Assembly: GCF_017833035.1 (NCBI RefSeq)
Contig: NZ_JAFIBM010000001.1
Span: 62,001-126,000 of the forward strand
Length of the DNA: 64,000 bases
Source of the DNA: Frigoribacterium sp. PvP032
GTDB lineage: Bacteria > Actinomycetota > Actinomycetes > Actinomycetales > Microbacteriaceae
Direction: 5' to 3'
The position numbers and the translations under genes were made by a program. How positions within the stretch are numbered: position 1 is the first letter of the stretch; every line of letters starts with the position of its first letter. Positions 1 to 64,000 of this stretch are shown here, piece after piece. The notes under the pieces are model-generated. The model was given only the letters and a program-made list of their open reading frames with translations, was not told the origin of the DNA and made no database searches.

Positions 1-41
1 GCCTCCTGCATGCCGCGCCCGCGCCTCACACCGCCAGTGCT

Positions 42-111
42 CGAGGGCGGGTCTTCTGCGTCGAGGGCGGGTACCTGCCGACCCGCCCTCGACGCAGAAG
101 ACCCGCCCTCG
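42..111. repeat. Family 1 palindrome (GAGGGCGGGT), copy 1
   Basis: Perfect inverted repeat with 31-bp arms around an 8-nt centre. Each arm holds two direct copies of CGAGGGCGGGT separated by about 10 nt, so the element contains four units, two in each orientation. Related elements lie at 28527-28610, 29473-29542 and 37808-37878. It lies upstream of the sigma factor gene and has no T tract, so it is not a typical terminator. Confidence 0.95.
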
Positions 112-190
112 GCGACGCACGCCGAACTTTCTCGACGATTTCTGTCAGACCTGAGCGATCTGCGACATTCCTGTAGTGAGGGGGGCAGAC

Positions 191-736
191 ATGGACATGA
201 CGACGGAGAACGACTCCGACCTCGTCCGACGCACGTCGGGCGGGGACGAGCGGGCGTTGTCGGAGATCTTCGACCGCTGGGCGCCGACGCTGACGCGCTA
301 CGCGTGGGCGCTGGCCGACAGCAAGATGGACGTGGAGGAGATCGTGCAGGACACGCTCGTCACCCTCTGGCGCCGATCCGCCGAGATCACGCTGCACGAC
401 GGCTCGCTGCTGCCGTGGCTCCTCGTGGCCTGCCGCAACCACGCGCTGAACCTGAGGCGCAAGCGGCAGCGCGCCGAGGCGGACGAGCTGCCCGCCGAGC
501 TGATCGCCCCTGCCGACGACGACGCCCAGGAGGCGCGCGAACGGCTCCGCTGGGTCCGCGCCGAGATCGAGGCGCTCAGCCCCGTCGACCAGCAGATCTG
601 CGAGCTGTGCCTGATCGAGGGCCGCAGCTACGCCGAGGCCGCGAAGCTGCTCGGGCTGAGCGTCGGCGCCCTGACACAACGGGTCTCCCGCACCCGGACA
701 CGACTGAGGAAGGCGGTGATCCGCGATGGACGTTGA
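191..736 (+). CDS. ECF-type RNA polymerase sigma factor
   Basis: Sigma-70 family factor of the extracytoplasmic function group, directing RNA polymerase to a stress regulon. Region 2 lies at about residues 15-85 (core-binding and -10 recognition, with DVEEIVQDTLVTLW), followed by a short linker and a C-terminal region 4 helix-turn-helix (about 115-170, GRSYAEAAKLLGLSVGALTQ). The ATG at 191 was preferred to the in-frame GTG at 176 because the GAGGGGGG between them is a well-placed Shine-Dalgarno sequence. The gene overlaps the next by 11 nt, so the two are translated together. The next product is a single-pass membrane protein and may be its regulator, although no recognisable anti-sigma domain is visible. 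Confidence 0.93.
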   Translation: MDMTTENDSDLVRRTSGGDERALSEIFDRWAPTLTRYAWALADSKMDVEEIVQDTLVTLWRRSAEITLHDGSLLPWLLVACRNHALNLRRKRQRAEADELPAELIAPADDDAQEARERLRWVRAEIEALSPVDQQICELCLIEGRSYAEAAKLLGLSVGALTQRVSRTRTRLRKAVIRDGR

Positions 737-2033
737 GCCCCCCACCGGAGACGACCTGAACCGCATGCTCGTCTCGATGAAGCAGGACGTGCTGCGCCGC
801 GCCGCTGCCGAGCCCCCCGCACGACGACGCCCCTGGGCCCGTCGCCACCTCGGCCTCACCCTCGGCCTCGTCGCCCTGCTCGGCATCGGGGGCGCAGGAG
901 GTGCGCTCGCGCTGGTCCTGCCGTCGCCGTTCCAGGCAGCGCCGGCCGCCACGCCGTCGAGCACGCCGTCGACCACGCCGACCGTGCGCCCGACCCCGAC
1001 CCCGACGGCGACGGCCGCCCCGGTCGAGCCGGCACAGCCCGCGGTGCCGTCCGCGGCCCTCGGCATCGACTGCGCGACCCTGGGAGAGCGCATCGGCGTG
1101 ACGTCGATCGGGCTCTCGGCGACGCCGGACGGCCCCGGGACCCTGTACTTCACTGCCGAGCAGGCTGCCGAGCGCCAAGCCGGCGTCAGCACCTGCGGCT
1201 GGTCGGGACCGGGGACCGGCCAGGGGCGAGCGGCCCGACTCGAGCTGACCATCGCTCCGGCCGGCGAGCGCGGCAGGGAGTGGATCTCCGGGCTGCGGCA
1301 GTCAGGCCTCGAGGACTACGGGATCGGGGACGCGTCGGCCTTCACGTGCGACCTGTCGCTGGTCTCCGGGTGCAACACGACGTTCGTCGTCGGTTCGTGG
1401 TGGGTGGAGACGACCAACTGGGATCTCCAGACGGCCGATTCGTACGAGACCGACCCCGAGCTCCTCGTCCCCGTGGCGGACGCGCTCGCGGACCTGCTCG
1501 CCGGGACGCCCCCCGGAGCGGCATGGTCTCCTCCTGCGACCTCGTGGTCGGAGACGACCTGCGAGGACCTCGCGGCCGCGGACGTCGGGGCTGCGGTAGG
1601 GACCCCGGAGATGGGGTCCGCCGGCGACCAGACCTATCGCGACTCGGGCCGGGGCATCAGGCAGACGCAGCTCGACGACCTGGTCTGCGACTGGAGCGCC
1701 CGCACCGAGGCCGGGCTGCCCGACACCGTGGGCCCCGACCAGATCCAGCTCGTGTACCTCCACGTCGCCCCAGGGAGCGGCTGGGCGTACGGCGCCGAGA
1801 CCGAGGACGGCGACGCGGTCGCGGTCCGCGGTGCGGAGTCGGCGACCTGGGCCTGCGCGGTGGACACCTATGACCAGGACTCCTGTCAGCTCGACCTGCT
1901 CGTCGACGGGACCTGGTTGCGGATCTCGGGCGTGACCGGGTACGGCGACGTCGGACGCGAACGGGTCGGATCCCTCGTCTCGGCGGCCGAGGCGGTCCTG
2001 GCCGCCCAGGCCGCCGCCTCCGGACGGGGCTAG
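726..2033 (+). CDS. Membrane-anchored extracytoplasmic protein, co-transcribed with the sigma factor
   Basis: Protein of 435 residues of unrecognised family. A cytoplasmic N-terminus of about 42 residues, rich in Arg and Pro, is followed by one transmembrane helix (about 43-66), a Thr/Pro-rich linker (about 75-115) and a long external part with several cysteines and Trp-rich stretches, probably two related halves. The topology suits a membrane partner of an ECF sigma factor: the short inner tail could bind sigma while the outer part senses a signal. That role is inferred only from the 11-nt overlap and topology. No ZAS motif (HxxxCxxC) of classic zinc anti-sigma factors is seen in the tail. 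Confidence 0.75.
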   Translation: MDVEPPTGDDLNRMLVSMKQDVLRRAAAEPPARRRPWARRHLGLTLGLVALLGIGGAGGALALVLPSPFQAAPAATPSSTPSTTPTVRPTPTPTATAAPVEPAQPAVPSAALGIDCATLGERIGVTSIGLSATPDGPGTLYFTAEQAAERQAGVSTCGWSGPGTGQGRAARLELTIAPAGERGREWISGLRQSGLEDYGIGDASAFTCDLSLVSGCNTTFVVGSWWVETTNWDLQTADSYETDPELLVPVADALADLLAGTPPGAAWSPPATSWSETTCEDLAAADVGAAVGTPEMGSAGDQTYRDSGRGIRQTQLDDLVCDWSARTEAGLPDTVGPDQIQLVYLHVAPGSGWAYGAETEDGDAVAVRGAESATWACAVDTYDQDSCQLDLLVDGTWLRISGVTGYGDVGRERVGSLVSAAEAVLAAQAAASGRG

Positions 2034-2228
2034 TCCGAGTCTGAGCAGCCTCCGTCGGGGGCAGCCCCTGCGGGGGCACGGAGACCATCCGGGGCGGGGG
2101 CGCCGGACGGGCCGGTCGTCGGGGAGGGGCGACCGGCAGAGGGGGGAACACGCGGGAGCGCCGGGTCGAGCACGAGGGGCATCGACCCGCCGCTCCCGTC
2201 GCGGCGTCTGCGGCGCGCCGGGCCGCGC

Positions 2229-3692
2229 TCAGCCGCGGTCGAGCACCAGCGTCGGCGACAGCCCGGCGGCGGCGTCCGCGGCGACGGTCCCGGTCCGCGC
2301 GAAGTCCGCCCAGATCTGCCGGACCCGGCGCCCGAGGCGGTCGACCTCCGCCCAGTCGGACGTGCCCAGCAGGGCCGACGTGCCCCACGCCTCCTTCGTG
2401 CCCAGCAGCAGCGGCAGATCGGTGATGTGCGCGGCGCCGTAGCGGCTGTCGCGCGGCGCCCAGCTCAGCTCGTACCGCACGGCCCGCCCCCCGGAGGCGC
2501 GGTGCCGGGCGACGAAGCGGCGTGCGTCGCGTCCGTACACGGCCCCGGTCGTCGCCCGGACGAGCACACGGCGCACGAGCCCGCCCACGACCGGCAGGCT
2601 CGTCAGCACGTCGAGCGGACGGACGAGCGGCACGTAGAGCCCGGTCTCCTCCGACGTCGCGCCCATCAGCAGGTCGACGTGCGGGGCGACGTCGCGCCAG
2701 GCGGCGTCGCGGTCCTCCTCGGCGGGCAGCGGCGCCCGGCCGTACTGCGGACCGAAGGGCATCCCGCCGCGCAGCCCGAACCGGAGGGCGACCCGCTCGG
2801 CGAGGGGCTGTCCGGCGAGCAGCTCCTCGACGGTCGCGTCGGGGGCGGGCGCGCCGGTGACGCGCAGCATCGCCTTCGTCATCGCCGACCGGCCCCGGTC
2901 GAGCCCGAGCGGAGCGCTCTGCACGATCGCCCGGCGGAACAGCCCGCGAGCACCGTCGCTGATCATCAGGTGCGCGATCGAGTCACCGCCCGACGACTGC
3001 CCGAAGAGGGTCACCGTGTCGGCGTCGCCCCCGAACGCGTCGATGGTGTCGTGCACCCACCTCACCGCCTCGAGCTGGTCGAGCAGCCCGAGGTTCGACG
3101 GCACCTGCTCGCCGTCGCCGAGGAACCCGAACACGCCCAGCCGGTAGGTCACCGTCACGACGACGACCCGCTGCTCGACCACGAGCGAGCGCGGGTCGTA
3201 GACGGCGAGGTCGCCGGCCCCGTTGACGTAGGCGCCTCCGTGGATCCACACCATCACGGGCAGCCGCTCCCCCGGGGCGAGGTCGGCGGGCAGCGTGATC
3301 GACAGGGCCTGGCAGTGCTCGGAGTCGACCATGCCGCGGGCGGCGTCGTCGAACAGCACCTGCATCGAGGGCGACGAGAGCTGGGGCGAGGCAGGCGCCC
3401 GGTCGAACGCGAGCAACGGCACGGGCTGCCCGTCGTCGTCGACCGCAGGAGGTGCGGGCCGGGGAGCCTCGAACCGCTCGGCCACCGCGTACGGCACGCC
3501 GAGCACCCGCACCACGTCGCCGTCGACGCGCCCGACGACGGTGCCGACCCGCGTCTCGAAGGTGCGCGTCGCGGCTGCGCCGGCCGTGCCGGCCGCAGTC
3601 GCGCCGACCTCGCCGGCCGCTGCGGACGCTGCGGCCGCTGCGGACGCGGACGCGGGTGTCTCGGGGGTGCGGGTCTCGGGTGCGCTGCTCAC
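2229..3692 (-). CDS. Carboxylesterase type B family hydrolase
   Basis: Alpha/beta hydrolase of the carboxylesterase/lipase B family, hydrolysing carboxylic esters. Seen directly: the oxyanion-hole segment VWIHGGAYVNGAG (about residues 147-159) and the nucleophile elbow FGQSSGGD (Ser in GxSxG, about residue 227), both typical spacing for the family. Length 487 is normal. The first 40 residues are an unusual Ala/Thr-rich low-complexity run with no signal peptide hydrophobic core. A TAGCGT hexamer ends 6 nt before the GTG start, suggesting a leaderless transcript. The substrate cannot be predicted. The gene stands alone, downstream of lysG on the same strand but separated by a palindromic repeat. 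Confidence 0.9.
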   Translation of the reverse strand: MSSAPETRTPETPASASAAAAASAAAGEVGATAAGTAGAAATRTFETRVGTVVGRVDGDVVRVLGVPYAVAERFEAPRPAPPAVDDDGQPVPLLAFDRAPASPQLSSPSMQVLFDDAARGMVDSEHCQALSITLPADLAPGERLPVMVWIHGGAYVNGAGDLAVYDPRSLVVEQRVVVVTVTYRLGVFGFLGDGEQVPSNLGLLDQLEAVRWVHDTIDAFGGDADTVTLFGQSSGGDSIAHLMISDGARGLFRRAIVQSAPLGLDRGRSAMTKAMLRVTGAPAPDATVEELLAGQPLAERVALRFGLRGGMPFGPQYGRAPLPAEEDRDAAWRDVAPHVDLLMGATSEETGLYVPLVRPLDVLTSLPVVGGLVRRVLVRATTGAVYGRDARRFVARHRASGGRAVRYELSWAPRDSRYGAAHITDLPLLLGTKEAWGTSALLGTSDWAEVDRLGRRVRQIWADFARTGTVAADAAAGLSPTLVLDRG

Positions 3693-3753
3693 CGGCTCAC
3701 GCTACGCGCGCCTCCTGCGCCCACGGGCGCCGGCCCCGACGAGCTCCGACTGC

Positions 3754-3819
3754 GAGACCCCGCGAACCCGCGCAGACCCCTCGGCGCGCACGAGGGTCCG
3801 CGCGGGTTCGCCGGGTCTC
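3754..3819. repeat. Family 2 palindrome (GAACCCGCGC), copy 1
   Basis: Inverted repeat with arms of about 29 bp, beginning GAGACCC and containing GCGAACCCGCGC, around a 7-nt centre. Similar elements lie at 15915-15986 and 17111-17179. It sits between the esterase start and the lysG stop. Confidence 0.9.
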
Positions 3820-3853
3820 GACGTCAGCGCAGGCGGAGACGAGGAGGCGCCCC

Positions 3854-4789
3854 TCACGCCGGCAGCAGCACCTCCGCCGCCGACCGCCGCACCGACTCGG
3901 TCAGCGTGTCGAGCAGCCGCGACGACAGCGCCCAGCGCTGCCAGTACAGCGCGAGATCGACGTGCTCGCCGGGCGCGAGCTCGACGAGCGACCCGTCGGC
4001 GAGCAGGTCGAGGCACTGCGCCTCGGGCAGCAGTCCCCAGCCGAGGCCGAGCCGGGCGGCCCGGGCGAAGTCGGCCGACGACGGGACGAACGTGCGGGGC
4101 GGCCGTGGGTCGTAGCCGAGCGACGCCCGGAGGAACCCGCGCTGCAGCTGGTCCGACCGGTCGAAGTCGAGCATCGGGGCGGCGTCGACGCGGCCCATGG
4201 TCGGCACTCCCCCGAGCCAGCGGTCGACGAAGCCCGGGCTCGCGACGGCGCGGTACCGCATCAGCCCGAGCGGCTCGGACGAGCAGCCCTGCAGCGGCTC
4301 CCTGGTCGACGTGACCGCGGCGAGGACGGTCCCCGAGCGCAGCAGCGAGGTCGTGTTCTCCTGGTCCTCGCGGTGCAGGTCGAAGACGGCGCCCACCCCC
4401 GGCGGCAGTGCGGCGAGCGCCTCCAGGAACCACGTCGCGAGCGAGTCGGCGTTGACCGCCACGGCGATCGACGTGCTCGGCCCACCGGCACCGCCGAGCC
4501 CTCCGGCACCCCCGGCACCTGCTCCGCCGCCGGCGCCCAGCTCGACCGCGGCGTCGTCGGCGAGCAGCTGCACCTGCCGGGCGTAGCGGAGCACGACGTC
4601 CCCGGCTGCGGTCGTCACGACGGGCGTGGTGCGCTGCACGAGCACCTGCCCCGCCGTGCGCTCGAGCTGCTTGATGCGCTGCGACACGGCCGACTGGGTC
4701 ATGTGCAGCCGCTGGGCCGCCGCCTCGAAGGTCCCCTCGTCGACGAGGGCGCGGAGGGTGACGAGGTGGTCCGAGGCGAAGGTGATCAT
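3854..4789 (-). CDS. lysG: LysR-family regulator of the ArgP/LysG group
   Basis: Transcriptional activator that, in this family, senses lysine or arginine and induces a LysE-type exporter. The N-terminal winged helix-turn-helix (residues 1-60, FEAAAQRLHMTQSAVSQRIK) is followed by a substrate-binding domain; 311 residues is standard. It is divergent from the lysE gene, the diagnostic arrangement. TAAGCT ends 6 nt before the ATG, so the mRNA is probably leaderless. The central linker carries an unusual Gly/Ala-rich insert (about residues 98-115). The identification rests on the divergent pair and the characteristic N-terminus. Confidence 0.9.
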   Translation of the reverse strand: MITFASDHLVTLRALVDEGTFEAAAQRLHMTQSAVSQRIKQLERTAGQVLVQRTTPVVTTAAGDVVLRYARQVQLLADDAAVELGAGGGAGAGGAGGLGGAGGPSTSIAVAVNADSLATWFLEALAALPPGVGAVFDLHREDQENTTSLLRSGTVLAAVTSTREPLQGCSSEPLGLMRYRAVASPGFVDRWLGGVPTMGRVDAAPMLDFDRSDQLQRGFLRASLGYDPRPPRTFVPSSADFARAARLGLGWGLLPEAQCLDLLADGSLVELAPGEHVDLALYWQRWALSSRLLDTLTESVRRSAAEVLLPA

Positions 4790-4801
4790 CAGCAGAGCTT
4801 A

Positions 4802-4837
4802 TGCAGCATCACGAACATGAGCTAGAGAGATGCTGCA
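4802..4837. promoter_or_regulatory. Dyad in the lysG-lysE intergenic region, probable LysG box
   Basis: TGCAGCATC and its exact complement GATGCTGCA are separated by 18 nt in the 69-bp divergent promoter region. LysR regulators bind such dyads. It lies upstream of the putative -10 TAGCGT (4847-4852) of lysE, where an activator would act. Confidence 0.65.
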
Positions 4838-4858
4838 CCTCGTCCCTAGCGTCGTGAC

Positions 4859-5491
4859 GTGACCTTTTCCTCCCTCCTGCTGCCCGCCCTGTTCGGCATG
4901 GGCACCGGCCTCGCCCTCATCGTCGCGATCGGCGCCCAGAACGCCTACGTGCTCAAGGTCGGCCTGCAGGGCGTCAACCGGGTGATCCTCCCCGTCATCG
5001 CCGTCTGCGCAGCGAGCGACGCCGTGCTGATAATCGCCGGGGTGGCCGGCGTCGGGGCCCTGATCGCCGCCGCGCCCCAGGCCCTCCTGGTGGTCCGGAT
5101 CGTCGGGGCCGCGTTCCTCCTCGTCTACGCGGGGTTCGCCGCGAAGCGCGCGATCCGGCCGTCCGGTGCACTGCAGGCCGAGGGAGGCGCGGTGCAGCCG
5201 AGCAGGAAGACCGCCGTCGTCACCGTGCTCGCCCTCACCTGGCTGAACCCGCACACCTACCTCGACACGATCGTGTTCCTCGGCTCGGTGGCCAACCAGC
5301 AGCCGGGCGACCTCCGCTGGTGGTGGGCAGGCGGTGCCATCGCGGGCAGCTTCCTGTGGTTCGCGGTGCTGGGCCTCGGCTCCCGCCTCCTCAAGCCGTT
5401 CTTCGCGAAGCCGTCGTCGTGGCGCGTGCTCGACGGGCTGATCGCCGTGGTGATGACGGCGCTGGGGCTGCGGCTGCTGCTGGGCGCGTGA
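4859..5491 (+). CDS. lysE: LysE-family amino acid exporter (lysine/arginine)
   Basis: Integral membrane exporter of basic amino acids in the LysE/ArgO family. About six hydrophobic segments are visible in 210 residues, and the family signature near the N-terminus (GTGLALIVAIGAQNAYVLK) is intact, as is the central LTWLNPHTYLDT motif. Paired with divergent lysG, which should induce it when lysine or arginine accumulates. No Shine-Dalgarno sequence precedes the GTG start, but TAGCGT ends 6 nt upstream, so translation is probably leaderless. Confidence 0.95.
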   Translation: MTFSSLLLPALFGMGTGLALIVAIGAQNAYVLKVGLQGVNRVILPVIAVCAASDAVLIIAGVAGVGALIAAAPQALLVVRIVGAAFLLVYAGFAAKRAIRPSGALQAEGGAVQPSRKTAVVTVLALTWLNPHTYLDTIVFLGSVANQQPGDLRWWWAGGAIAGSFLWFAVLGLGSRLLKPFFAKPSSWRVLDGLIAVVMTALGLRLLLGA

Positions 5492-5529
5492 CGGCTGGCC
5501 GCCGAACGAACGGCGCCCGACGCGTTGTT

Positions 5530-5558
5530 TTGAACTATTCAAGAAAGCGAGCTAGAGT
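5530..5558 (+). promoter_or_regulatory. Promoter of the GxYVS-repeat protein gene
   Basis: TTGAAC and TAGAGT are separated by exactly 17 bp, a good housekeeping promoter. The -35 lies within the short palindrome TTGAACTATTCAA, a possible repressor site. The predicted transcript has a leader of about 70 nt in which GGAGACGAG (from about 5573) can pair with CTCGTCTCC just upstream of the ribosome binding site. Confidence 0.6.
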
Positions 5559-5636
5559 GGTGCTCACGCCGACGGAGACGAGCACCTCGCCCTCATCCAA
5601 CCGGCAGTCCTCGTCTCCCTGAACGAGGAGGCCCCC

Positions 5637-5894
5637 ATGGACCGCACCGCATCGACCACCCCCGCCCAGCCGTTCCCGCTCGGCGGCCGCTACGTCAGCA
5701 CCACCCGCCGCGACGAGCCGATCGGCTCGTACGTGTCGACCGCTCACCGTGACGCCGTCACGATCGGCGCCTACGTGTCGCCGTCGGTGCAGCGCACCTC
5801 GCTCGGCCGCTACGTCCGCGCCCAGCTGAGCGCCCTGAGCACTCGCACCTCGACCGTGCGCACGCACACCGGCTCGATCGTCCTCGGCCGCTAG
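5637..5894 (+). CDS. Small repeat protein with four GxYV units
   Basis: Protein of 85 residues with no recognised domain. The motif [LI]G.YV[ST] recurs four times: LGGRYVST, IGSYVST, IGAYVSP and LGRYVRA, spaced 13-19 residues apart, with Arg/Thr-rich linkers and a similar C-terminal GSIVLGR. No signal peptide or membrane segment is present and the product is basic. AGGAGG lies 7 nt before the ATG, and promoter and terminator flank it, so it is probably a well-expressed monocistronic gene. The regular repeat suggests a small beta-structured or assembly-forming protein, but the function is unknown. Confidence 0.8.
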   Translation: MDRTASTTPAQPFPLGGRYVSTTRRDEPIGSYVSTAHRDAVTIGAYVSPSVQRTSLGRYVRAQLSALSTRTSTVRTHTGSIVLGR

Positions 5895-5907
5895 GCCACC
5901 ACGACGA

Positions 5908-5968
5908 ACGACCCCGTCCCCGGATGACCGGCCCCCTCATGGGGCGATCGTCCGAAGGGCGGGGTCGT
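5908..5968 (+). terminator. Hairpin downstream of the repeat-protein gene
   Basis: ACGACCCCG (5908-5916) pairs with CGGGGTCGT (5960-5968), with an inner GCCCC/GGGGC stem. It lies between convergent genes and could serve both strands. There is no strong T run. Confidence 0.6.
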
Positions 5969-6005
5969 CCTGCATCCGGGCCGGAGCCCTCGAGTCGCGT
6001 CGTGC

Positions 6006-6266
6006 CTAGCGGACCGCGTCCGAGCCGGTCACGCCCGTGCCGCTCGTGCCGGTGCCGTCGGTCGGCGCAGGTCCGCCGCCCGCCCGGGGCACGCTCTCCG
6101 TGCCGTCCTGCTCAGAGGACTCGGCGTCGGCGTCGACGCCCTCCGCGTCGCGGAAGGCGCCCTGCTGCCCGAGCGGGGACCGGCCGTCGGACTCGACCCC
6201 CGAGCCTGCGTCGAGGTCCGTCTCGGTGGTCGCGTCGTCGTCGTGCGCGTGCGTGCTGTCGCTCAT
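6006..6266 (-). CDS. Small acidic hypothetical protein
   Basis: Protein of 86 residues, strongly acidic and Gly/Ser/Thr-rich, apparently unstructured, with no hydrophobic segment and no recognised family. The ATG follows a GAGAGGCC Shine-Dalgarno-like stretch. Codon use fits the surroundings. It could be a stress-related disordered protein, but nothing in the sequence shows a function. Convergent with the repeat-protein gene. Confidence 0.55.
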   Translation of the reverse strand: MSDSTHAHDDDATTETDLDAGSGVESDGRSPLGQQGAFRDAEGVDADAESSEQDGTESVPRAGGGPAPTDGTGTSGTGVTGSDAVR

Positions 6267-6460
6267 GTCTGGCCTCTCGCTCGTGTCGTCCCGTGCAGTC
6301 GCCCCGATGTCGGGGCTGTCGTGGTCGTTCCACTCTGCCCCGGAGGCGCGGACCGGGACCCAGGGAGGCGTCGCCCGCGCAGCAGCGCCGGTCTCCGCAG
6401 CGCCGTCCCCGCAGCCCGCCTGAGCGGGTGTCGCCCGCCGATCCGAGCAGCCGGTGCGGG

Positions 6461-7051
6461 CTAGTGCCGCGCGAGGAACGCCAGCGTCCGCTCCGTCAGG
6501 AGCGCTGCCGCCTCCGGCTGGTACGCGGCCAGCGACGAGTCGGCGAAGAGGTGCTCGCTGCCCGGGTAGACGAACAGCTCGGCGTCGGCGGCAGGGTCGT
6601 CCGCACGCAGCTGTGCGACGAGCTCGCGGGCGGCGTCGAGGTCGCCCTCGTCGGCGAAGAACGGGTCGTGCTCCATGCCGTGCACCTGCAGGGCAAGCCC
6701 GGCCGGCCAGGTGCCGAACTCAGCGGCGGGCACGCAGGCGTGGAAGAACAGGGCGCCGCGGGCGCCGGGACGCGACTGGGCGAGGTGCTGCGCGGGCAGC
6801 ACGCCCAGCGAGAAGCCGGCGTAGACGACGTCGGCGTCGAAGTCGGCAGCCGAGCGGACGCCGCGGGCGGCGATCTCGCCGACGCCGATGCCGTGCACGA
6901 ACTCGAGCCCCTCGTCGATCGAGTCGAAGGTGCGGCCCTCGTACAGGTCGGGCGTGTGCACGACGTGGCCGGCGGCCCGCAGCGCGTCGGCGAAGGCGAC
7001 GACCCCGCGGGTCAGACCCTGGGCGTGGTGGAACAGGACGACCTCGGTCAC
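6461..7051 (-). CDS. Dienelactone hydrolase family protein
   Basis: Alpha/beta hydrolase of 196 residues in the dienelactone hydrolase family. The nucleophile elbow reads AGFSLG (about residue 80), so Ser replaces the Cys of classical dienelactone hydrolase. The late acid/base part includes PGSEHLFAD with the probable catalytic His. Soluble, with no signal peptide. The natural substrate is not predictable, and no aromatic-degradation genes are nearby. The GTG start gives a normal N-terminus ending in the first beta strand (TEVVLFHHAQG). Confidence 0.88.
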   Translation of the reverse strand: MTEVVLFHHAQGLTRGVVAFADALRAAGHVVHTPDLYEGRTFDSIDEGLEFVHGIGVGEIAARGVRSAADFDADVVYAGFSLGVLPAQHLAQSRPGARGALFFHACVPAAEFGTWPAGLALQVHGMEHDPFFADEGDLDAARELVAQLRADDPAADAELFVYPGSEHLFADSSLAAYQPEAAALLTERTLAFLARH

Positions 7052-7146
7052 GGCTGCGCGCCTCCTCGACTGCCGCCTGCCTGGTGCGCGACGGTCGTCA
7101 CGACCCTAGCCCGAGCCCAGGACACTGCCGCCAGCGGCGCGGGAGG

Positions 7147-7431
7147 TCAGCGGTGCCGACGGCGACGGCGTGCCGGACGGTCCGCCGAGAAGAGCGGGAC
7201 GACGGGAGCCAGCGGCCGGTCGTCGAGGGACGGAGCCGTCGCGTGCGCCTCGTCGGGCGGCACGTCGCCGGCCCCGACGCTCGTGTCGTCGTCGATCACG
7301 AGCCCGGCGATCTCCGCGCCGAGGGGGACCAGGTCCTCCAGCGACGCGAGCAGCCGGAGGCGGTCGTCGCCTTCGCGGTCGCGGCGCACGACGGGCGACT
7401 CGTCACGACGCCACAGCACGTAGCCCTTCAC
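7147..7431 (-). CDS. Hypothetical protein, 94 residues
   Basis: Unrecognised small soluble protein. The N-terminal half (KGYVLWRRDESPVV, then a predicted helix LRLLASLEDLVPLG and an acidic segment) looks structured, whereas the C-terminus is a poly-Arg tail (RRRRRHR). A GAGGGGG stretch precedes the GTG start. Length and codon use support a real gene, but no function can be given. Confidence 0.55.
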   Translation of the reverse strand: MKGYVLWRRDESPVVRRDREGDDRLRLLASLEDLVPLGAEIAGLVIDDDTSVGAGDVPPDEAHATAPSLDDRPLAPVVPLFSADRPARRRRRHR

Positions 7432-7729
7432 GATGTACCCCCTCGACCGTCCGCTCGTGCGGGGTCCTCTGATCCGGTGACGACGACCCTACGCCGCTGG
7501 CCGTCTCCCGGCCCGGGCGCACGGGCCGAGCTGCCCGTCCCGCCGCCACCTCGGTCGCTCGCGACAGCCCCTCGAGGGGTTCGACAACACCCGTTGCGCA
7601 GGCTGCAGAACGGTGTCCGACAGGCCCTCGCAGGCGAGTAGCCTGACACGGGCGGAGGAACCAGCCGCCTGCAGATCGGGGTCACCGGCGACCTCCGCCC
7701 AGTACCGAGCACCCCGCAGGAGCACCCTC

Positions 7730-9094
7730 ATGTCCGACGACCGCACCTCCGACGAGCGCCCTGCCGGCACCTCCAGCGCCCCCGGCCCCTCCGGCGCCGC
7801 ACAGCCCGCACGGCCCCACGTCGTCGTGGTCGGCGGCGGCTTCGCCGGCATCGCCACGATGCGCGCCCTCAAGGACGCCGACGTCGACATCACGCTGATC
7901 GACCGGCACGTCTACAACATGTTCCAGCCGCTCATGTACCAGGTCGCGACCGGCGGCCTGAACGCCGGCGACGTCACGTACTTCCTCCGCAGCCTCCGCT
8001 CGAAGCAGTCGAACGCCGACTTCCGGCACGGGCTCCTCACGACCGTCCGGGCCGACGAGCGCGTCATCACGCTCCGCGACGGCGAGGAGATCTCGTACGA
8101 CGCGCTCGTGCTCGCGAACGGCGTCAACACGAGCTACTTCGGTACCAAGGGCGCCTACGAGTTCGCCTACTCGATGTACTCCCGCTCGCAGGCCCTCCGC
8201 ATCCGCGACGAGCTCTTCACGCAGCTCGAGAACGCGGCGGCGTCGCAGGGCAGCGGCGAGGTGCGGGTCGTCATCGTCGGCGGCGGCGCGACCGGCGTCG
8301 AGATGGCCGGAGCGCTGGCCGAGCTGCGCGACCAGGCCCTCAAGGACGCCTACCCCGAGATCGACGCCTCGAGCATCACGATCACGCTGGTGCACCGCAG
8401 CGGCGAGCTCCTCAAGCCGTTCGCGCCGCGCCTCCGTCGCTACGCCGCCAAGGTGCTGCGCAAGCGCGGCGTCGACCTGCGGCTCGACACCGGCGTCGAG
8501 GAGGTCACGCCCGACGGCGTCCGCACCGCCTCCGGCGAGTTCATCCCCGCCGAGCTCGTCGTCTGGGCGACCGGCGTCGCCGCGCACGCGGAGGTCGCCG
8601 CCTGGGGCGTGCCGCAGACCCACGGAGGCCGCATCCAGGTCAACGACGACCTCACGGTCAAGGGCCTCGACCGCATCTGGGCCGCCGGAGACATCGCCGC
8701 GACCGACGACGCCCTCGCGCAGCTGGCCCAGCCGGCCATCCAGGGCGGCGAGCACATCGGCGAGCAGATCGAGCGCCTCCTCGCCGGCAAGCCGTCCACG
8801 AAGTTCAAGTACCACGACAAGGGCACGATGGCGACGGTCGGCACGAACGCGGCCGTGGTGCAGCTGCCGAACGGCTTCACGATGACCGGGCCCGTCGCCT
8901 GGCTGCTCTGGGTCTTCGTGCACATCACGAGCCTGCTCGGCAACGGCAACCGCCTGTCGACGCTGACCCACTTCTTCGTCCGCTACATGTGGGCGCTCCG
9001 CAAGCGCGCCATCCCGATCGTCGGCGACGTGCGCCCGGTCCGCCCGAACGGCGACCGCGCTCCCGAGAAGTGGCAGACCGAGAAGGCCGAGTAG
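7730..9094 (+). CDS. ndh: Type II NADH dehydrogenase (NDH-2)
   Basis: Single-subunit, non-proton-pumping NADH:quinone oxidoreductase acting peripherally at the inner face of the membrane. Seen: the N-terminal FAD-binding GGGFAG (about residue 36), the second Rossmann motif VIVGGGATGVEMAG (NADH binding, about 185), the WAAGD FAD motif (about 320) and a C-terminal amphipathic/hydrophobic region (about 385-420) for membrane association. The start at 7730 was chosen because GCAGGAG precedes it and the protein then has the family length (454); upstream sequence in the same frame is not conserved-looking. Confidence 0.93.
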   Translation: MSDDRTSDERPAGTSSAPGPSGAAQPARPHVVVVGGGFAGIATMRALKDADVDITLIDRHVYNMFQPLMYQVATGGLNAGDVTYFLRSLRSKQSNADFRHGLLTTVRADERVITLRDGEEISYDALVLANGVNTSYFGTKGAYEFAYSMYSRSQALRIRDELFTQLENAAASQGSGEVRVVIVGGGATGVEMAGALAELRDQALKDAYPEIDASSITITLVHRSGELLKPFAPRLRRYAAKVLRKRGVDLRLDTGVEEVTPDGVRTASGEFIPAELVVWATGVAAHAEVAAWGVPQTHGGRIQVNDDLTVKGLDRIWAAGDIAATDDALAQLAQPAIQGGEHIGEQIERLLAGKPSTKFKYHDKGTMATVGTNAAVVQLPNGFTMTGPVAWLLWVFVHITSLLGNGNRLSTLTHFFVRYMWALRKRAIPIVGDVRPVRPNGDRAPEKWQTEKAE

Positions 9095-9117
9095 CCCGCC
9101 GGCTCCCGGAGCGCAGG

Positions 9118-9177
9118 GAACCGCGAACCGGACCATGAACCGCGTTCTTCCGCGGTTCATGGTCCGGTTCGCGGTTC
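9118..9177. repeat. Family 4 palindrome (ATGAACCGCG), copy 1
   Basis: Perfect 27-bp inverted repeat around the 6-nt centre TTCTTC. Each arm begins GAACCGCGAACC and ends ATGAACCGCG. It lies just after ndh, in the 285-bp gap between convergent genes. A diverged relative is at 18683-18746. Confidence 0.95.
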
Positions 9178-9284
9178 TTGAGGGGCAGGCAGCCCCGAGG
9201 AGGTGCGGTGCCCGCCCGGCGCACACCGCGCCTCCTGCAGGACACGGTTCTGCAGCGCGGGCGCGTCTCGCTGCCCGGACGAAA

Positions 9285-9342
9285 CACCCCGGTGTGGACC
9301 ATGCACCCCGAAACGACGGGGTGCATGGTCCACACCGGGGTG
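9285..9342. repeat. Perfect 25-bp palindrome (CACCCCGGTGTGG)
   Basis: Inverted repeat with perfect 25-bp arms beginning CACCCCGGTGTGG and ending ATGCACCCC, around the 8-nt centre GAAACGAC. It is the second long palindrome in the ndh/MFS gap. The arms share GGACCATG with the neighbouring element but otherwise differ. Confidence 0.95.
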
Positions 9343-9379
9343 CGGGGCGCAGAGCGCGCAGGCGCGCAGGCGCGCAGGC

Positions 9380-10858
9380 TCAGCCCAGGTGCACCACGGG
9401 GCCGCTCGGGAGCAGCTCCTCCTTCGTGCCGCGGATCATGAAGAACGAGATCGGCGCGGCGATGAACGCGGCCACCGCGGCCGCGACGAACGCCGCCGAG
9501 TAGCCGTCGACGAGCGCTGCGAGCCCGCCGGCCGTGCTTCCGGCCACGGCCGACGCGTAGAGGTTCGTGTAGACCGCGAGCCCGATCGAGCCGCCGATCT
9601 GCATCATCGCGTTCGAGGTGGCGCTGGCCGCGCCGGCCTCGTGGGGATCGACTCCGGCGAGCGCGAGGTTCTGCATCGGCACGAAGATGCCGGCGAGGCC
9701 CACGCCCATGACGATCAGCGGCGGCAGCACGTGCGTCGCGTACCCGCCGTCGGCCGTGATGAACGACAGCCAGAACAGGCCGGCGGCGGCCACGATCGGC
9801 CCGACGATCATGAGGAGGCGCGGACCGATCACCGGCAGCAGCTTCGTCAGGATCGGCGCCATCACCATGATGACCAGCGTCATCGGCAGCGTCGCGAGGC
9901 CGGCCTCGAGCGGGCCGAAGCCGAGCACGATCTGCAGGTGGAACGTCAGGTAGAGCAGGGCGCCGATCATGACGCTGCCGACGATCAGCTGCACGAGGAA
10001 AGCCCCGCCGCGCACGCGGTTCGTCAGCACGCCGAGCGGCAGGAGGGGGTGGTCGCTGCGCTTCTGGACGAGGACGAACAGGGCGAGCAGGCCGGCGCCG
10101 AGGGCGATGAAGCCGATGACGACGGGGCTGCCCCAGCCGTCCTCGGCCTGGGTGAAGCCGTAGACGAGCGACGCGAGGCCGAGCGCCACGACGACCGTGC
10201 CGACGACGTCGAGGCGGTTGTCGCCCTCGGCCTTGCTCTCGCGCACGACGAGCGCGGCGGCGATGATCGCGACGATCACGATCGGCACGTTGACGAGGAG
10301 GCACCAGCGCCAGCTGACGAACTCCGTGAGCACGCCGCCGAGCACGAGGCCGACGGCTGCGCCCGCACCCGAGATGGCACCGAAGACGGCGAAGGCCGTG
10401 TTGCGCTCGCGTCCGCGCGAGAAGGTCGTGGTGAGCACGGCGAGGGCGGCCGGGGCGAGCAGCGCGGCGAAGACGCCCTGGAGGGCACGGGCGGTGACGA
10501 GCAGCTCGCCGGTCGAGACGAGGCCGCCGAAGGCCGACGCGGCGCCGAAGCCGACCATGCCGACGATGAAGGTGCGCTTGCGTCCCCAGAAGTCGGCGAT
10601 GCGGCCGCCGAGCAGCAGCAGCGCGCCGAAGGCGAGGGCGTAGGCCGTGACGACCCACTGGCGGTTCTCGTCCGAGAGGCCGAGCTCGGCCTGGGCCTGC
10701 GGCAGGGCGATGTTGACGATGGTGCCGTCGAGCACGACGACGAGCTGCGCGAGCCCGACGATCACGAGCACCCACCAGCGGCGGGCGGACGCCGGTGCGT
10801 CGGACGGAGGTGCGGTCTGGTGCGACCCGGTGGCGGGCCGTGCTGCTGAGGTGGTCAC
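9380..10858 (-). CDS. MFS drug efflux transporter, DHA2 (14-TM) family
   Basis: Proton-driven multidrug exporter of the EmrB/QacA group. About 14 hydrophobic segments are seen in 492 residues, with the N-terminal signature VVLDGTIVNIALPQAQAELG (motif D1 region) and ADFWGRKRTFI (motif A). The GTG at 10858 was chosen because CAGGAGAACA directly precedes it; a GTG at 10900 in the same frame lacks this. It is divergent from a TetR gene, with a palindromic operator over its presumed -10 (TAGTAT), so the TetR protein should repress it and respond to a transported compound. Confidence 0.93.
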   Translation of the reverse strand: MTTSAARPATGSHQTAPPSDAPASARRWWVLVIVGLAQLVVVLDGTIVNIALPQAQAELGLSDENRQWVVTAYALAFGALLLLGGRIADFWGRKRTFIVGMVGFGAASAFGGLVSTGELLVTARALQGVFAALLAPAALAVLTTTFSRGRERNTAFAVFGAISGAGAAVGLVLGGVLTEFVSWRWCLLVNVPIVIVAIIAAALVVRESKAEGDNRLDVVGTVVVALGLASLVYGFTQAEDGWGSPVVIGFIALGAGLLALFVLVQKRSDHPLLPLGVLTNRVRGGAFLVQLIVGSVMIGALLYLTFHLQIVLGFGPLEAGLATLPMTLVIMVMAPILTKLLPVIGPRLLMIVGPIVAAAGLFWLSFITADGGYATHVLPPLIVMGVGLAGIFVPMQNLALAGVDPHEAGAASATSNAMMQIGGSIGLAVYTNLYASAVAGSTAGGLAALVDGYSAAFVAAAVAAFIAAPISFFMIRGTKEELLPSGPVVHLG

Positions 10859-10931
10859 TGTTCTCCTGGTTCTGGTGCCCTGAGTCTCGGGGCGCTCCAC
10901 GACGGGCGGCCGTCGTGGACCCAGTGATACT

Positions 10932-10945
10932 ACCTACTAGTTGGT
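10932..10945. promoter_or_regulatory. TetR operator between the MFS and tetR genes
   Basis: ACCTACTAGTTGGT is a palindrome with only one mismatched pair, in the 128-bp divergent region. It overlaps the reverse-strand TAGTAT that can serve as the MFS -10. Confidence 0.7.
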
Positions 10946-10986
10946 TGGATTCGTAAGGGGGGCGCCACAGGGGCTAATCTCGCCGC

Positions 10987-11580
10987 ATGGCCTACGACGC
11001 GGACGAGACGCGCCGCCGCATCCTCGTGGCAGCCACGGCGGAGTTCGCCGAGCACGGCCTCGCCGGCGCCCGCGTCGACCGGATCGCCGCAGCCGCCGCC
11101 TGCAGCAAGGAGCGGCTCTACGCCCACTACGGCGACAAGGAGTCCCTGTTCACGGCCGTGCTCAACGCCTCCTTCGCCCATCTGGGCGAGGCCGCGTCGG
11201 TCGACTTCAGCTCCGTCGAGGACTTCGCGGTCGCCGTCTTCGACCATCTCGTCGACAACCCCGCCAACCAGCGCCTCCTCGCCTGGGCCCGGCTCGAGCA
11301 GCGGCACGACTGGGCGGCGTCGTTCGGGGTCCTCGAGAGCGTGCGCGCCACCTCCGTCGGGCACCTCGAGCGCCTGATCGGCGAGGCCGGCGAGGCCGGC
11401 GAGGCCGACGCGACGGGCACACCGCAGCCCTGGTCGCCCGACGACCTCTTCGCCCTCGTGCTGGCGATCGCGTCGGCGTGGGTACAGCTGCCGGAGCTCC
11501 CGGACGACCAGCCGCGGACGCCCGACGTCGACGCCCAGCGCGCGATCGTGCGCGCGGCCGTCACGCGCCTCCTCGCCTGA
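10987..11580 (+). CDS. TetR-family transcriptional repressor
   Basis: Protein of 197 residues with an N-terminal TetR DNA-binding domain (about 8-55, TRRRILVAATAEFAEHGLAG then recognition helix ACSKERLYAHYGDKE) and a variable ligand-binding C-terminal domain. Divergent from the MFS efflux gene, which it probably represses together with itself. TAATCT ends 6 nt before the ATG and no Shine-Dalgarno sequence is present, so the mRNA is likely leaderless. The ligand is unknown. A GEAGEAGEAD mini-repeat appears at about residue 135. Confidence 0.92.
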   Translation: MAYDADETRRRILVAATAEFAEHGLAGARVDRIAAAAACSKERLYAHYGDKESLFTAVLNASFAHLGEAASVDFSSVEDFAVAVFDHLVDNPANQRLLAWARLEQRHDWAASFGVLESVRATSVGHLERLIGEAGEAGEADATGTPQPWSPDDLFALVLAIASAWVQLPELPDDQPRTPDVDAQRAIVRAAVTRLLA

Positions 11581-11582
11581 CG

Positions 11583-11618
11583 CCCTGGCCCTGGCCCTGG
11601 CCCTGGCCCTGGCCCTCG
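11583..11618. repeat. Hexamer tandem repeat after tetR
   Basis: Five perfect copies of CCCTGG and a sixth with one change, starting directly after the tetR stop codon. A slippage-prone microsatellite outside coding sequence. Confidence 0.9.
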
Positions 11619-11635
11619 CCCCAGGAGGCGCCCGC

Positions 11636-11691
11636 CGAGTGGTCAGCTCCGGTCGGCCGGGACGCTCTGGACGACCGCACCTGACCACTCG
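11636..11691. repeat. Family 3 palindrome (CGAGTGGTCAG), copy 1
   Basis: Imperfect inverted repeat with 23-bp arms beginning CGAGTGGTCAG, with three mismatched pairs around a 10-nt centre. Its partner at 12329-12384 lies on the other side of the FBP-domain gene. Confidence 0.88.
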
Positions 11692-11746
11692 AGGCAGCAC
11701 GCAGCACGGCCGGTCGGCTGGGTCGGCGGGAAGCCGCTCAGCCGCC

Positions 11747-12247
11747 TCAGCGGCCGTCGACCACGGTCCGCACGAAGCCGGCCGTCCGCTCGCGCAGGCT
11801 GAGCACCCTCTGCTCGACGGCCGCCGCGACGTCGAAGCCGAGGTACGCGGGCGGCGGCGGTCGGTGGGCGTTCGCGCTGCACTCGAAGCCGGCGCAGACG
11901 AGCGTGCCGACCGTGTCGCCGTTGCGTCCGGCGGCACCGGCCCGCTTCGCGCTGAAGAAGGCGACAGGCGCGGGCAGGGTCACGTCCTGGCACCAGCTGC
12001 ACTGGGCGCGGGACCGGGTCGTGGCCTCGGCCTGGCGCAGAACGAGGCCGACCGGCTCGCCGTCGACCGGCACGACGACGTAGGCGCGGCGGGGCAGCTT
12101 CGGGTCGCGCCAGCCGAGGAACTCGAGCGAGTCCCAGCCGCCGGTGTAGAGGGCGTCGAGGTCGGGCGGGAGAACGAGGTCGGAGGTCTCCTTGCGCGAG
12201 GCGTTCGCGAAGGAGGCGCGGAGGACGGAGGCGGTCAGGGGCAGCAT
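11747..12247 (-). CDS. FBP-domain (EF-G-binding-like) protein
   Basis: Protein of 166 residues resembling the FBP_C domain of fibronectin/EF-G binding proteins. The cysteine pattern typical of a zinc site is present: QCSWCQD (about residue 91) and LVCAGFECSANAH (about 126). Bacterial relatives bind translation elongation factor G; a similar role here is inference. The ATG at 12247 was chosen because the family N-terminus (helix LTASVLRASFANASRKE) begins there; the frame runs further upstream but the added sequence looks non-coding. The gene is bracketed by two copies of one palindrome family. Confidence 0.82.
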   Translation of the reverse strand: MLPLTASVLRASFANASRKETSDLVLPPDLDALYTGGWDSLEFLGWRDPKLPRRAYVVVPVDGEPVGLVLRQAEATTRSRAQCSWCQDVTLPAPVAFFSAKRAGAAGRNGDTVGTLVCAGFECSANAHRPPPPAYLGFDVAAAVEQRVLSLRERTAGFVRTVVDGR

Positions 12248-12603
12248 CAGGGGTTCACCAGTCGGTAGGGATGCTCGGGCACCGGGCCGTGCGCACCTGC
12301 CCCGCCCTGCCAGGACGTGCCCGCACGACGAGTGGTCAGTTCCGATCGTCCCCGCGACGGGGAACGACAGGAAGCGACCACTCGACGGCCGGGCAGCCAC
12401 AGGAGGGGGCGAGGAGGTGCGCGCACGACGGCGCACACGAGCGGTGATCAGGGGAGGAGAGATGGGGAGGGGTCGACTGTGCGACTACCTGCCGCCGGCG
12501 GAGAGCCCGCCGACGACCTCCTGACGCCCCGAGGGCTGCACGACTGCGGAGATGATCACGGGTCGACGATACGACCCGGACGGAGCGGCGTCCACCCCCG
12601 CCG
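12248..12603. other. Gene-free interval upstream of the FBP gene
   Basis: This 356-bp stretch holds no convincing ORF. It contains the palindrome at 12329-12384, and the rest should carry the FBP gene promoter, of which no clear hexamers are seen. Confidence 0.6.
12329..12384. repeat. Family 3 palindrome (CGAGTGGTC), copy 2
   Basis: Imperfect inverted repeat with arms of about 25 bp starting CGAGTGGTC, then shared TTCC and TCGT blocks, around a short centre. Same family as 11636-11691. Confidence 0.88.
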
Positions 12604-13077
12604 TCAGCCCTCGACGCCGCCGACCCCCGCGTCCCCGACCCTCACGTCGCCGCCCCTCACGTCGGTGACCCTCTCGTCGTACTCGGCCCACGCGCCGGAG
12701 ACCTGCCCGAAGTGCGCGATCGACCACTCCTCGAGGGCGCGCAGCGGTGTGCGGAGCGTCTCGCCCGCCTCCGTCAACTCGTAGACGACGCGTGGCGGCA
12801 CCTCGGCGAAGACGGTCCGCGTGACGAGGCCGTCGCGTTCGAGCCCGCGCAGGGTCTGCGTCAGCATCTTCTGCGAGATGCCCTCGACGCGTCGGCGGAT
12901 GTCGGAGAAACGGAGTGGACCCGTGCCGAGCGCACCGACGATCAGCACCGTCCAGCGGTCGCCGATCCGGTCGAGGAGGCGGCGCGACGGGCAGCCGGCT
13001 GCGTAGGGATCGAGCGCAGGAGGCGCGGCGTCGGGAGCCGGAGCCGTAACGGTTACCAAAAAGTGCCTACTTCCCAT
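12604..13077 (-). CDS. HxlR-family transcriptional regulator
   Basis: Winged helix-turn-helix repressor of the HxlR group, typically sensing reactive electrophiles or oxidants through the conserved N-terminal Cys. Seen: CPSRRLLDRIGDRWTVLIVG (Cys about 29), RFSDIRRRVEGISQKMLTQ recognition region and the dimerisation helices. The C-terminal 20 residues are a Gly/Val/Asp repeat tail. The annotated ATG start puts a probable operator inside the first codons; a TTG six codons later is possible. It is divergent from an NAD(P)-binding reductase gene, the usual target of such regulators. Confidence 0.9.
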   Translation of the reverse strand: MGSRHFLVTVTAPAPDAAPPALDPYAAGCPSRRLLDRIGDRWTVLIVGALGTGPLRFSDIRRRVEGISQKMLTQTLRGLERDGLVTRTVFAEVPPRVVYELTEAGETLRTPLRALEEWSIAHFGQVSGAWAEYDERVTDVRGGDVRVGDAGVGGVEG

Positions 13078-13085
13078 CGGTGACC
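13044..13085. promoter_or_regulatory. Probable HxlR operator region
   Basis: GGTTACC and GGTGACC flank AAAAAGTGCCTACTTCCC in the divergent region, resembling the AAGTGCCTACTT-type sites found before HxlR targets. It overlaps the 5' end of the regulator gene as annotated, consistent with autorepression. Confidence 0.5.
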
Positions 13086-13155
13086 AATGGACCTAGCGTA
13101 GCCGCGAAGCCCCACGAACAGAAGAACGAACAGAAGCAACGAGAAGGAGAACGCC

Positions 13156-13806
13156 ATGACTCGCATCACCGTCGTCGGAGGGACCGGCTACGCCGGCAGC
13201 GCGATCGTCGCCGAGGCCGCACGCCGCGGACACGAGGTCGTCTCGGTCAGCCGCAGCGTCCCCGCCGAGGAGGCCCGCGTCGAGGGCGTCCGCTACGAGA
13301 CCGGCTCGCTCGTCGACGCCGATGTGCGCGCCCGCGCCGTGGACGGTGCCGAGGTCGTCGTCTCGAGCCTCTCGCCCCGCGGCGAGCTCGACGGACGCAT
13401 CGTCGAGGTCGACCGCGAGCTGGCCGCCCTGGCCGATCAGCACGGCGCCCGCTTCGTCGTCGTCGGCGGCTACAGCTCGCTGCGCCTCGAGGAGGGCGGG
13501 CCGCGCCAGGCCGAGACCGGCCAGATCCCGCCGGAGTACGCCGGCGAGGCGCTCCAGATGAACGAGGTGCTGGGCGAGCTGCTCGGCGGCTCCGAGTCGC
13601 TCGAGTTCCTCTTCGTGTCGCCCGCGATGCAGTTCGGCGCCTACGCACCGGGCGAGGCGCTCGGCCGCTACCGCGTCGGCGGCGAGGTCGCGTTCACCGA
13701 CGACGCCGGCGTCTCCGCCGTCAGCGGCGCGGACTTCGCGCTGGCGATCGTCGACGAGATCGAGAAGCCCGCACACCGCCGCGAGCACATCTCCGTCGCG
13801 TACTGA
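13156..13806 (+). CDS. NAD(P)-binding Rossmann protein (NmrA/YwnB-like)
   Basis: Atypical short-chain reductase of 216 residues. The nucleotide-binding motif TVVGGTGYAGSAIV is at the N-terminus, and the sequence continues with SLSPRGELDG and FVVVGGYSSLRL as in NmrA/YwnB-like proteins, which lack the classical YxxxK pair. GAGAAGGAG precedes the ATG. Divergent from the HxlR gene, so it is probably induced by electrophile or oxidant stress as a quinone or redox-cofactor-responsive enzyme. The substrate is unknown. Confidence 0.88.
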   Translation: MTRITVVGGTGYAGSAIVAEAARRGHEVVSVSRSVPAEEARVEGVRYETGSLVDADVRARAVDGAEVVVSSLSPRGELDGRIVEVDRELAALADQHGARFVVVGGYSSLRLEEGGPRQAETGQIPPEYAGEALQMNEVLGELLGGSESLEFLFVSPAMQFGAYAPGEALGRYRVGGEVAFTDDAGVSAVSGADFALAIVDEIEKPAHRREHISVAY

Positions 13807-13854
13807 GGTCGGTCGCGTACCGACGCACTAGACGCCGAGCCGTGAACGCGATGC

Positions 13855-13900
13855 ACGAAGGAGGTGCGGGTCAGGATCACCTGGCCCGCACCTCCTTCGT
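13855..13900. repeat. Palindrome with 21-bp arms (ACGAAGGAGGTGCGGG)
   Basis: ACGAAGGAGGTGCGGG is perfectly repeated in inverse, and the stem extends through five more pairs with one mismatch to a 4-nt loop (ATCA). Between convergent genes; could act as a bidirectional terminator, but no T tract follows. Confidence 0.85.
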
Positions 13901-13937
13901 CATGCCGGCCCTCGCTCGCCCGAACCGGTCCCCGCAG

Positions 13938-14028
13938 TTCAGGAACTTGCGGGTACGAACTCCTGACGCATGCACGAATCAGGCCTCTGACTCCTGAGCT
14001 CGCACGACTCAGGACTCTCGTTCCTGAA
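13938..14028. repeat. Complex palindrome of alternating TCAGGA/TCCTGA units
   Basis: Starts TTCAGGAAC and ends with GTTCCTGAA. Six alternating copies of TCAGG(A) and TCCTGA lie between, so the two halves are roughly inverse of one another with several mismatches and a short indel. The architecture resembles family 1 (several short units per arm), but the sequence is unrelated. Confidence 0.75.
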
Positions 14029-14068
14029 TGGGGAGAGGCGACGAGCAGCCCAGCCCAGCCGGAGCCGC

Positions 14069-14944
14069 TCAGGCGAGCGGGTCGGAGGGGATGCCGAGCA
14101 GCGAGGCGCTCCGCTCCCAGAGGCCGCGCATCAGGTCGCGGTCGCCGGCCTGCGCCGCCACCCGACCCGGGGCCTTGAGGCGGTCGAAGTAGTTGCCGCT
14201 CGGGGCAGGCACCGTCGCCGCGGCGGCCAGTCGCACCAGCGGCTCGGCCCCCTGCTCGGTTGACACGGCCGCGCGCTTGGCGAAGGTCGCGACGGGCCCG
14301 TTGCCGCCGAAGCCCGACGCGACGAAGCCGGGGTGGAACGCGAACGCGTCGACTCCCGTGCTGCCGAGGCGGCGGGCGAGCTCGCGCGTGAAGAGGATGT
14401 TGAGCAGCTTCGAGGTGCCGTAGGCGCGGAATCCGCCGTACCAGCGCTCGTGGTCGCCGTCGAGGTCGGCCAGGTCGACCCGGCCGAACAGGTTGCCCGC
14501 GCTCGAGGTCTGGATCACGCGCACGGTCCCGGGCGCGTGATCGGCCGCGGTCTCGACCATCCGGGGCAGCAGCAGCGAGGTCAGCAGGAAAGGCGCCAGG
14601 TGGTTGCCCTGGAACGTCAGCTCGAACCCGTCGGAGGTGCGCTGACGCTCCGAGATCGTGGCGCCGGCGTTGTTGGCGAGCACGTGGATGCGCGGCAGGT
14701 CGGCGAGCAGCTGATCGGCGAGCGAGCGCACCGACGCCAGGTCGGCGAAGTCGGCGAGGTAGGCGGTGCCGCCGACCTCGTCGGCGACGGCGCGGGTGCG
14801 GTCGGCGTTGCGGCCGACGACCGCGACGGTGGCACCGAGGTCCGACAGCGCCCGGGCGGCCTCGCGGCCGATCCCGGAGCTCGCTCCGGTGACGACGACG
14901 GCACGGTCGTCGAGGCGGCCAGGGGCAGGGAGGGTGACGGACAT
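14069..14944 (-). CDS. SDR-family oxidoreductase (retinol dehydrogenase-like)
   Basis: Classical short-chain dehydrogenase of 291 residues using NAD(P)H. Seen: TGASSGIG cofactor motif (about 20-27), NNAG (about 95), catalytic Ser in IQTSSAGN and YGTSK (catalytic Tyr/Lys). Length and the FGRVDLADLDG and TFQGNHLAPFLLT segments resemble retinol-dehydrogenase/WW-domain-oxidoreductase-like bacterial SDRs. TACCGT ends 7 nt before the ATG, so it is probably leaderless. Substrate unknown. It is convergent with the reductase gene across two palindromes. Confidence 0.92.
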   Translation of the reverse strand: MSVTLPAPGRLDDRAVVVTGASSGIGREAARALSDLGATVAVVGRNADRTRAVADEVGGTAYLADFADLASVRSLADQLLADLPRIHVLANNAGATISERQRTSDGFELTFQGNHLAPFLLTSLLLPRMVETAADHAPGTVRVIQTSSAGNLFGRVDLADLDGDHERWYGGFRAYGTSKLLNILFTRELARRLGSTGVDAFAFHPGFVASGFGGNGPVATFAKRAAVSTEQGAEPLVRLAAAATVPAPSGNYFDRLKAPGRVAAQAGDRDLMRGLWERSASLLGIPSDPLA

Positions 14945-15081
14945 GCCCTGAACGGTAGACCGTCACCGCCTGGGGACGTCGTGCACGTCGCCGGTGTGCG
15001 CCATGATGGTCCGGTGGCCGCCCGGGGGGGGTGCCGGCCGCTCGATCGTCCTGGGCGCCTCCCGCCGCCTGGAGGACCACC

Positions 15082-15669
15082 GTGAACCGTCGAGCCGCCC
15101 TCGTCTCCCTGATCGCCGCGGGCACCGCCCTCGTTCTCGCCGGGTGCGGTGCCGACCCCGACGCCAGCCTGGGCGAGCCGATCGAGACCGGGCTGTGGGC
15201 GGTGGGCGGCTTCGACGGGGCCGTCTCGATCACGGCGGACTCGTTCGAGGCCGTCAGCGACGAGACGATCGCCCGGTGGGAGCTGGACCCGGGCGACCAG
15301 GACCTCTACACGGCCTGGTTCACCGTCGAGGTCGTCGAGGGCGAGTGGACCGCCGAGGCCGGCGACGTCGGAGCGTTCCGCAACGTCAACTGGGTCGTCG
15401 GCACGGACGGCGACTTCGTGGCGGGGCCCGACCGGGCAGTCATCGACTTCGGCAGCCCCAGGATCGACGACGACGAGTGCCCGAACGACACCGACACCGT
15501 CCAGGAGGCGCTGGCGTCGACCGGCACGACCGAGGTCTGCGCCCTCCTCCTGGCGCCCGGCGGGTCGACCGTCTCTGAGATCGGCTATGCGAAGGCCTAC
15601 AAGGAGCGGGGTCGCCGACAGATGGGCGGCGCGAAGATCGTGAGCTGGTCGGTGACCGACCCGAGCTGA
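15082..15669 (+). CDS. Predicted lipoprotein, function unknown
   Basis: The GTG at 15082 follows CTGGAGG at good spacing and yields a lipoprotein signal peptide: NRRAALVSLIAAGTALVL followed by the lipobox LAGC (Cys about 26). The mature part of about 170 residues has no recognised domain; it contains two cysteines and a beta-rich pattern. It would be anchored to the outer face of the membrane. The stop codon is immediately followed by a 7-bp tandem repeat. No neighbour suggests a role. Confidence 0.8.
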   Translation: MNRRAALVSLIAAGTALVLAGCGADPDASLGEPIETGLWAVGGFDGAVSITADSFEAVSDETIARWELDPGDQDLYTAWFTVEVVEGEWTAEAGDVGAFRNVNWVVGTDGDFVAGPDRAVIDFGSPRIDDDECPNDTDTVQEALASTGTTEVCALLLAPGGSTVSEIGYAKAYKERGRRQMGGAKIVSWSVTDPS

Positions 15670-15738
15670 CGCTCGACGCTCGACGCTCGACGCTCGACGC
15701 TCGACGCTCGACGCTCGACGCTCGACGCTCGACGCTCG
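15669..15738. repeat. Ten tandem copies of ACGCTCG
   Basis: Ten perfect heptamers, 70 bp, starting at the last base of the lipoprotein stop codon. Because 7 is not a multiple of 3, length changes would not be tolerated in coding sequence; its position just past the stop fits this. Confidence 0.97.
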
Positions 15739-15867
15739 GTCCCCGTGGGCACGCCCCGGCCCGTGCGCGTACCGTCGGTCGGGTCGAAGGCGTCACCATG
15801 CGTCTTCACCGGCCGGTGTTGCACCGCTCCCCTGCCCGTGAAGCTCAGATGCGGACAACATCGACCC

Positions 15868-15898
15868 GGGCACGGCCACCCGCGTGGTGGCCGTGCCC
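15868..15898 (+). terminator. Strong intrinsic-type terminator
   Basis: GGGCACGGCCACC and its perfect complement surround a 5-nt loop and are followed by TCTCTCTT. It lies 199 bp after the lipoprotein stop with no ORF in between, so it either ends that transcript beyond the heptamer repeat or ends a small RNA. Confidence 0.75.
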
Positions 15899-15914
15899 TC
15901 TCTCTTCCCGGAGG

Positions 15915-15986
15915 CCCGGACCCTGCGGACCCGCAGGGACCCTGCGGCGCGCCGAGGGGGGCGCGCGGGTTCGGCGGGTCTCGACG
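15915..15986. repeat. Family 2 palindrome, copy 2
   Basis: The right half (CGCGCGGGTTCGGCGGGTCTC) matches copy 1 closely over most of its length; the left half is diverged and carries an extra CCCTGCGG repeat, so the palindrome is degenerate. Confidence 0.75.
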
Positions 15987-16068
15987 CGGACGGCGGCACC
16001 GCGCGGCACCGCGCGGCACGGAACGGCGCGGCACGGCACGGAACGACGCGGCACGGCAGACTGGCTTC

Positions 16069-17067
16069 GTGCGCAAGGTGCTGGTGCTCGGCGGGACGGG
16101 GTGGCTCGGCCACGAGATCGCGCGGCAGGCGGTGGCCGACGGAGCCGACGTCACCTGCCTCGCCCGAGGCAGCGAAGGAGGCGCCCCCGAGGGAGCGACG
16201 CTGGTCGCGGCCGACCGCACCCGCCCCGGCGCCTACGACGAGGTGGTCGGCGTCGACCACGAGTGGGACGAGGTCGTCGAGCTCGCCACCCCGCCCGACC
16301 TGGTCGAGGGGGCGCTCGACGCCCTCGCCGCAAGCGCCCGCCATTGGACCCTGATCTCGTCCGTGTCGGTCTACGCCCGCGACGACGAGCCCGGCGCGGA
16401 CGAGTCCGCCGAGCTCGTCGCCGTCGACGAGCGCCCCGATCCCGACGACGCCGCTCCCGACCTCTACGCGCAGCAGAAGGCGTGGGCAGAGCGCGCCTCC
16501 GCCGCCCGGCTAGGCGACCGCCTCCTCGTCGTGCGCCCCTCGCTCGTCGTGGGGCCCGGCGATCCGAGCGACCGCTTCGGCCACCGGCCGGCACGGATGC
16601 TGCGCGGTGGCCGCGTGCTCGTGCCCGCGACCGAGGGTCGCTGGGCGCAGCTGATCGACGTGGCCGACCTCGCGGCGTGGGTTGTCCTGGCGGGTCGCGA
16701 GCGCCTCCTCGGGGCGTTCACCGCTGCGGGTGAGCCCGCCCCCCTGGCCGAGGTGCTCGAGGAGGCGCGGGTCGCGGCCGGCACCGACCCCGAGCTCGTG
16801 CCGGTCGACGACGCCTGGCTGCTCGAGCGGGACGTCCGGTGGTGGGCGGGCCCCCGGTCGCTGCCGCTCTGGCTGCCGCTCGAGGCGTCCGGGTTCGCGC
16901 GGCGCAGCACCGCCGCGTTCCGTGCCGCGGGCGGCACGACCCGCCCGCTCGCCGAGACGACGGCTCGCGTGCGCGACGACGAGCTGGCCCGCGGCGTCGA
17001 CCGTCCCCGCCGTGCCGGCCTCTCCCCCGACGAGGAGGCGGCGCTGCTGCAGGAGCTCGCCCGCTGA
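16069..17067 (+). CDS. NAD-dependent epimerase/dehydratase family protein
   Basis: Extended Rossmann-fold protein of 332 residues. The N-terminal VLVLGGTGWLGHEIARQAV binds the dinucleotide, SSVSVYA lies at the usual catalytic Ser position, and a YAQQKAWAE segment provides the Tyr/Lys pair. The GTG at 16069 was chosen because the fold begins there; CAGACT ends 6 nt upstream, allowing a leaderless start. Family members include nucleotide-sugar epimerases and reductases; the exact substrate cannot be read. Confidence 0.88.
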   Translation: MRKVLVLGGTGWLGHEIARQAVADGADVTCLARGSEGGAPEGATLVAADRTRPGAYDEVVGVDHEWDEVVELATPPDLVEGALDALAASARHWTLISSVSVYARDDEPGADESAELVAVDERPDPDDAAPDLYAQQKAWAERASAARLGDRLLVVRPSLVVGPGDPSDRFGHRPARMLRGGRVLVPATEGRWAQLIDVADLAAWVVLAGRERLLGAFTAAGEPAPLAEVLEEARVAAGTDPELVPVDDAWLLERDVRWWAGPRSLPLWLPLEASGFARRSTAAFRAAGGTTRPLAETTARVRDDELARGVDRPRRAGLSPDEEAALLQELAR

Positions 17068-17110
17068 CCCAGCCCGCCCGCTGCTGCAGCCGCCGCCGCC
17101 GCCCGCGCCG

Positions 17111-17179
17111 ACACCCCTCGATCCCGCGCGCACCCCCCCCCCTTGCGCGCCGACGGGTCCGCGCGGGTTCGAGGGGTCT
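17111..17179. repeat. Family 2 palindrome, copy 3
   Basis: Arms ACCCCTCGATCCCGCGCG and CGCGCGGGTTCGAGGGGT are nearly complementary around a centre with a run of ten C residues. Located between convergent genes. Confidence 0.85.
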
Positions 17180-17186
17180 GCGCGAC

Positions 17187-17828
17187 TCAGCGGCGGCGGC
17201 GGCGGCTCGCGCGGTCGCCGCGCACGCGCCAGACACGCTCGGCCGGGATCGACACGAGCAGGACGAGCAGCGCCCACGTGCCGACGCCGGGCACGGCCGC
17301 CGCGAGCACCAGCGCGACGGTCATCAGCACGACCGGCAGCCACCGTCGCCGCCGGAGGGTGGCCTCGCTCAGCTCACCGTCCTCCGGAGCACGGACGACG
17401 CCGGCCCGACGGCCGAGCTCCGTCGTCACCGCGAGCGACGACGTCGCGACCACCATCGTCCCGATGTAGAGCACCGTGCCGAGCCGGTCGTCCGAGTGCG
17501 TGCCGACGAGCAGGACGGTGGGCAGCGGCAGGAACACGATCGCGGCGAGCCAGACGAAGTTCGTGCGGAGCATCCCCCTCGTGATCCCCTGGACGCGTTC
17601 GAACACCGTGTGGTGGGCCTCCCAGAAGTTGGCGATGACGACGAAGCTCAGCGCCGCGGCCGCGAGCGCCGGTGCGTTGTCGGCGAGGAACTGCCCCACG
17701 CTCCGCAGGTCGGCGTCACGGGCCGTGTCGACCAGGGGCAGCACGACGAGGGTGATGGCGATCGCGACGACGCCGTCGCTGAAGGCGACGATCCGTTCGG
17801 GGCGCGGGGTCCGCTTCATGCTGCACAT
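17187..17828 (-). CDS. TMEM175/DUF1211-family membrane protein
   Basis: Bacterial relative of the TMEM175 potassium channels. The hallmark RIVAFSDGVVAIAITLVVL lies in the first transmembrane helix (RxxxFSD filter motif), followed by about five more helices in 213 residues; bacterial members assemble as tetramers. A poly-Arg C-terminus is cytoplasmic. Start could be the ATG at 17828 or the one nine bases later. A potassium-channel role is family knowledge, not shown here. Confidence 0.85.
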   Translation of the reverse strand: MCSMKRTPRPERIVAFSDGVVAIAITLVVLPLVDTARDADLRSVGQFLADNAPALAAAALSFVVIANFWEAHHTVFERVQGITRGMLRTNFVWLAAIVFLPLPTVLLVGTHSDDRLGTVLYIGTMVVATSSLAVTTELGRRAGVVRAPEDGELSEATLRRRRWLPVVLMTVALVLAAAVPGVGTWALLVLLVSIPAERVWRVRGDRASRRRRR

Positions 17829-17991
17829 CAGACCACAGACCCCGCCGGAGGCGCGTGTCCCGACGTGAAGACGACGAACCGACCCAGCACATCGCGTCGC
17901 TTCGTCGCCATCACGTCGCCCAGCGCCGCGGCTGCCGAGCGTTCCCTGTCAGGGCGCGTCACGCCTCCTCGGGCCTCCGTAGGGTCGGGCC

Positions 17992-18657
17992 ATGACCACA
18001 CTCGCCATCATCGGCGCCGGCCAGGGCCTCGGCCTGGCCGTCGCCCGCCGCTTCGCCCTCGAGGGCCTCAGCATCGCGCTGATCGCCCGCGACCAGTCCA
18101 GGGTCGACGAGCTGGCCGCGACCCTCGTCGCCGAGGGCCACACGGCCGCCGGCTTCGTCGCCGACGTGCGCGACCGCCCGTCCCTCGTCGCAGCGCTCGA
18201 GCAGGCCGCCTCCCGCCTCGGCCCGATCGAGGTGCTGCAGTACAGCCCCCTCCCCGCCAAGGAGTTCATGCGCCCCGTGCTCGAGACGGTCGCCGACGAC
18301 CTCGTCGGACCGGTCGAGTTCTCGATCTACGGCCCTGCGACGGCCGCCCACCAGGTGATCCCGGGGATGCGCAGCATCGGCGGCGGCACGCTCCTCTTCG
18401 TCAACGGCGCGAGCGCGGTCCGTCCGCGTGACGGCGTCACCGGCACGGCGGTCGCCTTCGCGGGCGAGAGCGCCTACGCCGAGCTGCTGCACGGCGCGCT
18501 GGCGTCCGAGGGCATCCACGTCGGCCAGCTGATCATCCCGCTCGGCATCGGCGGCGGCGACCCTGCCCACGAGCCGGACGTGCTCGCCGACACCCTCTGG
18601 ACCATGCACGCCGGGAAGGGCGACTTCCGCGTCTACGCGGCGCCGCTGCCCGACTGA
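17992..18657 (+). CDS. SDR-like NAD(P)-binding protein lacking the catalytic lysine
   Basis: Rossmann-fold protein of 221 residues with the N-terminal motif IIGAGQGLGLAVARRF. At the position of the YxxxK catalytic pair the sequence reads GESAYAELLHG, so Tyr is present but the Lys is replaced by Leu. It therefore resembles SDR proteins with altered or lost oxidoreductase chemistry. TAGGGT ends 6 nt before the ATG and there is no Shine-Dalgarno sequence: likely leaderless. Confidence 0.82.
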   Translation: MTTLAIIGAGQGLGLAVARRFALEGLSIALIARDQSRVDELAATLVAEGHTAAGFVADVRDRPSLVAALEQAASRLGPIEVLQYSPLPAKEFMRPVLETVADDLVGPVEFSIYGPATAAHQVIPGMRSIGGGTLLFVNGASAVRPRDGVTGTAVAFAGESAYAELLHGALASEGIHVGQLIIPLGIGGGDPAHEPDVLADTLWTMHAGKGDFRVYAAPLPD

Positions 18658-18682
18658 GTCCGGGCCACAGGTCGGCCAGGCC

Positions 18683-18746
18683 ATGAACCGCGTTCCGAAC
18701 CATGAACTGCGAAAAAACACGGTTCATCGTTCGGAACGCAGTTCAT
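18683..18746. repeat. Family 4 palindrome (ATGAACCGCG), copy 2
   Basis: Inverted repeat with 29-bp arms starting ATGAAC, containing GTTCCGAAC, with a few mismatches around an A6 centre. Shares ATGAACCGCGTTC with 9118-9177. Confidence 0.88.
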
Positions 18747-18893
18747 CGCACCTCAGCACGGCACAGGGGCACCAGCAGGGCACCCCTCGCGCCGAGGCGC
18801 CGACGTAGCGTCGAGGTGCGCCCGCGGCAGGCCCCGCGACGGCGCGAGCGCCGGCCGAGCGGCCGGCCGCTCCACCACGACCGAGGAGGAACC

Positions 18894-19295
18894 GTGCAGA
18901 TCGTCCCGAAGCAGCCCACCGTCAAGAACCCGCCCGAGCAGTTCACCGGCGACGTCTGGCTCGACGCGATCGCGTCGCCGCAGCAGGACGGCGACCGGAT
19001 GACCGTCGTCAAGGTCCGGTTCCTGCCGGGGGCCCGCACGGCCTGGCACTCCCACGCGAAGGGGCAGACCCTGCACGTCACCGAGGGCGTCGCGCTGCTC
19101 GGGTCGCGCGACGGCACCGTGATCGAGGCGCTGCCGGGCCAGACGATCTACACGCCGCCCGGCGAGGAGCACTGGCACGGCGCCACCCCCGACGACTACA
19201 TGGAGCACCTCGCCATGATCGAGTCGGCGGACGACCCCGCGACGACGACCACGTGGCTCGAGCACGTGTCGGACGCCGAGTACCGGCGGCCCTAG
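18894..19295 (+). CDS. Cupin-domain protein (mandelonitrile lyase-like)
   Basis: Small single-domain cupin of 133 residues. Metal-binding motif 1 reads TAWHSHAKGQTLHVTEG and motif 2 reads PPGEEHWHGA, supplying the His ligands for Mn or another divalent ion. This pattern matches the group that includes bacterial (R)-hydroxynitrile lyase-type cupins and carboxymuconolactone decarboxylase-associated cupins. GAGGAGGAACC precedes the GTG start. The in vivo reaction is unknown. Confidence 0.88.
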   Translation: MQIVPKQPTVKNPPEQFTGDVWLDAIASPQQDGDRMTVVKVRFLPGARTAWHSHAKGQTLHVTEGVALLGSRDGTVIEALPGQTIYTPPGEEHWHGATPDDYMEHLAMIESADDPATTTTWLEHVSDAEYRRP

Positions 19296-19312
19296 GCAGC
19301 CCAGGCCGGGCG

Positions 19313-19981
19313 TCAGGCCTCGTCGACCACCTCGTCGAGCGCCTCGCCGGTCGGGTCGTTCGGGGCGGCGACGCCGACGGGCGCGCCCTGCCAGCTCACG
19401 ACCGTCCAGCCGTCGGCGGGCGAGCCCGAGATCACGATGACGCCCGTGTTCTCCATCTCGGTGCTGACGGTGAACTCGGGGTCGACGTTGAGCGCCCGGC
19501 CGCCGAGCCAGACGCGCGTGGCGGCGCCGTGGCCGACGACGACGACCGTGGCGTCGTCCTCGTGCAGCGCGGCGACGTCGGCGATCGCGGCGTCGAAGCG
19601 CTCGAAGAAGGCGTGGCCGTCGGGGGCCCCGGGGGCCGAGGCGGCGAGGTCTCCCCCTGCCCAGGCCACCAGCGGCAGGACGTAGCCGCGGAGCGCCTCC
19701 TCGTCCGTGCGGTCCTCGAGGTCACCGGCCTCGATCTCGTGCAGCCCGTCGCGGACCACGACGTCGAGGCCCAGGCGTGAGGCGAGCGGGGCGGCGGTCT
19801 GCTGGGCACGGACCAGCACGGACGCGTAGACGGCGTCGATCCGCTCGGCGACGAGGTCGGCGGCGAGCGCCTCCGCCTGCTCGCGACCGAGGTCGGTGAG
19901 ATCGGGCCCCGGGGCCGCGCTGGAGACTGCACCTGCGGCGTTGGCGGTGCTCTGGCCGTGTCTGACGAGGAGGATGCGCAC
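19313..19981 (-). CDS. Histidine phosphatase family protein
   Basis: Phosphoglycerate-mutase-like phosphatase of 222 residues. The catalytic motif ILLVRHGQSTAN (phospho-His) lies at the N-terminus, the second Arg in ASVLVRAQQTA, the acid Glu in LHEIEAGDLE and the second His in VVVGHGAATR. GTG at 19981 is the only start that places the RHG motif at the usual residue (about 8). The substrate is not defined. Convergent with the cupin gene, with a gap of only 17 bp. Confidence 0.92.
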   Translation of the reverse strand: MRILLVRHGQSTANAAGAVSSAAPGPDLTDLGREQAEALAADLVAERIDAVYASVLVRAQQTAAPLASRLGLDVVVRDGLHEIEAGDLEDRTDEEALRGYVLPLVAWAGGDLAASAPGAPDGHAFFERFDAAIADVAALHEDDATVVVVGHGAATRVWLGGRALNVDPEFTVSTEMENTGVIVISGSPADGWTVVSWQGAPVGVAAPNDPTGEALDEVVDEA

Positions 19982-20256
19982 GTCGTCGAGTCTTCCACGG
20001 GCCAGATGTGACGGAAGTCCTAGGAGCAGGGCCGACAGTGGGCTAGCTTCGGCGTGCCGGGACGACGGCTTCCGGCAGAACACGCTCGCCGGACTTGCCC
20101 CTCGCACCCACAGAGCCGTGATCGGGGGTGCAGGCGGCCCCTTCCAGGAGGGGCCGACCATCGCGCGGACGCCCGGCACCCCGACTGCCGGGCGTCCCCT
20201 TGGCCTGCGCGGCACAGGGGTCGTCGGGCTGACCAAGACGAGAGCAAGGCACGATA

Positions 20257-20577
20257 ATGGGCACCCTCCTCGTCGCGGGTCGCTCGTTCCCCTTCGGCGA
20301 CCGCACGCTCGCGCACATCCGTGTCGCGTTCGCCCTCGAGCTCCGCGACGGGCCCGGCTTCTTCTTCTCCTGGCAGCGCCACCCGCACGAGGGCGGCGGG
20401 CGCTTCACCCTCTGGGTGCCGACGACCGAGGCCGTGCTCTTCGAGTTCGAGGGCAGCCGCGAGCCGACGATCAACCGCGCCTGGGTCAGCGCGATCCTGA
20501 GCGCCCCCGGTCGAGGAGGCGGCCTCCGGCTCGTTCCCGAGCCGGACGGCCCCGTCGTGGTCGACGGAGCCGTCTGA
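20257..20577 (+). CDS. DUF7882-type small protein of Microbacteriaceae
   Basis: Protein of 106 residues beginning MGTLLVAGRSFPFGDRTLAH and containing FFFSWQR and INRAWVSAILSAPGRGGGL, a pattern I recognise from a small conserved protein family in Microbacteriaceae (some members are labelled as DNA-ligase-like, without good support). Beta-rich, soluble, function unknown. AAGG lies 9 nt before the ATG. Confidence 0.78.
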   Translation: MGTLLVAGRSFPFGDRTLAHIRVAFALELRDGPGFFFSWQRHPHEGGGRFTLWVPTTEAVLFEFEGSREPTINRAWVSAILSAPGRGGGLRLVPEPDGPVVVDGAV

Positions 20578-20627
20578 CCCGTGCCGCCCCCGCGCCGACG
20601 TCGGACGTCCGTGGTCGGGGGCCCGCC

Positions 20628-21818
20628 TCACGACTGCAGCGCCTCCGTCGGCGGGGTCCGTGCGGCGCGGATCGCCGGCCAGAGCCCGGCGACGGCCCCG
20701 ATCGCCAGCGTGGCGCCGAGCCCGGCCGCGAGCACGGCGGGCGGCACGGCGACCGGCCAGCCCCGCGAGGCCGCGAACACCGCCGTCACGCCGAGACCGA
20801 GCACGATCCCGCCGATCCCGCCGAGCAGCGACAGCAACAGCGCCTCGGCCAGGAACTGGTCCCTGATGTGCGCCCTGGTCGCGCCGAGGGCTCGGCGCAG
20901 GCCGATCTCGCGACGACGCTCCAGCACGGAGATCACCATCGTGTTCGCGACGCCGATCCCCCCGACGAGCAGCGCCACCGAGCCCAGCCCGACGAGCAGC
21001 CCCGTGAACGCCTGGTCGGCCGCCTGCTTCGCGGCGAGGGCGTCGGAGGGGCGCGCCACCGACACCTCGGTCGGCGCGTCCGGACGCACGGTCGGCGCGA
21101 TCAGGTCGCGCACGGCGTCGACCCTCTCTTCGTCGACCCGGAGCCAGATCGAGCTGGGATGCACGGCCGCACCGGTCAGCGACTCGGCGGAGGCCTCGCC
21201 GATCAGGGCCGCACGGTCGAGATCGGCCGCGAGCGGCGAGGGCCGGAGCACGCCGATGACCAGGTGCGGGGTCCGGCCGATCAGCACGTGGTGGCCGGGT
21301 CCGCCCACTCCGAGAGCCTCGGCGGCGGCCGAGCCGAGCACCACCGTCGGGTGCGCGGCCGTGCCGTCCGTGAACCAGGCCCCTGAGGCGAGCTCGGTGC
21401 CGAGGACGTCGAGCAGCCCCGAGGAGGCGGTCAGCACGGCGATCCCGCCGGTCTCGCCCTCGGGCACGGCAGCGCTCCGGTAGACCGCCTGATCGGCCAC
21501 CGCCCCGGTCGAGGCCACCGCCTCGACGCCGTCGACGCGGGACACCGAGCCCAGGGTCGTCAGCGGCAGCTCGACCTTCTCGCCGAAGAAGTCCTCGCCC
21601 TGGCTCGCCTGGAGCAGGTTCGTGCCGAGCGAGTCGAGCTGCGCCGCGAGGCGGGCCTGGCTCGACGTGGAGATGCCGACGACGGCGATCATCGCCGCGA
21701 TGCCGATGGCGATCCCCAGCGCGGACAGCAGCGCCCGGGTCGGGCGGGTCAGGAGCCCTGACGCACCGAGGCGGAACACGTCGGCGGGAAGGAGGCGCGA
21801 GGCCCTCGGGTCGGTCAC
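20628..21818 (-). CDS. ABC transporter permease, MacB/FtsX type
   Basis: Permease of 396 residues with one N-terminal helix (about 28-50), a large external MacB_PCD domain and three C-terminal helices (from about 270, FtsX-like domain). In MacB systems this acts as a mechanotransmitter moving substrates at the outer face. GTG at 21818 follows ACAGGAG and overlaps the ATPase stop (GTGA). It is last in a four-gene operon: lipoprotein, adaptor, ATPase, permease. Confidence 0.92.
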   Translation of the reverse strand: MTDPRASRLLPADVFRLGASGLLTRPTRALLSALGIAIGIAAMIAVVGISTSSQARLAAQLDSLGTNLLQASQGEDFFGEKVELPLTTLGSVSRVDGVEAVASTGAVADQAVYRSAAVPEGETGGIAVLTASSGLLDVLGTELASGAWFTDGTAAHPTVVLGSAAAEALGVGGPGHHVLIGRTPHLVIGVLRPSPLAADLDRAALIGEASAESLTGAAVHPSSIWLRVDEERVDAVRDLIAPTVRPDAPTEVSVARPSDALAAKQAADQAFTGLLVGLGSVALLVGGIGVANTMVISVLERRREIGLRRALGATRAHIRDQFLAEALLLSLLGGIGGIVLGLGVTAVFAASRGWPVAVPPAVLAAGLGATLAIGAVAGLWPAIRAARTPPTEALQS

Positions 21819-22582
21819 GATCGGGCTCCTGTGGTCGGTTCGTGCGCGGCCGCGCTCGCCGGCGGCGACGCCGCCGCCGCCGCCGGGGACTGTGGCGAGC
21901 TGCTGTCGTCCACGATGCGGCCGTCCCGGATGGTGACCCGCCGCGGCAGGCTCGCAGCCAGGTCGACGTCGTGGGTGATGACGATCACGGAGGTCCCCTC
22001 GTCGTGGAGCTCGTGGAGGAGGTCCACGATCCCGGCGCCGGCCCGGCTGTCGAGGTTGCCGGTGGGCTCGTCCGCCAGCAGGAGCGGCGGACGGTGCACC
22101 ACGGCGCGGGCGATCGCGACACGTTGGCGCTCGCCTCCCGAGAGCTGGTTCGGCTCGTGGCCGAGCCGGTGCCCGAGCCCGACCCGCTCGAGGGCGGTGA
22201 CGGCGCGCGCCCGGCGGGCCCGCAGCGGGACGCCGGAGTAGAGGAGGCCGCCGGCGACGTTGTCGACGGCGGACACCCCCTCGCTCAGGTGGAACTGCTG
22301 GAACACGAAGCCGATCCGGTGCGCCCGCAGTCCCGAGAGCGCCCGGTCGCTCTGCGCGGCCACGTCGACGCCGTCGATCAGGACGTGCCCCGAGGTGGGC
22401 GCGTCCAGGGTGCCGAGCACGTTCAGGAGCGTGGACTTGCCCGACCCCGACGGGCCGACGACGGCGAGCAGCTCGCCGCGCTCGACGACGAGGGAGACGT
22501 CCACCAGGGCGACGGTGGGAGGGCGGCCGTAGGTGCGACCGACCCCCCGGAGCTCCACGACCGGCTCGGTGCCGGCGCTCAT
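21815..22582 (-). CDS. ABC transporter ATP-binding protein, MacB/LolD type
   Basis: ATPase of 255 residues: Walker A GPSGSGKST, Q-loop FQQFHLSEG, signature LSGGERQRVAIARA, Walker B LLLADEPTGNLDS and H-loop ITHDVD. The FQQF..L and TGNLDS forms are typical of the LolD/MacB subfamily. The C-terminal 30 residues are a Ser/Ala/Pro tail. ATGA overlap with the adaptor gene and GTGA overlap with the permease gene indicate coupled translation. Confidence 0.95.
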   Translation of the reverse strand: MSAGTEPVVELRGVGRTYGRPPTVALVDVSLVVERGELLAVVGPSGSGKSTLLNVLGTLDAPTSGHVLIDGVDVAAQSDRALSGLRAHRIGFVFQQFHLSEGVSAVDNVAGGLLYSGVPLRARRARAVTALERVGLGHRLGHEPNQLSGGERQRVAIARAVVHRPPLLLADEPTGNLDSRAGAGIVDLLHELHDEGTSVIVITHDVDLAASLPRRVTIRDGRIVDDSSSPQSPAAAAASPPASAAAHEPTTGARS

Positions 22583-23724
22583 GCGGGCACCACGACCTCG
22601 TCGCCCTCGGAGACGTCGCCCGTGACCTCGACCCGGTCGCCGGCGAACAGGCCCACCTCCACCGCGACGAGGCGGGAGCCAGGACCCGCGCCATCGGTCG
22701 GGCCGCCTGCCCCCTCGGAGCCCGTCTTCCCCGCCGACGGGTCGACGACCTCGACGAGGAAGCCGCCGCCGCCGGCCGCGCCGAGTGCGGTGACCGGCAC
22801 GGAGAGGACGCCCTGGCGGACCTCCGACACGAAGGCCACCTGCACCCCCGCGTTCGTCAGGTCGCCGGCCGCGGCGGGGTCGTCGAACGACACCGTGACG
22901 GCGACGACGGTCTTGCCGCCGTCGGTCGCGCGGGGAGCTCCGAGCCCGGTGACCCGGCCGACCGCGCTGCCCCCGGTGGGCAGGTCGATCGTCACGACGC
23001 CGTCGAGGCGAGCCAGGCTGGACCCGACCGGCAGGTCGACGGTCACGACCCGCTCTTCGCGGGCGGTCGTGTAGAGGGGCGCGCCGCCTCCGATCTCGTC
23101 GCCGACGCTCACGCTCACCTCGGCCACCTGCGCGGTGCCCGTGACGAACTGGACGCGGCCCTTCTCGAGCGCGCCCGTGCGGGGCAGGCCGAGTTCCTTC
23201 TGCCAGGCCCTGATCGCGGCCGCCGTCCGTGCGTCGAAGTGGCCGTCGGCCGCTCGACCCTGGAAGCCCCACGCGACCAGGCTGCGCTCGAGCTGCTCGA
23301 CGTCGGGGCCGTCCGTCATGCCGGACTCGAAGCCGCGCCACTGGGGCAGGGTCCCCTCGACGGCCATGACCGGCGCGTCGTCCACCCGGTACAGGACGCT
23401 GCGAGAGGTCAGCAGCGTGCCGGGGGCAGGCAGCTCCGTGACGGTGCCGGCGACTCCGCCGACGACCGTCGGGCCCACGAGCAGGCTCAGCGTGCCGGCC
23501 TTGGGAGTGACGCCGGTCAGGTCGCCGAGCGTCACCGTCGCCGTCGTCGTGTCGGGCGCCCCCGCGTCGGCATCGGCGTCGGCGGTCGATCCGCCGGGCG
23601 AGCCGAGGAGCAGGGCACCCGTCACGGCCCCGGCGACGAGGGCGACCAGGGCGACCGAGAACCACACCCGGCGTCGACGTCGACCGCTCGGTGGGCCCGC
23701 GACCGCGTCGTCGGCCCCGGTCAT
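22579..23724 (-). CDS. Membrane-fusion-type adaptor with peptidoglycan-binding domain
   Basis: Protein of 381 residues with one transmembrane helix (about 20-42) and an external part. A putative peptidoglycan-binding domain (PG_binding_1) is seen at about 145-190 (EQLERSLVAWGFQ, FDARTAAAIRAWQKELGL), within beta-rich HlyD-like segments. Such adaptors in Gram-positive bacteria replace the periplasmic MacA and can tether the transporter to the wall. The start overlaps the lipoprotein stop. Confidence 0.88.
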   Translation of the reverse strand: MTGADDAVAGPPSGRRRRRVWFSVALVALVAGAVTGALLLGSPGGSTADADADAGAPDTTTATVTLGDLTGVTPKAGTLSLLVGPTVVGGVAGTVTELPAPGTLLTSRSVLYRVDDAPVMAVEGTLPQWRGFESGMTDGPDVEQLERSLVAWGFQGRAADGHFDARTAAAIRAWQKELGLPRTGALEKGRVQFVTGTAQVAEVSVSVGDEIGGGAPLYTTAREERVVTVDLPVGSSLARLDGVVTIDLPTGGSAVGRVTGLGAPRATDGGKTVVAVTVSFDDPAAAGDLTNAGVQVAFVSEVRQGVLSVPVTALGAAGGGGFLVEVVDPSAGKTGSEGAGGPTDGAGPGSRLVAVEVGLFAGDRVEVTGDVSEGDEVVVPA

Positions 23725-24242
23725 CGCTCCACCGTGACCGAGCCGCCGACGGCTCCCCCGCACGCCTTCGCGACGTCGTCGGGGATCGTCTCGCCGTCGG
23801 AGGACCCGGCCCCGTCCGCGGACGGGTCGGAGACGTCGTAGCCCTTCTCCCTCAGGCACTCGGCGGTCTCTCGCATCGCGGCCTCCGCCTCCTCGTTGCT
23901 CTTCTCCTCCGCCGCCGACTGGGGGCGGGGGCCGAGATCGGCGTTCGTCTCCTCCTGGCACTTCTCCATCGCGGCCGACGTGACCTCGGGGTCGGCGCCC
24001 ATCGGGATGGCGCCCTTCGTCAGGCCGTCGGCGGTCGGGTCCTGGACGTCGAGGCCCTCGCCGCGGAGGCAGCCGGCGTTCGCGACGTCCCACGCCAGGG
24101 CGTCGTCGGCCACCTGGGAGTCGCTCTTGACCTGGGGCGAGGCGCCGCCCTCGCCGCCGGAGCAGCCGGCCAGGCCGACGACGAGCAACGGCACGGCGGC
24201 CAGGGCGAACAGGGTCGGGCGGAGTCGTGTGGAGATGGTCAT
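23721..24242 (-). CDS. Lipoprotein of the export operon
   Basis: Protein of 173 residues with a lipoprotein signal peptide (PTLFALAAVPLLVVG, lipobox LAGC, Cys about 27). The mature part has two copies of a module containing Cys, EGLDV/KGYDV, DP and ADG, i.e. CLRGEGLDVQDPTADG and CLREKGYDVSDPSADG, spaced about 90 residues apart. AAGGAAC precedes the ATG. First gene of the export operon, so it may bind the substrate or act as a sensor for the adjacent two-component system; this is inferred from position. Confidence 0.85.
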   Translation of the reverse strand: MTISTRLRPTLFALAAVPLLVVGLAGCSGGEGGASPQVKSDSQVADDALAWDVANAGCLRGEGLDVQDPTADGLTKGAIPMGADPEVTSAAMEKCQEETNADLGPRPQSAAEEKSNEEAEAAMRETAECLREKGYDVSDPSADGAGSSDGETIPDDVAKACGGAVGGSVTVER

Positions 24243-24437
24243 GGTCGTTCCTTGCTGCAGGAGGTGCGGGGCGGCCGCTCGGAGGCGCCCGGTCCGCTCG
24301 GAGAGGGACGGGGACGATCTCACCGCCCCTTCAGTTGCCACCCCGTAAGTCGACCGCTTTATGCTCGCGCGACAGATGACATGTGATACTCACAAGGCAC
24401 ACGGTCCGGTGTGCGTCCACTCACCGAGAGGCACCCG

Positions 24438-25157
24438 ATGCGCGTGCTCGTCGTCGAGGACGAGGCCTACCTCGCCGAGGCCGTCCAGATCACCCTCGAG
24501 CGCGCGGCGATGTCCGTCGACGTCGCAGCCGACGGCGACGCCGCCCTCGAGCGCCTCGCCGTCGTCGACTACGACGTCGTCGTGCTCGACCGCGACCTGC
24601 CCGGCGTGCACGGCGACGACGTGTGCGCCGCGATCGTCGCCTCGCCGGGCGGCCCGGCCGTGCTGATGCTCACCGCCGCCGGCGCCCTGCGCGACCGCGT
24701 GGGCGGGCTCGAGCTGGGCGCGGACGACTACCTCGCCAAGCCCGTCGAGCTCCCCGAGCTGGTGGCCCGCCTCCGGTCACTGGCTCGTCGCCCGCGCCGG
24801 GCCGCGCCGCCCGTGCTCCGCTGCGGGTCGCTGCACTGGGACCCGTTCCGGCACGAGGTCGAGCGAGGTGGGCGACACGTCCGGCTGACCCGCAAGGAGT
24901 TCGCCGTGCTCGGGGTGCTCCTCGACGCCGACGGCGGGGTGGTCAGCGCCGAGCACCTGCTCGAGAAGGCCTGGGACGAGAACGCCGACCCGTTCACGAA
25001 CGCCGTGAGGGTGACGATCTCCAACCTCCGCCAGCGTCTCGGCCAGCCGTGGATGATCCACACCGTCCCGGGCGTCGGGTACCGGATCCTGCCGGACACC
25101 ATCAGCGAGCCCGGCTCGGCGGCCGCCGTCGCCGGCCCGTCGCGGCCCGGCCGGTGA
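24438..25157 (+). CDS. OmpR/PhoB-family response regulator
   Basis: Protein of 239 residues. The receiver domain (1-115) has the acidic pocket VVEDEA, phospho-acceptor Asp51 in VLDRDLPG, and Lys in DYLAKPVEL. The C-terminal winged helix domain (about 128-222) has HVRLTRKEFAVL and VTISNLRQRLG. Translation overlaps the kinase gene (GTGA). It diverges from the four-gene export operon, which it probably controls, as in other BceRS- or CseBC-like pairs. Confidence 0.94.
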   Translation: MRVLVVEDEAYLAEAVQITLERAAMSVDVAADGDAALERLAVVDYDVVVLDRDLPGVHGDDVCAAIVASPGGPAVLMLTAAGALRDRVGGLELGADDYLAKPVELPELVARLRSLARRPRRAAPPVLRCGSLHWDPFRHEVERGGRHVRLTRKEFAVLGVLLDADGGVVSAEHLLEKAWDENADPFTNAVRVTISNLRQRLGQPWMIHTVPGVGYRILPDTISEPGSAAAVAGPSRPGR

Positions 25158-26377
25158 CTCGTCCCGGCCACGGCACGTACTGGCAGAGCCGCCGGCTGAG
25201 CGCACGGGCGAGGCTCACCGCCACCTTCACCGGGCTGCTCTTCGTGGTGGGGGCCGCCATCGTGACGAGCGTCTTCCTCGTGATGCGCTACCTCCCCCGC
25301 TACGACATCACCGCCCTCGCCAGCCCGGCGGACGTGACGCAGCCCGGCGAGGTCGCTACCGCCGCGCCCGCACCGACGACGGACGCCCTCCCCGAGGGCG
25401 CCTGGGCACCACACGCGAGCCCTTTCTCCGACGTGCTCGTCCGGGACACGCTCACGATCAACGGCGAGGGCGACCTGCTCCGAGTGCTGTCGACCACCTC
25501 GCTGGTGGTGTTCGCCGTGGTCCTCGTGCTGGGCGCCTGGCTCAGCTGGATCCTGGCCGGGCGCCTCCTGCGGCCCCTCGACCACCTGACGGACGCGGCG
25601 CGCACGGCCGAGCTCGGCCAGGCGACACGACGGCCGACGCTCGAGCGGGGGCGCGTCGCCCTGAGCGGCCCGCACGACGAGTTCCACCGTCTCGCGGCCG
25701 CCTTCGACGCCATGCTCGAGCGCCTGGACGTGGCGTACCGCGCCCAGCAGCACTTCGCCGCGAACGCGTCGCACGAGCTGAGGACCCCGCTCGCCACGAC
25801 GCAGGCCATGCTCGACGTCGCGCTCGCCGAGCCGGCGAGCGTCGACGTCGAGCAGCTGGGACGGCGACTCCGCGAGACCAACACCCGCAGCCTGAAGACG
25901 GTGGAGGCGCTGCTCACGCTCGCCGACGCGACCGGCGGCCAGGTCGACGACGGCCCCGTCGACCTCCGCGCGCTGGTGGAGGAGGCCGTGGCCCGGGCGG
26001 TGCCCGCCGCCGCCACGGCGGGCACGACGTTCGAGCACGACCTCGACGACCTGGTCGTCGACGGCGACCACGTGCTCCTCACGGCGCTGGTGGCGAACCT
26101 GCTCGACAACGCCCTCCAGCACGGACGCCCGGGCGGCCATGTCGGCGTCACGCTCCGCGGACGGACGCTGACGGTCGTGAACGACGGGGACGTCCTCGAC
26201 CCTGACGAGGTGGCGAAGCTCAGCGAGGCGTTCCGCCGAGGGGCCGGCCGCGTCGCGGGCGCCGGCGGCCACGGTCTCGGCCTGGCGATCGTCTCGGCGA
26301 TCTGTGACCGGCACGAGGCCGGGCTCGAGCTCGTCGCCGTCCCCGGCGGCGGCCTCCGCGTCGACGTCGCGTTCTGA
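25154..26377 (+). CDS. Sensor histidine kinase
   Basis: Membrane kinase of 407 residues. Two transmembrane helices (about 22-45 and 115-140) flank an external segment of about 70 residues; then HAMP (RPLDHLTDAAR), dimerisation domain with phospho-acceptor His in NASHELRTPLATTQ, and catalytic domain with N box NLLDNALQHG and G2 box GHGLGLAIV. The small external domain suits detection of envelope stress or of the exported compound. Confidence 0.94.
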   Translation: MTRPGHGTYWQSRRLSARARLTATFTGLLFVVGAAIVTSVFLVMRYLPRYDITALASPADVTQPGEVATAAPAPTTDALPEGAWAPHASPFSDVLVRDTLTINGEGDLLRVLSTTSLVVFAVVLVLGAWLSWILAGRLLRPLDHLTDAARTAELGQATRRPTLERGRVALSGPHDEFHRLAAAFDAMLERLDVAYRAQQHFAANASHELRTPLATTQAMLDVALAEPASVDVEQLGRRLRETNTRSLKTVEALLTLADATGGQVDDGPVDLRALVEEAVARAVPAAATAGTTFEHDLDDLVVDGDHVLLTALVANLLDNALQHGRPGGHVGVTLRGRTLTVVNDGDVLDPDEVAKLSEAFRRGAGRVAGAGGHGLGLAIVSAICDRHEAGLELVAVPGGGLRVDVAF

Positions 26378-26415
26378 GCGACACGCACCTCGGACGGCAC
26401 CCCGGCGGCCGGGCG

Positions 26416-27138
26416 TCAGTCGCCGACGGCCTCCGGCGTCTCGGCGGTCCAGAGGATGCCCAGCACCTCCGGCGCCGTGACGATCCTCGCGATCGCCGCC
26501 TCCATCGCGAGGTCGTCACGGCCGCCGGCCGACGCGGTGATCTCGATGCACACGCGCTCGTGGGCCTCGTCCTCCGCCGCGATCGACCGGAGCACGAACG
26601 GCGACCGGTGGACGGCGTCGAAGGCGAGCCGCCGGATCTCGGCCTCGTGGCGGGTGGCACAGGTGACCGTGAGCCGGTAGTCCGTCTCGGACGACTCACG
26701 AGCCGCCTCGGGCGCCCGGTCGAGGACGAGGCCCAGCGGCCGCAGCCCGACGTTGACCAGGATGACGAGGGCGGCGCCGGCGGCGGCGACCAGGGGCAGC
26801 CCTCCCCCGGCGAGCGCCCCCACGGCAGCCGCGACCCAGATGGTCGCGGCGGAGTTCAGCCCCGAGATGGAGGCGCCGTGCTTCATGATGACGCCGGCCC
26901 CGATGAACCCGACCCCCGAGGCGATCTGCGCCGCCACCCGGGTCGGGTCCACCTGCTCGCCCTCGAACGAGCGAGCGCCCATCACGACGAAGAGGGCCGC
27001 CCCGAGCGCGACGAGGGCGTTGGTCCGCAGACCGGCGCTCCGTGCCCTCACCTGACGCTCGGCCCCCACCGCCGCGCCGAGCAGGGCGGCGAGGGCCACG
27101 CCGCCGAGTTCGGGGGCGAGAACGGCGAGGTCCGTCAC
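26416..27138 (-). CDS. MgtC/SapB-family membrane protein
   Basis: Protein of 240 residues with about four N-terminal hydrophobic segments (1-135) containing the family signature GVGFIGAGVIMKHG and LNSAATIWVAAAVGALAG, followed by a C-terminal cytoplasmic ACT-like domain (about 150-235) as in MgtC of intracellular pathogens. MgtC proteins help growth in low magnesium and limit F1Fo-ATPase in Salmonella and Mycobacterium. It is the second gene of a magnesium operon, 4 nt after the MgtE-like gene, behind an M-box. Confidence 0.93.
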   Translation of the reverse strand: MTDLAVLAPELGGVALAALLGAAVGAERQVRARSAGLRTNALVALGAALFVVMGARSFEGEQVDPTRVAAQIASGVGFIGAGVIMKHGASISGLNSAATIWVAAAVGALAGGGLPLVAAAGAALVILVNVGLRPLGLVLDRAPEAARESSETDYRLTVTCATRHEAEIRRLAFDAVHRSPFVLRSIAAEDEAHERVCIEITASAGGRDDLAMEAAIARIVTAPEVLGILWTAETPEAVGD

Positions 27139-27142
27139 GGCC

Positions 27143-27781
27143 TCACACCAGCTTGTCGCTGAGGACGAGCGCGGCGATCGAGAAGTAGATCGTGACCCCG
27201 ACGAGGTCCATGATCGACGTGATCAGGGGCGCCGAGAGCGTCGCGGGGTCGATCTTCACGGCGCGCGCCGCGAACGGCAGCACCGCCCCGAGCAGCCCGC
27301 CGATGACGGTCACGACCAGCATCGTGCCGCCGACGATGATCATGACGTCGAGGTCGACGCTCTTGACCACGAAGGCGAGCGCGACCTCGATGACGGCCAC
27401 CGTGGCGCCGAGGCACGAGGCCACGACGAGCTCGCGGCGGACGATGGACCACACGTCGCGCCAGCCGATCCTGACCGTGCCGACGGCCATGGACCGGATG
27501 ACCAGCGTCGCCGCCTGGCTGCCCGTGTTGCCCCCCATGTCGATGATCGGGGCGAGGAACGCCGCGAGGATGAGCGCCGACGTGAGGATGTCCTCCTGGG
27601 CGGCGACGAGGGTGCTCGTCACGACCCCGAAGAGGGTGAGGAGGATGAGCCAGGTGGCCCGGTTGAGGAACAGCTTGCGGAGGGACGAGTGCTTGGCGTC
27701 CAGGTCGCGCCGGACGGGGCTGGCGGCGAAGACGGGCGACGTCGTGTCGCAGCGCTCGCAGGTGGTGGTGGAGTCGGTCAT
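27143..27781 (-). CDS. MgtE-like magnesium transporter, membrane domain only
   Basis: Protein of 212 residues matching only the transmembrane domain of MgtE (Mg2+ channel): five hydrophobic segments with FLAPIIDMGGNTGSQAAT (the MgtE pore signature) and APLITSIMDLVGVTIYFSIA. The N domain and CBS gating domains of classical MgtE are absent; instead there is a 40-residue N-terminus with CERC. GAGAGG precedes the ATG. Magnesium gating must differ from full-length MgtE, unless another protein supplies it. Confidence 0.93.
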   Translation of the reverse strand: MTDSTTTCERCDTTSPVFAASPVRRDLDAKHSSLRKLFLNRATWLILLTLFGVVTSTLVAAQEDILTSALILAAFLAPIIDMGGNTGSQAATLVIRSMAVGTVRIGWRDVWSIVRRELVVASCLGATVAVIEVALAFVVKSVDLDVMIIVGGTMLVVTVIGGLLGAVLPFAARAVKIDPATLSAPLITSIMDLVGVTIYFSIAALVLSDKLV

Positions 27782-27815
27782 GGTGGTGCCTCTCGGTCGT
27801 ACGTGCCGTGCAGGA

Positions 27816-27832
27816 GGCGCGCTGAGCGCGCC
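27816..27832 (-). promoter_or_regulatory. GC hairpin in the mgtE leader
   Basis: GGCGCGC and GCGCGCC form a 7-bp stem with a 3-nt loop, 34 nt before the MgtE-like start codon and after the upstream ORF. It may be part of the expression platform. Confidence 0.5.
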
Positions 27833-27861
27833 GCGCCGGGGCGACCGTGGACAGCGTGCTG

Positions 27862-27912
27862 TCAGGCTCGCCCTCGACGGGGAGGGAGTGTCCGTCTGTG
27901 ACCACTGCCCAT
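27862..27912 (-). CDS. Pro/Arg-rich upstream ORF in the magnesium operon leader
   Basis: A 16-codon ORF, MGSGHRRTLPPRRGRA, lies between the M-box and the MgtE-like gene. AGGAGGT, a full match to the anti-Shine-Dalgarno sequence, ends 8 nt before its ATG, a better site than that of the structural gene. It contains the codon run Leu-Pro-Pro-Arg-Arg and a rare AGA. Its stop codon overlaps the hairpin GACAGC/GCTGTC (27850-27863). The content recalls the Pro/Arg-rich MgtL and proline-containing MgtP leader peptides of Salmonella mgtA and mgtCBR, where ribosome stalling controls transcription. This role is inference. Confidence 0.55.
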   Translation of the reverse strand: MGSGHRRTLPPRRGRA

Positions 27913-28007
27913 GCAGCACCACCTCCTCCGGACCGGGCCCGCAGGCCGCCTTCGTCCTGACGACGGGACGGTCGTCAGCGCACCCGACAGAGAGCCGGAC
28001 GACACCC

Positions 28008-28172
28008 CCACGTAAGAGCTTCAGCACTGCACGACGTGATCCCGACGACCGACGGTCGCGCGGGAAGCCACTTCGGATCACCCCTTGAGCCGGAGAGATC
28101 TGTCCTGACCCTGGGCGTCTCTCGACGTCGTCGGATCAGTGGCCTGTGTTCGTGCAGACGCCTCGCCTAACG
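28008..28172 (-). ncRNA. M-box (ykoK) magnesium riboswitch
   Basis: Read on the minus strand, the element opens with CGTTAGGCGAGGC (M-box consensus GUUAGGUGAGGCU) and closes with CAGTGCTGAAGCTCTTACG (consensus CAGUGCUAAAGCUCUACG). CTGCACG near the 5' end pairs exactly with CGTGCAG near the 3' end, forming the same helix as UGUAUGG/CCAUACA in the Bacillus element. The central CAGGGTCAGGACAG also matches. Length (165 nt), position after a clear promoter and downstream magnesium genes all agree. It should bind Mg2+ and shut off the operon when magnesium is plentiful. Confidence 0.9.
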
Positions 28173-28187
28173 AGATGCCGTACGCCG

Positions 28188-28216
28188 ACGATACTGATGT
28201 ATCACTCTCGCGTCAA
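28188..28216 (-). promoter_or_regulatory. Promoter of the magnesium operon
   Basis: On the minus strand TTGACG and TATCGT are separated by exactly 17 bp, with the predicted start about 10 nt before the M-box. GATACATCAGTATC, a short palindrome, overlaps the -10. Confidence 0.8.
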
Positions 28217-28526
28217 GGCTCCGTGGGCCGAGGGGTGCGAGCGAGCCGGACGTGCACGACGAGACCGCCGCCGGGTCGCGGCGCGAGGGCGAGCCGGCCG
28301 CCGTGCGCCCGCACGATCGTCTCGACGATCGCGAGGCCGAGACCCGTGCCGCCGTGCTGGTCGTGCAGGCGCCCGGCGCTGCGCCGGAACGGCTGCGTGA
28401 GCGTCGGCACCAGGTCGGCGGGCACCTCCTCGCCGGTGTTCTCGACCACGAGCTCGACGTGGTCTCCGCTGACCACGGTCCGCACGTGCACCACCCGCGC
28501 GCACGCATCGGAGTCCACGCCGTCGG
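28213..28526 (-). pseudogene. Remnant of a sensor histidine kinase (ATPase domain only)
   Basis: About 100 codons encode the C-terminal part of a kinase catalytic domain: VVENTGEEVPADLVP, FRRSAGRLHDQHGG and the G2 box GTGLGLAIVETIVRAHGG, ending in a normal stop. The dimerisation domain, His box, membrane part and any partner regulator are missing. The homologous sequence stops exactly where the family 1 palindrome at 28527-28610 begins, and no start codon with a ribosome site precedes it. Confidence 0.85.
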
Positions 28527-28610
28527 CTGAGCTCGAGGGCGGGTCGCCTGGCTCGAGGGCGGGTCGCCGCGGACCCGCCCTCGGCGCAGGCGACCCGCCC
28601 TCGAGCTCAG
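28527..28610. repeat. Family 1 palindrome, copy 2
   Basis: Inverted repeat with 38-bp arms (three mismatches), each with two GAGGGCGGGT units, around an 8-nt centre. It directly abuts the histidine kinase remnant. Confidence 0.95.
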
Positions 28611-28659
28611 CAGGGCGTTCGGGCCGAGGCTCGGCCGCTCTGATCGGTAGGCTCCGGAC

Positions 28660-29409
28660 GTGGCCACCACCCTCTACGAGCAGATCGCGGACGACCTGCG
28701 TCGTCGCATCCTCAGCGGCGACCTCGCGGTCGGCGACGACGTTCCCAGCGAGGGCGAGCTCGCGGAGCAGTGGCGCACCTCCCGCGGGCCGATCCGCAAC
28801 GCCCTGGCGGCACTGCGCAGCGAGGGGCTCGTCGAGACCCGTCGCGGCCGGCCCGCCCGCGTGGTCGCGCGGAAGGCGCACCACCCCGTCGACGTGTCGA
28901 TCCCGTTCACGAAGTGGGTGCGCGACGTGGGCGGCGAGCCGGGGGCCAGGACGCAGGAGGTGTCGCTCCGGCGCGCGGACGACGAGAAGGCGAGGGCGCT
29001 GGGCATCGAGCCGGGCGACCTCGTCGTCGACGTCGTGCGCCTGAGGCTCGTCGACGGGCGCCCCACGATGCTCGAGCGTCTCACCTTCATCGAGGAGGTC
29101 GGCCGGGTGCTCTTCGACGTCGACCTCGACACGGTCTCGATCACCGAGTACCTCGACTCCCGAGGCTTCGGCTACGACGACATCGACCACGAGATCGACG
29201 CCGTCGCGGCCGACGAGCTCGACGCCGAGCTGCTCGACGTCGAGCCGGGCACGCCGATCCTGCGCCTGCACCGCGTGACCCGCGGCCGCGACGGCCGCAC
29301 CTTCGAGGCGTCGGACGACCGCTACCGGAGCGACATCGTGCGCTTCACGGTGGCGGCGTCGGGCCGCGCTCGCGAGGGCGGCCACTTCATCCGCGCCATC
29401 GGCGCCTGA
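28660..29409 (+). CDS. GntR-family regulator (HutC/PhnF type)
   Basis: Protein of 249 residues: N-terminal winged helix domain (residues 1-70, YEQIADDLRRRILSGDLAVG, then SRGPIRNALAALRSEGLV) and C-terminal UTRA effector-binding domain (about 95-235). This is the PhnF/HutC subgroup. It lies convergent to the end of the phosphonate operon, so it is the likely regulator of that operon. TAGGCT ends 6 nt before the GTG start, with no Shine-Dalgarno sequence: leaderless. Confidence 0.92.
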   Translation: MATTLYEQIADDLRRRILSGDLAVGDDVPSEGELAEQWRTSRGPIRNALAALRSEGLVETRRGRPARVVARKAHHPVDVSIPFTKWVRDVGGEPGARTQEVSLRRADDEKARALGIEPGDLVVDVVRLRLVDGRPTMLERLTFIEEVGRVLFDVDLDTVSITEYLDSRGFGYDDIDHEIDAVAADELDAELLDVEPGTPILRLHRVTRGRDGRTFEASDDRYRSDIVRFTVAASGRAREGGHFIRAIGA

Positions 29410-29472
29410 CCCGCTGCGCGATCGGCGCCTGACCCGAGGAGGCGCGCGGCGCCTCCTCAGGTCCGTACCTGC

Positions 29473-29542
29473 CGAGGGCGGGTCAACTCGGTCGAGGGCG
29501 GGTCGCCGCGGACCCGCCCTCGAGGCAAGTGACCCGCCCTCG
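29473..29542. repeat. Family 1 palindrome, copy 3
   Basis: Arms of 32 bp with GAGGGCGGGT at each end and the centre GCCGCG, located between the convergent gntR and alcohol dehydrogenase genes. The outer and inner units are conserved; the spacer between them differs from the other copies. Confidence 0.93.
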
Positions 29543-29595
29543 ACGAGAACGAGAAGGCGGCGGAGGCGGCGGCGCGAACGCGCAGGAGCGAGCCG

Positions 29596-30822
29596 TCAGG
29601 CCGGGCGGACTCCCACGCGCACCGAGCCGCCGGCGGCGGCAGCGGCGATGCCCGCGTCGAGGTCGGCCAGCGTCACGGTCTCGCCCACGAGCTCGGCGAG
29701 CGGCCAGGCCAGGTGCCGCTCCTCGACGAAGCGGGCCGCCGCGACCAGGTGCCGCGGCGCGTAGTTGTGCACGCCCCTGATCGTCGCGAGCCGTCGCACC
29801 ACGCTCTCGGCGTCGAGCGGCACGGCGGGCGCCGGGAACACGCTGCCGACGAGCACGGCGACCCCGCCGGTGTCGAGCAGCGCGAGAGCGGACGCGACGG
29901 CGTGCGGCGATCCGGAGGCCTCCACGGCCACGCGGGGGGCGCCTCCTGCGGCGCCGAGCGCGTGCTCGACGCTGTCGTCGGACCCGGGCGTGGCCGTGGG
30001 CGAGGCTGTGGCGACGGCGCCGAAGCGGGCGGCGAGCGCACGACGCGACGCGTCCGGGTCGACGACGACGACGCGTGCGCCGGCGTCGGTCGCCATGGCC
30101 GTGACCGTCAGCCCGATGAGCCCGCCGCCGAGCACGAGCAGCACCGCCCCGGCGAGGTCGGTGATCTGCGCCGCCGAGTCGAGCGCCGCCCGGGCGGTGG
30201 CGGTGCCGCACGACACGGGTGCGAGCAGCGCCGGGTCCAGGTCGTCGGCGACCGGGACGACCGCCGTCCCTGCCCGCACGTGCACGTGCGTGGCGAAGCC
30301 GCCGCTCAGCTCCCAGCCGGTGACGAGTCGTTCGTGCCCGTACTTCAGCACCGCCTCGCACTTCTGCGGCAGCCCGCGTCGGCAGGTCGCGCAGCGGTCG
30401 CAGCTGACGGTGAGCGACCAGACGACGCGCTGTCCGACGGCCACCGACGAGCCGTCCACGGCGACCGCGCCCTCGCCGGCCGCGGCGACCCGGCCGACCT
30501 GCTCGTGCCCGAGCACGAGCGGCGCCGGGGCTCCGCGGTCGCCACGGGTGGTGTGCACGTCCGAGCCGCAGATCGTCGCGAGCTCCACGGCGACCAGCAG
30601 GTCGCCCGGTGCCAGGTGCACGCTCGGCACCGCGACCGCGTCATGCGGACGACCGGGCTGCGTCCAGACCATCGCCGTGGGCGCCGGGTCGAGACGCAGG
30701 TCGACGCGTCCGGACGGCGCTCCCGACGACGCGGCCCGCGCCTCCTCGCCGGTCGAGGGCGTCGAGCGCGTCGAGCGCGTCGAGGGCATCGAACGCGTCG
30801 AGCGCGAGGAGGTGGTCGTCAC
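29596..30822 (-). CDS. Zinc-dependent alcohol dehydrogenase, phosphonate-associated (HpnZ-like)
   Basis: Medium-chain dehydrogenase of 408 residues. Catalytic zinc ligands are visible in ATICGSDVHT and LGHEQVG, structural-zinc cysteines in SCDRCATCRRGLPQKC, and the cofactor motif VLGGGLIGL at about 225. It is the last gene of the phosphonate operon and fits the family of putative phosphonate-catabolism alcohol dehydrogenases (TIGR03366). The first 30 residues (STRS/PSTR repeats) come from a 9-bp tandem repeat and are unlikely to be part of the fold; a start further in is possible. Overlaps the HAD gene by 4 nt. Confidence 0.9.
   Translation of the reverse strand: MTTTSSRSTRSMPSTRSTRSTPSTGEEARAASSGAPSGRVDLRLDPAPTAMVWTQPGRPHDAVAVPSVHLAPGDLLVAVELATICGSDVHTTRGDRGAPAPLVLGHEQVGRVAAAGEGAVAVDGSSVAVGQRVVWSLTVSCDRCATCRRGLPQKCEAVLKYGHERLVTGWELSGGFATHVHVRAGTAVVPVADDLDPALLAPVSCGTATARAALDSAAQITDLAGAVLLVLGGGLIGLTVTAMATDAGARVVVVDPDASRRALAARFGAVATASPTATPGSDDSVEHALGAAGGAPRVAVEASGSPHAVASALALLDTGGVAVLVGSVFPAPAVPLDAESVVRRLATIRGVHNYAPRHLVAAARFVEERHLAWPLAELVGETVTLADLDAGIAAAAAGGSVRVGVRPA
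30752..30805. repeat. 9-bp tandem repeat in the 5' end of the dehydrogenase gene
   Basis: Six copies of GTCGAGSGC with a few substitutions, in frame, coding the Ser/Thr/Arg-rich N-terminal extension. Confidence 0.88.
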
Positions 30823-31580
30823 GAGGCCGGGACCAGGCTCGCGGTCGCGGTCGCGGTCGCGGTCGCGAGCAGACCCGCGAGCTGCGGCAGACGGGCCAGG
30901 TCGCGCACGCTGTCGAGCACGACGTCGGCGCCCGCGGCGAGCAGCTTCTCGCGCGTGTGCGCACCCGTCGTGACGCCGACGACGAGGCCGGCGCCCGCCG
31001 CACGGCCCGAGAGCACGTCGCTCGCCGTGTCGCCGACGACGACGACCGAGGCGACCGACGACGCGCCCGTGCGCAGCAGCGCCGTGAGCACCAGGTCGGG
31101 CGCGGGGCGACCACGGCCGGCGTCGACGGGCGACAGCGCCGCGTCGACCTGCCAGCCGAGGGCGTCGAGCAGGCGGTCGCGCGTCGCGGGTGCGAAGCCG
31201 GTGGTCAGCACGACCGAGATGCCGGAGGCGCGAAGCGCGTCGATCAGCTCGCCCGCTCCCTCGATCGGGTCGACCCCGAGCTCGTCGACGAGCTCCCCGT
31301 ACGCGACCTCGAACTGCCCGGCGGCGCGCTGCGCGACCTGCTCGTCGCCGCCCGCCAGGTGCCGGAACACGTCGATCTTCGACTGGCCCATCGTGTCGCG
31401 GACGTGCTGCAGCGCCTCGTCACGGGTCAGCGTGGGGCCGAGGTCGACCCGGTCGGCGGTCCGGGCGAAGGCCTGCTCGACAATGCCGTCGTCGACGACG
31501 GTCGTGCCGGCCATGTCGAGAACGACGAGCTCGACCGCGGGCGCTGCGGAGGGGACGGAGGGGGTGGTGTCGGTGCTCAT
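30819..31580 (-). CDS. Phosphonatase-like HAD hydrolase (PhnX-like)
   Basis: HAD-superfamily hydrolase of 253 residues. Motif I is VVLDMAGTTV, motif II VLTTGF, motif IV VVGDTASDVLSG. In the cap, MGQSKIDVFRHL carries a Lys at the place where phosphonatase (PhnX, MGLLKIDHVR) has its Schiff-base Lys, favouring C-P bond hydrolysis of a phosphonoaldehyde. The family (TIGR03351) accompanies phosphonate genes. The C-terminus is an ATATATA stretch from a hexamer repeat. ATGA overlap with the FAD gene. Confidence 0.9.
   Translation of the reverse strand: MSTDTTPSVPSAAPAVELVVLDMAGTTVVDDGIVEQAFARTADRVDLGPTLTRDEALQHVRDTMGQSKIDVFRHLAGGDEQVAQRAAGQFEVAYGELVDELGVDPIEGAGELIDALRASGISVVLTTGFAPATRDRLLDALGWQVDAALSPVDAGRGRPAPDLVLTALLRTGASSVASVVVVGDTASDVLSGRAAGAGLVVGVTTGAHTREKLLAAGADVVLDSVRDLARLPQLAGLLATATATATASLVPAS
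30841..30864. repeat. Hexamer repeat in the 3' end of the HAD gene
   Basis: Four copies of GCGGTC, in frame, coding alternating Ala-Thr at the C-terminus. Confidence 0.85.
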
Positions 31581-32872
31581 GAGCGGCTTCCTGTCAGGAG
31601 GGAGGGGAGAGGTGCGGAGGTGCCGGTGCCGGTGCCGGTGCCGGCAGACGAGCGAGCGGCGGCGGCCGGCGACAACGCGGCGTCGCGCCCGCCGTCGAGG
31701 TGGGCGCCGACGACGTGCTCGGCGAGCCCGAGGCCGGTGGTCATGCCGATGCCGGTGGCGACGACGGTGACGAGCACGCCGGGCTCGACCTCGTCCACGA
31801 CGAACTCGTCGCGGCCCGAGGCGTAGACGCCCTGCCACCGCTCGGTGACGACGGGCTCCGCGCCGAACAACGCGCGGAACTCGTCGAGGAACGCCACGGC
31901 AGCCCGTTCGTCCTGGAACGGCGAGATCGCCGCGCCCTTCTGGTGGCTGTCGCCGACGATCACCGAGCCGTCCGGCAGCTGCGTGTACATCTGGTTGAGG
32001 TCGAGCGCCGCGAGGTCGGGCCTCTCGGCGTGCAGCCGGGCGCGCACCTGGTCGGCGGCCCCGGTGCCGGCGAACGCGCTGTAGCGGATCAGCGACCACC
32101 CGGTCAGCAGCGGTGCGACGAGCGGCCGCGCCAGCTCGGCCCGCACGCGCAGCATGTCGAGCCCGCAGCGCTGCAGCTCCGAGCGCTCGGCGAGGTCGGG
32201 CAGCAGCTGGTCGAGGTCGTGGTTCGTGGCGACGACCACGGTGCCGGCGTCGATCGGCCCGCGGCTCGTCTCGACCCGCCCGCTGCGGACCGACCCGACG
32301 GAGGTGCGGGTCAGGAAGCGCACCCCTCGCGACTCGAGGTGCCTGCGGATCGCGTCCGCCGCCTCCCTCGGGTCGACCTGCAGGTCGTACGGCAGCAGCG
32401 CCCCGCCGAGCGTCATGCCCGGCGCGACAGGGGCGAAGGCCCGGAGCTCGCGCTCGTCGAGCGGCTCGATCTCGGGCCGGTCGCCGAGCACCCGCTCGGT
32501 GCGGGCGGCGGCGAGCTCGTCGAGCAGGGCGAGCTCGTCGAGGTGCCGGGCGGCGACGAGCGTGCCCCGCTCGGAGGCCCAGAACCCGGCGTCGCGGGCG
32601 AGGCGCAGCCAGAGTCCCCGGGCGGTGATCGCGTGGCGCCGGGCCTCGCCGCTCTGGGGGGTGAGGCAGAGGTGGCCGAAGTTGCGGATCGTCGAGCCGC
32701 CGATGACGGCCGAGCGGTCGACCACCAGCACCGACAGCCCGCGGTCGACGGCGGCGAGCGCCGCCCCCAGGCCGACGATGCCGGAGCCGACGACGACCAC
32801 GTCGTGGGCAGGTGCCGAGTGGGCAGGCACGGCGTGGGCGGGCCCGGCGTGGGCCGCAGCACGCGCGCTCAT
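31577..32872 (-). CDS. FAD-dependent oxidoreductase, phosphonate-associated (HpnW-like)
   Basis: DAO-family flavoprotein of 431 residues with FAD motif VVVGSGIVGLGAALAAVDRG near the N-terminus, the GGSTIRNFGHL segment after it, and a C-terminal GIGMTTGLGLAEHV that closes the FAD site. It belongs to the group found with phosphonate genes (TIGR03364), whose members oxidise amino- or methylamino-phosphonates. N-terminus is Ala/His/Pro-rich low complexity; C-terminus has a GTGTGTGT run. It overlaps neighbours by 4 nt on both sides. Confidence 0.9.
   Translation of the reverse strand: MSARAAAHAGPAHAVPAHSAPAHDVVVVGSGIVGLGAALAAVDRGLSVLVVDRSAVIGGSTIRNFGHLCLTPQSGEARRHAITARGLWLRLARDAGFWASERGTLVAARHLDELALLDELAAARTERVLGDRPEIEPLDERELRAFAPVAPGMTLGGALLPYDLQVDPREAADAIRRHLESRGVRFLTRTSVGSVRSGRVETSRGPIDAGTVVVATNHDLDQLLPDLAERSELQRCGLDMLRVRAELARPLVAPLLTGWSLIRYSAFAGTGAADQVRARLHAERPDLAALDLNQMYTQLPDGSVIVGDSHQKGAAISPFQDERAAVAFLDEFRALFGAEPVVTERWQGVYASGRDEFVVDEVEPGVLVTVVATGIGMTTGLGLAEHVVGAHLDGGRDAALSPAAAARSSAGTGTGTGTSAPLPSLLTGSRS
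31619..31642. repeat. Hexamer repeat in the 3' end of the oxidoreductase gene
   Basis: Four copies of GGTGCC, in frame, coding Gly-Thr repeats close to the C-terminus. Confidence 0.85.
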
Positions 32873-34602
32873 CGGAGCACCTTCCGCATCCACATCGCGA
32901 GCCCCTCGACGGCGAGCACGGTGACGAGGATCATCAGCACGATCGCGGTCACCGCGCCGTAGTTCGAGCCCTGGCTGGCGTTCAGCAGGTAGTAGCCCAC
33001 TCCGCCGGCACCGACGATGCCGAGAAGCGTCGCCGCCCGGATGTTCGTGTCGAGCATGTAGAAGGTGTGGCCGACGAGCGCACGGGTGCCCTGCGGCAGC
33101 GTCGCGCCGGCGTAGACCTGCAGGCGGGTCGCGCCCGTGGCGGCGAGCGCGCGCTCCGGGCCGGCCGACACCTCCTCGAACGAGTCGGCGATCAGCTTGC
33201 CGAGCAGGCCGACGCCGCCGAGCGCGAGGGCGAGGGTTCCCGCCTGGGTGCCGAGGCCGGTGACGACGATCAGCACGATGGCGAGGATCACCTCGGGCAC
33301 GCCGCGGATGCCGACGAGCAGCAGGCGCATGCCGCTGCGCATCCCCCGGCTCGGCGCGACGTTGCGGGCGGCCAGCGAGCCGATCACGACGGAGGCGACG
33401 AGGGTGAGCAGAGTCGCGGCGAGCGCGATGGCGATCGTCTCGCCCATCGCGGCGACCATGGTCGACGTCTCGTAGCTGCCGAACGACGGCGGCCAGAACT
33501 GCACGGCGACGGCGGGCACGCCGCTCCACACGGTGACGAGGTCGGACCAGGCGATGTCGCAGACGAGCACGCTCGCGACGACGACCGCCGCGGCGATCGC
33601 GCCCCACGACGTGTTCCGCACGCGGGTGCGGTCCCAGGGGCGGCGCAGCATGGCGTCGACGGAGACGGCCGTCTCGGGGACGACGGCGGCGGACGACGCG
33701 GCCGCGCGCCTCCTCGTGGCCCGTCGCACGACGCGGTCGCCGAGGCCGCGGCCGGTCGGCGCGATGCCGAGCATGGCGGCCCGCACCGAGCTGGACACGA
33801 TCTCCATCACGACGCAGAGCACGAAGATGACGACCGCGTAGCCGAGCCCCAGGCCGTAGTCGAGCGACTTGAAGGCGAACGACATCTCCATTCCGAGGCC
33901 GACCACGCCGACGTAGCCGAGGATCACGCTGCCGCGCAGGTTGATGTCGTTGCGGTGCAGCACGGTCGCGACCCACGAGGGCAGCACCTGGGGCAGCACG
34001 CCCGCGGTGAACTGCTGCAGGCGGGTGCCTCCGGCGGCGCGGACCGCGGTGCGCGGGCCCTCGTCGATCTGCTCGATCGCGTCGGCGAAGAGCTTCGAGA
34101 TCATGCCGACCGAGTGCAGGCCGATCGCCAGGATGCCCGGCAGCGTGCCGAGCGAGAACAGCAGCACGAACACCATCGCGAGCACGACGTCGGGCACGGC
34201 GCGGGCGAGCACCGTGACGAAGCGGGCGGCGGCGCGCCAGACGGGGCCGGGCGTCGTGTTCGAGGCGGCGAGCACGGCGACGGGCACCGAGAGCACGGCG
34301 GCGAGCAGGGTGCCGCAGATCACCAGGCCGAGGGTGAGCGCCGTGAGCTGCAGCAGCTCGCCGAGCGGCGGGAACTCGATCGCGCCGACCCGGCCGAAGA
34401 ACCGCTCGGCGTTCGACCAGCTCTGCAGCATGCGGGCGGGGTCGATCTCGACGCTGCGGAGCGCGACGACGCTCGCGGCCAGCAGGGCGACGATCGTGAG
34501 GCCGGCCGCGACGCGCTCGGGCGAGACCCGGCGACGAGGAGGCGCGGCGACGGGCGCGATGACCTGGTCGGTCGTGCGCGGGCGCTCGGTCACGGCGGTC
34601 AT
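32869..34602 (-). CDS. phnE: Phosphonate ABC transporter permease, fused double module
   Basis: Protein of 577 residues formed by two PhnE-type permease domains in tandem (about 25-275 and 320-575), each with about six helices and an EAA-like loop: ADAIEQIDEGPRTAVRAAGG in the first and ADSFEEVSAGPERALAATGA in the second. Two separate PhnE polypeptides are used in many bacteria; the fusion would provide the complete pore. The linker between them is about 40 residues. Overlaps phnC and the FAD gene by 4 nt. Confidence 0.94.
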   Translation of the reverse strand: MTAVTERPRTTDQVIAPVAAPPRRRVSPERVAAGLTIVALLAASVVALRSVEIDPARMLQSWSNAERFFGRVGAIEFPPLGELLQLTALTLGLVICGTLLAAVLSVPVAVLAASNTTPGPVWRAAARFVTVLARAVPDVVLAMVFVLLFSLGTLPGILAIGLHSVGMISKLFADAIEQIDEGPRTAVRAAGGTRLQQFTAGVLPQVLPSWVATVLHRNDINLRGSVILGYVGVVGLGMEMSFAFKSLDYGLGLGYAVVIFVLCVVMEIVSSSVRAAMLGIAPTGRGLGDRVVRRATRRRAAASSAAVVPETAVSVDAMLRRPWDRTRVRNTSWGAIAAAVVVASVLVCDIAWSDLVTVWSGVPAVAVQFWPPSFGSYETSTMVAAMGETIAIALAATLLTLVASVVIGSLAARNVAPSRGMRSGMRLLLVGIRGVPEVILAIVLIVVTGLGTQAGTLALALGGVGLLGKLIADSFEEVSAGPERALAATGATRLQVYAGATLPQGTRALVGHTFYMLDTNIRAATLLGIVGAGGVGYYLLNASQGSNYGAVTAIVLMILVTVLAVEGLAMWMRKVLR

Positions 34603-35492
34603 CGGACGATGTCCCCGGCGGAGGCGGTGCCTGCGGTGCCTGCGGCGCTGCCGGCGCCTGCGGTGCTGCCGGCCCCGGCAAGCTCCAGCTCGATGGCCTC
34701 GAGCTGGCCGGTGCTGGTCGCGACGCGGCCGTAGATCTCCATCACCTGGGCCTTCGACAGGCCCTCGGTCTCGGTGTCGAGCACGACCGCGCCGTGCCGG
34801 AGGCCGACGATCCGGTCGGCCCACGAGAGCGCGAGGTCGACCTGGTGCAGGCTGCAGATCACGGTCAGGCCCTCGTCGACGGCGATCTCGCGGATCAGCG
34901 CCATCACCTGGTCGCTCGACTCGGGGTCGAGCGAGGCGACGGGCTCGTCGGCGAGCAGCACCTGGGGCCGCTGCATCAGCGCGCGGGCGATGGCCACGCG
35001 CTGCTGCTGACCGCCCGAGAGGGTGTCGGCGCGCTGGTAGGCGCGCTCGAGCAGCCCGACGCGCTCGAGCCGGGCGAGCGCCTCGGCCCGGGCCGCACGT
35101 CCGTACGACCAGAGGCCGAGGCGCGGGCCCCGCACGGCGGCGAGCGAGCCGGTGAGCACGTTCTCGAGCACCGTGAGCGACGGCACGAGCTCGAACTGCT
35201 GGAAGATGAAGCCGACCTCGCTCCGCAGCTCGCGGAGCGCACGGCCCGAGAGCGCCGTGACCTCGCGGCCGAGCACGGTGACCCGGCCCTCGGTCGGGCG
35301 CTCGAGGCCGTCGACGTGCCGCAGCAGCGTCGACTTGCCCGAGCCGGAGAGGCCGAGCAGCACGACGACCTCGCCGCGCCGGACGTCGAGCGAGGCGCCG
35401 TCGAGGGCCGTCGTCGTGCCGAAGCGCTTGGTGATGCCTTCGAGCGAGACGACGATCTCGGCGGGGGCGACGTGGTCGGCGTGCGGGTTCAT
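34599..35492 (-). CDS. phnC: Phosphonate ABC transporter ATP-binding protein
   Basis: ATPase of 297 residues: Walker A GLSGSGKST, Q-loop FQQFELVP, signature LSGGQQQRVAIARAL, Walker B LLADEPVASLDP and H-loop ICSLHQVDLA, matching PhnC. The ATG at 35492 follows CTGGAG at good spacing; upstream in-frame sequence is low complexity. The C-terminal 25 residues are a Gly/Ala/Thr repeat tail. Energises the fused PhnE. Confidence 0.95.
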   Translation of the reverse strand: MNPHADHVAPAEIVVSLEGITKRFGTTTALDGASLDVRRGEVVVLLGLSGSGKSTLLRHVDGLERPTEGRVTVLGREVTALSGRALRELRSEVGFIFQQFELVPSLTVLENVLTGSLAAVRGPRLGLWSYGRAARAEALARLERVGLLERAYQRADTLSGGQQQRVAIARALMQRPQVLLADEPVASLDPESSDQVMALIREIAVDEGLTVICSLHQVDLALSWADRIVGLRHGAVVLDTETEGLSKAQVMEIYGRVATSTGQLEAIELELAGAGSTAGAGSAAGTAGTASAGDIVR

Positions 35493-35577
35493 GGGGTCTC
35501 CAGGGGGCTTCGGCGGTGCGGGAGGTGCGGTGCGACGGGGAGTTCGGGAGGCGCGTGCGCGGGGGGTGCGGATCGCG

Positions 35578-35615
35578 GGAGGCGCGGTGACGGTGGCGAC
35601 CGTCACCGCGCCTCC
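35578..35615 (-). terminator. Hairpin between phnD and phnC
   Basis: A perfect 17-bp inverted repeat with a 4-nt loop; on the plus strand it starts GGAGGCGCGGTGACGGT. It lies in the 138-bp gap after phnD, the only large gap inside the operon. Probably a partial terminator or mRNA-stabilising stem allowing excess binding protein. Confidence 0.75.
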
Positions 35616-35630
35616 TTCAGGCGGAGGCCG

Positions 35631-36563
35631 TCAGGCCTGGCACTGCGTGGCGTTCGTCTTCTCGCAGATGTCGCGGATCTGGTCGTAGTACGCGTCGTCG
35701 ACCGGCGTGGTCTGGAAGAACACGGCGCGGAAGCCCTCGCTGTCGGCGCTCTCGATGCCCGCGGCGACCATGTCGTCGGCGGTGACGTCCGAGAGGATGT
35801 CCTTCAGCTGCTGCTTGACGTCGTCGGGCAGCGTGTCCGACTCGACGATCGGGGCGCCGGGCACCATCTGCTCGTCGATCACCTCGACGGCGTCGCTCTT
35901 GGCGACCTCGCTGTCCTCGGCGAAGCCGGCCTCGCACTCGGTGCCCTCGCCGACCTTCTGCACGCTGACGTCGTGCTTGCCCGCGAAGACGGGGGTGATG
36001 TCCTTCTCGGGGTCGATGCCGGCCTCGAGCAGCGCGTAGCTCGGGAACAGGTAGCCCGAGGTCGACGACGGGTCGACGAAGCAGATCTTCTTGCCTGCCA
36101 TGTCGTCGATCGACGTGATGTCGCTGCCCTTCGGCACGATGGCCTGCGAGAAGTAGCCGGGCTCCTGGCCCTCTGCCGTGGTGATCGACGAGATCGGGGT
36201 CAGCTCGGCGCCGTTGTTCGTGGCGGTCACGTACGTGAAGCCCGAGAACGACGCGACGTCGATCTGGCCGGCGATCGACGCCTCGATCAGCGCGGCGTAG
36301 TCGGTCGACTCGTGGTACTCGACGGTCTTGCCGGTCTCCTGCGCGATGTAGTCCATCAGCGGCTGGTAGTTGGTCTCGGTGTCGACCGAGTCGGGCACGA
36401 CGCCGAAGACGAGGGTGCTCGAGTCGACGGCGTAGCCGGCGGCGTCGTCGGGCGACCCGGTGCCCTCGGCTGAGGAGGCGGCGGTCGAGCAGCCGGCGAG
36501 GGCGGTGGCGAGCAGGGCGGTGCCGGCGAGGGCGATCGCGGCGCGGGAGCGGCGGAGGGACAT
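35631..36563 (-). CDS. phnD: Phosphonate-binding lipoprotein
   Basis: Substrate-binding protein of 310 residues with a lipoprotein signal (AIALAGTALLATALAGC) and a PhnD/SsuA type II binding fold: VFGVVPDS at the start of the mature domain, STDYAALIEASIAGQIDVASFSG in the middle and KKICFVDPSSTSGYLFP, where the SSTSGY segment in PhnD proteins contacts the phosphonate group. Delivers phosphonate to PhnE-PhnC. GAAAGG precedes the ATG. Confidence 0.95.
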   Translation of the reverse strand: MSLRRSRAAIALAGTALLATALAGCSTAASSAEGTGSPDDAAGYAVDSSTLVFGVVPDSVDTETNYQPLMDYIAQETGKTVEYHESTDYAALIEASIAGQIDVASFSGFTYVTATNNGAELTPISSITTAEGQEPGYFSQAIVPKGSDITSIDDMAGKKICFVDPSSTSGYLFPSYALLEAGIDPEKDITPVFAGKHDVSVQKVGEGTECEAGFAEDSEVAKSDAVEVIDEQMVPGAPIVESDTLPDDVKQQLKDILSDVTADDMVAAGIESADSEGFRAVFFQTTPVDDAYYDQIRDICEKTNATQCQA

Positions 36564-36618
36564 GACGGCCTTTCGGAGGGGAGCGGGACGCCACGATGCT
36601 GACACGCGGTCGGCCGAC

Positions 36619-36630
36619 ATAGGAACCTAT
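36619..36630. promoter_or_regulatory. Possible GntR operator upstream of phnD
   Basis: ATAGGAACCTAT has 5-bp complementary arms and lies 56 bp before phnD, near a possible -10 on the minus strand. GntR-family regulators of this group bind short palindromes. Confidence 0.45.
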
Positions 36631-36699
36631 CTCGTGGCCCGTTCAGTCAGAGTTCACCTCTTGTATGCCGAACCCGGCCGCTGCCTGCTGGTCCAGTCT

Positions 36700-37587
36700 T
36701 CAGAAGGCGAGCAGCGCGATGCCGCCCAGCACGACGACCGACGCCGTGAGCCGCTTCGCCACGGACCCCTCGCGCAGCACCAGCGCCCCGAACACCGCGA
36801 CCATCACGACGCTCGTCTCGCGCGCAGGGGCGACGAGCGCGACCGGCGTCGTCTGGATCGCGACGAGCACGAGGATGTACGACATCGGCGACAGCACCCC
36901 GAAGGCGAGCACGCGCGGCCAGTGCTGCCTGACCACGTCGAGCAGCTCACGGCGTCGGCGACCGAGCGTCGCCGTGTAGAACACGACCTCGACGGCGGTC
37001 ACCCCGACCATGAACGACACCGGCGAGAGCTCCCAGGTGCGCAGGGCGTGGGCGTCCCAGATCGTGTAGGAGGCGATGGCCAGGCCGGTCAGGAGGCCCC
37101 AGGCGATGCCGGGGTCGAGCCGCCGCCTCCTGCGGGGTGCCTGCGTCGTGGACGGTGCTGGTGCCGGTCTCCGGTCGATCAGCCCCGTCGCGACGACCCC
37201 CGCGACGACGACCGCGATGCCGACCGCGGCGAGCGCCGAGAGCCGCTCGCCGAGCAGGAGGACGGCGAGCACGGCGCTCACCGCGGGCCCGGTGCCGCGG
37301 GCGGTCGCGTAGACGGTGGAGAGCGACCCGGCGGCGTACCCGCGCTGCAGCACCGTCATGTAGACCACGTGCAGCACCGCCGAGACTCCCGCGCCGAGGG
37401 CGAGGCCCGCGACGCTGCCGCCGAGCCCGCCGGTGAACGGGACGACCGGCAGCCAGAGCAGGGCGCTGGCGACGGCGCCCCACCAGAGGAAAGGCGTGCC
37501 GATGCGGCTGACGCCGTGGGCGACGACGTTCCACGACGCGTGGCAGACGGCCGCGGCGAGGACGAGGAGGAGAGCTGTGCCGGACAT
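36700..37587 (-). CDS. EamA/DMT-family membrane protein, phosphonate-associated
   Basis: Membrane protein of 295 residues with about ten helices in two EamA repeats (first about 5-135, second about 160-295), a drug/metabolite transporter topology. A related family is found next to phosphonate genes (putative membrane protein TIGR03340), and this gene lies directly upstream of phnD on the same strand, 136 nt away, so it probably belongs to the cluster, either importing or exporting a phosphonate-related metabolite. A poly-Arg loop (RRRRR) separates the halves. Confidence 0.85.
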   Translation of the reverse strand: MSGTALLLVLAAAVCHASWNVVAHGVSRIGTPFLWWGAVASALLWLPVVPFTGGLGGSVAGLALGAGVSAVLHVVYMTVLQRGYAAGSLSTVYATARGTGPAVSAVLAVLLLGERLSALAAVGIAVVVAGVVATGLIDRRPAPAPSTTQAPRRRRRLDPGIAWGLLTGLAIASYTIWDAHALRTWELSPVSFMVGVTAVEVVFYTATLGRRRRELLDVVRQHWPRVLAFGVLSPMSYILVLVAIQTTPVALVAPARETSVVMVAVFGALVLREGSVAKRLTASVVVLGGIALLAF

Positions 37588-37912
37588 GAGATCGGACCCT
37601 TCGACCCGACGCAGGGCACGTCGGCAGGATCCTCCAGGCTTTTGTCCGTTCAGATGACGGCCGGGCGGTGGCGCCTGGCCGTGGCGCCGCTCGGACCAGT
37701 CGGATCGTGAGATCCCGGAACCCTAGGCGCTGTCGGTCGGGACCCTAGCAGGCCCGTGTGACGCGCTCGCGACGCTGCCGCCGTGCAGCCTCCTCGCGTT
37801 CCTGCCGCTGAGGGCGGGTCTTCCGGGCCGAGGGCGGGTCGCCACGGACCCGCCCTCGGCCCGGAACACCCGCCGTCGACGGCTGTTCTCCGCGGGTCGC
37901 TAGTCTCCCGGC
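37588..37912. other. Divergent intergenic interval
   Basis: This 325-bp stretch between the EamA and DUF1772 genes has no gene. It holds the family 1 element at 37808-37878 and the TAGTCT -10 (37901-37906) of the DUF1772 gene. Confidence 0.6.
37808..37878. repeat. Family 1 palindrome, copy 4
   Basis: Inverted repeat with arms of about 33 bp, with GAGGGCGGGT units and the centre GCCACG; the outer right unit is degenerate (ACCCGCCGTCG). Confidence 0.92.
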
Positions 37913-38398
37913 ATGAGCGGACTCGTGCCTGACCTCGTCGCCGTCCTCGCGCTGTTCGTGAACGGTCTCGTGGCGGGTCTCTTCTTCGCCTTCGTGGTCG
38001 CGGTGTCGCCGGGGCTGCGTCGGGTCGACGACGGTGCCTTCACCGGGGCGTTCCGCGCGATCAACGCGGCGATCCTGCGCCCGTCGTTCCTGGTCGTGTT
38101 CGCCGCGGCGCCTGCCTCAGCTGCCCTGCTCGCCGTGCTGCACGTCGTCGACGGCAGCTCGGCGAGCACCTGGGCGGTCGGCGCGGCGGCCGCCTCCGTC
38201 GCCACCTTCGTCATCACGGCGGCACGCAACGTGCCGCTGAACGAGGCGCTCGCGCGGGCCGACGTGTCCGGGCCGACCTCGGCGAGCGCGGCGCGCCGTG
38301 CGTTCGAGTCGCCGTGGACTCGGTGGAACACGGTCCGCACGCTCACGAGCACCGGCGCGGTCCTGGGCCTCGCGGCCTCCGCCGTCGCGGCAGCCTGA
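37913..38398 (+). CDS. DUF1772-family membrane protein
   Basis: Protein of 161 residues with four hydrophobic segments (about 8-30, 55-75, 85-105 and 140-160) and the DUF1772 pattern: FVNGLVAGLFFAF in helix 1, NVPLNEALA after helix 3, and SPWTRWNTVRTLTS before helix 4. Related to anthrone oxygenase-like proteins, but most bacterial members are uncharacterised. TAGTCT ends 6 nt before the ATG: leaderless. Confidence 0.85.
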   Translation: MSGLVPDLVAVLALFVNGLVAGLFFAFVVAVSPGLRRVDDGAFTGAFRAINAAILRPSFLVVFAAAPASAALLAVLHVVDGSSASTWAVGAAAASVATFVITAARNVPLNEALARADVSGPTSASAARRAFESPWTRWNTVRTLTSTGAVLGLAASAVAAA

Positions 38399-38469
38399 CG
38401 CGCCCAGGCGACGGGCTGCGCTGCGCTGCTGGCTGATGACTGCTGGCTGCCTACCTCTCGGCCGGGACC

Positions 38470-38529
38470 GCACCGCCTTTCGTACAACGCACCGAGACTA
38501 GACACGGTGCGTTGTACGAAACGCGGTGC
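38470..38529. repeat. Palindrome (GCACCGCCTTTCGTACAACG)
   Basis: Inner arms TTTCGTACAACGCACCG are perfectly inverted over 17 bp around a 10-nt centre; outer bases extend the arms to 25 bp with one mismatch. Between convergent genes, without a T tract. Confidence 0.93.
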
Positions 38530-38547
38530 AGTGTCCGCCGGGTGCGC

Positions 38548-39684
38548 TCAGGCCTCGGAGGCGGCAGCTCCGGACGAGCCGAGCGCGATCGCCTCGCGCA
38601 GGTCGGCGGCGAACTCCGCGGGCCGCTCCCAGGCGGCGAAGTGCCCGCCCGACGAGTGCTGATGGAACGCGCGCACGCCGAAGAGCCGCTCCGCGAACGA
38701 GCGCGGGGCGTTCGCGAGGTCGCCGGGGAAGATCGACAGCACCGCCGGCACCGCCGCCTCGACGCGTTCGTTGGTCGAGGGCTCGCGCAGCGCGTAGGGG
38801 CCGAACGACGTGCCGATCGTGCCCGTGAACCAGTAGGCGGAGACCCAGGTGAGCACGTCGTCGTCGCTGAAGACCGCCTCCATGCCGCCCTCGACCGAGC
38901 GGTCGCTCCACGACCAGAGCTTCTCGCCGATCCAGGCGAGCAGCCCCGCCGGGGAGTCGCCGAGCGCCACGGCGAGCGTGCCCGGCTTGGTCGCGTGCTC
39001 GTGGGCGTAGCCGCCCTCGGCGGCCTGCCACTGCTCGCGTCGGTCGGCGTAGGCGAGTTCTTCGTCGGTGAGGTCGTCGGGCAGCTCGGCGGCCAAGTGC
39101 GTCTGCGGCACGTCGGTCAGGTGCACGGCCGAGACCGCCTGGCCGTGCCGACGCAGCAGCGCCTCGGCGACCCCCGCCCCGATGTCGCCGCCGCTGACGA
39201 CGTACCGCTCGTGCCCCATGGCCGCGAGAGCCGCCGCGACGACGTCCGACATCTCGACCCCGGACATGCCGCCGGCCGCCGAGGAGGCGCTGAACGGGTA
39301 CCCGGGGAGCGCCGGCACCACGACCGTCGCGTCGCCCAGCAGCGGCAGCACCTTCTCGAAGCGCAGCACCGAGTCGGGCCAGCCGTGCAGCAGCACGACC
39401 ACCGGGGCGTCGGGCGCGCCGCGGCGGCGCACGACACGGAGCGGGGTCGGGCCGTCGACCAGCTCCCACGGCAGGTCGAGGATCCGCTGCTCGTGCAGCC
39501 GCCAGTCGTACCCGTCGGCCCAGCGCGCGAGCAGACGCTCGAGCCAGGCGGCGTCGACACCGTGCCGCGGCTCGAGCCCCGCGGGCAGGTCGACGCGCCG
39601 TCGGCGGGCGAGCCGTTCTCGGAGGTCGACCACCGCCTCCTCGGGGACGCGTGCCGGGGCCGGGGTCTGCGCGTACGTCTGCAT
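38548..39684 (-). CDS. Epoxide hydrolase family alpha/beta hydrolase
   Basis: Protein of 378 residues with an N-terminal EHN domain (about 1-90) and an alpha/beta hydrolase core like microsomal epoxide hydrolase. HGWPDSVLRFEKVLP holds the HGxP oxyanion motif, GGDIGAGV the nucleophilic Asp, and HSSGGHFAAWE the catalytic His. It opens epoxides to diols by an Asp-ester intermediate; natural substrate unknown. TAGGGT ends 6 nt before the ATG: leaderless. Confidence 0.92.
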   Translation of the reverse strand: MQTYAQTPAPARVPEEAVVDLRERLARRRRVDLPAGLEPRHGVDAAWLERLLARWADGYDWRLHEQRILDLPWELVDGPTPLRVVRRRGAPDAPVVVLLHGWPDSVLRFEKVLPLLGDATVVVPALPGYPFSASSAAGGMSGVEMSDVVAAALAAMGHERYVVSGGDIGAGVAEALLRRHGQAVSAVHLTDVPQTHLAAELPDDLTDEELAYADRREQWQAAEGGYAHEHATKPGTLAVALGDSPAGLLAWIGEKLWSWSDRSVEGGMEAVFSDDDVLTWVSAYWFTGTIGTSFGPYALREPSTNERVEAAVPAVLSIFPGDLANAPRSFAERLFGVRAFHQHSSGGHFAAWERPAEFAADLREAIALGSSGAAASEA

Positions 39685-39777
39685 GGCCGCACCCTACGGC
39701 GAGGGGCCGACACCGGGCGGCCCACGCCACCAGAACGGGGTCTGGTCTCGCTCGTCCCCACCTGGTGAAGTGGATCA

Positions 39778-40422
39778 GTGACCGATCTGCCCTCGCTGCC
39801 CCGCCCTGCCTCCCCCCTCGACGAGGACACCGAGCTCCGCGTCCGCGTCGTGGAGGCGGTCATCGTCGCGTTCCGCAGCCGCGCGTTCCACGAGACAGAC
39901 TTCGACGTGGTGTCCGAGCTCGCCGGCCTGCCCGTCGAGACGGTGCGCGGGCTCTTCCCGAGCTGGAACGGCCTCGTGATGGCCGCCGTCGACCGCTGGA
40001 ACGCCGAGCGGATGCGACCGGTCGTCCCGCTGATGCACGCGTACGGCACGGTCCGGTTCCTCCGCGGGATCGTGGAGCGGAACGTCCTCGACCCGTCGCT
40101 GATGCGCCTCCTCACCTCGCTGCTGAACGTCGCGGCGACGCCGGGACACCCCATGGCGCCGACCCTGCATCACGAGTGGCGCAAGTTCCACGCCCTCATC
40201 CTGGGAGGCCTCACCGCCGACGTGGACGCAGGGCGCGAGCCGCACACGATGGACCCGGTCCGAGGCTCCGAGCAGCTGATCGCCCTGTACGAAGGGCTGC
40301 AGATGCAGTCGATGGTGCGACCCGACATGGACCTGCTGGCCGCGTACGACCGGGCCGTGACGCGCCTCCGGGCGGGCTGGTCGCAGGACTACGTCGAGCA
40401 CGTCTGGGACCTCGACAGCTAG
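39778..40422 (+). CDS. TetR-family regulator
   Basis: Protein of 214 residues with an N-terminal helix-turn-helix of the TetR type (about 18-65, RVRVVEAVIVAFRSRAFHET, then ELAGLPVETVRGLFPSWNGL) and a helical C-terminal domain. The recognition helix is atypical compared with the tetR at 10987. It ends 9 nt before a hydroxyacyl-CoA dehydrogenase gene and may control it. Confidence 0.8.
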   Translation: MTDLPSLPRPASPLDEDTELRVRVVEAVIVAFRSRAFHETDFDVVSELAGLPVETVRGLFPSWNGLVMAAVDRWNAERMRPVVPLMHAYGTVRFLRGIVERNVLDPSLMRLLTSLLNVAATPGHPMAPTLHHEWRKFHALILGGLTADVDAGREPHTMDPVRGSEQLIALYEGLQMQSMVRPDMDLLAAYDRAVTRLRAGWSQDYVEHVWDLDS

Positions 40423-40431
40423 CATCCGAGC

Positions 40432-41289
40432 ATGACCACCTTCAGCCACGTCACCGTCGTCGGCGCCGGCGTCCTCGGCGCCCAGATCACCTTCCAGATC
40501 GCAGTCCACGGCGTCGCAGTCCGAGCCTGGGACGTCGACGACGACGCCGTCACGGCTGCCGAGGCTCGCCTCCGGTCGATCGTCGAGCAGTACGTCGCCG
40601 ACCTGGGCGACGACCACCGGCAGGCAGCCGAGGAGGCGGTGGCCGGCATCGCCCTCACCACCGACCTCGCCGAGGCGGTCGCCGACGCCGACCTCGTGGT
40701 CGAGGCCGTCCCGGAGACGCTCGAGCTCAAGCAGGGCGTCTACGCGAAGCTCGCCGCCGCCGCGCCCGAGCACACGGTCTTCGCCACGAACTCGTCGACC
40801 CTGCTGCCGAGCCAGCTCGCCGACGCGACCGGCCGCCCCGGGAAGTTCCTGGCGCTGCACTTCGCCAACCACATCTGGCGGCAGAACACGGCCGAGATCA
40901 TGGGCAGCCCCCGCACCGACCCCGCCGTCTTCGACCAGGTCGTGGCGTTCGCGGGCGAGATCGGCATGGTGCCGATCCCCCTCCACAAGGAGCAGCCCGG
41001 CTATGTGCTGAACTCCCTGCTCGTGCCGTTCCTCGGCGCCGCGTCCGAGCTGGTCCTCCGCGGCGTGGCCGAGCCGGAGACGATCGACGCCACCTGGCGC
41101 ATCGGCACGGGTGCGCCGATGGGCCCGTTCCAGATCTTCGACATCGTCGGCCTGCGGACCGCCTACGCGATCTCGGCGGCCAGCGACGAGGAGGGGGCCA
41201 AGCTCTGGGCGGACCACCTCAAGACGAACTACCTCGACCAGGGCAAGCTCGGGGTCGAGTCGGGCGAGGGCTTCTACACGTACCGCTGA
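40432..41289 (+). CDS. 3-hydroxyacyl-CoA dehydrogenase family protein
   Basis: NAD-dependent dehydrogenase of 285 residues: N-terminal NAD domain with VVGAGVLGAQI, then VVEAVPETLELK and ATNSSTLLPSQLA, catalytic His/Glu region LHFANHIWRQNTAEIMG, and a C-terminal dimerisation domain. Typical of HBD/3-hydroxyacyl-CoA dehydrogenases in beta-oxidation, although HFANHIW is unusual compared with HFFNP. A TAGCAT hexamer embedded in the tetR stop codon ends 6 nt before the ATG, so the gene may have its own leaderless transcript. Confidence 0.9.
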   Translation: MTTFSHVTVVGAGVLGAQITFQIAVHGVAVRAWDVDDDAVTAAEARLRSIVEQYVADLGDDHRQAAEEAVAGIALTTDLAEAVADADLVVEAVPETLELKQGVYAKLAAAAPEHTVFATNSSTLLPSQLADATGRPGKFLALHFANHIWRQNTAEIMGSPRTDPAVFDQVVAFAGEIGMVPIPLHKEQPGYVLNSLLVPFLGAASELVLRGVAEPETIDATWRIGTGAPMGPFQIFDIVGLRTAYAISAASDEEGAKLWADHLKTNYLDQGKLGVESGEGFYTYR

Positions 41290-41321
41290 GTGCGGCGCTC
41301 GTGGCGACAACGGGTCCGCTA

Positions 41322-41348
41322 TTGACACTTATCGGCAACAAGTGTCAA
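41322..41348. promoter_or_regulatory. Palindromic operator/promoter of the Fic gene
   Basis: TTGACACTT and its exact complement AAGTGTCAA are separated by 9 nt, 33 bp before the Fic start codon. The left arm supplies a perfect TTGACA -35. The arrangement suggests autoregulation by the Fic protein's C-terminal helix-turn-helix. Confidence 0.7.
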
Positions 41349-41381
41349 CATCTGCAGAGTTGGCGACACTGAGGAGGCGCG

Positions 41382-42578
41382 ATGACGGCTTGGCCGGAAC
41401 ACGCCACACGGTCGGTTCCGTGGCAGAGCTCCACGCGCCGCGGCAACCGAGACGATCGGATGCTCAGCGAGATCGTCGTGTCGCTGCCCCCCGCGATCGC
41501 CGAGCTCACCCCGCCTGACGCGCCGGACCGCGATCTCGCGAGAGCCCGATGGGAGGCTCGGGACCTCGAGCGGGTCGGGGACGGTGTGCTCGCCCCCCTC
41601 GCAGGCTTCCTGATCCGCATGGAGTCGGTCGCCTCCAGCCGCATCGAGCACGTCGAGGCGACGCCGGTCGCGTTCGCCCGCGCGATCGGCGGCCTCAGGG
41701 AGAACGAGTCCGCGATGTCGATGGTCGCGGCCGGCGCCGCGATCGTGACGCTCATCGAGGCCTCGAGCGAGAGGGTCGTGCTCGACGAGATCCTCGCCGC
41801 CCACGCCGCGCTGATGCTCAACGACCCCGACCCGGATGAACGCCGCAGTGCCGGCCAGGTCCGCGACGTGCAGAACTGGATCGGCGGGTCGCAGCACTCC
41901 CCGCGGAACGCGCTCTACGTCCCCCCGCCGCCGGAGGACGTCCCTGCGCTCCTCGACGACCTCGTCGCGTTCGTGAACCGTGACGACGTCGAGCCCGTCA
42001 CGCAGGCCGCGATCGCCCACGCGCAGTTCGAGAGCATCCACCCGTTCACCGACGGGAACGGCCGCATCGGGAGGGCCCTCATCGGCGCGGTGCTGCGCCG
42101 TCGCGGCGTGACGCCCCACACGGTGCTGCCGGTCGCCAGCGCCCTGGCCGCGGACACGCCGCACTACTTCTCGCTGCTCACGGCGTACCGCTCGGGAGAC
42201 CCGCTGCCGATCATCACGGACCTGTCGCTCAGCATCGAGGCCGCGGCCCGGGAGGCGCGCGGCACCGCCCGTTCGTTCGCGCGGTACGAAGAGACCTGGC
42301 GCGCGCAGGTCGGCCCTCGCGCGGGGAGCGCGACCGACCTGATCCTGTCGCACCTGCTGGCCCTGCCGGTCTTCACCGTCGAGCAGCTCGCCCGCGCCAC
42401 CGGCATCCCCGAGCGCAGCGTCTACCGCTCGGTCGCGACACTCGAGGAGCACCATGTCGTCGACGCTGTGACGGAGCGCGTCCGCGGTCGTGCCTACGCC
42501 GCGATGGACGTCCTCGACGAGTTCGACGACCTGGACGCCCGCATCCGCGAGCGCGTCACGCTGCTGCGCGACACCTGA
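41382..42578 (+). CDS. Fic-domain protein with C-terminal winged helix
   Basis: Protein of 398 residues. The Fic core motif HPFTDGNGRIGR is complete, so AMP transfer to a Tyr/Ser/Thr target is possible. An N-terminal Fic_N region contains the inhibitory helix SSRIEHVEA, where the usual S..xE[GN] has His in place of Gly/Asn but keeps the inhibitory Glu. The C-terminal 70 residues form a winged helix (FTVEQLARATGIPERSVYRS). AGGAGG precedes the ATG. No antitoxin gene is adjacent, as expected for this self-inhibited class. Confidence 0.92.
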   Translation: MTAWPEHATRSVPWQSSTRRGNRDDRMLSEIVVSLPPAIAELTPPDAPDRDLARARWEARDLERVGDGVLAPLAGFLIRMESVASSRIEHVEATPVAFARAIGGLRENESAMSMVAAGAAIVTLIEASSERVVLDEILAAHAALMLNDPDPDERRSAGQVRDVQNWIGGSQHSPRNALYVPPPPEDVPALLDDLVAFVNRDDVEPVTQAAIAHAQFESIHPFTDGNGRIGRALIGAVLRRRGVTPHTVLPVASALAADTPHYFSLLTAYRSGDPLPIITDLSLSIEAAAREARGTARSFARYEETWRAQVGPRAGSATDLILSHLLALPVFTVEQLARATGIPERSVYRSVATLEEHHVVDAVTERVRGRAYAAMDVLDEFDDLDARIRERVTLLRDT

Positions 42579-42580
42579 CG

Positions 42581-42634
42581 CGACGCACGCGACGCACGCG
42601 ACGCACGCGACGCACGCGACGCCCGCGACGCCCG
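42581..42634. repeat. 9-bp tandem repeat after the Fic gene
   Basis: Six copies of CGACGCMCG (four with A, two with C) filling most of the 70-bp gap between the Fic stop and the lacI stop. Confidence 0.93.
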
Positions 42635-42648
42635 CGACGGCCTGACGG

Positions 42649-43671
42649 TCACGTCGAGCCGCGCACGACCAGGCGGACCGGGCCGGCGACCGTCCCGGGT
42701 GACGGCGCTCCCCCGATGGCGTCGACGAGGTGCTGAGCGGCGGCGCGGCCGAGCTGCTCGAGGGACATGTCGATGCTCGTCAGAGGCGGGCGTGACTCCC
42801 TGACCAGCAGGTCCCAGTTGTCGAACCCGACCACGGAGATGTCGTCCGGGACGCTGACGCCTTCGTCGCGGAGCGCGTCGATGGCACCGCGGGCGATGTG
42901 GTCGCTGCCGCCGATGATCGCGTCGACGGGCTCGCCGCCCCTGACCAGGAGGCGGGCACAGTCCCGGCCCCACCCCTCGCCCCACTGCCCGAAGAGGGAG
43001 GCGCCGCCGACGAGTTCCAGCCCCGCCGCCGTCAGGGCCTGCTGGACCCCTGCAGCGCGGTCGCGAGCGGCCGCGTAGGAGGACTCGCCGTTGATCAGGG
43101 CGATGCGCGTCCGCCCCTTCTCGATCAGGTGCTCGGCCGCCAGGCGTCCGGCCTGGACGTTGTCGGGGGTGAAGGAGGCGTCCGCCGGGTCGCTGGACGG
43201 GGCGTAGACGTAGACGACCGGGACGTCCGCGAGCAGCGGGACGGGCGGGCGCGGGTTCGTGGTGCGACCGACGATGAGCAGGCCGTCGACGCGACGCGTC
43301 AGCAGCGTCTGCAGGTGCAGCTGCTCGCGGAGCGCGTCGTCGCGGGCGTCGGCGAGCAGCACGGACAGCGACCCCGAGCCGAAGGCGTCCTCGGCGCCGA
43401 GCAGCACCGGCAGCACGAACCGGTTGTCCAGGTCGCTCGTGACCATCCCGATGGTGCCGGTCCGCGCCGAGTTCAGCGCCTGCGCGAAGAAGTTGGGCGT
43501 GAACGAGAGCGCCGCAGCGGCCTCCTGCACCTTCACGCGCGTCGACTCCCGTACCTGCGCACGGCCGTTCAGGGCCTTGGAGGCGGTGGCGACCGACACC
43601 CCGGCGGCCCTGGCGACGTCGGCCAGCGTGACGGGCGTCGTCGGGGCCTTGCCGCCTCCTGCTGTGGTCAT
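42649..43671 (-). CDS. LacI-family repressor of the arabinoside locus
   Basis: Protein of 340 residues: N-terminal LacI helix-turn-helix (about 13-60, TLADVARAAGVSVATASKAL) and a periplasmic-binding-protein-like sugar domain. Divergent from the binding-protein gene; palindromes of the type CGAAAN4TTTCG lie at that promoter and before the secreted glycosidase gene, so one regulator should control both. TATTTT ends 6 nt before the ATG, so the transcript is likely leaderless. The inducer is probably an arabinose-containing sugar. Confidence 0.93.
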   Translation of the reverse strand: MTTAGGGKAPTTPVTLADVARAAGVSVATASKALNGRAQVRESTRVKVQEAAAALSFTPNFFAQALNSARTGTIGMVTSDLDNRFVLPVLLGAEDAFGSGSLSVLLADARDDALREQLHLQTLLTRRVDGLLIVGRTTNPRPPVPLLADVPVVYVYAPSSDPADASFTPDNVQAGRLAAEHLIEKGRTRIALINGESSYAAARDRAAGVQQALTAAGLELVGGASLFGQWGEGWGRDCARLLVRGGEPVDAIIGGSDHIARGAIDALRDEGVSVPDDISVVGFDNWDLLVRESRPPLTSIDMSLEQLGRAAAQHLVDAIGGAPSPGTVAGPVRLVVRGST

Positions 43672-43696
43672 GTACCGAAAATAGTTCACAAACTCA

Positions 43697-43725
43697 TTGA
43701 CGGGCAAGTGATGCCCGTGTAACTT
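43697..43725 (+). promoter_or_regulatory. Promoter of the arabinoside ABC operon
   Basis: TTGACG and TAACTT are separated by exactly 17 bp, with a predicted start near 43732, inside the LacI operator. Confidence 0.82.
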
Positions 43726-43730
43726 CACAC

Positions 43731-43746
43731 CCGAAACCAGTTTCGG
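43731..43746. promoter_or_regulatory. LacI operator 1
   Basis: CCGAAACCAGTTTCGG is a 16-bp palindrome apart from the central pair, located at the predicted transcription start of the binding-protein gene, an ideal repression site. Confidence 0.82.
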
Positions 43747-43834
43747 TCTCTTTGCTCTCGACGATGAGCGCCCTGTGCTGCACCTGCCGGGCTCTCTGAC
43801 GGAGCACCCGCAGCAGTTCAGAGAGGAACCTCCT

Positions 43835-45091
43835 GTGATCTCCTTCATCCGCAGCAAGCGCACCGCCGTGGCCGTCGTCGGCCTGGCCGCCGCGACCCTC
43901 GCCCTGACCGGCTGTGCCGGCGGAGCGGGCGGCGGCTCGTCCGACGCCGCCTCCGGCACCTACACGTTCTGGGACCCGTACCCCCAGTTCGACGACTCCA
44001 GCGACTGGGCGAAGCTCATCGAGAAGTGCGGCACGGAGGCGGGCGTGACGGTCGAGCGCACCGGCTACGACACGTCCGACCTCACCAGCAAGGCCCTGCT
44101 CGCCGGCCAACAGGGCAACTCCCCCGACCTGCTGCTCGTCGACAACCCGGTCGTCTCGACCCTGGCCGAGGCGGGCCTGCTCACCGACACCGACGAGACC
44201 GGGGCCGACACCTCCGACATCGAGGCGAACATCCTGGCCGCCGGCCAGCTCGACGGGAAGACCTACGGCGTCCCCATCGGCGCCAACACGCTCGCGCTCT
44301 ACTACAACAAGGCCGTCCTCGACGCCGCCGGCGTCGACCCGGCGTCGGTCACCGACTGGGACAGCCTCACCTCCGCGCTCGAGGCGGTCTCCGCCTCCGG
44401 CGGCAAGGGCATCACCTTCTCGGGCATCGGCACCGAGGAGGGCAGCTTCCAGTTCCTGCCCTGGTACTGGGGCTCGGGCGCCGACCTCACCGAGCTCGAC
44501 TCGGACGACGCCGTCTCGGCCCTGGCCCTCTGGACCGACTGGGTCGAGAAGGGCTACGCCCCCAACTCGGTGATCAACAACACGCAGACGACGAGCTGGC
44601 AGGAGTTCCTCACCGGCGAGTACGCCTTCAGCGAGAACGGCACCTGGCAGCTCGCGGGCGTCAAGGAGTCGGGCATCGACTACGGCATCATCTCGATCCC
44701 CTCGAAGGACGGCGGCGCAGCCCCGGCCCCGACCGGCGGCGAGTTCCTCACCGTCCCCGTCCAGAGCGACGACGCCCGCTACGAGGTGAGCGAGAAGATC
44801 CAGTCGTGCCTGACGAGCACCGACAACCTCGTCGCGACCGACACCACGCTGTCCTACGTCGCACCCACGAAGGACGCCCAGGCCGAGCAGGTCGCCACCG
44901 ACCCCGACCTCGAGCCGTGGGTCACCGCGGTCGCCGACGCCAAGGGCCGCACGAGCGACGACCTCGGCACCGACTACCCGAAGATCTCGGAGCAGCTCTG
45001 GAAGGCCGTGCAGAACAGCCTGAGCGGGTCGTCCGACCCCGAGGCCGCCCTGCAGGAGGCGCAGCAGGCCGCCGCGTCGGCCACGAAGTAG
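43835..45091 (+). CDS. Sugar ABC transporter substrate-binding lipoprotein
   Basis: Family 1 extracellular solute-binding protein of 418 residues. Lipoprotein signal with lipobox LTGC (Cys about 28), then a classical two-lobe fold (PDLLLVDNPVVSTLAEAGLL, GVPIGANTLALYYNKAVLD). GAGAGG precedes the GTG at 43835. It likely captures arabino-oligosaccharides released outside the cell by the secreted glycosidase encoded downstream, and delivers them to the two permeases. Confidence 0.93.
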   Translation: MISFIRSKRTAVAVVGLAAATLALTGCAGGAGGGSSDAASGTYTFWDPYPQFDDSSDWAKLIEKCGTEAGVTVERTGYDTSDLTSKALLAGQQGNSPDLLLVDNPVVSTLAEAGLLTDTDETGADTSDIEANILAAGQLDGKTYGVPIGANTLALYYNKAVLDAAGVDPASVTDWDSLTSALEAVSASGGKGITFSGIGTEEGSFQFLPWYWGSGADLTELDSDDAVSALALWTDWVEKGYAPNSVINNTQTTSWQEFLTGEYAFSENGTWQLAGVKESGIDYGIISIPSKDGGAAPAPTGGEFLTVPVQSDDARYEVSEKIQSCLTSTDNLVATDTTLSYVAPTKDAQAEQVATDPDLEPWVTAVADAKGRTSDDLGTDYPKISEQLWKAVQNSLSGSSDPEAALQEAQQAAASATK

Positions 45092-45104
45092 GGGGACGCG
45101 CACC

Positions 45105-46085
45105 GTGAGCACCGACACGATCGAACGTCGCGAGGCACCGTCCGTGGGGAGGCCGGCCCTGGACCCCGGCCTCCCCGGCACCGGACGCCGGCGACGACGC
45201 GGGCCGGGCGCCTCCCAGCTCACCGCCTGGGCGTTCCTCGCCCCGGTCGTCGTCTACCTCGCGGTCTTCTACGTCTGGCCGCTCGTCCGGAACGTCGACC
45301 TGTCGACGCACGACTACACGGTCCGGTCGTTCATCGACGGCACCGCGCCCTTCATCGGCATCGAGAACTTCGCCGACGTGTTCGCCAGCCCGACCTTCGG
45401 GCCGGCGCTGGTGAACACCCTGCTGTTCACGGGCATCTCGATCGCGTTCCAGTTCTCGATCGGCATGGCCCTCGCGGTGTTCTTCTTCCAGAAGTTCCCG
45501 CTGTCGTCGACGCTCCGGGCCCTGTTCCTCGTGCCGTGGCTGCTCCCGCTGATCGTGAGCGCGTCGACCTGGTCGTGGATGCTCAACAGCGAGAGCGGGG
45601 TCGTCAACTCCGTGATCCGCAGCCTCGGCGGCGACCAGGTCAACTGGCTGACGTCGCCGCAGTGGGCCCTGACCAGCGTGATCATCGCCAACATCTGGAT
45701 CGGCATCCCGTTCAACCTGGTCATCCTCTACAGCGGCCTGCAGAACATCCCCGGCGACATCTACGAGGCGGCCGCGCTCGACGGCGCGAACGCGTGGCAG
45801 GTCTTCTGGCGCATCACGTTCCCGCTGCTGCGCCCCGTCTCGGCCATCACGATCCTGCTCGGCCTCGTCTACACGTTGAAGGTCTTCGACATCATCTGGA
45901 TCATGACGCGCGGCGGGCCCGGCGACGCCTCGACCACCTTCGCCATCTGGTCCTACCAGCTCGGCTTCGGCTCGACCCTCCCCTCCTTCGGCCCCGCCGC
46001 CGCGGTCGGCAACCTGCTGATCGTCATGGCGCTCGTCTGCGGATTCGTCTACCTGCGCGTGCAGAGGAAGCAGGACCAGTCATGA
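45105..46085 (+). CDS. Sugar ABC transporter permease 1 (MalF type)
   Basis: Membrane protein of 326 residues with six helices and the permease EAA loop (EAAALDGANAWQVFWRITFPLL). Partner of the next gene, which overlaps it by 4 nt (ATGA). No ATPase gene is in the cluster, so a shared MsiK-type ATPase elsewhere in the genome must energise it, the usual actinobacterial solution. Confidence 0.95.
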   Translation: MSTDTIERREAPSVGRPALDPGLPGTGRRRRRGPGASQLTAWAFLAPVVVYLAVFYVWPLVRNVDLSTHDYTVRSFIDGTAPFIGIENFADVFASPTFGPALVNTLLFTGISIAFQFSIGMALAVFFFQKFPLSSTLRALFLVPWLLPLIVSASTWSWMLNSESGVVNSVIRSLGGDQVNWLTSPQWALTSVIIANIWIGIPFNLVILYSGLQNIPGDIYEAAALDGANAWQVFWRITFPLLRPVSAITILLGLVYTLKVFDIIWIMTRGGPGDASTTFAIWSYQLGFGSTLPSFGPAAAVGNLLIVMALVCGFVYLRVQRKQDQS

Positions 46086-46963
46086 GCGCCACCATCCGGC
46101 CCGCCGCCGCCCCGACGTCCGCCGCCCGCCGCGCCTCCTCGAGTCGTGCCGGCCGCCGCAGCCTCGCCACCACGGTGATCGGGGTCGTGCTCACCGCGAT
46201 CATGCTGTTCCCGATCTACTGGATGATCAACGTGTCGCTGACCCCGACCGCGCAGATGCGGCAGAGCCCGCCGTCGTGGTTCCCCTCGGCCCCCACGCTC
46301 GACGGCTACCGGGCCGTCGTCGCCGATCAGCTGCCGTTCCTCGGCACCAGCCTGCTGGTCGGCCTCGGCACCGTCGTCGTCACCGTCGCCCTGTCGGCGC
46401 CGGCCGCGTACTCGCTGGCCAAGCTGCGACCCGTCGGGGGAGGCGCGCTGAGCTTCGTGATGATCGTCGCGCAGATGATCCCCCAGGTCATCATGGCCAT
46501 GGGCTTCTACGCGATCTACCTCAACCTCGGCATCCTGAACCAGTGGTGGGGCCTCGTCATCGCCGACTCGACCCTGGCGGTGCCGTTCGGGGTGCTCATC
46601 TTCACGGCCTTCATGCGAGGGATCCCCGACGAGCTGATGAGCGCCGCGAAGCTCGACGGAGCCGGCGCGTGGCGCACGTTCCGATCGGTCGTCCTGCCCG
46701 TCAGCCGCAACTCGGCCGTGACCGTGGGGCTCTTCGCGTTCCTCTGGGCCTGGTCGGACTTCGTGTTCTCGTCGACCCTGAACAGCGGCGGCGACGCCCA
46801 GACCATCACGCTCGGCATCTACCGCTACATCGGGAACAACAACCAGGAGTGGAACTCGATCATGGCGACCGCCGTCGTCGCGTCGATCCCCGCCACGGTG
46901 CTCCTCGTCGTCGCCCAGCGCTACGTCGCCGCGGGCGTCACCGCGGGTGCCGTCAAGGACTGA
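46082..46963 (+). CDS. Sugar ABC transporter permease 2 (MalG type)
   Basis: Membrane protein of 293 residues with six helices; SAAKLDGAGAWRTFRSVVLPV is the EAA loop. N-terminal 25 residues are Ala/Ser/Arg-rich. Forms the heterodimeric pore with permease 1. It is followed after 68 nt by the GH127 gene, in the same transcription unit. Confidence 0.95.
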   Translation: MSATIRPAAAPTSAARRASSSRAGRRSLATTVIGVVLTAIMLFPIYWMINVSLTPTAQMRQSPPSWFPSAPTLDGYRAVVADQLPFLGTSLLVGLGTVVVTVALSAPAAYSLAKLRPVGGGALSFVMIVAQMIPQVIMAMGFYAIYLNLGILNQWWGLVIADSTLAVPFGVLIFTAFMRGIPDELMSAAKLDGAGAWRTFRSVVLPVSRNSAVTVGLFAFLWAWSDFVFSSTLNSGGDAQTITLGIYRYIGNNNQEWNSIMATAVVASIPATVLLVVAQRYVAAGVTAGAVKD

Positions 46964-47031
46964 CGCCGCCGACGCCGTCAGCTGTCTCCTCCCTCGCCTC
47001 GCTCCCCTCCCCCACCACCCGGAGAACCCAC

Positions 47032-49041
47032 GTGACCACCACCGCCCCCCGCACCCGCTCCTCCTCCGCCGCCGCCCGCGCCGACCGCGCTGACGGCACC
47101 GACGGCATCGACGGCACCGACCGCGCCCGCCGGTTCGCCGGCGCCGTCTCGCCGTCCACCTCGACCCTCACCCCGCTCGACGCGACCGAGATCCGGCTCA
47201 CCGACGGCTTCTGGGCCGAGAAGCAGGCCCTGAACGCCGACGTCGTGCTGCGGCACTGCGAGGACTGGATGGAGCGCATCGGCTGGACGGGCAACTTCGA
47301 CCGCGCCGCCGCTGGCCTCGGCGACCCTGGCACCCCCTGGGAGCACGCGGGCATCGAGTTCGTCGACTCCGAGGTCTACAAGCTCCTCGAGGGCATGGCC
47401 TGGGAGCTGGGACGCGAGCACGACCCGGCCCTGCAGGCCCGCTACGACGCCCTCGTCGACCGCGTCGCCGCGGCCCAGGAGGACGACGGCTACCTGCACA
47501 CGAGCTTCGGCCGCGCCTGGCAGCGACCGCGGTGGAGCGACCTCGAGTGGGGCCACGAGCTGTACTCGATGGGCCACCTGCTGCAGGCCGTGGTCGCCGC
47601 CGAGCGCACCGGCGCCTCGCCCCGCCTGGTCGAGGTCGGCCGCCGTCTCGCCGAGCACCTGTGGTCCGTCTTCGGCCCCGAGGGCCGGGTCGCGATCTGC
47701 GGGCACCCCGAGATCGAGGTCGCCCTCGCCGAGCTCGGCCGCGCGCTCGACGAGCCGCGCTGGATCGAGCTCGCCCGCCTCTTCGTCGACCGCCGCGGAC
47801 GGGGCCTGCTCGGCCAGATCGAGTACGGGGCCGAGTACTTCCAGGACGACGTGCCGGTGCGCGACGCCGAGGTGCTGCGCGGGCACGCCGTGCGGGCCCT
47901 GTACCTGGCCGCCGGAGCCCTCGACGTCGCCGTCGAGACGCGCGACGACGAGCTCGCCGACGCGGTCCGGCGACAGTGGGAGGCGACGGTCGCCCACCGG
48001 ACGTACGTCACGGGCGGCATGGGCTCCCACCACCAGGACGAGGCCTTCGGCGCCGACCACGAGCTGCCGCCCGACCGGGCGTACTCCGAGACCTGCGCGG
48101 GCATCGCCTCGACGATGCTCTCGTGGCGGCTGCTCCTCGCCGAGGGCGATCCCCGGTACGCCGACCTGATCGAGCGCACCCTGCTCAACGTCGTGCTCGC
48201 CTCGCCCCGCGACGACGGGCGCGCGTTCTTCTACACGAACACGCTGCACCAGAGGAGCCTCGGCACCGAGCCCGACGAGGACGAGCTGAACGCCCGTGCC
48301 CTCTCGAGCCTGCGGGCGCCGTGGTTCGAGGTGTCGTGCTGCCCCACGAACGTGGCCCGCACCCTGGCCAGCGTCGAGCAGTACTTCGCGACCCGCACGC
48401 CCGACGGGGTGCAGCTGCACCAGTACGGCAGCTACGACGTCGACACCGTGCTCGACGACGGCACGTCGGTGGCGCTGTCGGTCGCGAGCGGATACCCCCT
48501 CGACGGGCGCGTCGAGGTGACGTGGCGAGAGGACGCCGGCCGCGAGTTGGAGCTCAAGCTCCGTGTCCCCTCGTGGGCTGACGGCTCGACGGTCACGGTA
48601 GCCCTGCCCGACGGGGAGGTCAGGCAGGAGCAGGGCTCGACGGTCGTCGTCCGCCGCCGCTTCTCGGCGGGCGACGTCGTCGTGCTCGAGCTGCCGACCA
48701 GCGCCGAGTGGGTGCGGCCCGACCCGCGGATCGACGCGGTCCGCGGCCAGGTGGCCGTGCAGCGGGGACCGCTCGTGCTCGCGCTCGAGTCGGTCGACCT
48801 GCCCTCCGGCAGCGTCAACGACGTGCTCGTCGACACGACCGTCGACCCGGTCACCACGCCTGCCGGCGCCAGGGTCGAGCTCTCCCGCAGCCGCACGCCG
48901 GCCAGCGGGTGGCCCTACGGCCGCGCCGTGTCGGACGCCTCGTCGCTCGGCAGCGTGGCGCTCGTACCCTACGCGACGTGGGGCAACCGCGGGCCGTCCA
49001 CGATGCGCGTCTGGCTGCCCGTGGACGACCTGGAGGCCTGA
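47032..49041 (+). CDS. GH127-family beta-L-arabinofuranosidase
   Basis: Cytoplasmic glycoside hydrolase of 669 residues (no signal peptide) with the GH127 fold: (alpha/alpha)6 barrel followed by beta domains. The zinc/catalytic residues are seen: YSETCAG (Glu and Cys) and SCCPTN (double Cys, one being the nucleophile in HypBA1). It removes terminal beta-L-arabinofuranose from imported oligosaccharides such as those from hydroxyproline-rich plant glycoproteins. The first 45 residues are a GTDG/RAD repeat-like low-complexity extension. GGAGAAC precedes the GTG. Confidence 0.93.
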   Translation: MTTTAPRTRSSSAAARADRADGTDGIDGTDRARRFAGAVSPSTSTLTPLDATEIRLTDGFWAEKQALNADVVLRHCEDWMERIGWTGNFDRAAAGLGDPGTPWEHAGIEFVDSEVYKLLEGMAWELGREHDPALQARYDALVDRVAAAQEDDGYLHTSFGRAWQRPRWSDLEWGHELYSMGHLLQAVVAAERTGASPRLVEVGRRLAEHLWSVFGPEGRVAICGHPEIEVALAELGRALDEPRWIELARLFVDRRGRGLLGQIEYGAEYFQDDVPVRDAEVLRGHAVRALYLAAGALDVAVETRDDELADAVRRQWEATVAHRTYVTGGMGSHHQDEAFGADHELPPDRAYSETCAGIASTMLSWRLLLAEGDPRYADLIERTLLNVVLASPRDDGRAFFYTNTLHQRSLGTEPDEDELNARALSSLRAPWFEVSCCPTNVARTLASVEQYFATRTPDGVQLHQYGSYDVDTVLDDGTSVALSVASGYPLDGRVEVTWREDAGRELELKLRVPSWADGSTVTVALPDGEVRQEQGSTVVVRRRFSAGDVVVLELPTSAEWVRPDPRIDAVRGQVAVQRGPLVLALESVDLPSGSVNDVLVDTTVDPVTTPAGARVELSRSRTPASGWPYGRAVSDASSLGSVALVPYATWGNRGPSTMRVWLPVDDLEA

Positions 49042-49131
49042 CCAGCTAGTCCGCCGCGCGGGAAGTGACCGTCGGGCGGAAACCACTTCATGTGCGCTTG
49101 TTGCTTAATCCTCAGGCCGATGAGAGGCTGA

Positions 49132-49147
49132 GCGAAAGCGGTTTCGG
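49132..49147. promoter_or_regulatory. LacI operator 2
   Basis: GCGAAAGCGGTTTCGG matches operator 1 at CGAAA and TTTCGG with the same spacing. It lies 49 bp before the secreted glycosidase gene, so that gene has its own LacI-controlled promoter. Confidence 0.78.
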
Positions 49148-49195
49148 ACAATGCCGTCCCACGCGGCGCCGCTCGTCCACGCAAAGGAGCACAGG

Positions 49196-50920
49196 ATGAG
49201 AACGAAGAAGAAGTCGACAGGGGCCGTCCTCGGCCTCGGCCTGAGCGCAGCCGTCGTGGCTGCCCTCCTCACCCCAGGAGCCACCGCCGCCGCAGCCGGC
49301 AACACGCTCGTCGTCGACGCGGCGACCAGCATCCGGCCGGTCACCCACGTCGGCGCCGGCGGCCTGTACGCCGTCGCGAGCGACACCGACCCGGCTCCTG
49401 GCCTCCTGACGCCGCTGAGGCTGAAGCAGCACACGCAGCCGGCGCCCGGGGTCCAGCAGCTGGGCAACGGCGCGACGGTCCCCACGGGCGACGTCCTCAA
49501 GACCGCTCCCGCGTTCACCCGGGACGGCGCCCAGTCCTACGCCCGCATGCCCGACGTGTACCCGAACTTCCCGTACCGCTGGATCAGCTGGGAGGACTGG
49601 ACGCAGAAGATCGACACGATGGTCAAGGCCCGCGTCGACGCGAAGGCGACCACGAACATCAACGGCTGGGAGCTCTGGAACGAGCCGGACGGCACCTGGG
49701 ACACCGCCAAGGCGGGCCCCTTCCTCGACGGCTGGACCCGCACCTACCGCCAGGTGAAGCTGCAGGACACGACCACCCCGATCGTCGGCCCGAGCTACAG
49801 CCGGTACTACCCCGACCTGATGCGCGACTTCATGGCCCGTGCGAAGGCCGACGGCACCCTCCCCGACGTCGTCGTCTGGCACGAGCTCGACGACGGCGGA
49901 TGGAACGACGTCGACGAGCACGTCGCCGACTACCGGGCCATCGAGCGCTCGCTTGGCATCAGCCCGCGGCCGATCTCGATCAACGAGTACGGCTCCCCGA
50001 GCCAGGTCGACACCCCCAGCGTCTCCGCCCACTTCATCGCCCAGTTCGAGCGCACCGGCATCAAGGACGCCGAGCGCGCCTACTGGTACGAGTCGGGCAC
50101 CGTCGGCGGCCTGGTCTGGGACAACCGTCCCACCGGGTCGTACTGGCTCTACAAGTGGTACGGCGAGATGGCCGGCAACATGGTCGGCGTCACTCCGTCC
50201 GGAGACCTCGACGGCTTCGCCGCGTACGACTCCACCCGGAAGATCGTCAACGTCGCCCTCGGCGGGACCTTCGGCGACAACTCCGTCCAGGTCAAGGGCC
50301 TGGCGAGCTTCGGGTCACAGGCCAAGGTGACGGTGAACTACACGCCTCGCTCCGGGCGCATGACCACCGTGTCCGCACCCACGCAGGTGTCGAGCGCGAC
50401 CGTCCCGATCGTGAACGGCGCCGTCACCGTGCCGATCACGAACCAGGACTACCTGGGCGCCTACCAGGTGGTCGTGACGCCCGCGGCGGGCCCGACCACG
50501 TCGTACCAGCAGGTCTACGAGGCCGAGAACGCCACGGTGGTCAACGCTCAGCGGCTCACCTCCGGCGGCGCGTCCAACGGAGGGTACGTGGGCCGGATCG
50601 ACGGACTCGGCGACGGCCGCTCCAACAGCTTCGTCGACTTCGTCGTCGAGGTCCCTGCTGCGGGCAGCTACTCCCTCACCACCCGGTACGCGAACGGAGG
50701 CGCGGCGACGTCCACCCAGGGACTCGCCACGAACGGGAGCGGCTTCCAGAGCGTCTCGTACGCGCCCACCGGCGCCTGGGGGCGCTTCGCCGACAGCACC
50801 GCGACGCCGATCACCCTCAAGGCCGGCTACAACGTGATCCGTCTCGCGAAGGGCTCGCCGAACTACGCCGGCGGCTCGGGCTTCGCCGAGATCGACTCGA
50901 TCACGGTGCGGCCCCGCTGA
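49196..50920 (+). CDS. Secreted clan-A glycosidase with C-terminal CBM35/CBM6-like module
   Basis: Protein of 574 residues with a signal peptide (VLGLGLSAAVVAALLTPGATAAAA). The catalytic domain (about 40-360) looks like a (beta/alpha)8 barrel with NGWELWNEPDGTW (acid/base Glu after Asn) and ISINEYGSPS (nucleophile Glu), the two-glutamate pattern of clan GH-A, near GH39. A carbohydrate-binding module follows (about 440-574, YEAENATVV, GGYVGRIDG, FVDFVVEVPAAGSYSLTTRY). Probably liberates arabinose-containing oligosaccharides from plant polymers for the adjacent importer. AAAGGAG precedes the ATG. Confidence 0.88.
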   Translation: MRTKKKSTGAVLGLGLSAAVVAALLTPGATAAAAGNTLVVDAATSIRPVTHVGAGGLYAVASDTDPAPGLLTPLRLKQHTQPAPGVQQLGNGATVPTGDVLKTAPAFTRDGAQSYARMPDVYPNFPYRWISWEDWTQKIDTMVKARVDAKATTNINGWELWNEPDGTWDTAKAGPFLDGWTRTYRQVKLQDTTTPIVGPSYSRYYPDLMRDFMARAKADGTLPDVVVWHELDDGGWNDVDEHVADYRAIERSLGISPRPISINEYGSPSQVDTPSVSAHFIAQFERTGIKDAERAYWYESGTVGGLVWDNRPTGSYWLYKWYGEMAGNMVGVTPSGDLDGFAAYDSTRKIVNVALGGTFGDNSVQVKGLASFGSQAKVTVNYTPRSGRMTTVSAPTQVSSATVPIVNGAVTVPITNQDYLGAYQVVVTPAAGPTTSYQQVYEAENATVVNAQRLTSGGASNGGYVGRIDGLGDGRSNSFVDFVVEVPAAGSYSLTTRYANGGAATSTQGLATNGSGFQSVSYAPTGAWGRFADSTATPITLKAGYNVIRLAKGSPNYAGGSGFAEIDSITVRPR

Positions 50921-50960
50921 CGCAGGGCGCTGCGCCCGCCCTGCGGTGCCCGGCGCCTGG

Positions 50961-51003
50961 ACGAGAGGAAGCCCCCCGAGATGCTCGGGGGGCTTCCTCT
51001 CGT
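50961..51003. terminator. Bidirectional terminator
   Basis: A perfect 20-bp stem (ACGAGAGGAAGCCCCCCGAG and its complement) with a 3-nt loop lies between convergent genes, ending both the glycosidase and the CDF transcripts. Confidence 0.88.
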
Positions 51004-51025
51004 TCGGTCGTCGCGCAGACCCGCG

Positions 51026-51946
51026 TCAGACGTGGGTGTGGTGCTCGTGTGCGGCGTGCTGAGCAGGTTCGATCTGGAAGGTCGAGTGCTCGACCTTGAT
51101 GGAGAAGTGCTCGGCGACGCACTTCTGGAGGTCGTCGAGGATCTGCGGCGCGTGCCCGTCCTGGAAACAGGAGTCCTCGACCGTGACGTGCGCGCTGAGG
51201 ATCGGCAGCCCGGTCCCCACCAGCGACGCGTGCAGGTCGTGGACCTCGGTGACGTGCGGCAGCTCGAGCATGTGCGCCCGGACGTCGTCGAGGTCGAGGC
51301 CGACCGGCGTCGACTCCATCAGGACCCCCGTCGTCTCCCGCAGCAGCGTGACGGTGCGGGGGATGATGAGGACGGCGATGAGCATCCCCGCCAGCGGGTC
51401 CGCCTGTCCCCAGCCCGTGGTCATGATGACGACGGCGCTGGCGATCACCGCGACGGAGCCGAGGGCGTCGTTGACCACCTCGAGGAACGCGGCCCGCATG
51501 TTCATGTTCGCCGATCTGCCCCCGGTGAGCACGGCGATCGAGACGATGTTCCCGACGAGCCCGATGATGCCGAACACCAGCAGCTCCGAGGAGGGGACGG
51601 CCGGGGGCTCGAAGAGGCGCCGGATGCCCTCGACCAGCGCGAAGAGCCCCACGGCGAGCAGCACGGCCGCCTGGGCCGTCGCCGCGAGGACCTCGGCTCG
51701 CTGGAATCCCCAGGTCCGCCTGGAGGTCGCCGCCCTCCCCATCAGCGTCGCGGCCAGCAGCGCCATGAACAGGCCGCCGGCGTCGGTGAGCATGTGGGCG
51801 GCGTCGACGAGCAGCGAGAGGCTCCCCGTGATGACGGCCCCGACGACCTCGACGACGAGGATCGTGGTCGTGATGCCGAAGGCGACGGCGAGCCGGCGGC
51901 GGTGGTCCGTCCCGACCGCGACGGCGTGGTCGTGTCCTGCGCCCAT
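51026..51946 (-). CDS. Cation diffusion facilitator (Zn/Co/Cd efflux)
   Basis: Antiporter of 306 residues in the CzcD/CDF family: six helices, with metal-binding SLLVDAAHMLTDAGG in helix 2 and EVVNDALGSVAVI in helix 5, and a C-terminal cytoplasmic ferredoxin-like domain. His-rich N- and C-termini (GHDHAVAVGTDH, HAAHEHHTHV) probably bind metal. It follows the ArsR gene by one base, so the pair forms a metal-responsive efflux operon. Confidence 0.95.
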   Translation of the reverse strand: MGAGHDHAVAVGTDHRRRLAVAFGITTTILVVEVVGAVITGSLSLLVDAAHMLTDAGGLFMALLAATLMGRAATSRRTWGFQRAEVLAATAQAAVLLAVGLFALVEGIRRLFEPPAVPSSELLVFGIIGLVGNIVSIAVLTGGRSANMNMRAAFLEVVNDALGSVAVIASAVVIMTTGWGQADPLAGMLIAVLIIPRTVTLLRETTGVLMESTPVGLDLDDVRAHMLELPHVTEVHDLHASLVGTGLPILSAHVTVEDSCFQDGHAPQILDDLQKCVAEHFSIKVEHSTFQIEPAQHAAHEHHTHV

Positions 51947-51947
51947 G

Positions 51948-52301
51948 TCACTGCCCTTCGTGGTGGTGCCGGTAGGCGGCGCCGACGGAGTGCTCGGCCT
52001 GGAAGATCGCGTCCTGGACGAGCTTGCTTGCGTGGTCGTTCACCAGCCGGTAGAAGACGCGGTTGCCCGCCTGACGCGTCGAGACCATCCGCGCCATCCG
52101 GAGCTTGGCGAGGTGTTGAGAGACCGCGGTGGGCGACTTGTCGACGATGTCGGCGAGGTGGTTCACCGACAGCTCCTCGTCTCGGAGCGCGAGGATCATG
52201 CGCACCCGAGTGGCGTCGGCGAGCATGGAGAACACCTCGACGGCGAGCTCGACGAAGGCGTCATCCGGATGCAGCTCTTCTTGATGCGTATCTTCGTGCA
52301 T
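51948..52301 (-). CDS. ArsR/SmtB-family metal-responsive repressor
   Basis: Winged helix-turn-helix regulator of 117 residues, with ELSVNHLADIVDKSPTAVSQHLAKLRMARMV as the recognition region. The C-terminal HASKLVQDAIFQAEHSVGA and AYRHHHEG contain His residues in the place of the alpha5 zinc site of CzrA/NmtR types. Cotranscribed with the CDF transporter. A palindrome overlaps its start codon, suggesting autorepression relieved by zinc or cobalt. Confidence 0.93.
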   Translation of the reverse strand: MHEDTHQEELHPDDAFVELAVEVFSMLADATRVRMILALRDEELSVNHLADIVDKSPTAVSQHLAKLRMARMVSTRQAGNRVFYRLVNDHASKLVQDAIFQAEHSVGAAYRHHHEGQ

Positions 52302-52309
52302 GCGAAGAT
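52290..52309. promoter_or_regulatory. ArsR operator over the arsR start codon
   Basis: ATCTTCG and its complement CGAAGAT are separated by TGCATG. The site covers the ATG of the ArsR gene itself. Confidence 0.65.
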
Positions 52310-52416
52310 GGTCACACGACGGCGCCTCGATGTCCAGGGTCGCGGGGCGGTTCTCCAGCGGCGTGCCGACGGCGGTGATTACCCTGTGATCGGACCTGAC
52401 CCGAGAAGGAGGTGCG

Positions 52417-52884
52417 ATGTCCCTGACGCTGTCGGGCACCTCCCGCTCGCGCTCGCCCCTCGGGATCTGGGCGCTGTTGTTGTCCGTCACGGCAGCGACG
52501 CTCGCCGCCGTCCTCGGCATCCACGCTCTCGGCGACGACGCCTTCTCCGGCGGCGTGCAGGCGGCGTCGAGCGTGACGCAGGCCGTGTCGGTCGACGACC
52601 CGGCCCCTCGAGACCTGCCCCTCGTTCCGCTGTCGGCGGGCGACGAGGCCGTGACCGGGCTTACCGAGCTGACCGGGACGACTGGTCACGGTGGAGCCCT
52701 GGCCTGCGCACTCCTCGCCCTCCTGTGCGTCGCGACCCTCGCCCTCGCCCTGTTGCGCACCAGGTCAGCAGCAGCTCGGACGCTCGATCCTCTCGTCGGC
52801 CCACGACCCACGGCGCCGTCCGCCTCGGCTGCGCGGCCGCACGGGGCTGTGGACCTGACCGCGCTGGGCATCTCCCGCATCTAG
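52417..52884 (+). CDS. Hypothetical two-helix membrane protein
   Basis: Protein of 155 residues with two hydrophobic helices (about 16-36 and 90-112) separated by an external acidic loop, and a cytoplasmic Ala/Arg-rich tail. No family recognised. GAAGGAGGTGCG, a near-perfect ribosome site, precedes the ATG. It is divergent from the arsR gene and followed after about 115 bp by a DsbA-like gene; a role in the cell envelope or metal response is only a guess from position. Confidence 0.65.
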   Translation: MSLTLSGTSRSRSPLGIWALLLSVTAATLAAVLGIHALGDDAFSGGVQAASSVTQAVSVDDPAPRDLPLVPLSAGDEAVTGLTELTGTTGHGGALACALLALLCVATLALALLRTRSAAARTLDPLVGPRPTAPSASAARPHGAVDLTALGISRI

Positions 52885-53000
52885 GCGGTCCTCGATCGCG
52901 ACCTGCGCGTCGACGGACGATGGCGACGAGTCATCGAGCGTCCGGCGTGCTCTCGCGACACCGACCCCATCGCCTACCTCAGAAACAAGGGAGTCTGACC

Positions 53001-53675
53001 ATGGTCAGGAATCAGTTCATCGTCGCCGTCATCGCACTCGTCCTCACAGCCGCCGTGGTCGTCGCGGTCATCATCTACAACGGCACCCGCACCGACACCG
53101 CCCAGCCCCTCGCCGCCGACCCCACGATCGCACCGACCAGTGCCGAGGTCGTTCGTGACGACACCCGCTACCTCGACCAGGTCGAGGGCGACGCCGTCAC
53201 CGTCGTGGAGTTCTTGGACTTCGAGTGCGAGTCGTGCGCGGCGATGTACCCGTACGTCGAGCAGGTCAGGGAGAAGTACGCCGGCCAGATCAACGTCGCG
53301 GTCCGCTACTTCCCCATCCCGTCGCACCGGAACTCCGAGAACGCGGCCCTCGCCGTCGAGGCCGCTGCCGAGCAGGGCCAGCTCGAGGCGATGTACGCGC
53401 GCATGTACGAGACCCAGGCCGCGTGGGGCGAGAAGCAGGAGTCAGAAGCGGCCCAGTTCCGCACCTTCGCCGATGACCTCGGGCTCGACCTGGCAGCGTT
53501 CGACGAGGCTGTGGCCGACCCGGCGACCCTCGAGCGCGTGGTCGCCGACCGGGCGGAGGGCACCGCCCTCGGCGTCACCGGCACCCCGACGTTCTTCGTC
53601 GACGGCCGGATGATCGAGCTCACCTCCGTCGACGACCTCGACGAGGCCGTGCAGAGCGCAGTCGCCCGTGGCTAG
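53001..53675 (+). CDS. Membrane-anchored DsbA-like thiol oxidoreductase
   Basis: Protein of 224 residues with an N-terminal signal anchor (about 5-27) and an external DsbA/thioredoxin-type domain: FLDFECESCAAMYPYV holds the CxxC pair (CESC) and VTGTPTFFVDG the cis-Pro loop. It catalyses disulfide formation or exchange in exported proteins. Actinobacteria normally pair such enzymes with VKOR, which is not seen here. AAGGGAG precedes the ATG. The stop overlaps the next gene. Confidence 0.92.
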   Translation: MVRNQFIVAVIALVLTAAVVVAVIIYNGTRTDTAQPLAADPTIAPTSAEVVRDDTRYLDQVEGDAVTVVEFLDFECESCAAMYPYVEQVREKYAGQINVAVRYFPIPSHRNSENAALAVEAAAEQGQLEAMYARMYETQAAWGEKQESEAAQFRTFADDLGLDLAAFDEAVADPATLERVVADRAEGTALGVTGTPTFFVDGRMIELTSVDDLDEAVQSAVARG

Positions 53676-54006
53676 GAACCGAGGGCGCGCCCGGGGCGCA
53701 CAGCCTGTCGCCGCTCAGCCGCCGAACCCCCGCAGCCTTGCCGTGCTCGGGCTTCTCCTGGCCTGCGTCGCGGGCCCGGTCGGTCTCGTCGTCAGCCTCG
53801 TCGCGTTCATCCGCTCGCGTCGTGCGGGAGAGAAGAACACCGTCGCCCTGGTCGGGATGATCGTCGGCCTGGCCACGACTGCGGCGTTCGTCGCCGGGGT
53901 CCTCTACTTCCAAGCCGTCTTCGCCGGGCAGACCGGCGTCTGTGCCGAACTCGGACCCGGCGTCCACGACGGCGCCTTCGGCACCTTCACTTGCCCTGCG
54001 GGCTGA
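53668..54006 (+). CDS. DUF4190-like membrane protein
   Basis: Protein of 112 residues with two helices (about 25-48 and 60-84) and the DUF4190 pattern PNPRSLAVLGLLLACVAGPVGLVVSLVAF followed by a short basic loop and a second helix. Its C-terminal 28 residues are external and contain two cysteines (GVCAELGPG, FTCPAG), a plausible substrate for the DsbA-like protein encoded upstream with an 8-nt overlap. Confidence 0.75.
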   Translation: MARNRGRARGAQPVAAQPPNPRSLAVLGLLLACVAGPVGLVVSLVAFIRSRRAGEKNTVALVGMIVGLATTAAFVAGVLYFQAVFAGQTGVCAELGPGVHDGAFGTFTCPAG

Positions 54007-54030
54007 CGCAGCTCGCCCGGCCCCGCAACG

Positions 54031-54065
54031 GAAGAAAGCCCCCGAGGTTCTCGGGGGCTTTCTTC
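54031..54065 (+). terminator. Terminator of the DsbA-like operon
   Basis: GAAGAAAGCCCCCGAG and its perfect complement form a 16-bp stem with a 3-nt loop. The right arm ends CTTTCTTC, so it also works as a T-rich end. Confidence 0.9.
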
Positions 54066-54110
54066 TCGGGCTGACCTCCCCGAACGAATCCGGGATGAAC
54101 GACCCTCTGG

Positions 54111-54198
54111 CGGTACCGGTGGGATTTGAACCCACGGTGGAGTCAACCCCCACACATGTTTTCGAGACATGATCCTTCGGCCGCTCGGACACGGTACC
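54111..54198 (-). tRNA. tRNA-Ser (anticodon CGA)
   Basis: On the minus strand the acceptor stem GGTACCG pairs with CGGTACC, followed by discriminator G and an encoded CCA (54108-54110). The anticodon stem CATGT/ACATG encloses loop CTCGAAA, so the anticodon is CGA, reading UCG. A long variable arm (GTGGGGGTTGACTCCAC) and the T-loop GGTTCAAATCC confirm a serine tRNA. Confidence 0.97.
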
Positions 54199-54411
54199 GG
54201 GAGAGAGCTTAGTACATCCGCGCCCCCCTGTCGAAACCCACCTCCGACCGGCGTGAACCGGCGCGAAGCGCTGCCCCGAGGCCAGCCGGGAGCGCTTCGT
54301 GACGGTTCACCGCACCTCCTCGAGGGGCCCAGATCGACCACGGAGACCCGAGGCAGGTCGAGACAGGGACTCTCGCGGCTCCGGCCAGAGCGGCGGGCGT
54401 ACGCTCCCCGC

Positions 54412-55287
54412 ATGCCCACCCGCCACCCCCTCGCCTTCCTCTCCGGAGTCGGCGTCACCCTCGCCACGGGCGGGGCCCTCTTCGCCGTCTGGCGCCGCGC
54501 GCTCCGCAGCCAGCGCTCGGCCGCCGCGACCCTCAACGACCTGCTGCCGGTGCACTCCGCCTGGTGGCGCGACCGGTTCGACCGCAAGGGCGCCCTGCTC
54601 TACGTGGCGCTCGGCGACTCGACCGCGCAGGGAATCGGGGCGTCGAGCCCGGCGCGCAGCTACGTGGGCAGGTTGTCGGTGCGGATCCGGCACGCGACCC
54701 GCTCCTCCGTCCGGGTCGTCAACCTCAGCGTCAGCGGAGCCACGACGTGGCTCTGCCGCAAGGACCAGCTGCCCAAGCTCGAGAAGTACCGGCCCGACAT
54801 CGTGACGGTCGCGATCGGGGCGAACGACGTCATCGACTTCGACGCCGAGACCTTCGAGCGCAACCTGCGGCACATCTACGAGGCGCTGCCGAGCCACGCG
54901 ATCGTGGCCGACCTGCCGACGATGTGGATCCCCGAGCGCGAGCACCGCATCGCCGAGGCCAACGCGATCGTGCGCCGCCTCGCCGACGAGTTCGGCCTCA
55001 CCGTCGCTCCCCTCTACGACACGACGCGCAAGCAGGGCCTCGTCCGCACGTTCCGCAACTCGGCCGGCGACCTGTTCCACCCGAACGACCGTGGCTACCG
55101 TGTCTGGGCCAGCGCCTTCGAGCCGGCCATCGCCGCCCGCGTGGCACGGATCGCCGCCGACCACGCCGTCACGGACGCCGACGCCAGCGTGCACGACGCC
55201 GCGACCGCGGGATCGACGGCCCGCACCGCCGAGCGTGCGGCGTCGCGCGCCTCGGCCCGCGGCACGGACGCGCTGCCCCGCAGCTGA
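54412..55287 (+). CDS. SGNH/GDSL-family hydrolase
   Basis: Esterase or lipase-like protein of 291 residues with an N-terminal membrane anchor (about 8-27) and an SGNH domain: block I ALGDSTAQGIG, block III VAIGANDVI and block V DLFHPNDRGY carry Ser, Asn and the Asp/His pair. Family members deacylate lipids or polysaccharides at the cell surface. A long Ala/Ser/Arg tail follows the domain (from about 250). TACGCT ends 6 nt before the ATG: leaderless. Confidence 0.9.
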   Translation: MPTRHPLAFLSGVGVTLATGGALFAVWRRALRSQRSAAATLNDLLPVHSAWWRDRFDRKGALLYVALGDSTAQGIGASSPARSYVGRLSVRIRHATRSSVRVVNLSVSGATTWLCRKDQLPKLEKYRPDIVTVAIGANDVIDFDAETFERNLRHIYEALPSHAIVADLPTMWIPEREHRIAEANAIVRRLADEFGLTVAPLYDTTRKQGLVRTFRNSAGDLFHPNDRGYRVWASAFEPAIAARVARIAADHAVTDADASVHDAATAGSTARTAERAASRASARGTDALPRS

Positions 55288-55374
55288 CCCCGGCACCCGA
55301 CTGCACGGCACGGCACCGGACGGCACCGGACCGGCAGCCCTCGCGACCGGTCCCGTCAGCCGAGGAGGCGCCTC

Positions 55375-57774
55375 CTACTTGACCGTGAAGGTCACCGATG
55401 ACGAGGTGCTCGCCCCGATGCTGCCGTTGCCCGAGTACGTGACGACGAGCGGGTAGCTGCCTGCCTTGCGGAACCCGGCCACTCCCACGGTGATCTTGCC
55501 CTTGGCCGCTGCCGAGAGGGTGGCGGTGCCGACGACGGTCTTGCCGTACCTGATGGTCACGGTGCCCGTGGGTCCGGCGACGCCAGGGGCCGCCACGCTC
55601 ACCGCGACGTAGGCGGCCTTGCCCTTCGGGAGGGACGAGCGGGGCGAGAGCACGGTCCTCGACGTCGCCTTCGAGACGGAGAACGACACCGCCGCGCTCG
55701 AGGAGGGCAGCGCAGTCGAGACGGACGGCGTGAACGTCGTCGTGATCGCGTGCGAGCCGGCGGCGGTGCCCGCGGGGACGACCCACGAGGCCTTCCCCCC
55801 TGTGACGGCGACCTGTGCCGCCACCTTTCCGTCCAGGCGGAAGGCGACGGTGCCCGTGCCCGTCGCGGCGGCCCCGGCGACCGAGGTCAGGGAGGCGGTG
55901 GCCGTGATGCGCGAGGTCGCGCCGTGCACCTGCGAGCCAGCGCTGAGGCGGAGCGTCGACACGGTCGGGGCCTTGTCCACGGTGACCGTCGTGGTCGCGG
56001 ACGTGGAGGTCGACTGGTCGGCCGCGGTCGGGCTGAACACGGCGCGCAGGGAGTGCGCACCGGGTGCGAGCCACGCCCCGAGGGGGAACGCGGCCGTGCC
56101 GCCCGTCGCCACCGGCACAGTGGCGAGCGTCGTGGTCCCGTCGACGAACGCGACGGACCCCGCAGGGGTGGCACCTCCTGCGACCGCGACCGTCGCGGTG
56201 AGGGCCGCCGTCGGCATCGTGCCCCAGGTCTGACGTGCCCGGTCGGTGCCGAGCGTCGTCGTGGTCTCCGCCGCGACCTGCTTCGGCGCGGGCCGCCCGG
56301 CGGTGTCGCCTGCGGGCGCGACGCCGGTCGGCGTGCCGCCGGCGAGGCTGACGTCGAGCACGGCTCCGGCAGAGGGCGAGGTCGAGCGGACCGCGACGGT
56401 GAAGCCGCCGTCGGCGCTCGTGAAGCTCTCGCCGGCGTCGAGGTGCGTGTCGCGGCGCGTCAGGTCGCCCGCCTTCACGGGGCCGGCCGCCACGACGGCG
56501 GTCGAGACCGCGGTGCCGGACAGGGGCATCGCCCGCAGGACGCGCACCTCGCCGAGGGCCCGGTCGCCGTTCAGGGTGCAGCGCACGAGCACCTTGTCGA
56601 GCGACGAGCACCGCGGCGTCGCGCCCCGGAACTCGGCGCTGGTCGCGTCACGGCCGCTCGCGGTGCGGTACTCGACCCAGTAGGTGTCGCCGCTCAGCGG
56701 GTCGACGACCTGCACGGCCCGGCCGCCCGGCGTGGTCGGCGCGCCGTCGAGCGCGCCGACGGTCACCTGCTGACGGGTGCCCGGCTCGCGGAGCGTCGTC
56801 GCGTCGACCTGGAAGCCGGCCCGGAGGCGCTGGGGCGTCGACAGGTGCGGTCGCGCACCCGAGACCGAGTAGCCCATGATGTCGAGGAAGTCGCCGTACT
56901 CCTCCACCGGGCAGGCGACCGACGTGTCGGTGTCCGCCGTGTGCGCGTAGTCGGAGAGGGGAGCGTCGACAGCGTCCGCGGTGCGGCACATCCCGGCGCC
57001 GGCGTGGCCGAGGCCGAGGTTGTGGCCGAACTCGTGCAGCAGCACGGGGACGCCGAGGCCGGTGTCCGTGCCGACCGAGCTGAAGATCTCGCCGCCGCCG
57101 CCGCCGACGGTCGCGAAGGCGGCCGAGCCGCAGGTCTCGCGGGTCAGGACGAGGAGGTGCTGGTCGGTGCCGGCCCAGCGGTACGACGCGAAGGCGCCCC
57201 CGAAGGCGGTCGTGTGCACCGAGTCGAGCACGGCCGACGGGTCGCAGGTGGTCTTCGCGAGCGAGGTGCGCTCGATGCCGCCGAGCTGGACGTCGACGGT
57301 GCCGCCCGACTCCTCCCACCAGAAGTCGTGCAGCTGCCGGATCGCCGTCGTGACGGACGCGTCGTCGGGCGGGGTGGCGGCGTCGTCGGCCGTGGTCGCC
57401 GTGACGGTCGCGATGCTGACGGAGACCTCGTGCACGACGGCGACGGAGGCCGTCGCGGCCGCCTGGGTCGGCGGCTGCGCGCCCTTCTCGTCGACGGACG
57501 TCTGGTCTGCGACGTCCGCCTCGCGGGCCGCGACCTCGGCAGCCTCGGCGTGCAGGTGCGGAGCCGTGACGGGCGTCGACGGGACGGCGATCATGTCGTC
57601 GGTCAGGTCGGGCGCTGCCGGGGTGCCGGCCTGTGCGGTCGTCGAGACGGGCGCGGTCGCGATCGTCGGGTCGGGCGCGGCGGCGTTGGCCGCCTGTCCG
57701 TCGACGAGGCCGCCGACCACGATCACGGCCGCGACGAGCACGGCGGACGCACGGATGAAACGGGGGGTGGGCAC
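55375..57774 (-). CDS. Secreted metzincin-like metalloprotease with Ig-like repeats
   Basis: Exported protein of 799 residues: signal peptide (ASAVLVAAVIVVGGLVDGQA), a propeptide-like region (about 35-150), a zinc protease domain (about 150-390) with HEFGHNLGLGH and Met-turn DIMGYS, and from about 520 three beta domains of the bacterial Ig-like (Big_3) type, each starting with a TxxTL/SxL strand and holding TPAGSVAF, GTGTVAFRLDG or GPTGTVTIRYG. Its active site resembles gametolysin-like (M11) proteases. The GTG start follows GGAG. Likely degrades extracellular protein. Confidence 0.9.
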   Translation of the reverse strand: MPTPRFIRASAVLVAAVIVVGGLVDGQAANAAAPDPTIATAPVSTTAQAGTPAAPDLTDDMIAVPSTPVTAPHLHAEAAEVAAREADVADQTSVDEKGAQPPTQAAATASVAVVHEVSVSIATVTATTADDAATPPDDASVTTAIRQLHDFWWEESGGTVDVQLGGIERTSLAKTTCDPSAVLDSVHTTAFGGAFASYRWAGTDQHLLVLTRETCGSAAFATVGGGGGEIFSSVGTDTGLGVPVLLHEFGHNLGLGHAGAGMCRTADAVDAPLSDYAHTADTDTSVACPVEEYGDFLDIMGYSVSGARPHLSTPQRLRAGFQVDATTLREPGTRQQVTVGALDGAPTTPGGRAVQVVDPLSGDTYWVEYRTASGRDATSAEFRGATPRCSSLDKVLVRCTLNGDRALGEVRVLRAMPLSGTAVSTAVVAAGPVKAGDLTRRDTHLDAGESFTSADGGFTVAVRSTSPSAGAVLDVSLAGGTPTGVAPAGDTAGRPAPKQVAAETTTTLGTDRARQTWGTMPTAALTATVAVAGGATPAGSVAFVDGTTTLATVPVATGGTAAFPLGAWLAPGAHSLRAVFSPTAADQSTSTSATTTVTVDKAPTVSTLRLSAGSQVHGATSRITATASLTSVAGAAATGTGTVAFRLDGKVAAQVAVTGGKASWVVPAGTAAGSHAITTTFTPSVSTALPSSSAAVSFSVSKATSRTVLSPRSSLPKGKAAYVAVSVAAPGVAGPTGTVTIRYGKTVVGTATLSAAAKGKITVGVAGFRKAGSYPLVVTYSGNGSIGASTSSSVTFTVK

Positions 57775-57803
57775 AGCGAACTCCAGTCGTGCGGGAGGCT
57801 GCG

Positions 57804-57942
57804 GGGTCGTCGGGACCGCACGCTCGACAGCGCGTGGTCGTCGGGACCACGCGCTGGACAACACGTGGCCGTCGGGACCACGTGCACGTGGCACGGCCGT
57901 CGGGACCGCGCACGTCGCGTGGCCGTCGGGGGGCCACGCGTT
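57804..57942. repeat. Array of five hairpin units with core CGTCGGGAC
   Basis: CGTCGGGA or CGTCGGGG starts at 57808, 57839, 57870, 57898 and 57924 (spacing 31, 31, 28, 26). Most units are themselves palindromes, with CGTGG on the left and CCACG on the right of the core. It fills about half of the 315-bp gap between the divergent protease and radA genes; no gene lies in this gap. Confidence 0.88.
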
Positions 57943-58089
57943 CACCGCAATATCGATGCAAACACAACGACTTCGGCCCCGAGCCCCCCACAACGGGTCA
58001 GCCTCACTCAGCGGCCAGGGCTGCCCGCCAGTCCACAGCCGACACGAGGACGCGCCTCCGCTGTCGGACGTCCCGCCTAGGCTCGCAGC

Positions 58090-59454
58090 ATGCCTCGCCC
58101 CACCACCCCGCCCTTCCGCTGCACCGAGTGCGGCTGGACCAGCCTGAAGTGGGCCGGCCGCTGCGGCGAGTGCCAGCGGTGGGGCACCGTGGTCGACGTC
58201 ACGTCGGCTCTCGTGAGCGCGCGGGGCACCGCGCCCGTGTCGGTCGGCGGCGACCGGGTGGCCCGTCCCATCACCCAGGTCCAGGCCGGCGCCGTGGCCT
58301 CCTGGCCGAGCGGCATCGCCGAGTTCGACCGGGTGCTCGGCGGCGGCATCGTGCCGGGCGCGGCGATCCTGCTCAGCGGCGAGCCCGGCGTCGGCAAGTC
58401 GACGCTGCTGCTCGAGGTCGCCTCGCGCGCCGCCGCGACCGGCGCCCGGGTGCTCTACGTCACCGCAGAAGAAAGCGCGCAGCAGGTGCGGATGCGGGCG
58501 GAGCGCACCGGGGCGATGCACGACAACCTGTTCCTCGCGGCCGAGGTCGACCTCGCCGTGATCCTCGGGCAGATCGAGCAGGTCGACCCGCAGCTCGTCA
58601 TCGTCGACTCGGTGCAGACGGTCTCGTCGTCGTCGATCGACGGCATCGCGGGCGGCACGTCACAGGTCCGCGAGGTCGCGTCGACGCTGATCCGCGTCAG
58701 CAAAGACAGGAACCTGCCGGTGCTGCTGGTGGGGCACGTGACCAAGGACGGCACGATCGCCGGCCCGCGCCTCCTCGAGCACCTGGTCGACGTCGTGTGC
58801 CAGTTCGAGGGCGACCGGCAGACGGCGCTGCGGTTCATCCGCGCGCACAAGAACCGCTTCGGGCCGACCGACGAGGTCGGCTGCTTCGAGATGACGGGCG
58901 ACGGCATCGCCGAGGTCGCCGACCCCAGCGGGCTGTTCATGTCGCGCAACGGCGCACCGGTCAGCGGCACCTGCATCACGATCGCGATGGAGGGGCGGCG
59001 TGCGCTGCCCGTCGAGGTCCAGGCGCTGATCGTCGCCAGCAGCACCCCTCAGCCCCGACGCGTCGTCAACGGCGTCGACTCGTCGCGCGTCGCGATGCTG
59101 CTCGCCGTGCTCGAGCGGCGGGCGGGCATCCGTCTCGGCGACGCCGACGTCTACGTGTCGACGGTCGGCGGCATCAAGATCACCGAGCCGGGGGCCGACC
59201 TGGCGATCGCCCTGGCCCTGGCGAGCGCCAGCCGCGACGTCAGCTACCCGCACACCATGGCAGCTGTCGGCGAGATCAGCCTCGCGGGCGAGATCCGGCC
59301 GGTGTCGTCGCCCAAGCAGCGAGCGAGCGAGGCCCGCCGACTCGGGTTCAACCAGCTCGTCGACGCTGAGTCGGGCAACCTGCGCGAGGCGCTGCGACGC
59401 GCCTTCAGCGCGGCCAGCACGCCCCGCGAGCGCGAGCTCGACGGCGCCTTCTAG
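58090..59454 (+). CDS. radA: DNA repair protein RadA
   Basis: Recombination ATPase of 454 residues: N-terminal C4 zinc finger (CTECGWTSLKWAGRCGEC), Walker A GEPGVGKST (about 97), Walker B LVIVDSVQT, the RadA-specific KNRFG motif and a C-terminal Lon-like domain (GGIKITEPGADLAIALA). Helps process branched recombination intermediates as a helicase. TAGGCT ends 6 nt before the ATG: leaderless. Confidence 0.97.
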   Translation: MPRPTTPPFRCTECGWTSLKWAGRCGECQRWGTVVDVTSALVSARGTAPVSVGGDRVARPITQVQAGAVASWPSGIAEFDRVLGGGIVPGAAILLSGEPGVGKSTLLLEVASRAAATGARVLYVTAEESAQQVRMRAERTGAMHDNLFLAAEVDLAVILGQIEQVDPQLVIVDSVQTVSSSSIDGIAGGTSQVREVASTLIRVSKDRNLPVLLVGHVTKDGTIAGPRLLEHLVDVVCQFEGDRQTALRFIRAHKNRFGPTDEVGCFEMTGDGIAEVADPSGLFMSRNGAPVSGTCITIAMEGRRALPVEVQALIVASSTPQPRRVVNGVDSSRVAMLLAVLERRAGIRLGDADVYVSTVGGIKITEPGADLAIALALASASRDVSYPHTMAAVGEISLAGEIRPVSSPKQRASEARRLGFNQLVDAESGNLREALRRAFSAASTPRERELDGAF

Positions 59455-59572
59455 CCCGCACGTCGATCACGGGCGAGTTCGTCCGCCACGGGCCGTCGCG
59501 ACAGCCCGCCTGAGATGAACCCGCCCGCCTGCCGCGCGCCGGGCAGCCCACCGCGGCAGCGCCGGGCTCCCG

Positions 59573-60022
59573 CTACTTGAGGGCCTTGAGCAGGTCCTCG
59601 GGGGCGGCGGCCATCGTGTGCGGGCCGGCGATGTCGAAGAACACCTGCTCGAGCACGTCGAGGTGCACCTCCATGAAGGCACGCAGCGCGTCCGAGTCGT
59701 AGAGCATCACCTCGAGGTCGGGGTCGTCCGGCACCATCGCGGCGTACGCCTCCGCCGAGGAGAAGAGCAGCAGGATGCGCTTGTCGGTGTTCTCGCGGCC
59801 GAAGACGCGCACCTGCTCGGCGGCGACGGAGACGGGCTCGGCCGAGTCGCGGTCGGCGACAGCGCCGTCAGCCTCTGCGGCGGACGCGGCCTCGGCCGGT
59901 GGCACCACGAGCTTCGGCACCACGACCACGTCGTGACGCAGGGCGAACGCGACGGCGGCGACGTCCTGGCTGGCGAGCGCCAGCTCCAGCGCCTCGGAAC
60001 GGGGGGAAGCAGCTTCGGTCAT
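59573..60022 (-). CDS. SseB-like protein
   Basis: Protein of 149 residues with a pattern like the SseB N-terminal domain: an N-terminal helix, a strand with VVVPKLVV, ILLLFSSAEAYAAMVPDD and the helix ALRAFMEVHLDVLEQVFFDIAGPHTM. An acidic Ala/Glu insert lies at about 45-65. The role of SseB-like proteins in actinobacteria is unknown. It begins 3 nt after the stop of the next gene upstream (60026-60697), so they form an operon. Confidence 0.65.
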   Translation of the reverse strand: MTEAASPRSEALELALASQDVAAVAFALRHDVVVVPKLVVPPAEAASAAEADGAVADRDSAEPVSVAAEQVRVFGRENTDKRILLLFSSAEAYAAMVPDDPDLEVMLYDSDALRAFMEVHLDVLEQVFFDIAGPHTMAAAPEDLLKALK

Positions 60023-60025
60023 CGC

Positions 60026-60697
60026 TCAGTTCAGGATCATGGGGGCGGTGTCGGCTGACGTGATGTCGCCGACGCTGACGGTCAGTCGGTAGGTCGCGCC
60101 TCCTGCGGGCACCGCCTGGCGGGAGTCGGCGTCGCAGGTGTCGGGCGTCGAGCGCGTCCTGTCCCAGGAGATGGCCGGGGTCGAGAGGGTCTGGCCCGCG
60201 GTGAGGGTGACGTCCTGGTCGGTGGGGTCGACCTGGCAGTCGGCGGACGACCACCACTGCTCCTCGCCGCTCGTGACGACGAGCTTCTGCTGCCCCGACC
60301 CGAGGTTGACCACGCAGTCGGACGAGCCGGTGTTGGTCACCGACATCGAGATCTGCGGCAGCTCGGTGGGGGCGAACACCTGCTTGTCGACGACGGGGAC
60401 GAGCTCGATCGACCCGGCAGCGCAGCGTTCGCCGTCCTCGGTCGTGGGCTCCGTCGACGCGGGGTCAGGGGTCGCGTCGGCAGCAGGCGCCGTCGCGGTC
60501 GAGGTCGCGGCGGGGGCCGGGTCGGCGGCGGGCGTGCTCGTCGCGGCGGCTCCCGGCTCGTCCCCGGACGCGCCGGGCCGCACGACGATGAGCACGACGA
60601 CCACGATCGCGACGATCAGGCCGAGCAGCACGAGGGCTCGTCGACGCCAGTAGACCGAGGGCGGCTGCGGGCCGGTCGGATTCGTGAACGTCGACAT
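60026..60697 (-). CDS. Membrane-anchored hypothetical protein
   Basis: Protein of 223 residues with one transmembrane helix (about 20-42), an Ala/Thr/Pro linker (about 48-88) and an external beta-rich domain with four cysteines at about 90, 126, 153 and 185, arranged to form disulfides, resembling DUF4232-type domains. TAACCT ends exactly 6 nt before the ATG at 60697, so this start, rather than the GTG two codons upstream, is preferred. First gene of an operon with the SseB-like gene. Confidence 0.7.
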   Translation of the reverse strand: MSTFTNPTGPQPPSVYWRRRALVLLGLIVAIVVVVLIVVRPGASGDEPGAAATSTPAADPAPAATSTATAPAADATPDPASTEPTTEDGERCAAGSIELVPVVDKQVFAPTELPQISMSVTNTGSSDCVVNLGSGQQKLVVTSGEEQWWSSADCQVDPTDQDVTLTAGQTLSTPAISWDRTRSTPDTCDADSRQAVPAGGATYRLTVSVGDITSADTAPMILN

Positions 60698-60811
60698 GCG
60701 CACAGGTTAAGTGCTGGCCATCGTCCCGTCCCGGATGCTGGCGGCGTGTGCGCCTGAGAACTTGCGTGGAGGGCCCTGGCCGACCAGCGCCTCCTGCGGC
60801 CTGGCCCTCGC

Positions 60812-61348
60812 TCAGCCCTCGAGACGGGGCAGGGCCTTCAGCATGCGCGAGTTGCCGAGCGTGTTCGGCTTGACCCGGGCGAGGTCGAGGAACTCGGCGA
60901 CGCCCTCGTCGGTCGAGCGCACGAGCTCGGCGTAGGCCTCCGGCGGCACCAGCCCCTCGTCGCCCACCTCGAGGTAGTCGTGCTTCACGAAGAAGTCGAC
61001 CTCGAAGGTGAGGCAGAAGAGGCGCCCGATCTCGAGCCGACGGGCGGCGCCCTCCAGCGAGTCGAGGAGGCGGTGGCCGACTCCCCGACGGATCCAGGCC
61101 GGGTCGAGGGCGAGCGTCCGGATCTCGGCGAGGTCGTCCCACATGACGTGCAGCGCGCCGCACCCGACGGGCACCCCGTCGGGGCCGACGGCGATCTGGA
61201 ACTCCTGCACGTCGCCGTAGAGGGTGACGAGGTCCTTGCCGAGCAGGATGCGCTTCTGCACGAAGGGCTCGCAGAGGCGCTGGATGTGCGGCACGTCGCT
61301 GACGACGGCGTCGCGGACGGTGATGCCGTGCAGGTCCGCGGAGGTCAT
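60812..61348 (-). CDS. argA: Amino-acid N-acetyltransferase (ArgA type)
   Basis: GNAT-family enzyme of 178 residues matching the actinobacterial N-acetylglutamate synthase (Rv2747 type): ITVRDAVVSDVPHIQRLC at the start, ILLGKDLVTLYGDVQEF, GCGALHVMWDDLAEIRTLAL, acetyl-CoA loop RRGVGHRLLD and LFCLTFEVDFFVKHDY. It makes N-acetylglutamate in the first step of arginine synthesis. TAGGCT ends 6 nt before the ATG: leaderless. Downstream of clpC, but separated by a terminator. Confidence 0.9.
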   Translation of the reverse strand: MTSADLHGITVRDAVVSDVPHIQRLCEPFVQKRILLGKDLVTLYGDVQEFQIAVGPDGVPVGCGALHVMWDDLAEIRTLALDPAWIRRGVGHRLLDSLEGAARRLEIGRLFCLTFEVDFFVKHDYLEVGDEGLVPPEAYAELVRSTDEGVAEFLDLARVKPNTLGNSRMLKALPRLEG

Positions 61349-61392
61349 CCCCCGAGCCTACCCAGCCCTCTGCCCTCGCTGCCCGCGCATGC

Positions 61393-61428
61393 GAGAGGGC
61401 GGCCCGGCCGGAGCCGGACCGCCCTCTC
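61393..61428 (-). terminator. Terminator of clpC
   Basis: GAGAGGGCGGCCCGGC and its complement (one mismatch) form a 16-bp stem with a 4-nt loop, 44 bp after the clpC stop. Confidence 0.82.
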
Positions 61429-61472
61429 GGCGGATCACGCGGAGCTGACGCTCCTCTCGAGCTGGCTCGCGC

Positions 61473-63962
<2,490 letters not shown>

Positions 63963-64000
63963 CTCTTGACTCCCTCGGTGGCGGGGTGGTCGTCGCCACC

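Follow-up and report, generated by a model that had tools for sequence, protein, structure and literature searches.

Conserved ribosome entry site and first codons of a short open reading frame between an M-box and magnesium genes in actinobacteria

In the 64-kb stretch of DNA analysed here (the window), a short upstream open reading frame (uORF) lies between an M-box, which is a magnesium-sensing RNA switch, and an mgtE–mgtC operon. Judged from the sequences compared, it is the start of this mini-gene, and not its proline-rich tail, that resembles tiny genes in many actinobacteria: the ribosome-binding site, the start codon and the first five to seven codons were shown to be conserved, and the tail with its Pro-Pro pair is free to vary. 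We hypothesize that access of ribosomes to the uORF is gated by the M-box and that uORF translation protects the leader of what would be a Mg2+-starvation operon from Rho, a proposal drawn from analogy that we regard as having an even chance of being right. Similar starts occur in many actinobacteria, in a few cases without an M-box, so the uORF may also be a magnesium control element in its own right.

The first-pass annotation had described a 16-codon ORF preceded by AGGAGGT at 8-nt spacing between the M-box and mgtE–mgtC, and the sequence confirmed it (Table 1). Along the minus strand, the promoter is followed by the M-box, 71 nt of leader, the Shine–Dalgarno sequence (SD), 8 nt, the uORF, 80 nt, mgtE and mgtC. 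The motif AGGAGGT-N7-9-ATG occurs once on the two strands of the window, at the uORF start, and a genome-wide RF00380 search found one M-box. The peptide contains 2 Pro and 5 Arg among its 16 residues, with Pro10-Pro11 and an Arg-rich tail. The mgtE product matches TIGR00400 only at positions 273–447 of 450, below the cut-off. No intrinsic terminator was found in 26300–28400, and the leader is not more structured than its shuffled versions (z −0.48, with an equal or better fold in 60 of 200 shuffles). The hairpin that the annotation had drawn around the stop codon exists to the extent that its 5-bp stem holds two stop-codon bases and appears in the minimum free energy (MFE) fold; it is nothing special, given this leader z score and a hairpin sequence that the sister genome G012 does not share.

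Table 1. Features of the uORF leader and operon (window coordinates)
Feature	Position	Strand	Basis
Promoter, sigma-70-like, TTGACG-17-TATCGT	28188..28216	(-)	Pattern scan: 1 found vs 0.1 expected
M-box riboswitch aptamer, RF00380	27999..28181	(-)	128.7 bits, gathering score 44, model positions 1-169 (full-length)
Shine–Dalgarno AGGAGGT of uORF	27921..27927	(-)	Sequence; 8 nt to ATG
uORF MGSGHRRTLPPRRGRA, 16 codons, ATG 27912-27910, TGA 27864-27862	27862..27912	(-)	Sequence
Conserved block (SD, start and first five uORF codons)	27898..27929	(-)	G012 comparison
Hairpin GACAG-CACG-CTGTC, 5-bp stem, 4-nt loop, over uORF stop codon	27850..27863	(-)	Sequence and MFE fold
mgtE-type gene, membrane part only, 212 aa	27143..27781	(-)	Pfam MgtE 103.6 bits
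mgtC-type gene, 240 aa	26416..27138	(-)	Pfam MgtC 116.8 bits, MgtC_SapB_C 51.6 bits

Upstream of this locus, the stretch adjoining the promoter (28213–28500, minus strand) resembles a sensor kinase at its ATPase end (GGTGLGLAIVETIVRAHGG, ORF 28213–29385), the rest of the gene being absent. Inverted GC-rich repeats (GAGGGCGGGTC and its complement, 28531–28610 and 29473–29543) flank a GntR-like gene at 28660–29409.

Within the genus, an M-box was present in two of 16 genomes (G000 and G012), and the same two carry this MgtE, which marks the whole module as patchy. Between the window and G012, the promoter region (28217–28182) is 83% identical and the aptamer agrees in 173 of 183 nt. The block running from the SD to codon 5 matches in 29 of 32 nt, against 62%, 67% and 72% identity in the neighbouring leader segments, namely aptamer to SD, uORF codon 6 to stop, and uORF stop to the mgtE SD; the SD and start of mgtE match in 15 of 16 nt. 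Directly after codon 5, a one-base length difference places the tail and stop of G012 in another frame, and the G012 uORF, as read, stays open for 106 codons and runs into mgtE. Ser6 of the G012 uORF agrees with most relatives, residue 7 is Arg in the window and Ala in G012, and the H-R-R-T of the window is near the tail start H-(R/E)-P-T common to L015–L017, so that either frame may be the older one. Whichever came first, neither Pro-Pro nor the stop is conserved in frame; conservation covers the ribosome entry site and the initial codons.

To place the leader among its relatives, RF00380 was searched in samples of 398 family, 396 order, 394 class and 376 phylum genomes, some of which are common to several samples. 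Matches were obtained in 18 genomes of the family (17 over the cut-off), 15 of the order, 26 of the class and 31 of the phylum; the locus below the cut-off (L018, 30.7 bits) was excluded from the 82-locus and 20-locus counts that follow. Under a strict rule (AGGAGGT or GGAGGTG, a start codon 4–9 nt later, at most 160 nt from the aptamer), a strong SD with a start follows the aptamer at 56 of 82 class M-box loci, against 0.44 expected from shuffled leaders, and in 18 of 24 genera, against 0.10 expected. The arrangement noted in the annotation, an M-box and then a short uORF before Mg2+ genes, is real and, with a conserved start, recurrent across actinobacteria. The annotation's expectation that the ORF be conserved wherever the M-box is held largely for the start, found at 12 of 20 M-box loci in the window's family by the strict rule and 17 of 20 by a looser SD rule, and failed for the Pro codons. 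Three family loci (L012, L020 and L021) show no such uORF under the looser rule, and in genus g88 of the order, represented by 9 loci, the M-box mostly leads straight into the transporter gene. The downstream products in the loci inspected are MgtA, MgtE, Nramp, CorA and ABC transporter proteins.

From SD-led starts, one uORF per locus was chosen by hand, with no fixed rule where a choice existed (e.g., L006, L017, L079 and L080), giving 76 uORFs. Eight of these were located by typed motif (L048, L069, L077, L083, L098, L119, L121 and L122); they are kept in the 76-uORF counts, many members of which are closely related, non-independent mycobacterial copies from genus g190. Genus g190 is probably Mycobacterium, since its genomes have more than one M-box and the proteins encoded downstream are PPE-like. 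Ser, Asp, Pro and His are frequent among the first seven residues, with MSxxDSP, MSDDHSP and MDDPHSR as typical N-termini. Examples are MSPGDSPYPRS and MSSSDSPDRYP in g190, MSPGHSPRLSW in Frankia (L050), MSDDHSPFR in g55, which is Leifsonia-like by its operon, MSADHSRSY in Mycetocola and MDDPHSRSS in g25. Starts outside the class include MPEDGERPSR, MDDDPRSSK and MESDPG, as well as MDSEPG in other classes; MRRRSSMTD of g248 and MPDGSDRVP of g217 are poor fits that score no better than background on the profile. The window peptide is itself an outlier, having no acidic residue and Arg at both positions 6 and 7.

In the annotation's model, the Pro codons would be the sensor: ribosomes would stall at Pro-Pro under low Mg2+ and the region of the stop-codon hairpin would switch, as for MgtL and MgtP of Salmonella. 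The window's own Pro10-Pro11 and Arg-rich tail suit this idea, as does the Pro-rich mgtP, which, in the available part of PMC3641672, has three consecutive Pro codons upstream of mgtC. Against it, Pro-Pro within the first 25 residues occurs in only four of the 76 uORFs (L001, which is the window, L023, L048 and L060), the tail and stop are lost in G012, and the leader fold is as ordinary as described above; we consider Pro stalling very improbable.

A different constraint appears at codon 6, which encodes Ser in 55 of the 76 uORFs. The codon is AGT in 49 of these 55 (13 of 16 at genus level), compared with 4.5% of the 1517 Ser codons in downstream long ORFs. Such a fixed rare codon would be expected if the block acted as RNA or served simply to load ribosomes, the peptide sequence being irrelevant, and the weak coding signature of the tail points the same way. 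Against this reading, Pro7 is written with all four codons (23 CCG, 11 CCC, 4 CCA and 3 CCT), the start codon varies among ATG, GTG and TTG, and a 6-nt insertion in the uORF of L045 keeps the frame, so that we judge either form of this reading quite unlikely. Within uORF types, 35, 26 and 41 of 170 columns vary at codon positions 1, 2 and 3, respectively. This pattern is only mildly coding-like, and constraint is therefore claimed for the first codons and not for the tail.

Two further features of these codons were observed. In many loci, fixed AGT at codons 2 and 6 gives each of the two remaining frames a stop no later than codon 6 (TGA in ATGAGT, TAG in SATAGT), an arrangement absent from the window. 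At L077 and L083, 84–86 nt past the aptamer, mycobacterial-type uORF copies seemingly start with ATT and keep the following codons.

A start-block DNA pattern built from known loci and run on 84,980 species genomes matched at 14 places, all in genera that we take to be actinobacterial, the taxonomy having been looked up for two species, Mycetocola saprophilus and Leucobacter edaphi, which NCBI assigns to Microbacteriaceae, probably the family of the window. Seven of the matches are loci used to build the pattern (L085, L086, L087, L089, L092, L093 and L097). Among the seven new ones, L088 and L090 have an M-box, L084 and L091 stand before mgtA–mgtC, L096 is found with the ABC operon of M-box relatives, and L094 and L095 are unexplained, L094 being probably a chance match. 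An M-box over the gathering score is present at nine of the 14 places, and the other five gave no M-box at E up to 1. A similar pattern, run on the 398 genomes of the family, gave seven matches in seven genomes and its reversed control none; six matches fall on already known M-box loci and the seventh is Leucobacter edaphi again, so this search shows the block to be rare there, not new there.

The clearest M-box-free cases are two Leucobacter operons (L084:2523–6336 and L091:3611–7329), in which the start block precedes an MgtA-type ATPase (1204 and 1207 bits against NF011702, cut-off 975) and MgtC, with no detectable M-box. The two leaders, from Leucobacter sp. UT-8R-CII-1-4 and L. edaphi, have diverged around an identical stretch of 37 nt that runs from GAGGAGG to codon 7. 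The whole L. edaphi genome (G171) has no M-box at E up to 1, and only 150 nt, less than the length of an M-box, separate an upstream terminator-like hairpin (17 pairs) from the uORF start. In Leifsonia sp. TF02-11 (L096), the aptamer is gone, and the SD with codons 1–12 is identical to that of the M-box-bearing L. aquatica and differs by one base from G367. These Leucobacter and Leifsonia leaders support, in relatives of the window, the annotation's suggestion that the two layers of control are independent. The uORF probably has a function of its own for Mg2+ genes, given that some leaders in which no M-box was detected have kept the start block. Start blocks of this kind stand before unrelated Mg2+ transporters across actinobacteria, and also before mgtA–mgtC where no M-box was detected, which speaks for a general element of Mg2+ leaders; the M-box-free copies offer natural constructs of the uORF without the riboswitch.

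In Leifsonia and relatives (L008, L090:2477–5578 and L096:1471–3207), the uORF, with or without an M-box, lies before an ABC transporter comprising a fused permease and an ATPase with an AAA_assoc_C domain; judging from this position, the transporter is possibly a Mg2+-linked importer. In Nocardia donostiensis (L095:4729–5467), MSSGHSPHPHRFRFSAT precedes a 151-aa protein without Pfam or NCBIfam match, with no detectable M-box.

A peptide acting in trans, for instance one that joins Mg2+ transporters as a small subunit or regulates them, in the manner suggested for Rv1805A with PE20–PPE31, would account for the conserved N-terminal residues and for the M-box-free copies, among them Rv0115A (PMC12810186). 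Such a role is hard to combine with the same kind of start before transporters as unrelated as MgtA, MgtE, Nramp, CorA and ABC proteins, or with a fixed rare codon. Neither the sequence nor the length of the tails is constant (13 to 47 codons in 73 of the 76 uORFs), a pattern that suits a cis element more than it does a folded peptide, and we find a trans-acting peptide distinctly unlikely.

The boldest reading is suggested by the acidic, Pro-containing starts of many relatives, namely that early acidic residues and Pro destabilise the ribosome in the way of MgtL, with drop-off at low Mg2+ switching the leader; the uORF would then add ribosome-based Mg2+ sensing to that of the M-box. With one uORF per genus (26 genera, not fully independent; uORFs located by typed motif left out), acidic residues occupy 34 of 156 places at positions 2–7 and 3 of 130 at positions 8–12 (p 2.5e-7); the downstream main genes have 15 of 144 at positions 2–7 (p 0.008), and 20 of the 26 genera have an acidic residue within positions 2–6. 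Starts such as MESDPG and MDSEPG recall the EPDP of MgtL, associated with ribosome drop-off in the available part of PMC11282234, and Asp2/Glu5 of MgtQ, given in that of PMC8092293. The M-box-free copies before mgtA–mgtC also agree with such a sensor. On the other side, the window peptide does not match this description, having no acidic residue, and neither do the MSPGHSP types; the acidic residues of MgtL and MgtQ are spaced more tightly or sit nearer to the start, the reading gives no reason for the fixed AGT codon, and the genera cannot count as fully independent. On balance, ribosome destabilisation appears unlikely. If it were true that acidic starts act as MgtL does, ribosome-based Mg2+ sensing would have been reached independently in two bacterial phyla.

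In a wider form, an actinobacterial leader-peptide family (MSxxDSP, MSDDHSP, MDDPHSR and MESDPG, often with the fixed rare AGT) may serve as a ribosome-based Mg2+ sensor beside the M-box and be able to work alone, as in Leucobacter mgtA–mgtC; it would have arisen independently of MgtL, with Rv1805A as one branch. We offer this only tentatively and consider it rather doubtful; the case is weakened by half of the pattern matches being already known loci.

The gate at the uORF, which we favour, is modelled on M. tuberculosis. There, D'Halluin et al. 2026 (PMC12810186) used reporters, Rho depletion and northern blots to show that the pe20 M-box controls a conserved uORF2 (Rv1805A), acting through a translational platform together with termination by Rho. 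Applied to the window, this would make the uORF, and not mgtE, the first regulated reading frame. The RNA would start at the aptamer, from the pattern-predicted promoter just upstream. At high Mg2+, with the aptamer folded, the downstream leader would hide the uORF ribosome-binding site, and on the untranslated leader Rho would halt RNA polymerase before mgtE, both steps following the pe20 analogy. At low Mg2+, the site would open and a ribosome starting on the uORF would shield the RNA, allowing mgtE–mgtC to be transcribed. The uORF's own job would be this cis effect of the translating ribosome, and the window peptide may have kept only the entry function.

In favour of the gate we counted the presence of its parts, the conserved entry site, the failure to find a terminator and the pe20 precedent. 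Counted against it were the outlier status of the window peptide, the three of 20 family loci without a uORF and the mild coding signature. The main M. tuberculosis termination site also counts against it, lying upstream of the uORF, which in the authors' view suggests termination independent of uORF translation (PMC12810186). In 33 leaders chosen from 63, neither the uORF start nor the aptamer 3' end paired with the leader better than in dinucleotide shuffles (window z +0.72 and +0.59); z was at or below −2 for the start region in L008 and for the aptamer end in L003 and L061, and in no other leader. Hence no specific anti-SD is claimed. When 29 mycobacterial leaders were folded to a consensus, no long helix joined leader and start region.

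SD accessibility was considered as evidence for the gate and rejected. Computed for 74 of the 76 leaders (those with a start more than 170 nt away or no short SD string were skipped), it was higher with the aptamer tail in 49 of 74, but above shuffled tails in only 35 of 74. The window values are 0.14 without the aptamer 3' strand, 0.23 with it and 0.15 with a shuffled one.

Several known systems are close to the window leader. With the ykoK M-box of B. subtilis it has in common an RF00380 aptamer before an MgtE-type gene; unlike the window, the B. subtilis leader has an intrinsic terminator, according to the available part of PMC12810186. Like MgtP and MgtQ of the Salmonella mgtCBR operon, the uORF is a short ORF tied to mgtC, and MgtQ likewise has AGGAGG as well as acidic residues; however, the consecutive Pro codons of MgtP are conserved, which is not so here, and MgtQ lies between mgtC and mgtB. 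The mgtA leader of E. coli and Salmonella resembles it in carrying a short ORF, MgtL, in a Mg2+-responsive leader, in that case with Rho-dependent termination, and many relatives, though not the window, have early acidic residues and Pro as MgtL does. The window peptide differs from MgtL in having no acidic residue, in belonging to another phylum and in following an M-box in place of the mgtA leader.

The closest parallels are the M. tuberculosis pe20 and rv1535 leaders, which likewise combine an M-box, a strong-SD uORF with a conserved N-terminus and a Mg2+-linked operon (including mgtC in the case of pe20). For these leaders as for the window, no intrinsic terminator is reported or found, and M-box-free uORF copies exist. 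The conserved uORF in these leaders means that the pairing of M-box and uORF, proposed in the annotation for an actinobacterium, has a precedent among actinobacteria (PMC12810186). Rv1805A was called mycobacteria-specific there, its function being left open with a suggested role alongside PE20–PPE31 and with Rv0115A as an M-box-free homologue (PMC12810186). Among the matches listed in a literature search, seen as titles and abstract openings and with subscription literature mostly outside its scope, no other paper described such uORFs outside mycobacteria; the available part of PMC4833913 makes no mention of magnesium. Compared with the Rv1805A/uORF2 N-terminus, the window peptide shows MxSGH, common to part of the wider set, and its uORF ranks third of 117 SD-led starts in the window on the family profile, with two of the 116 others higher. 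Rv1805A has Pro at position 7 and PE/PPE genes downstream, in contrast to Arg7 and mgtE–mgtC in the window. Since Pro7 is absent (Arg7 in the window, Ala7 in G012), we call the window ORF a divergent counterpart of Rv1805A/uORF2 in position, and not a member. The peptide is described as mycobacteria-specific in PMC12810186; in the present comparison, uORFs of the same form occur in many actinobacterial genera, also before mgtA–mgtC without a detectable M-box.
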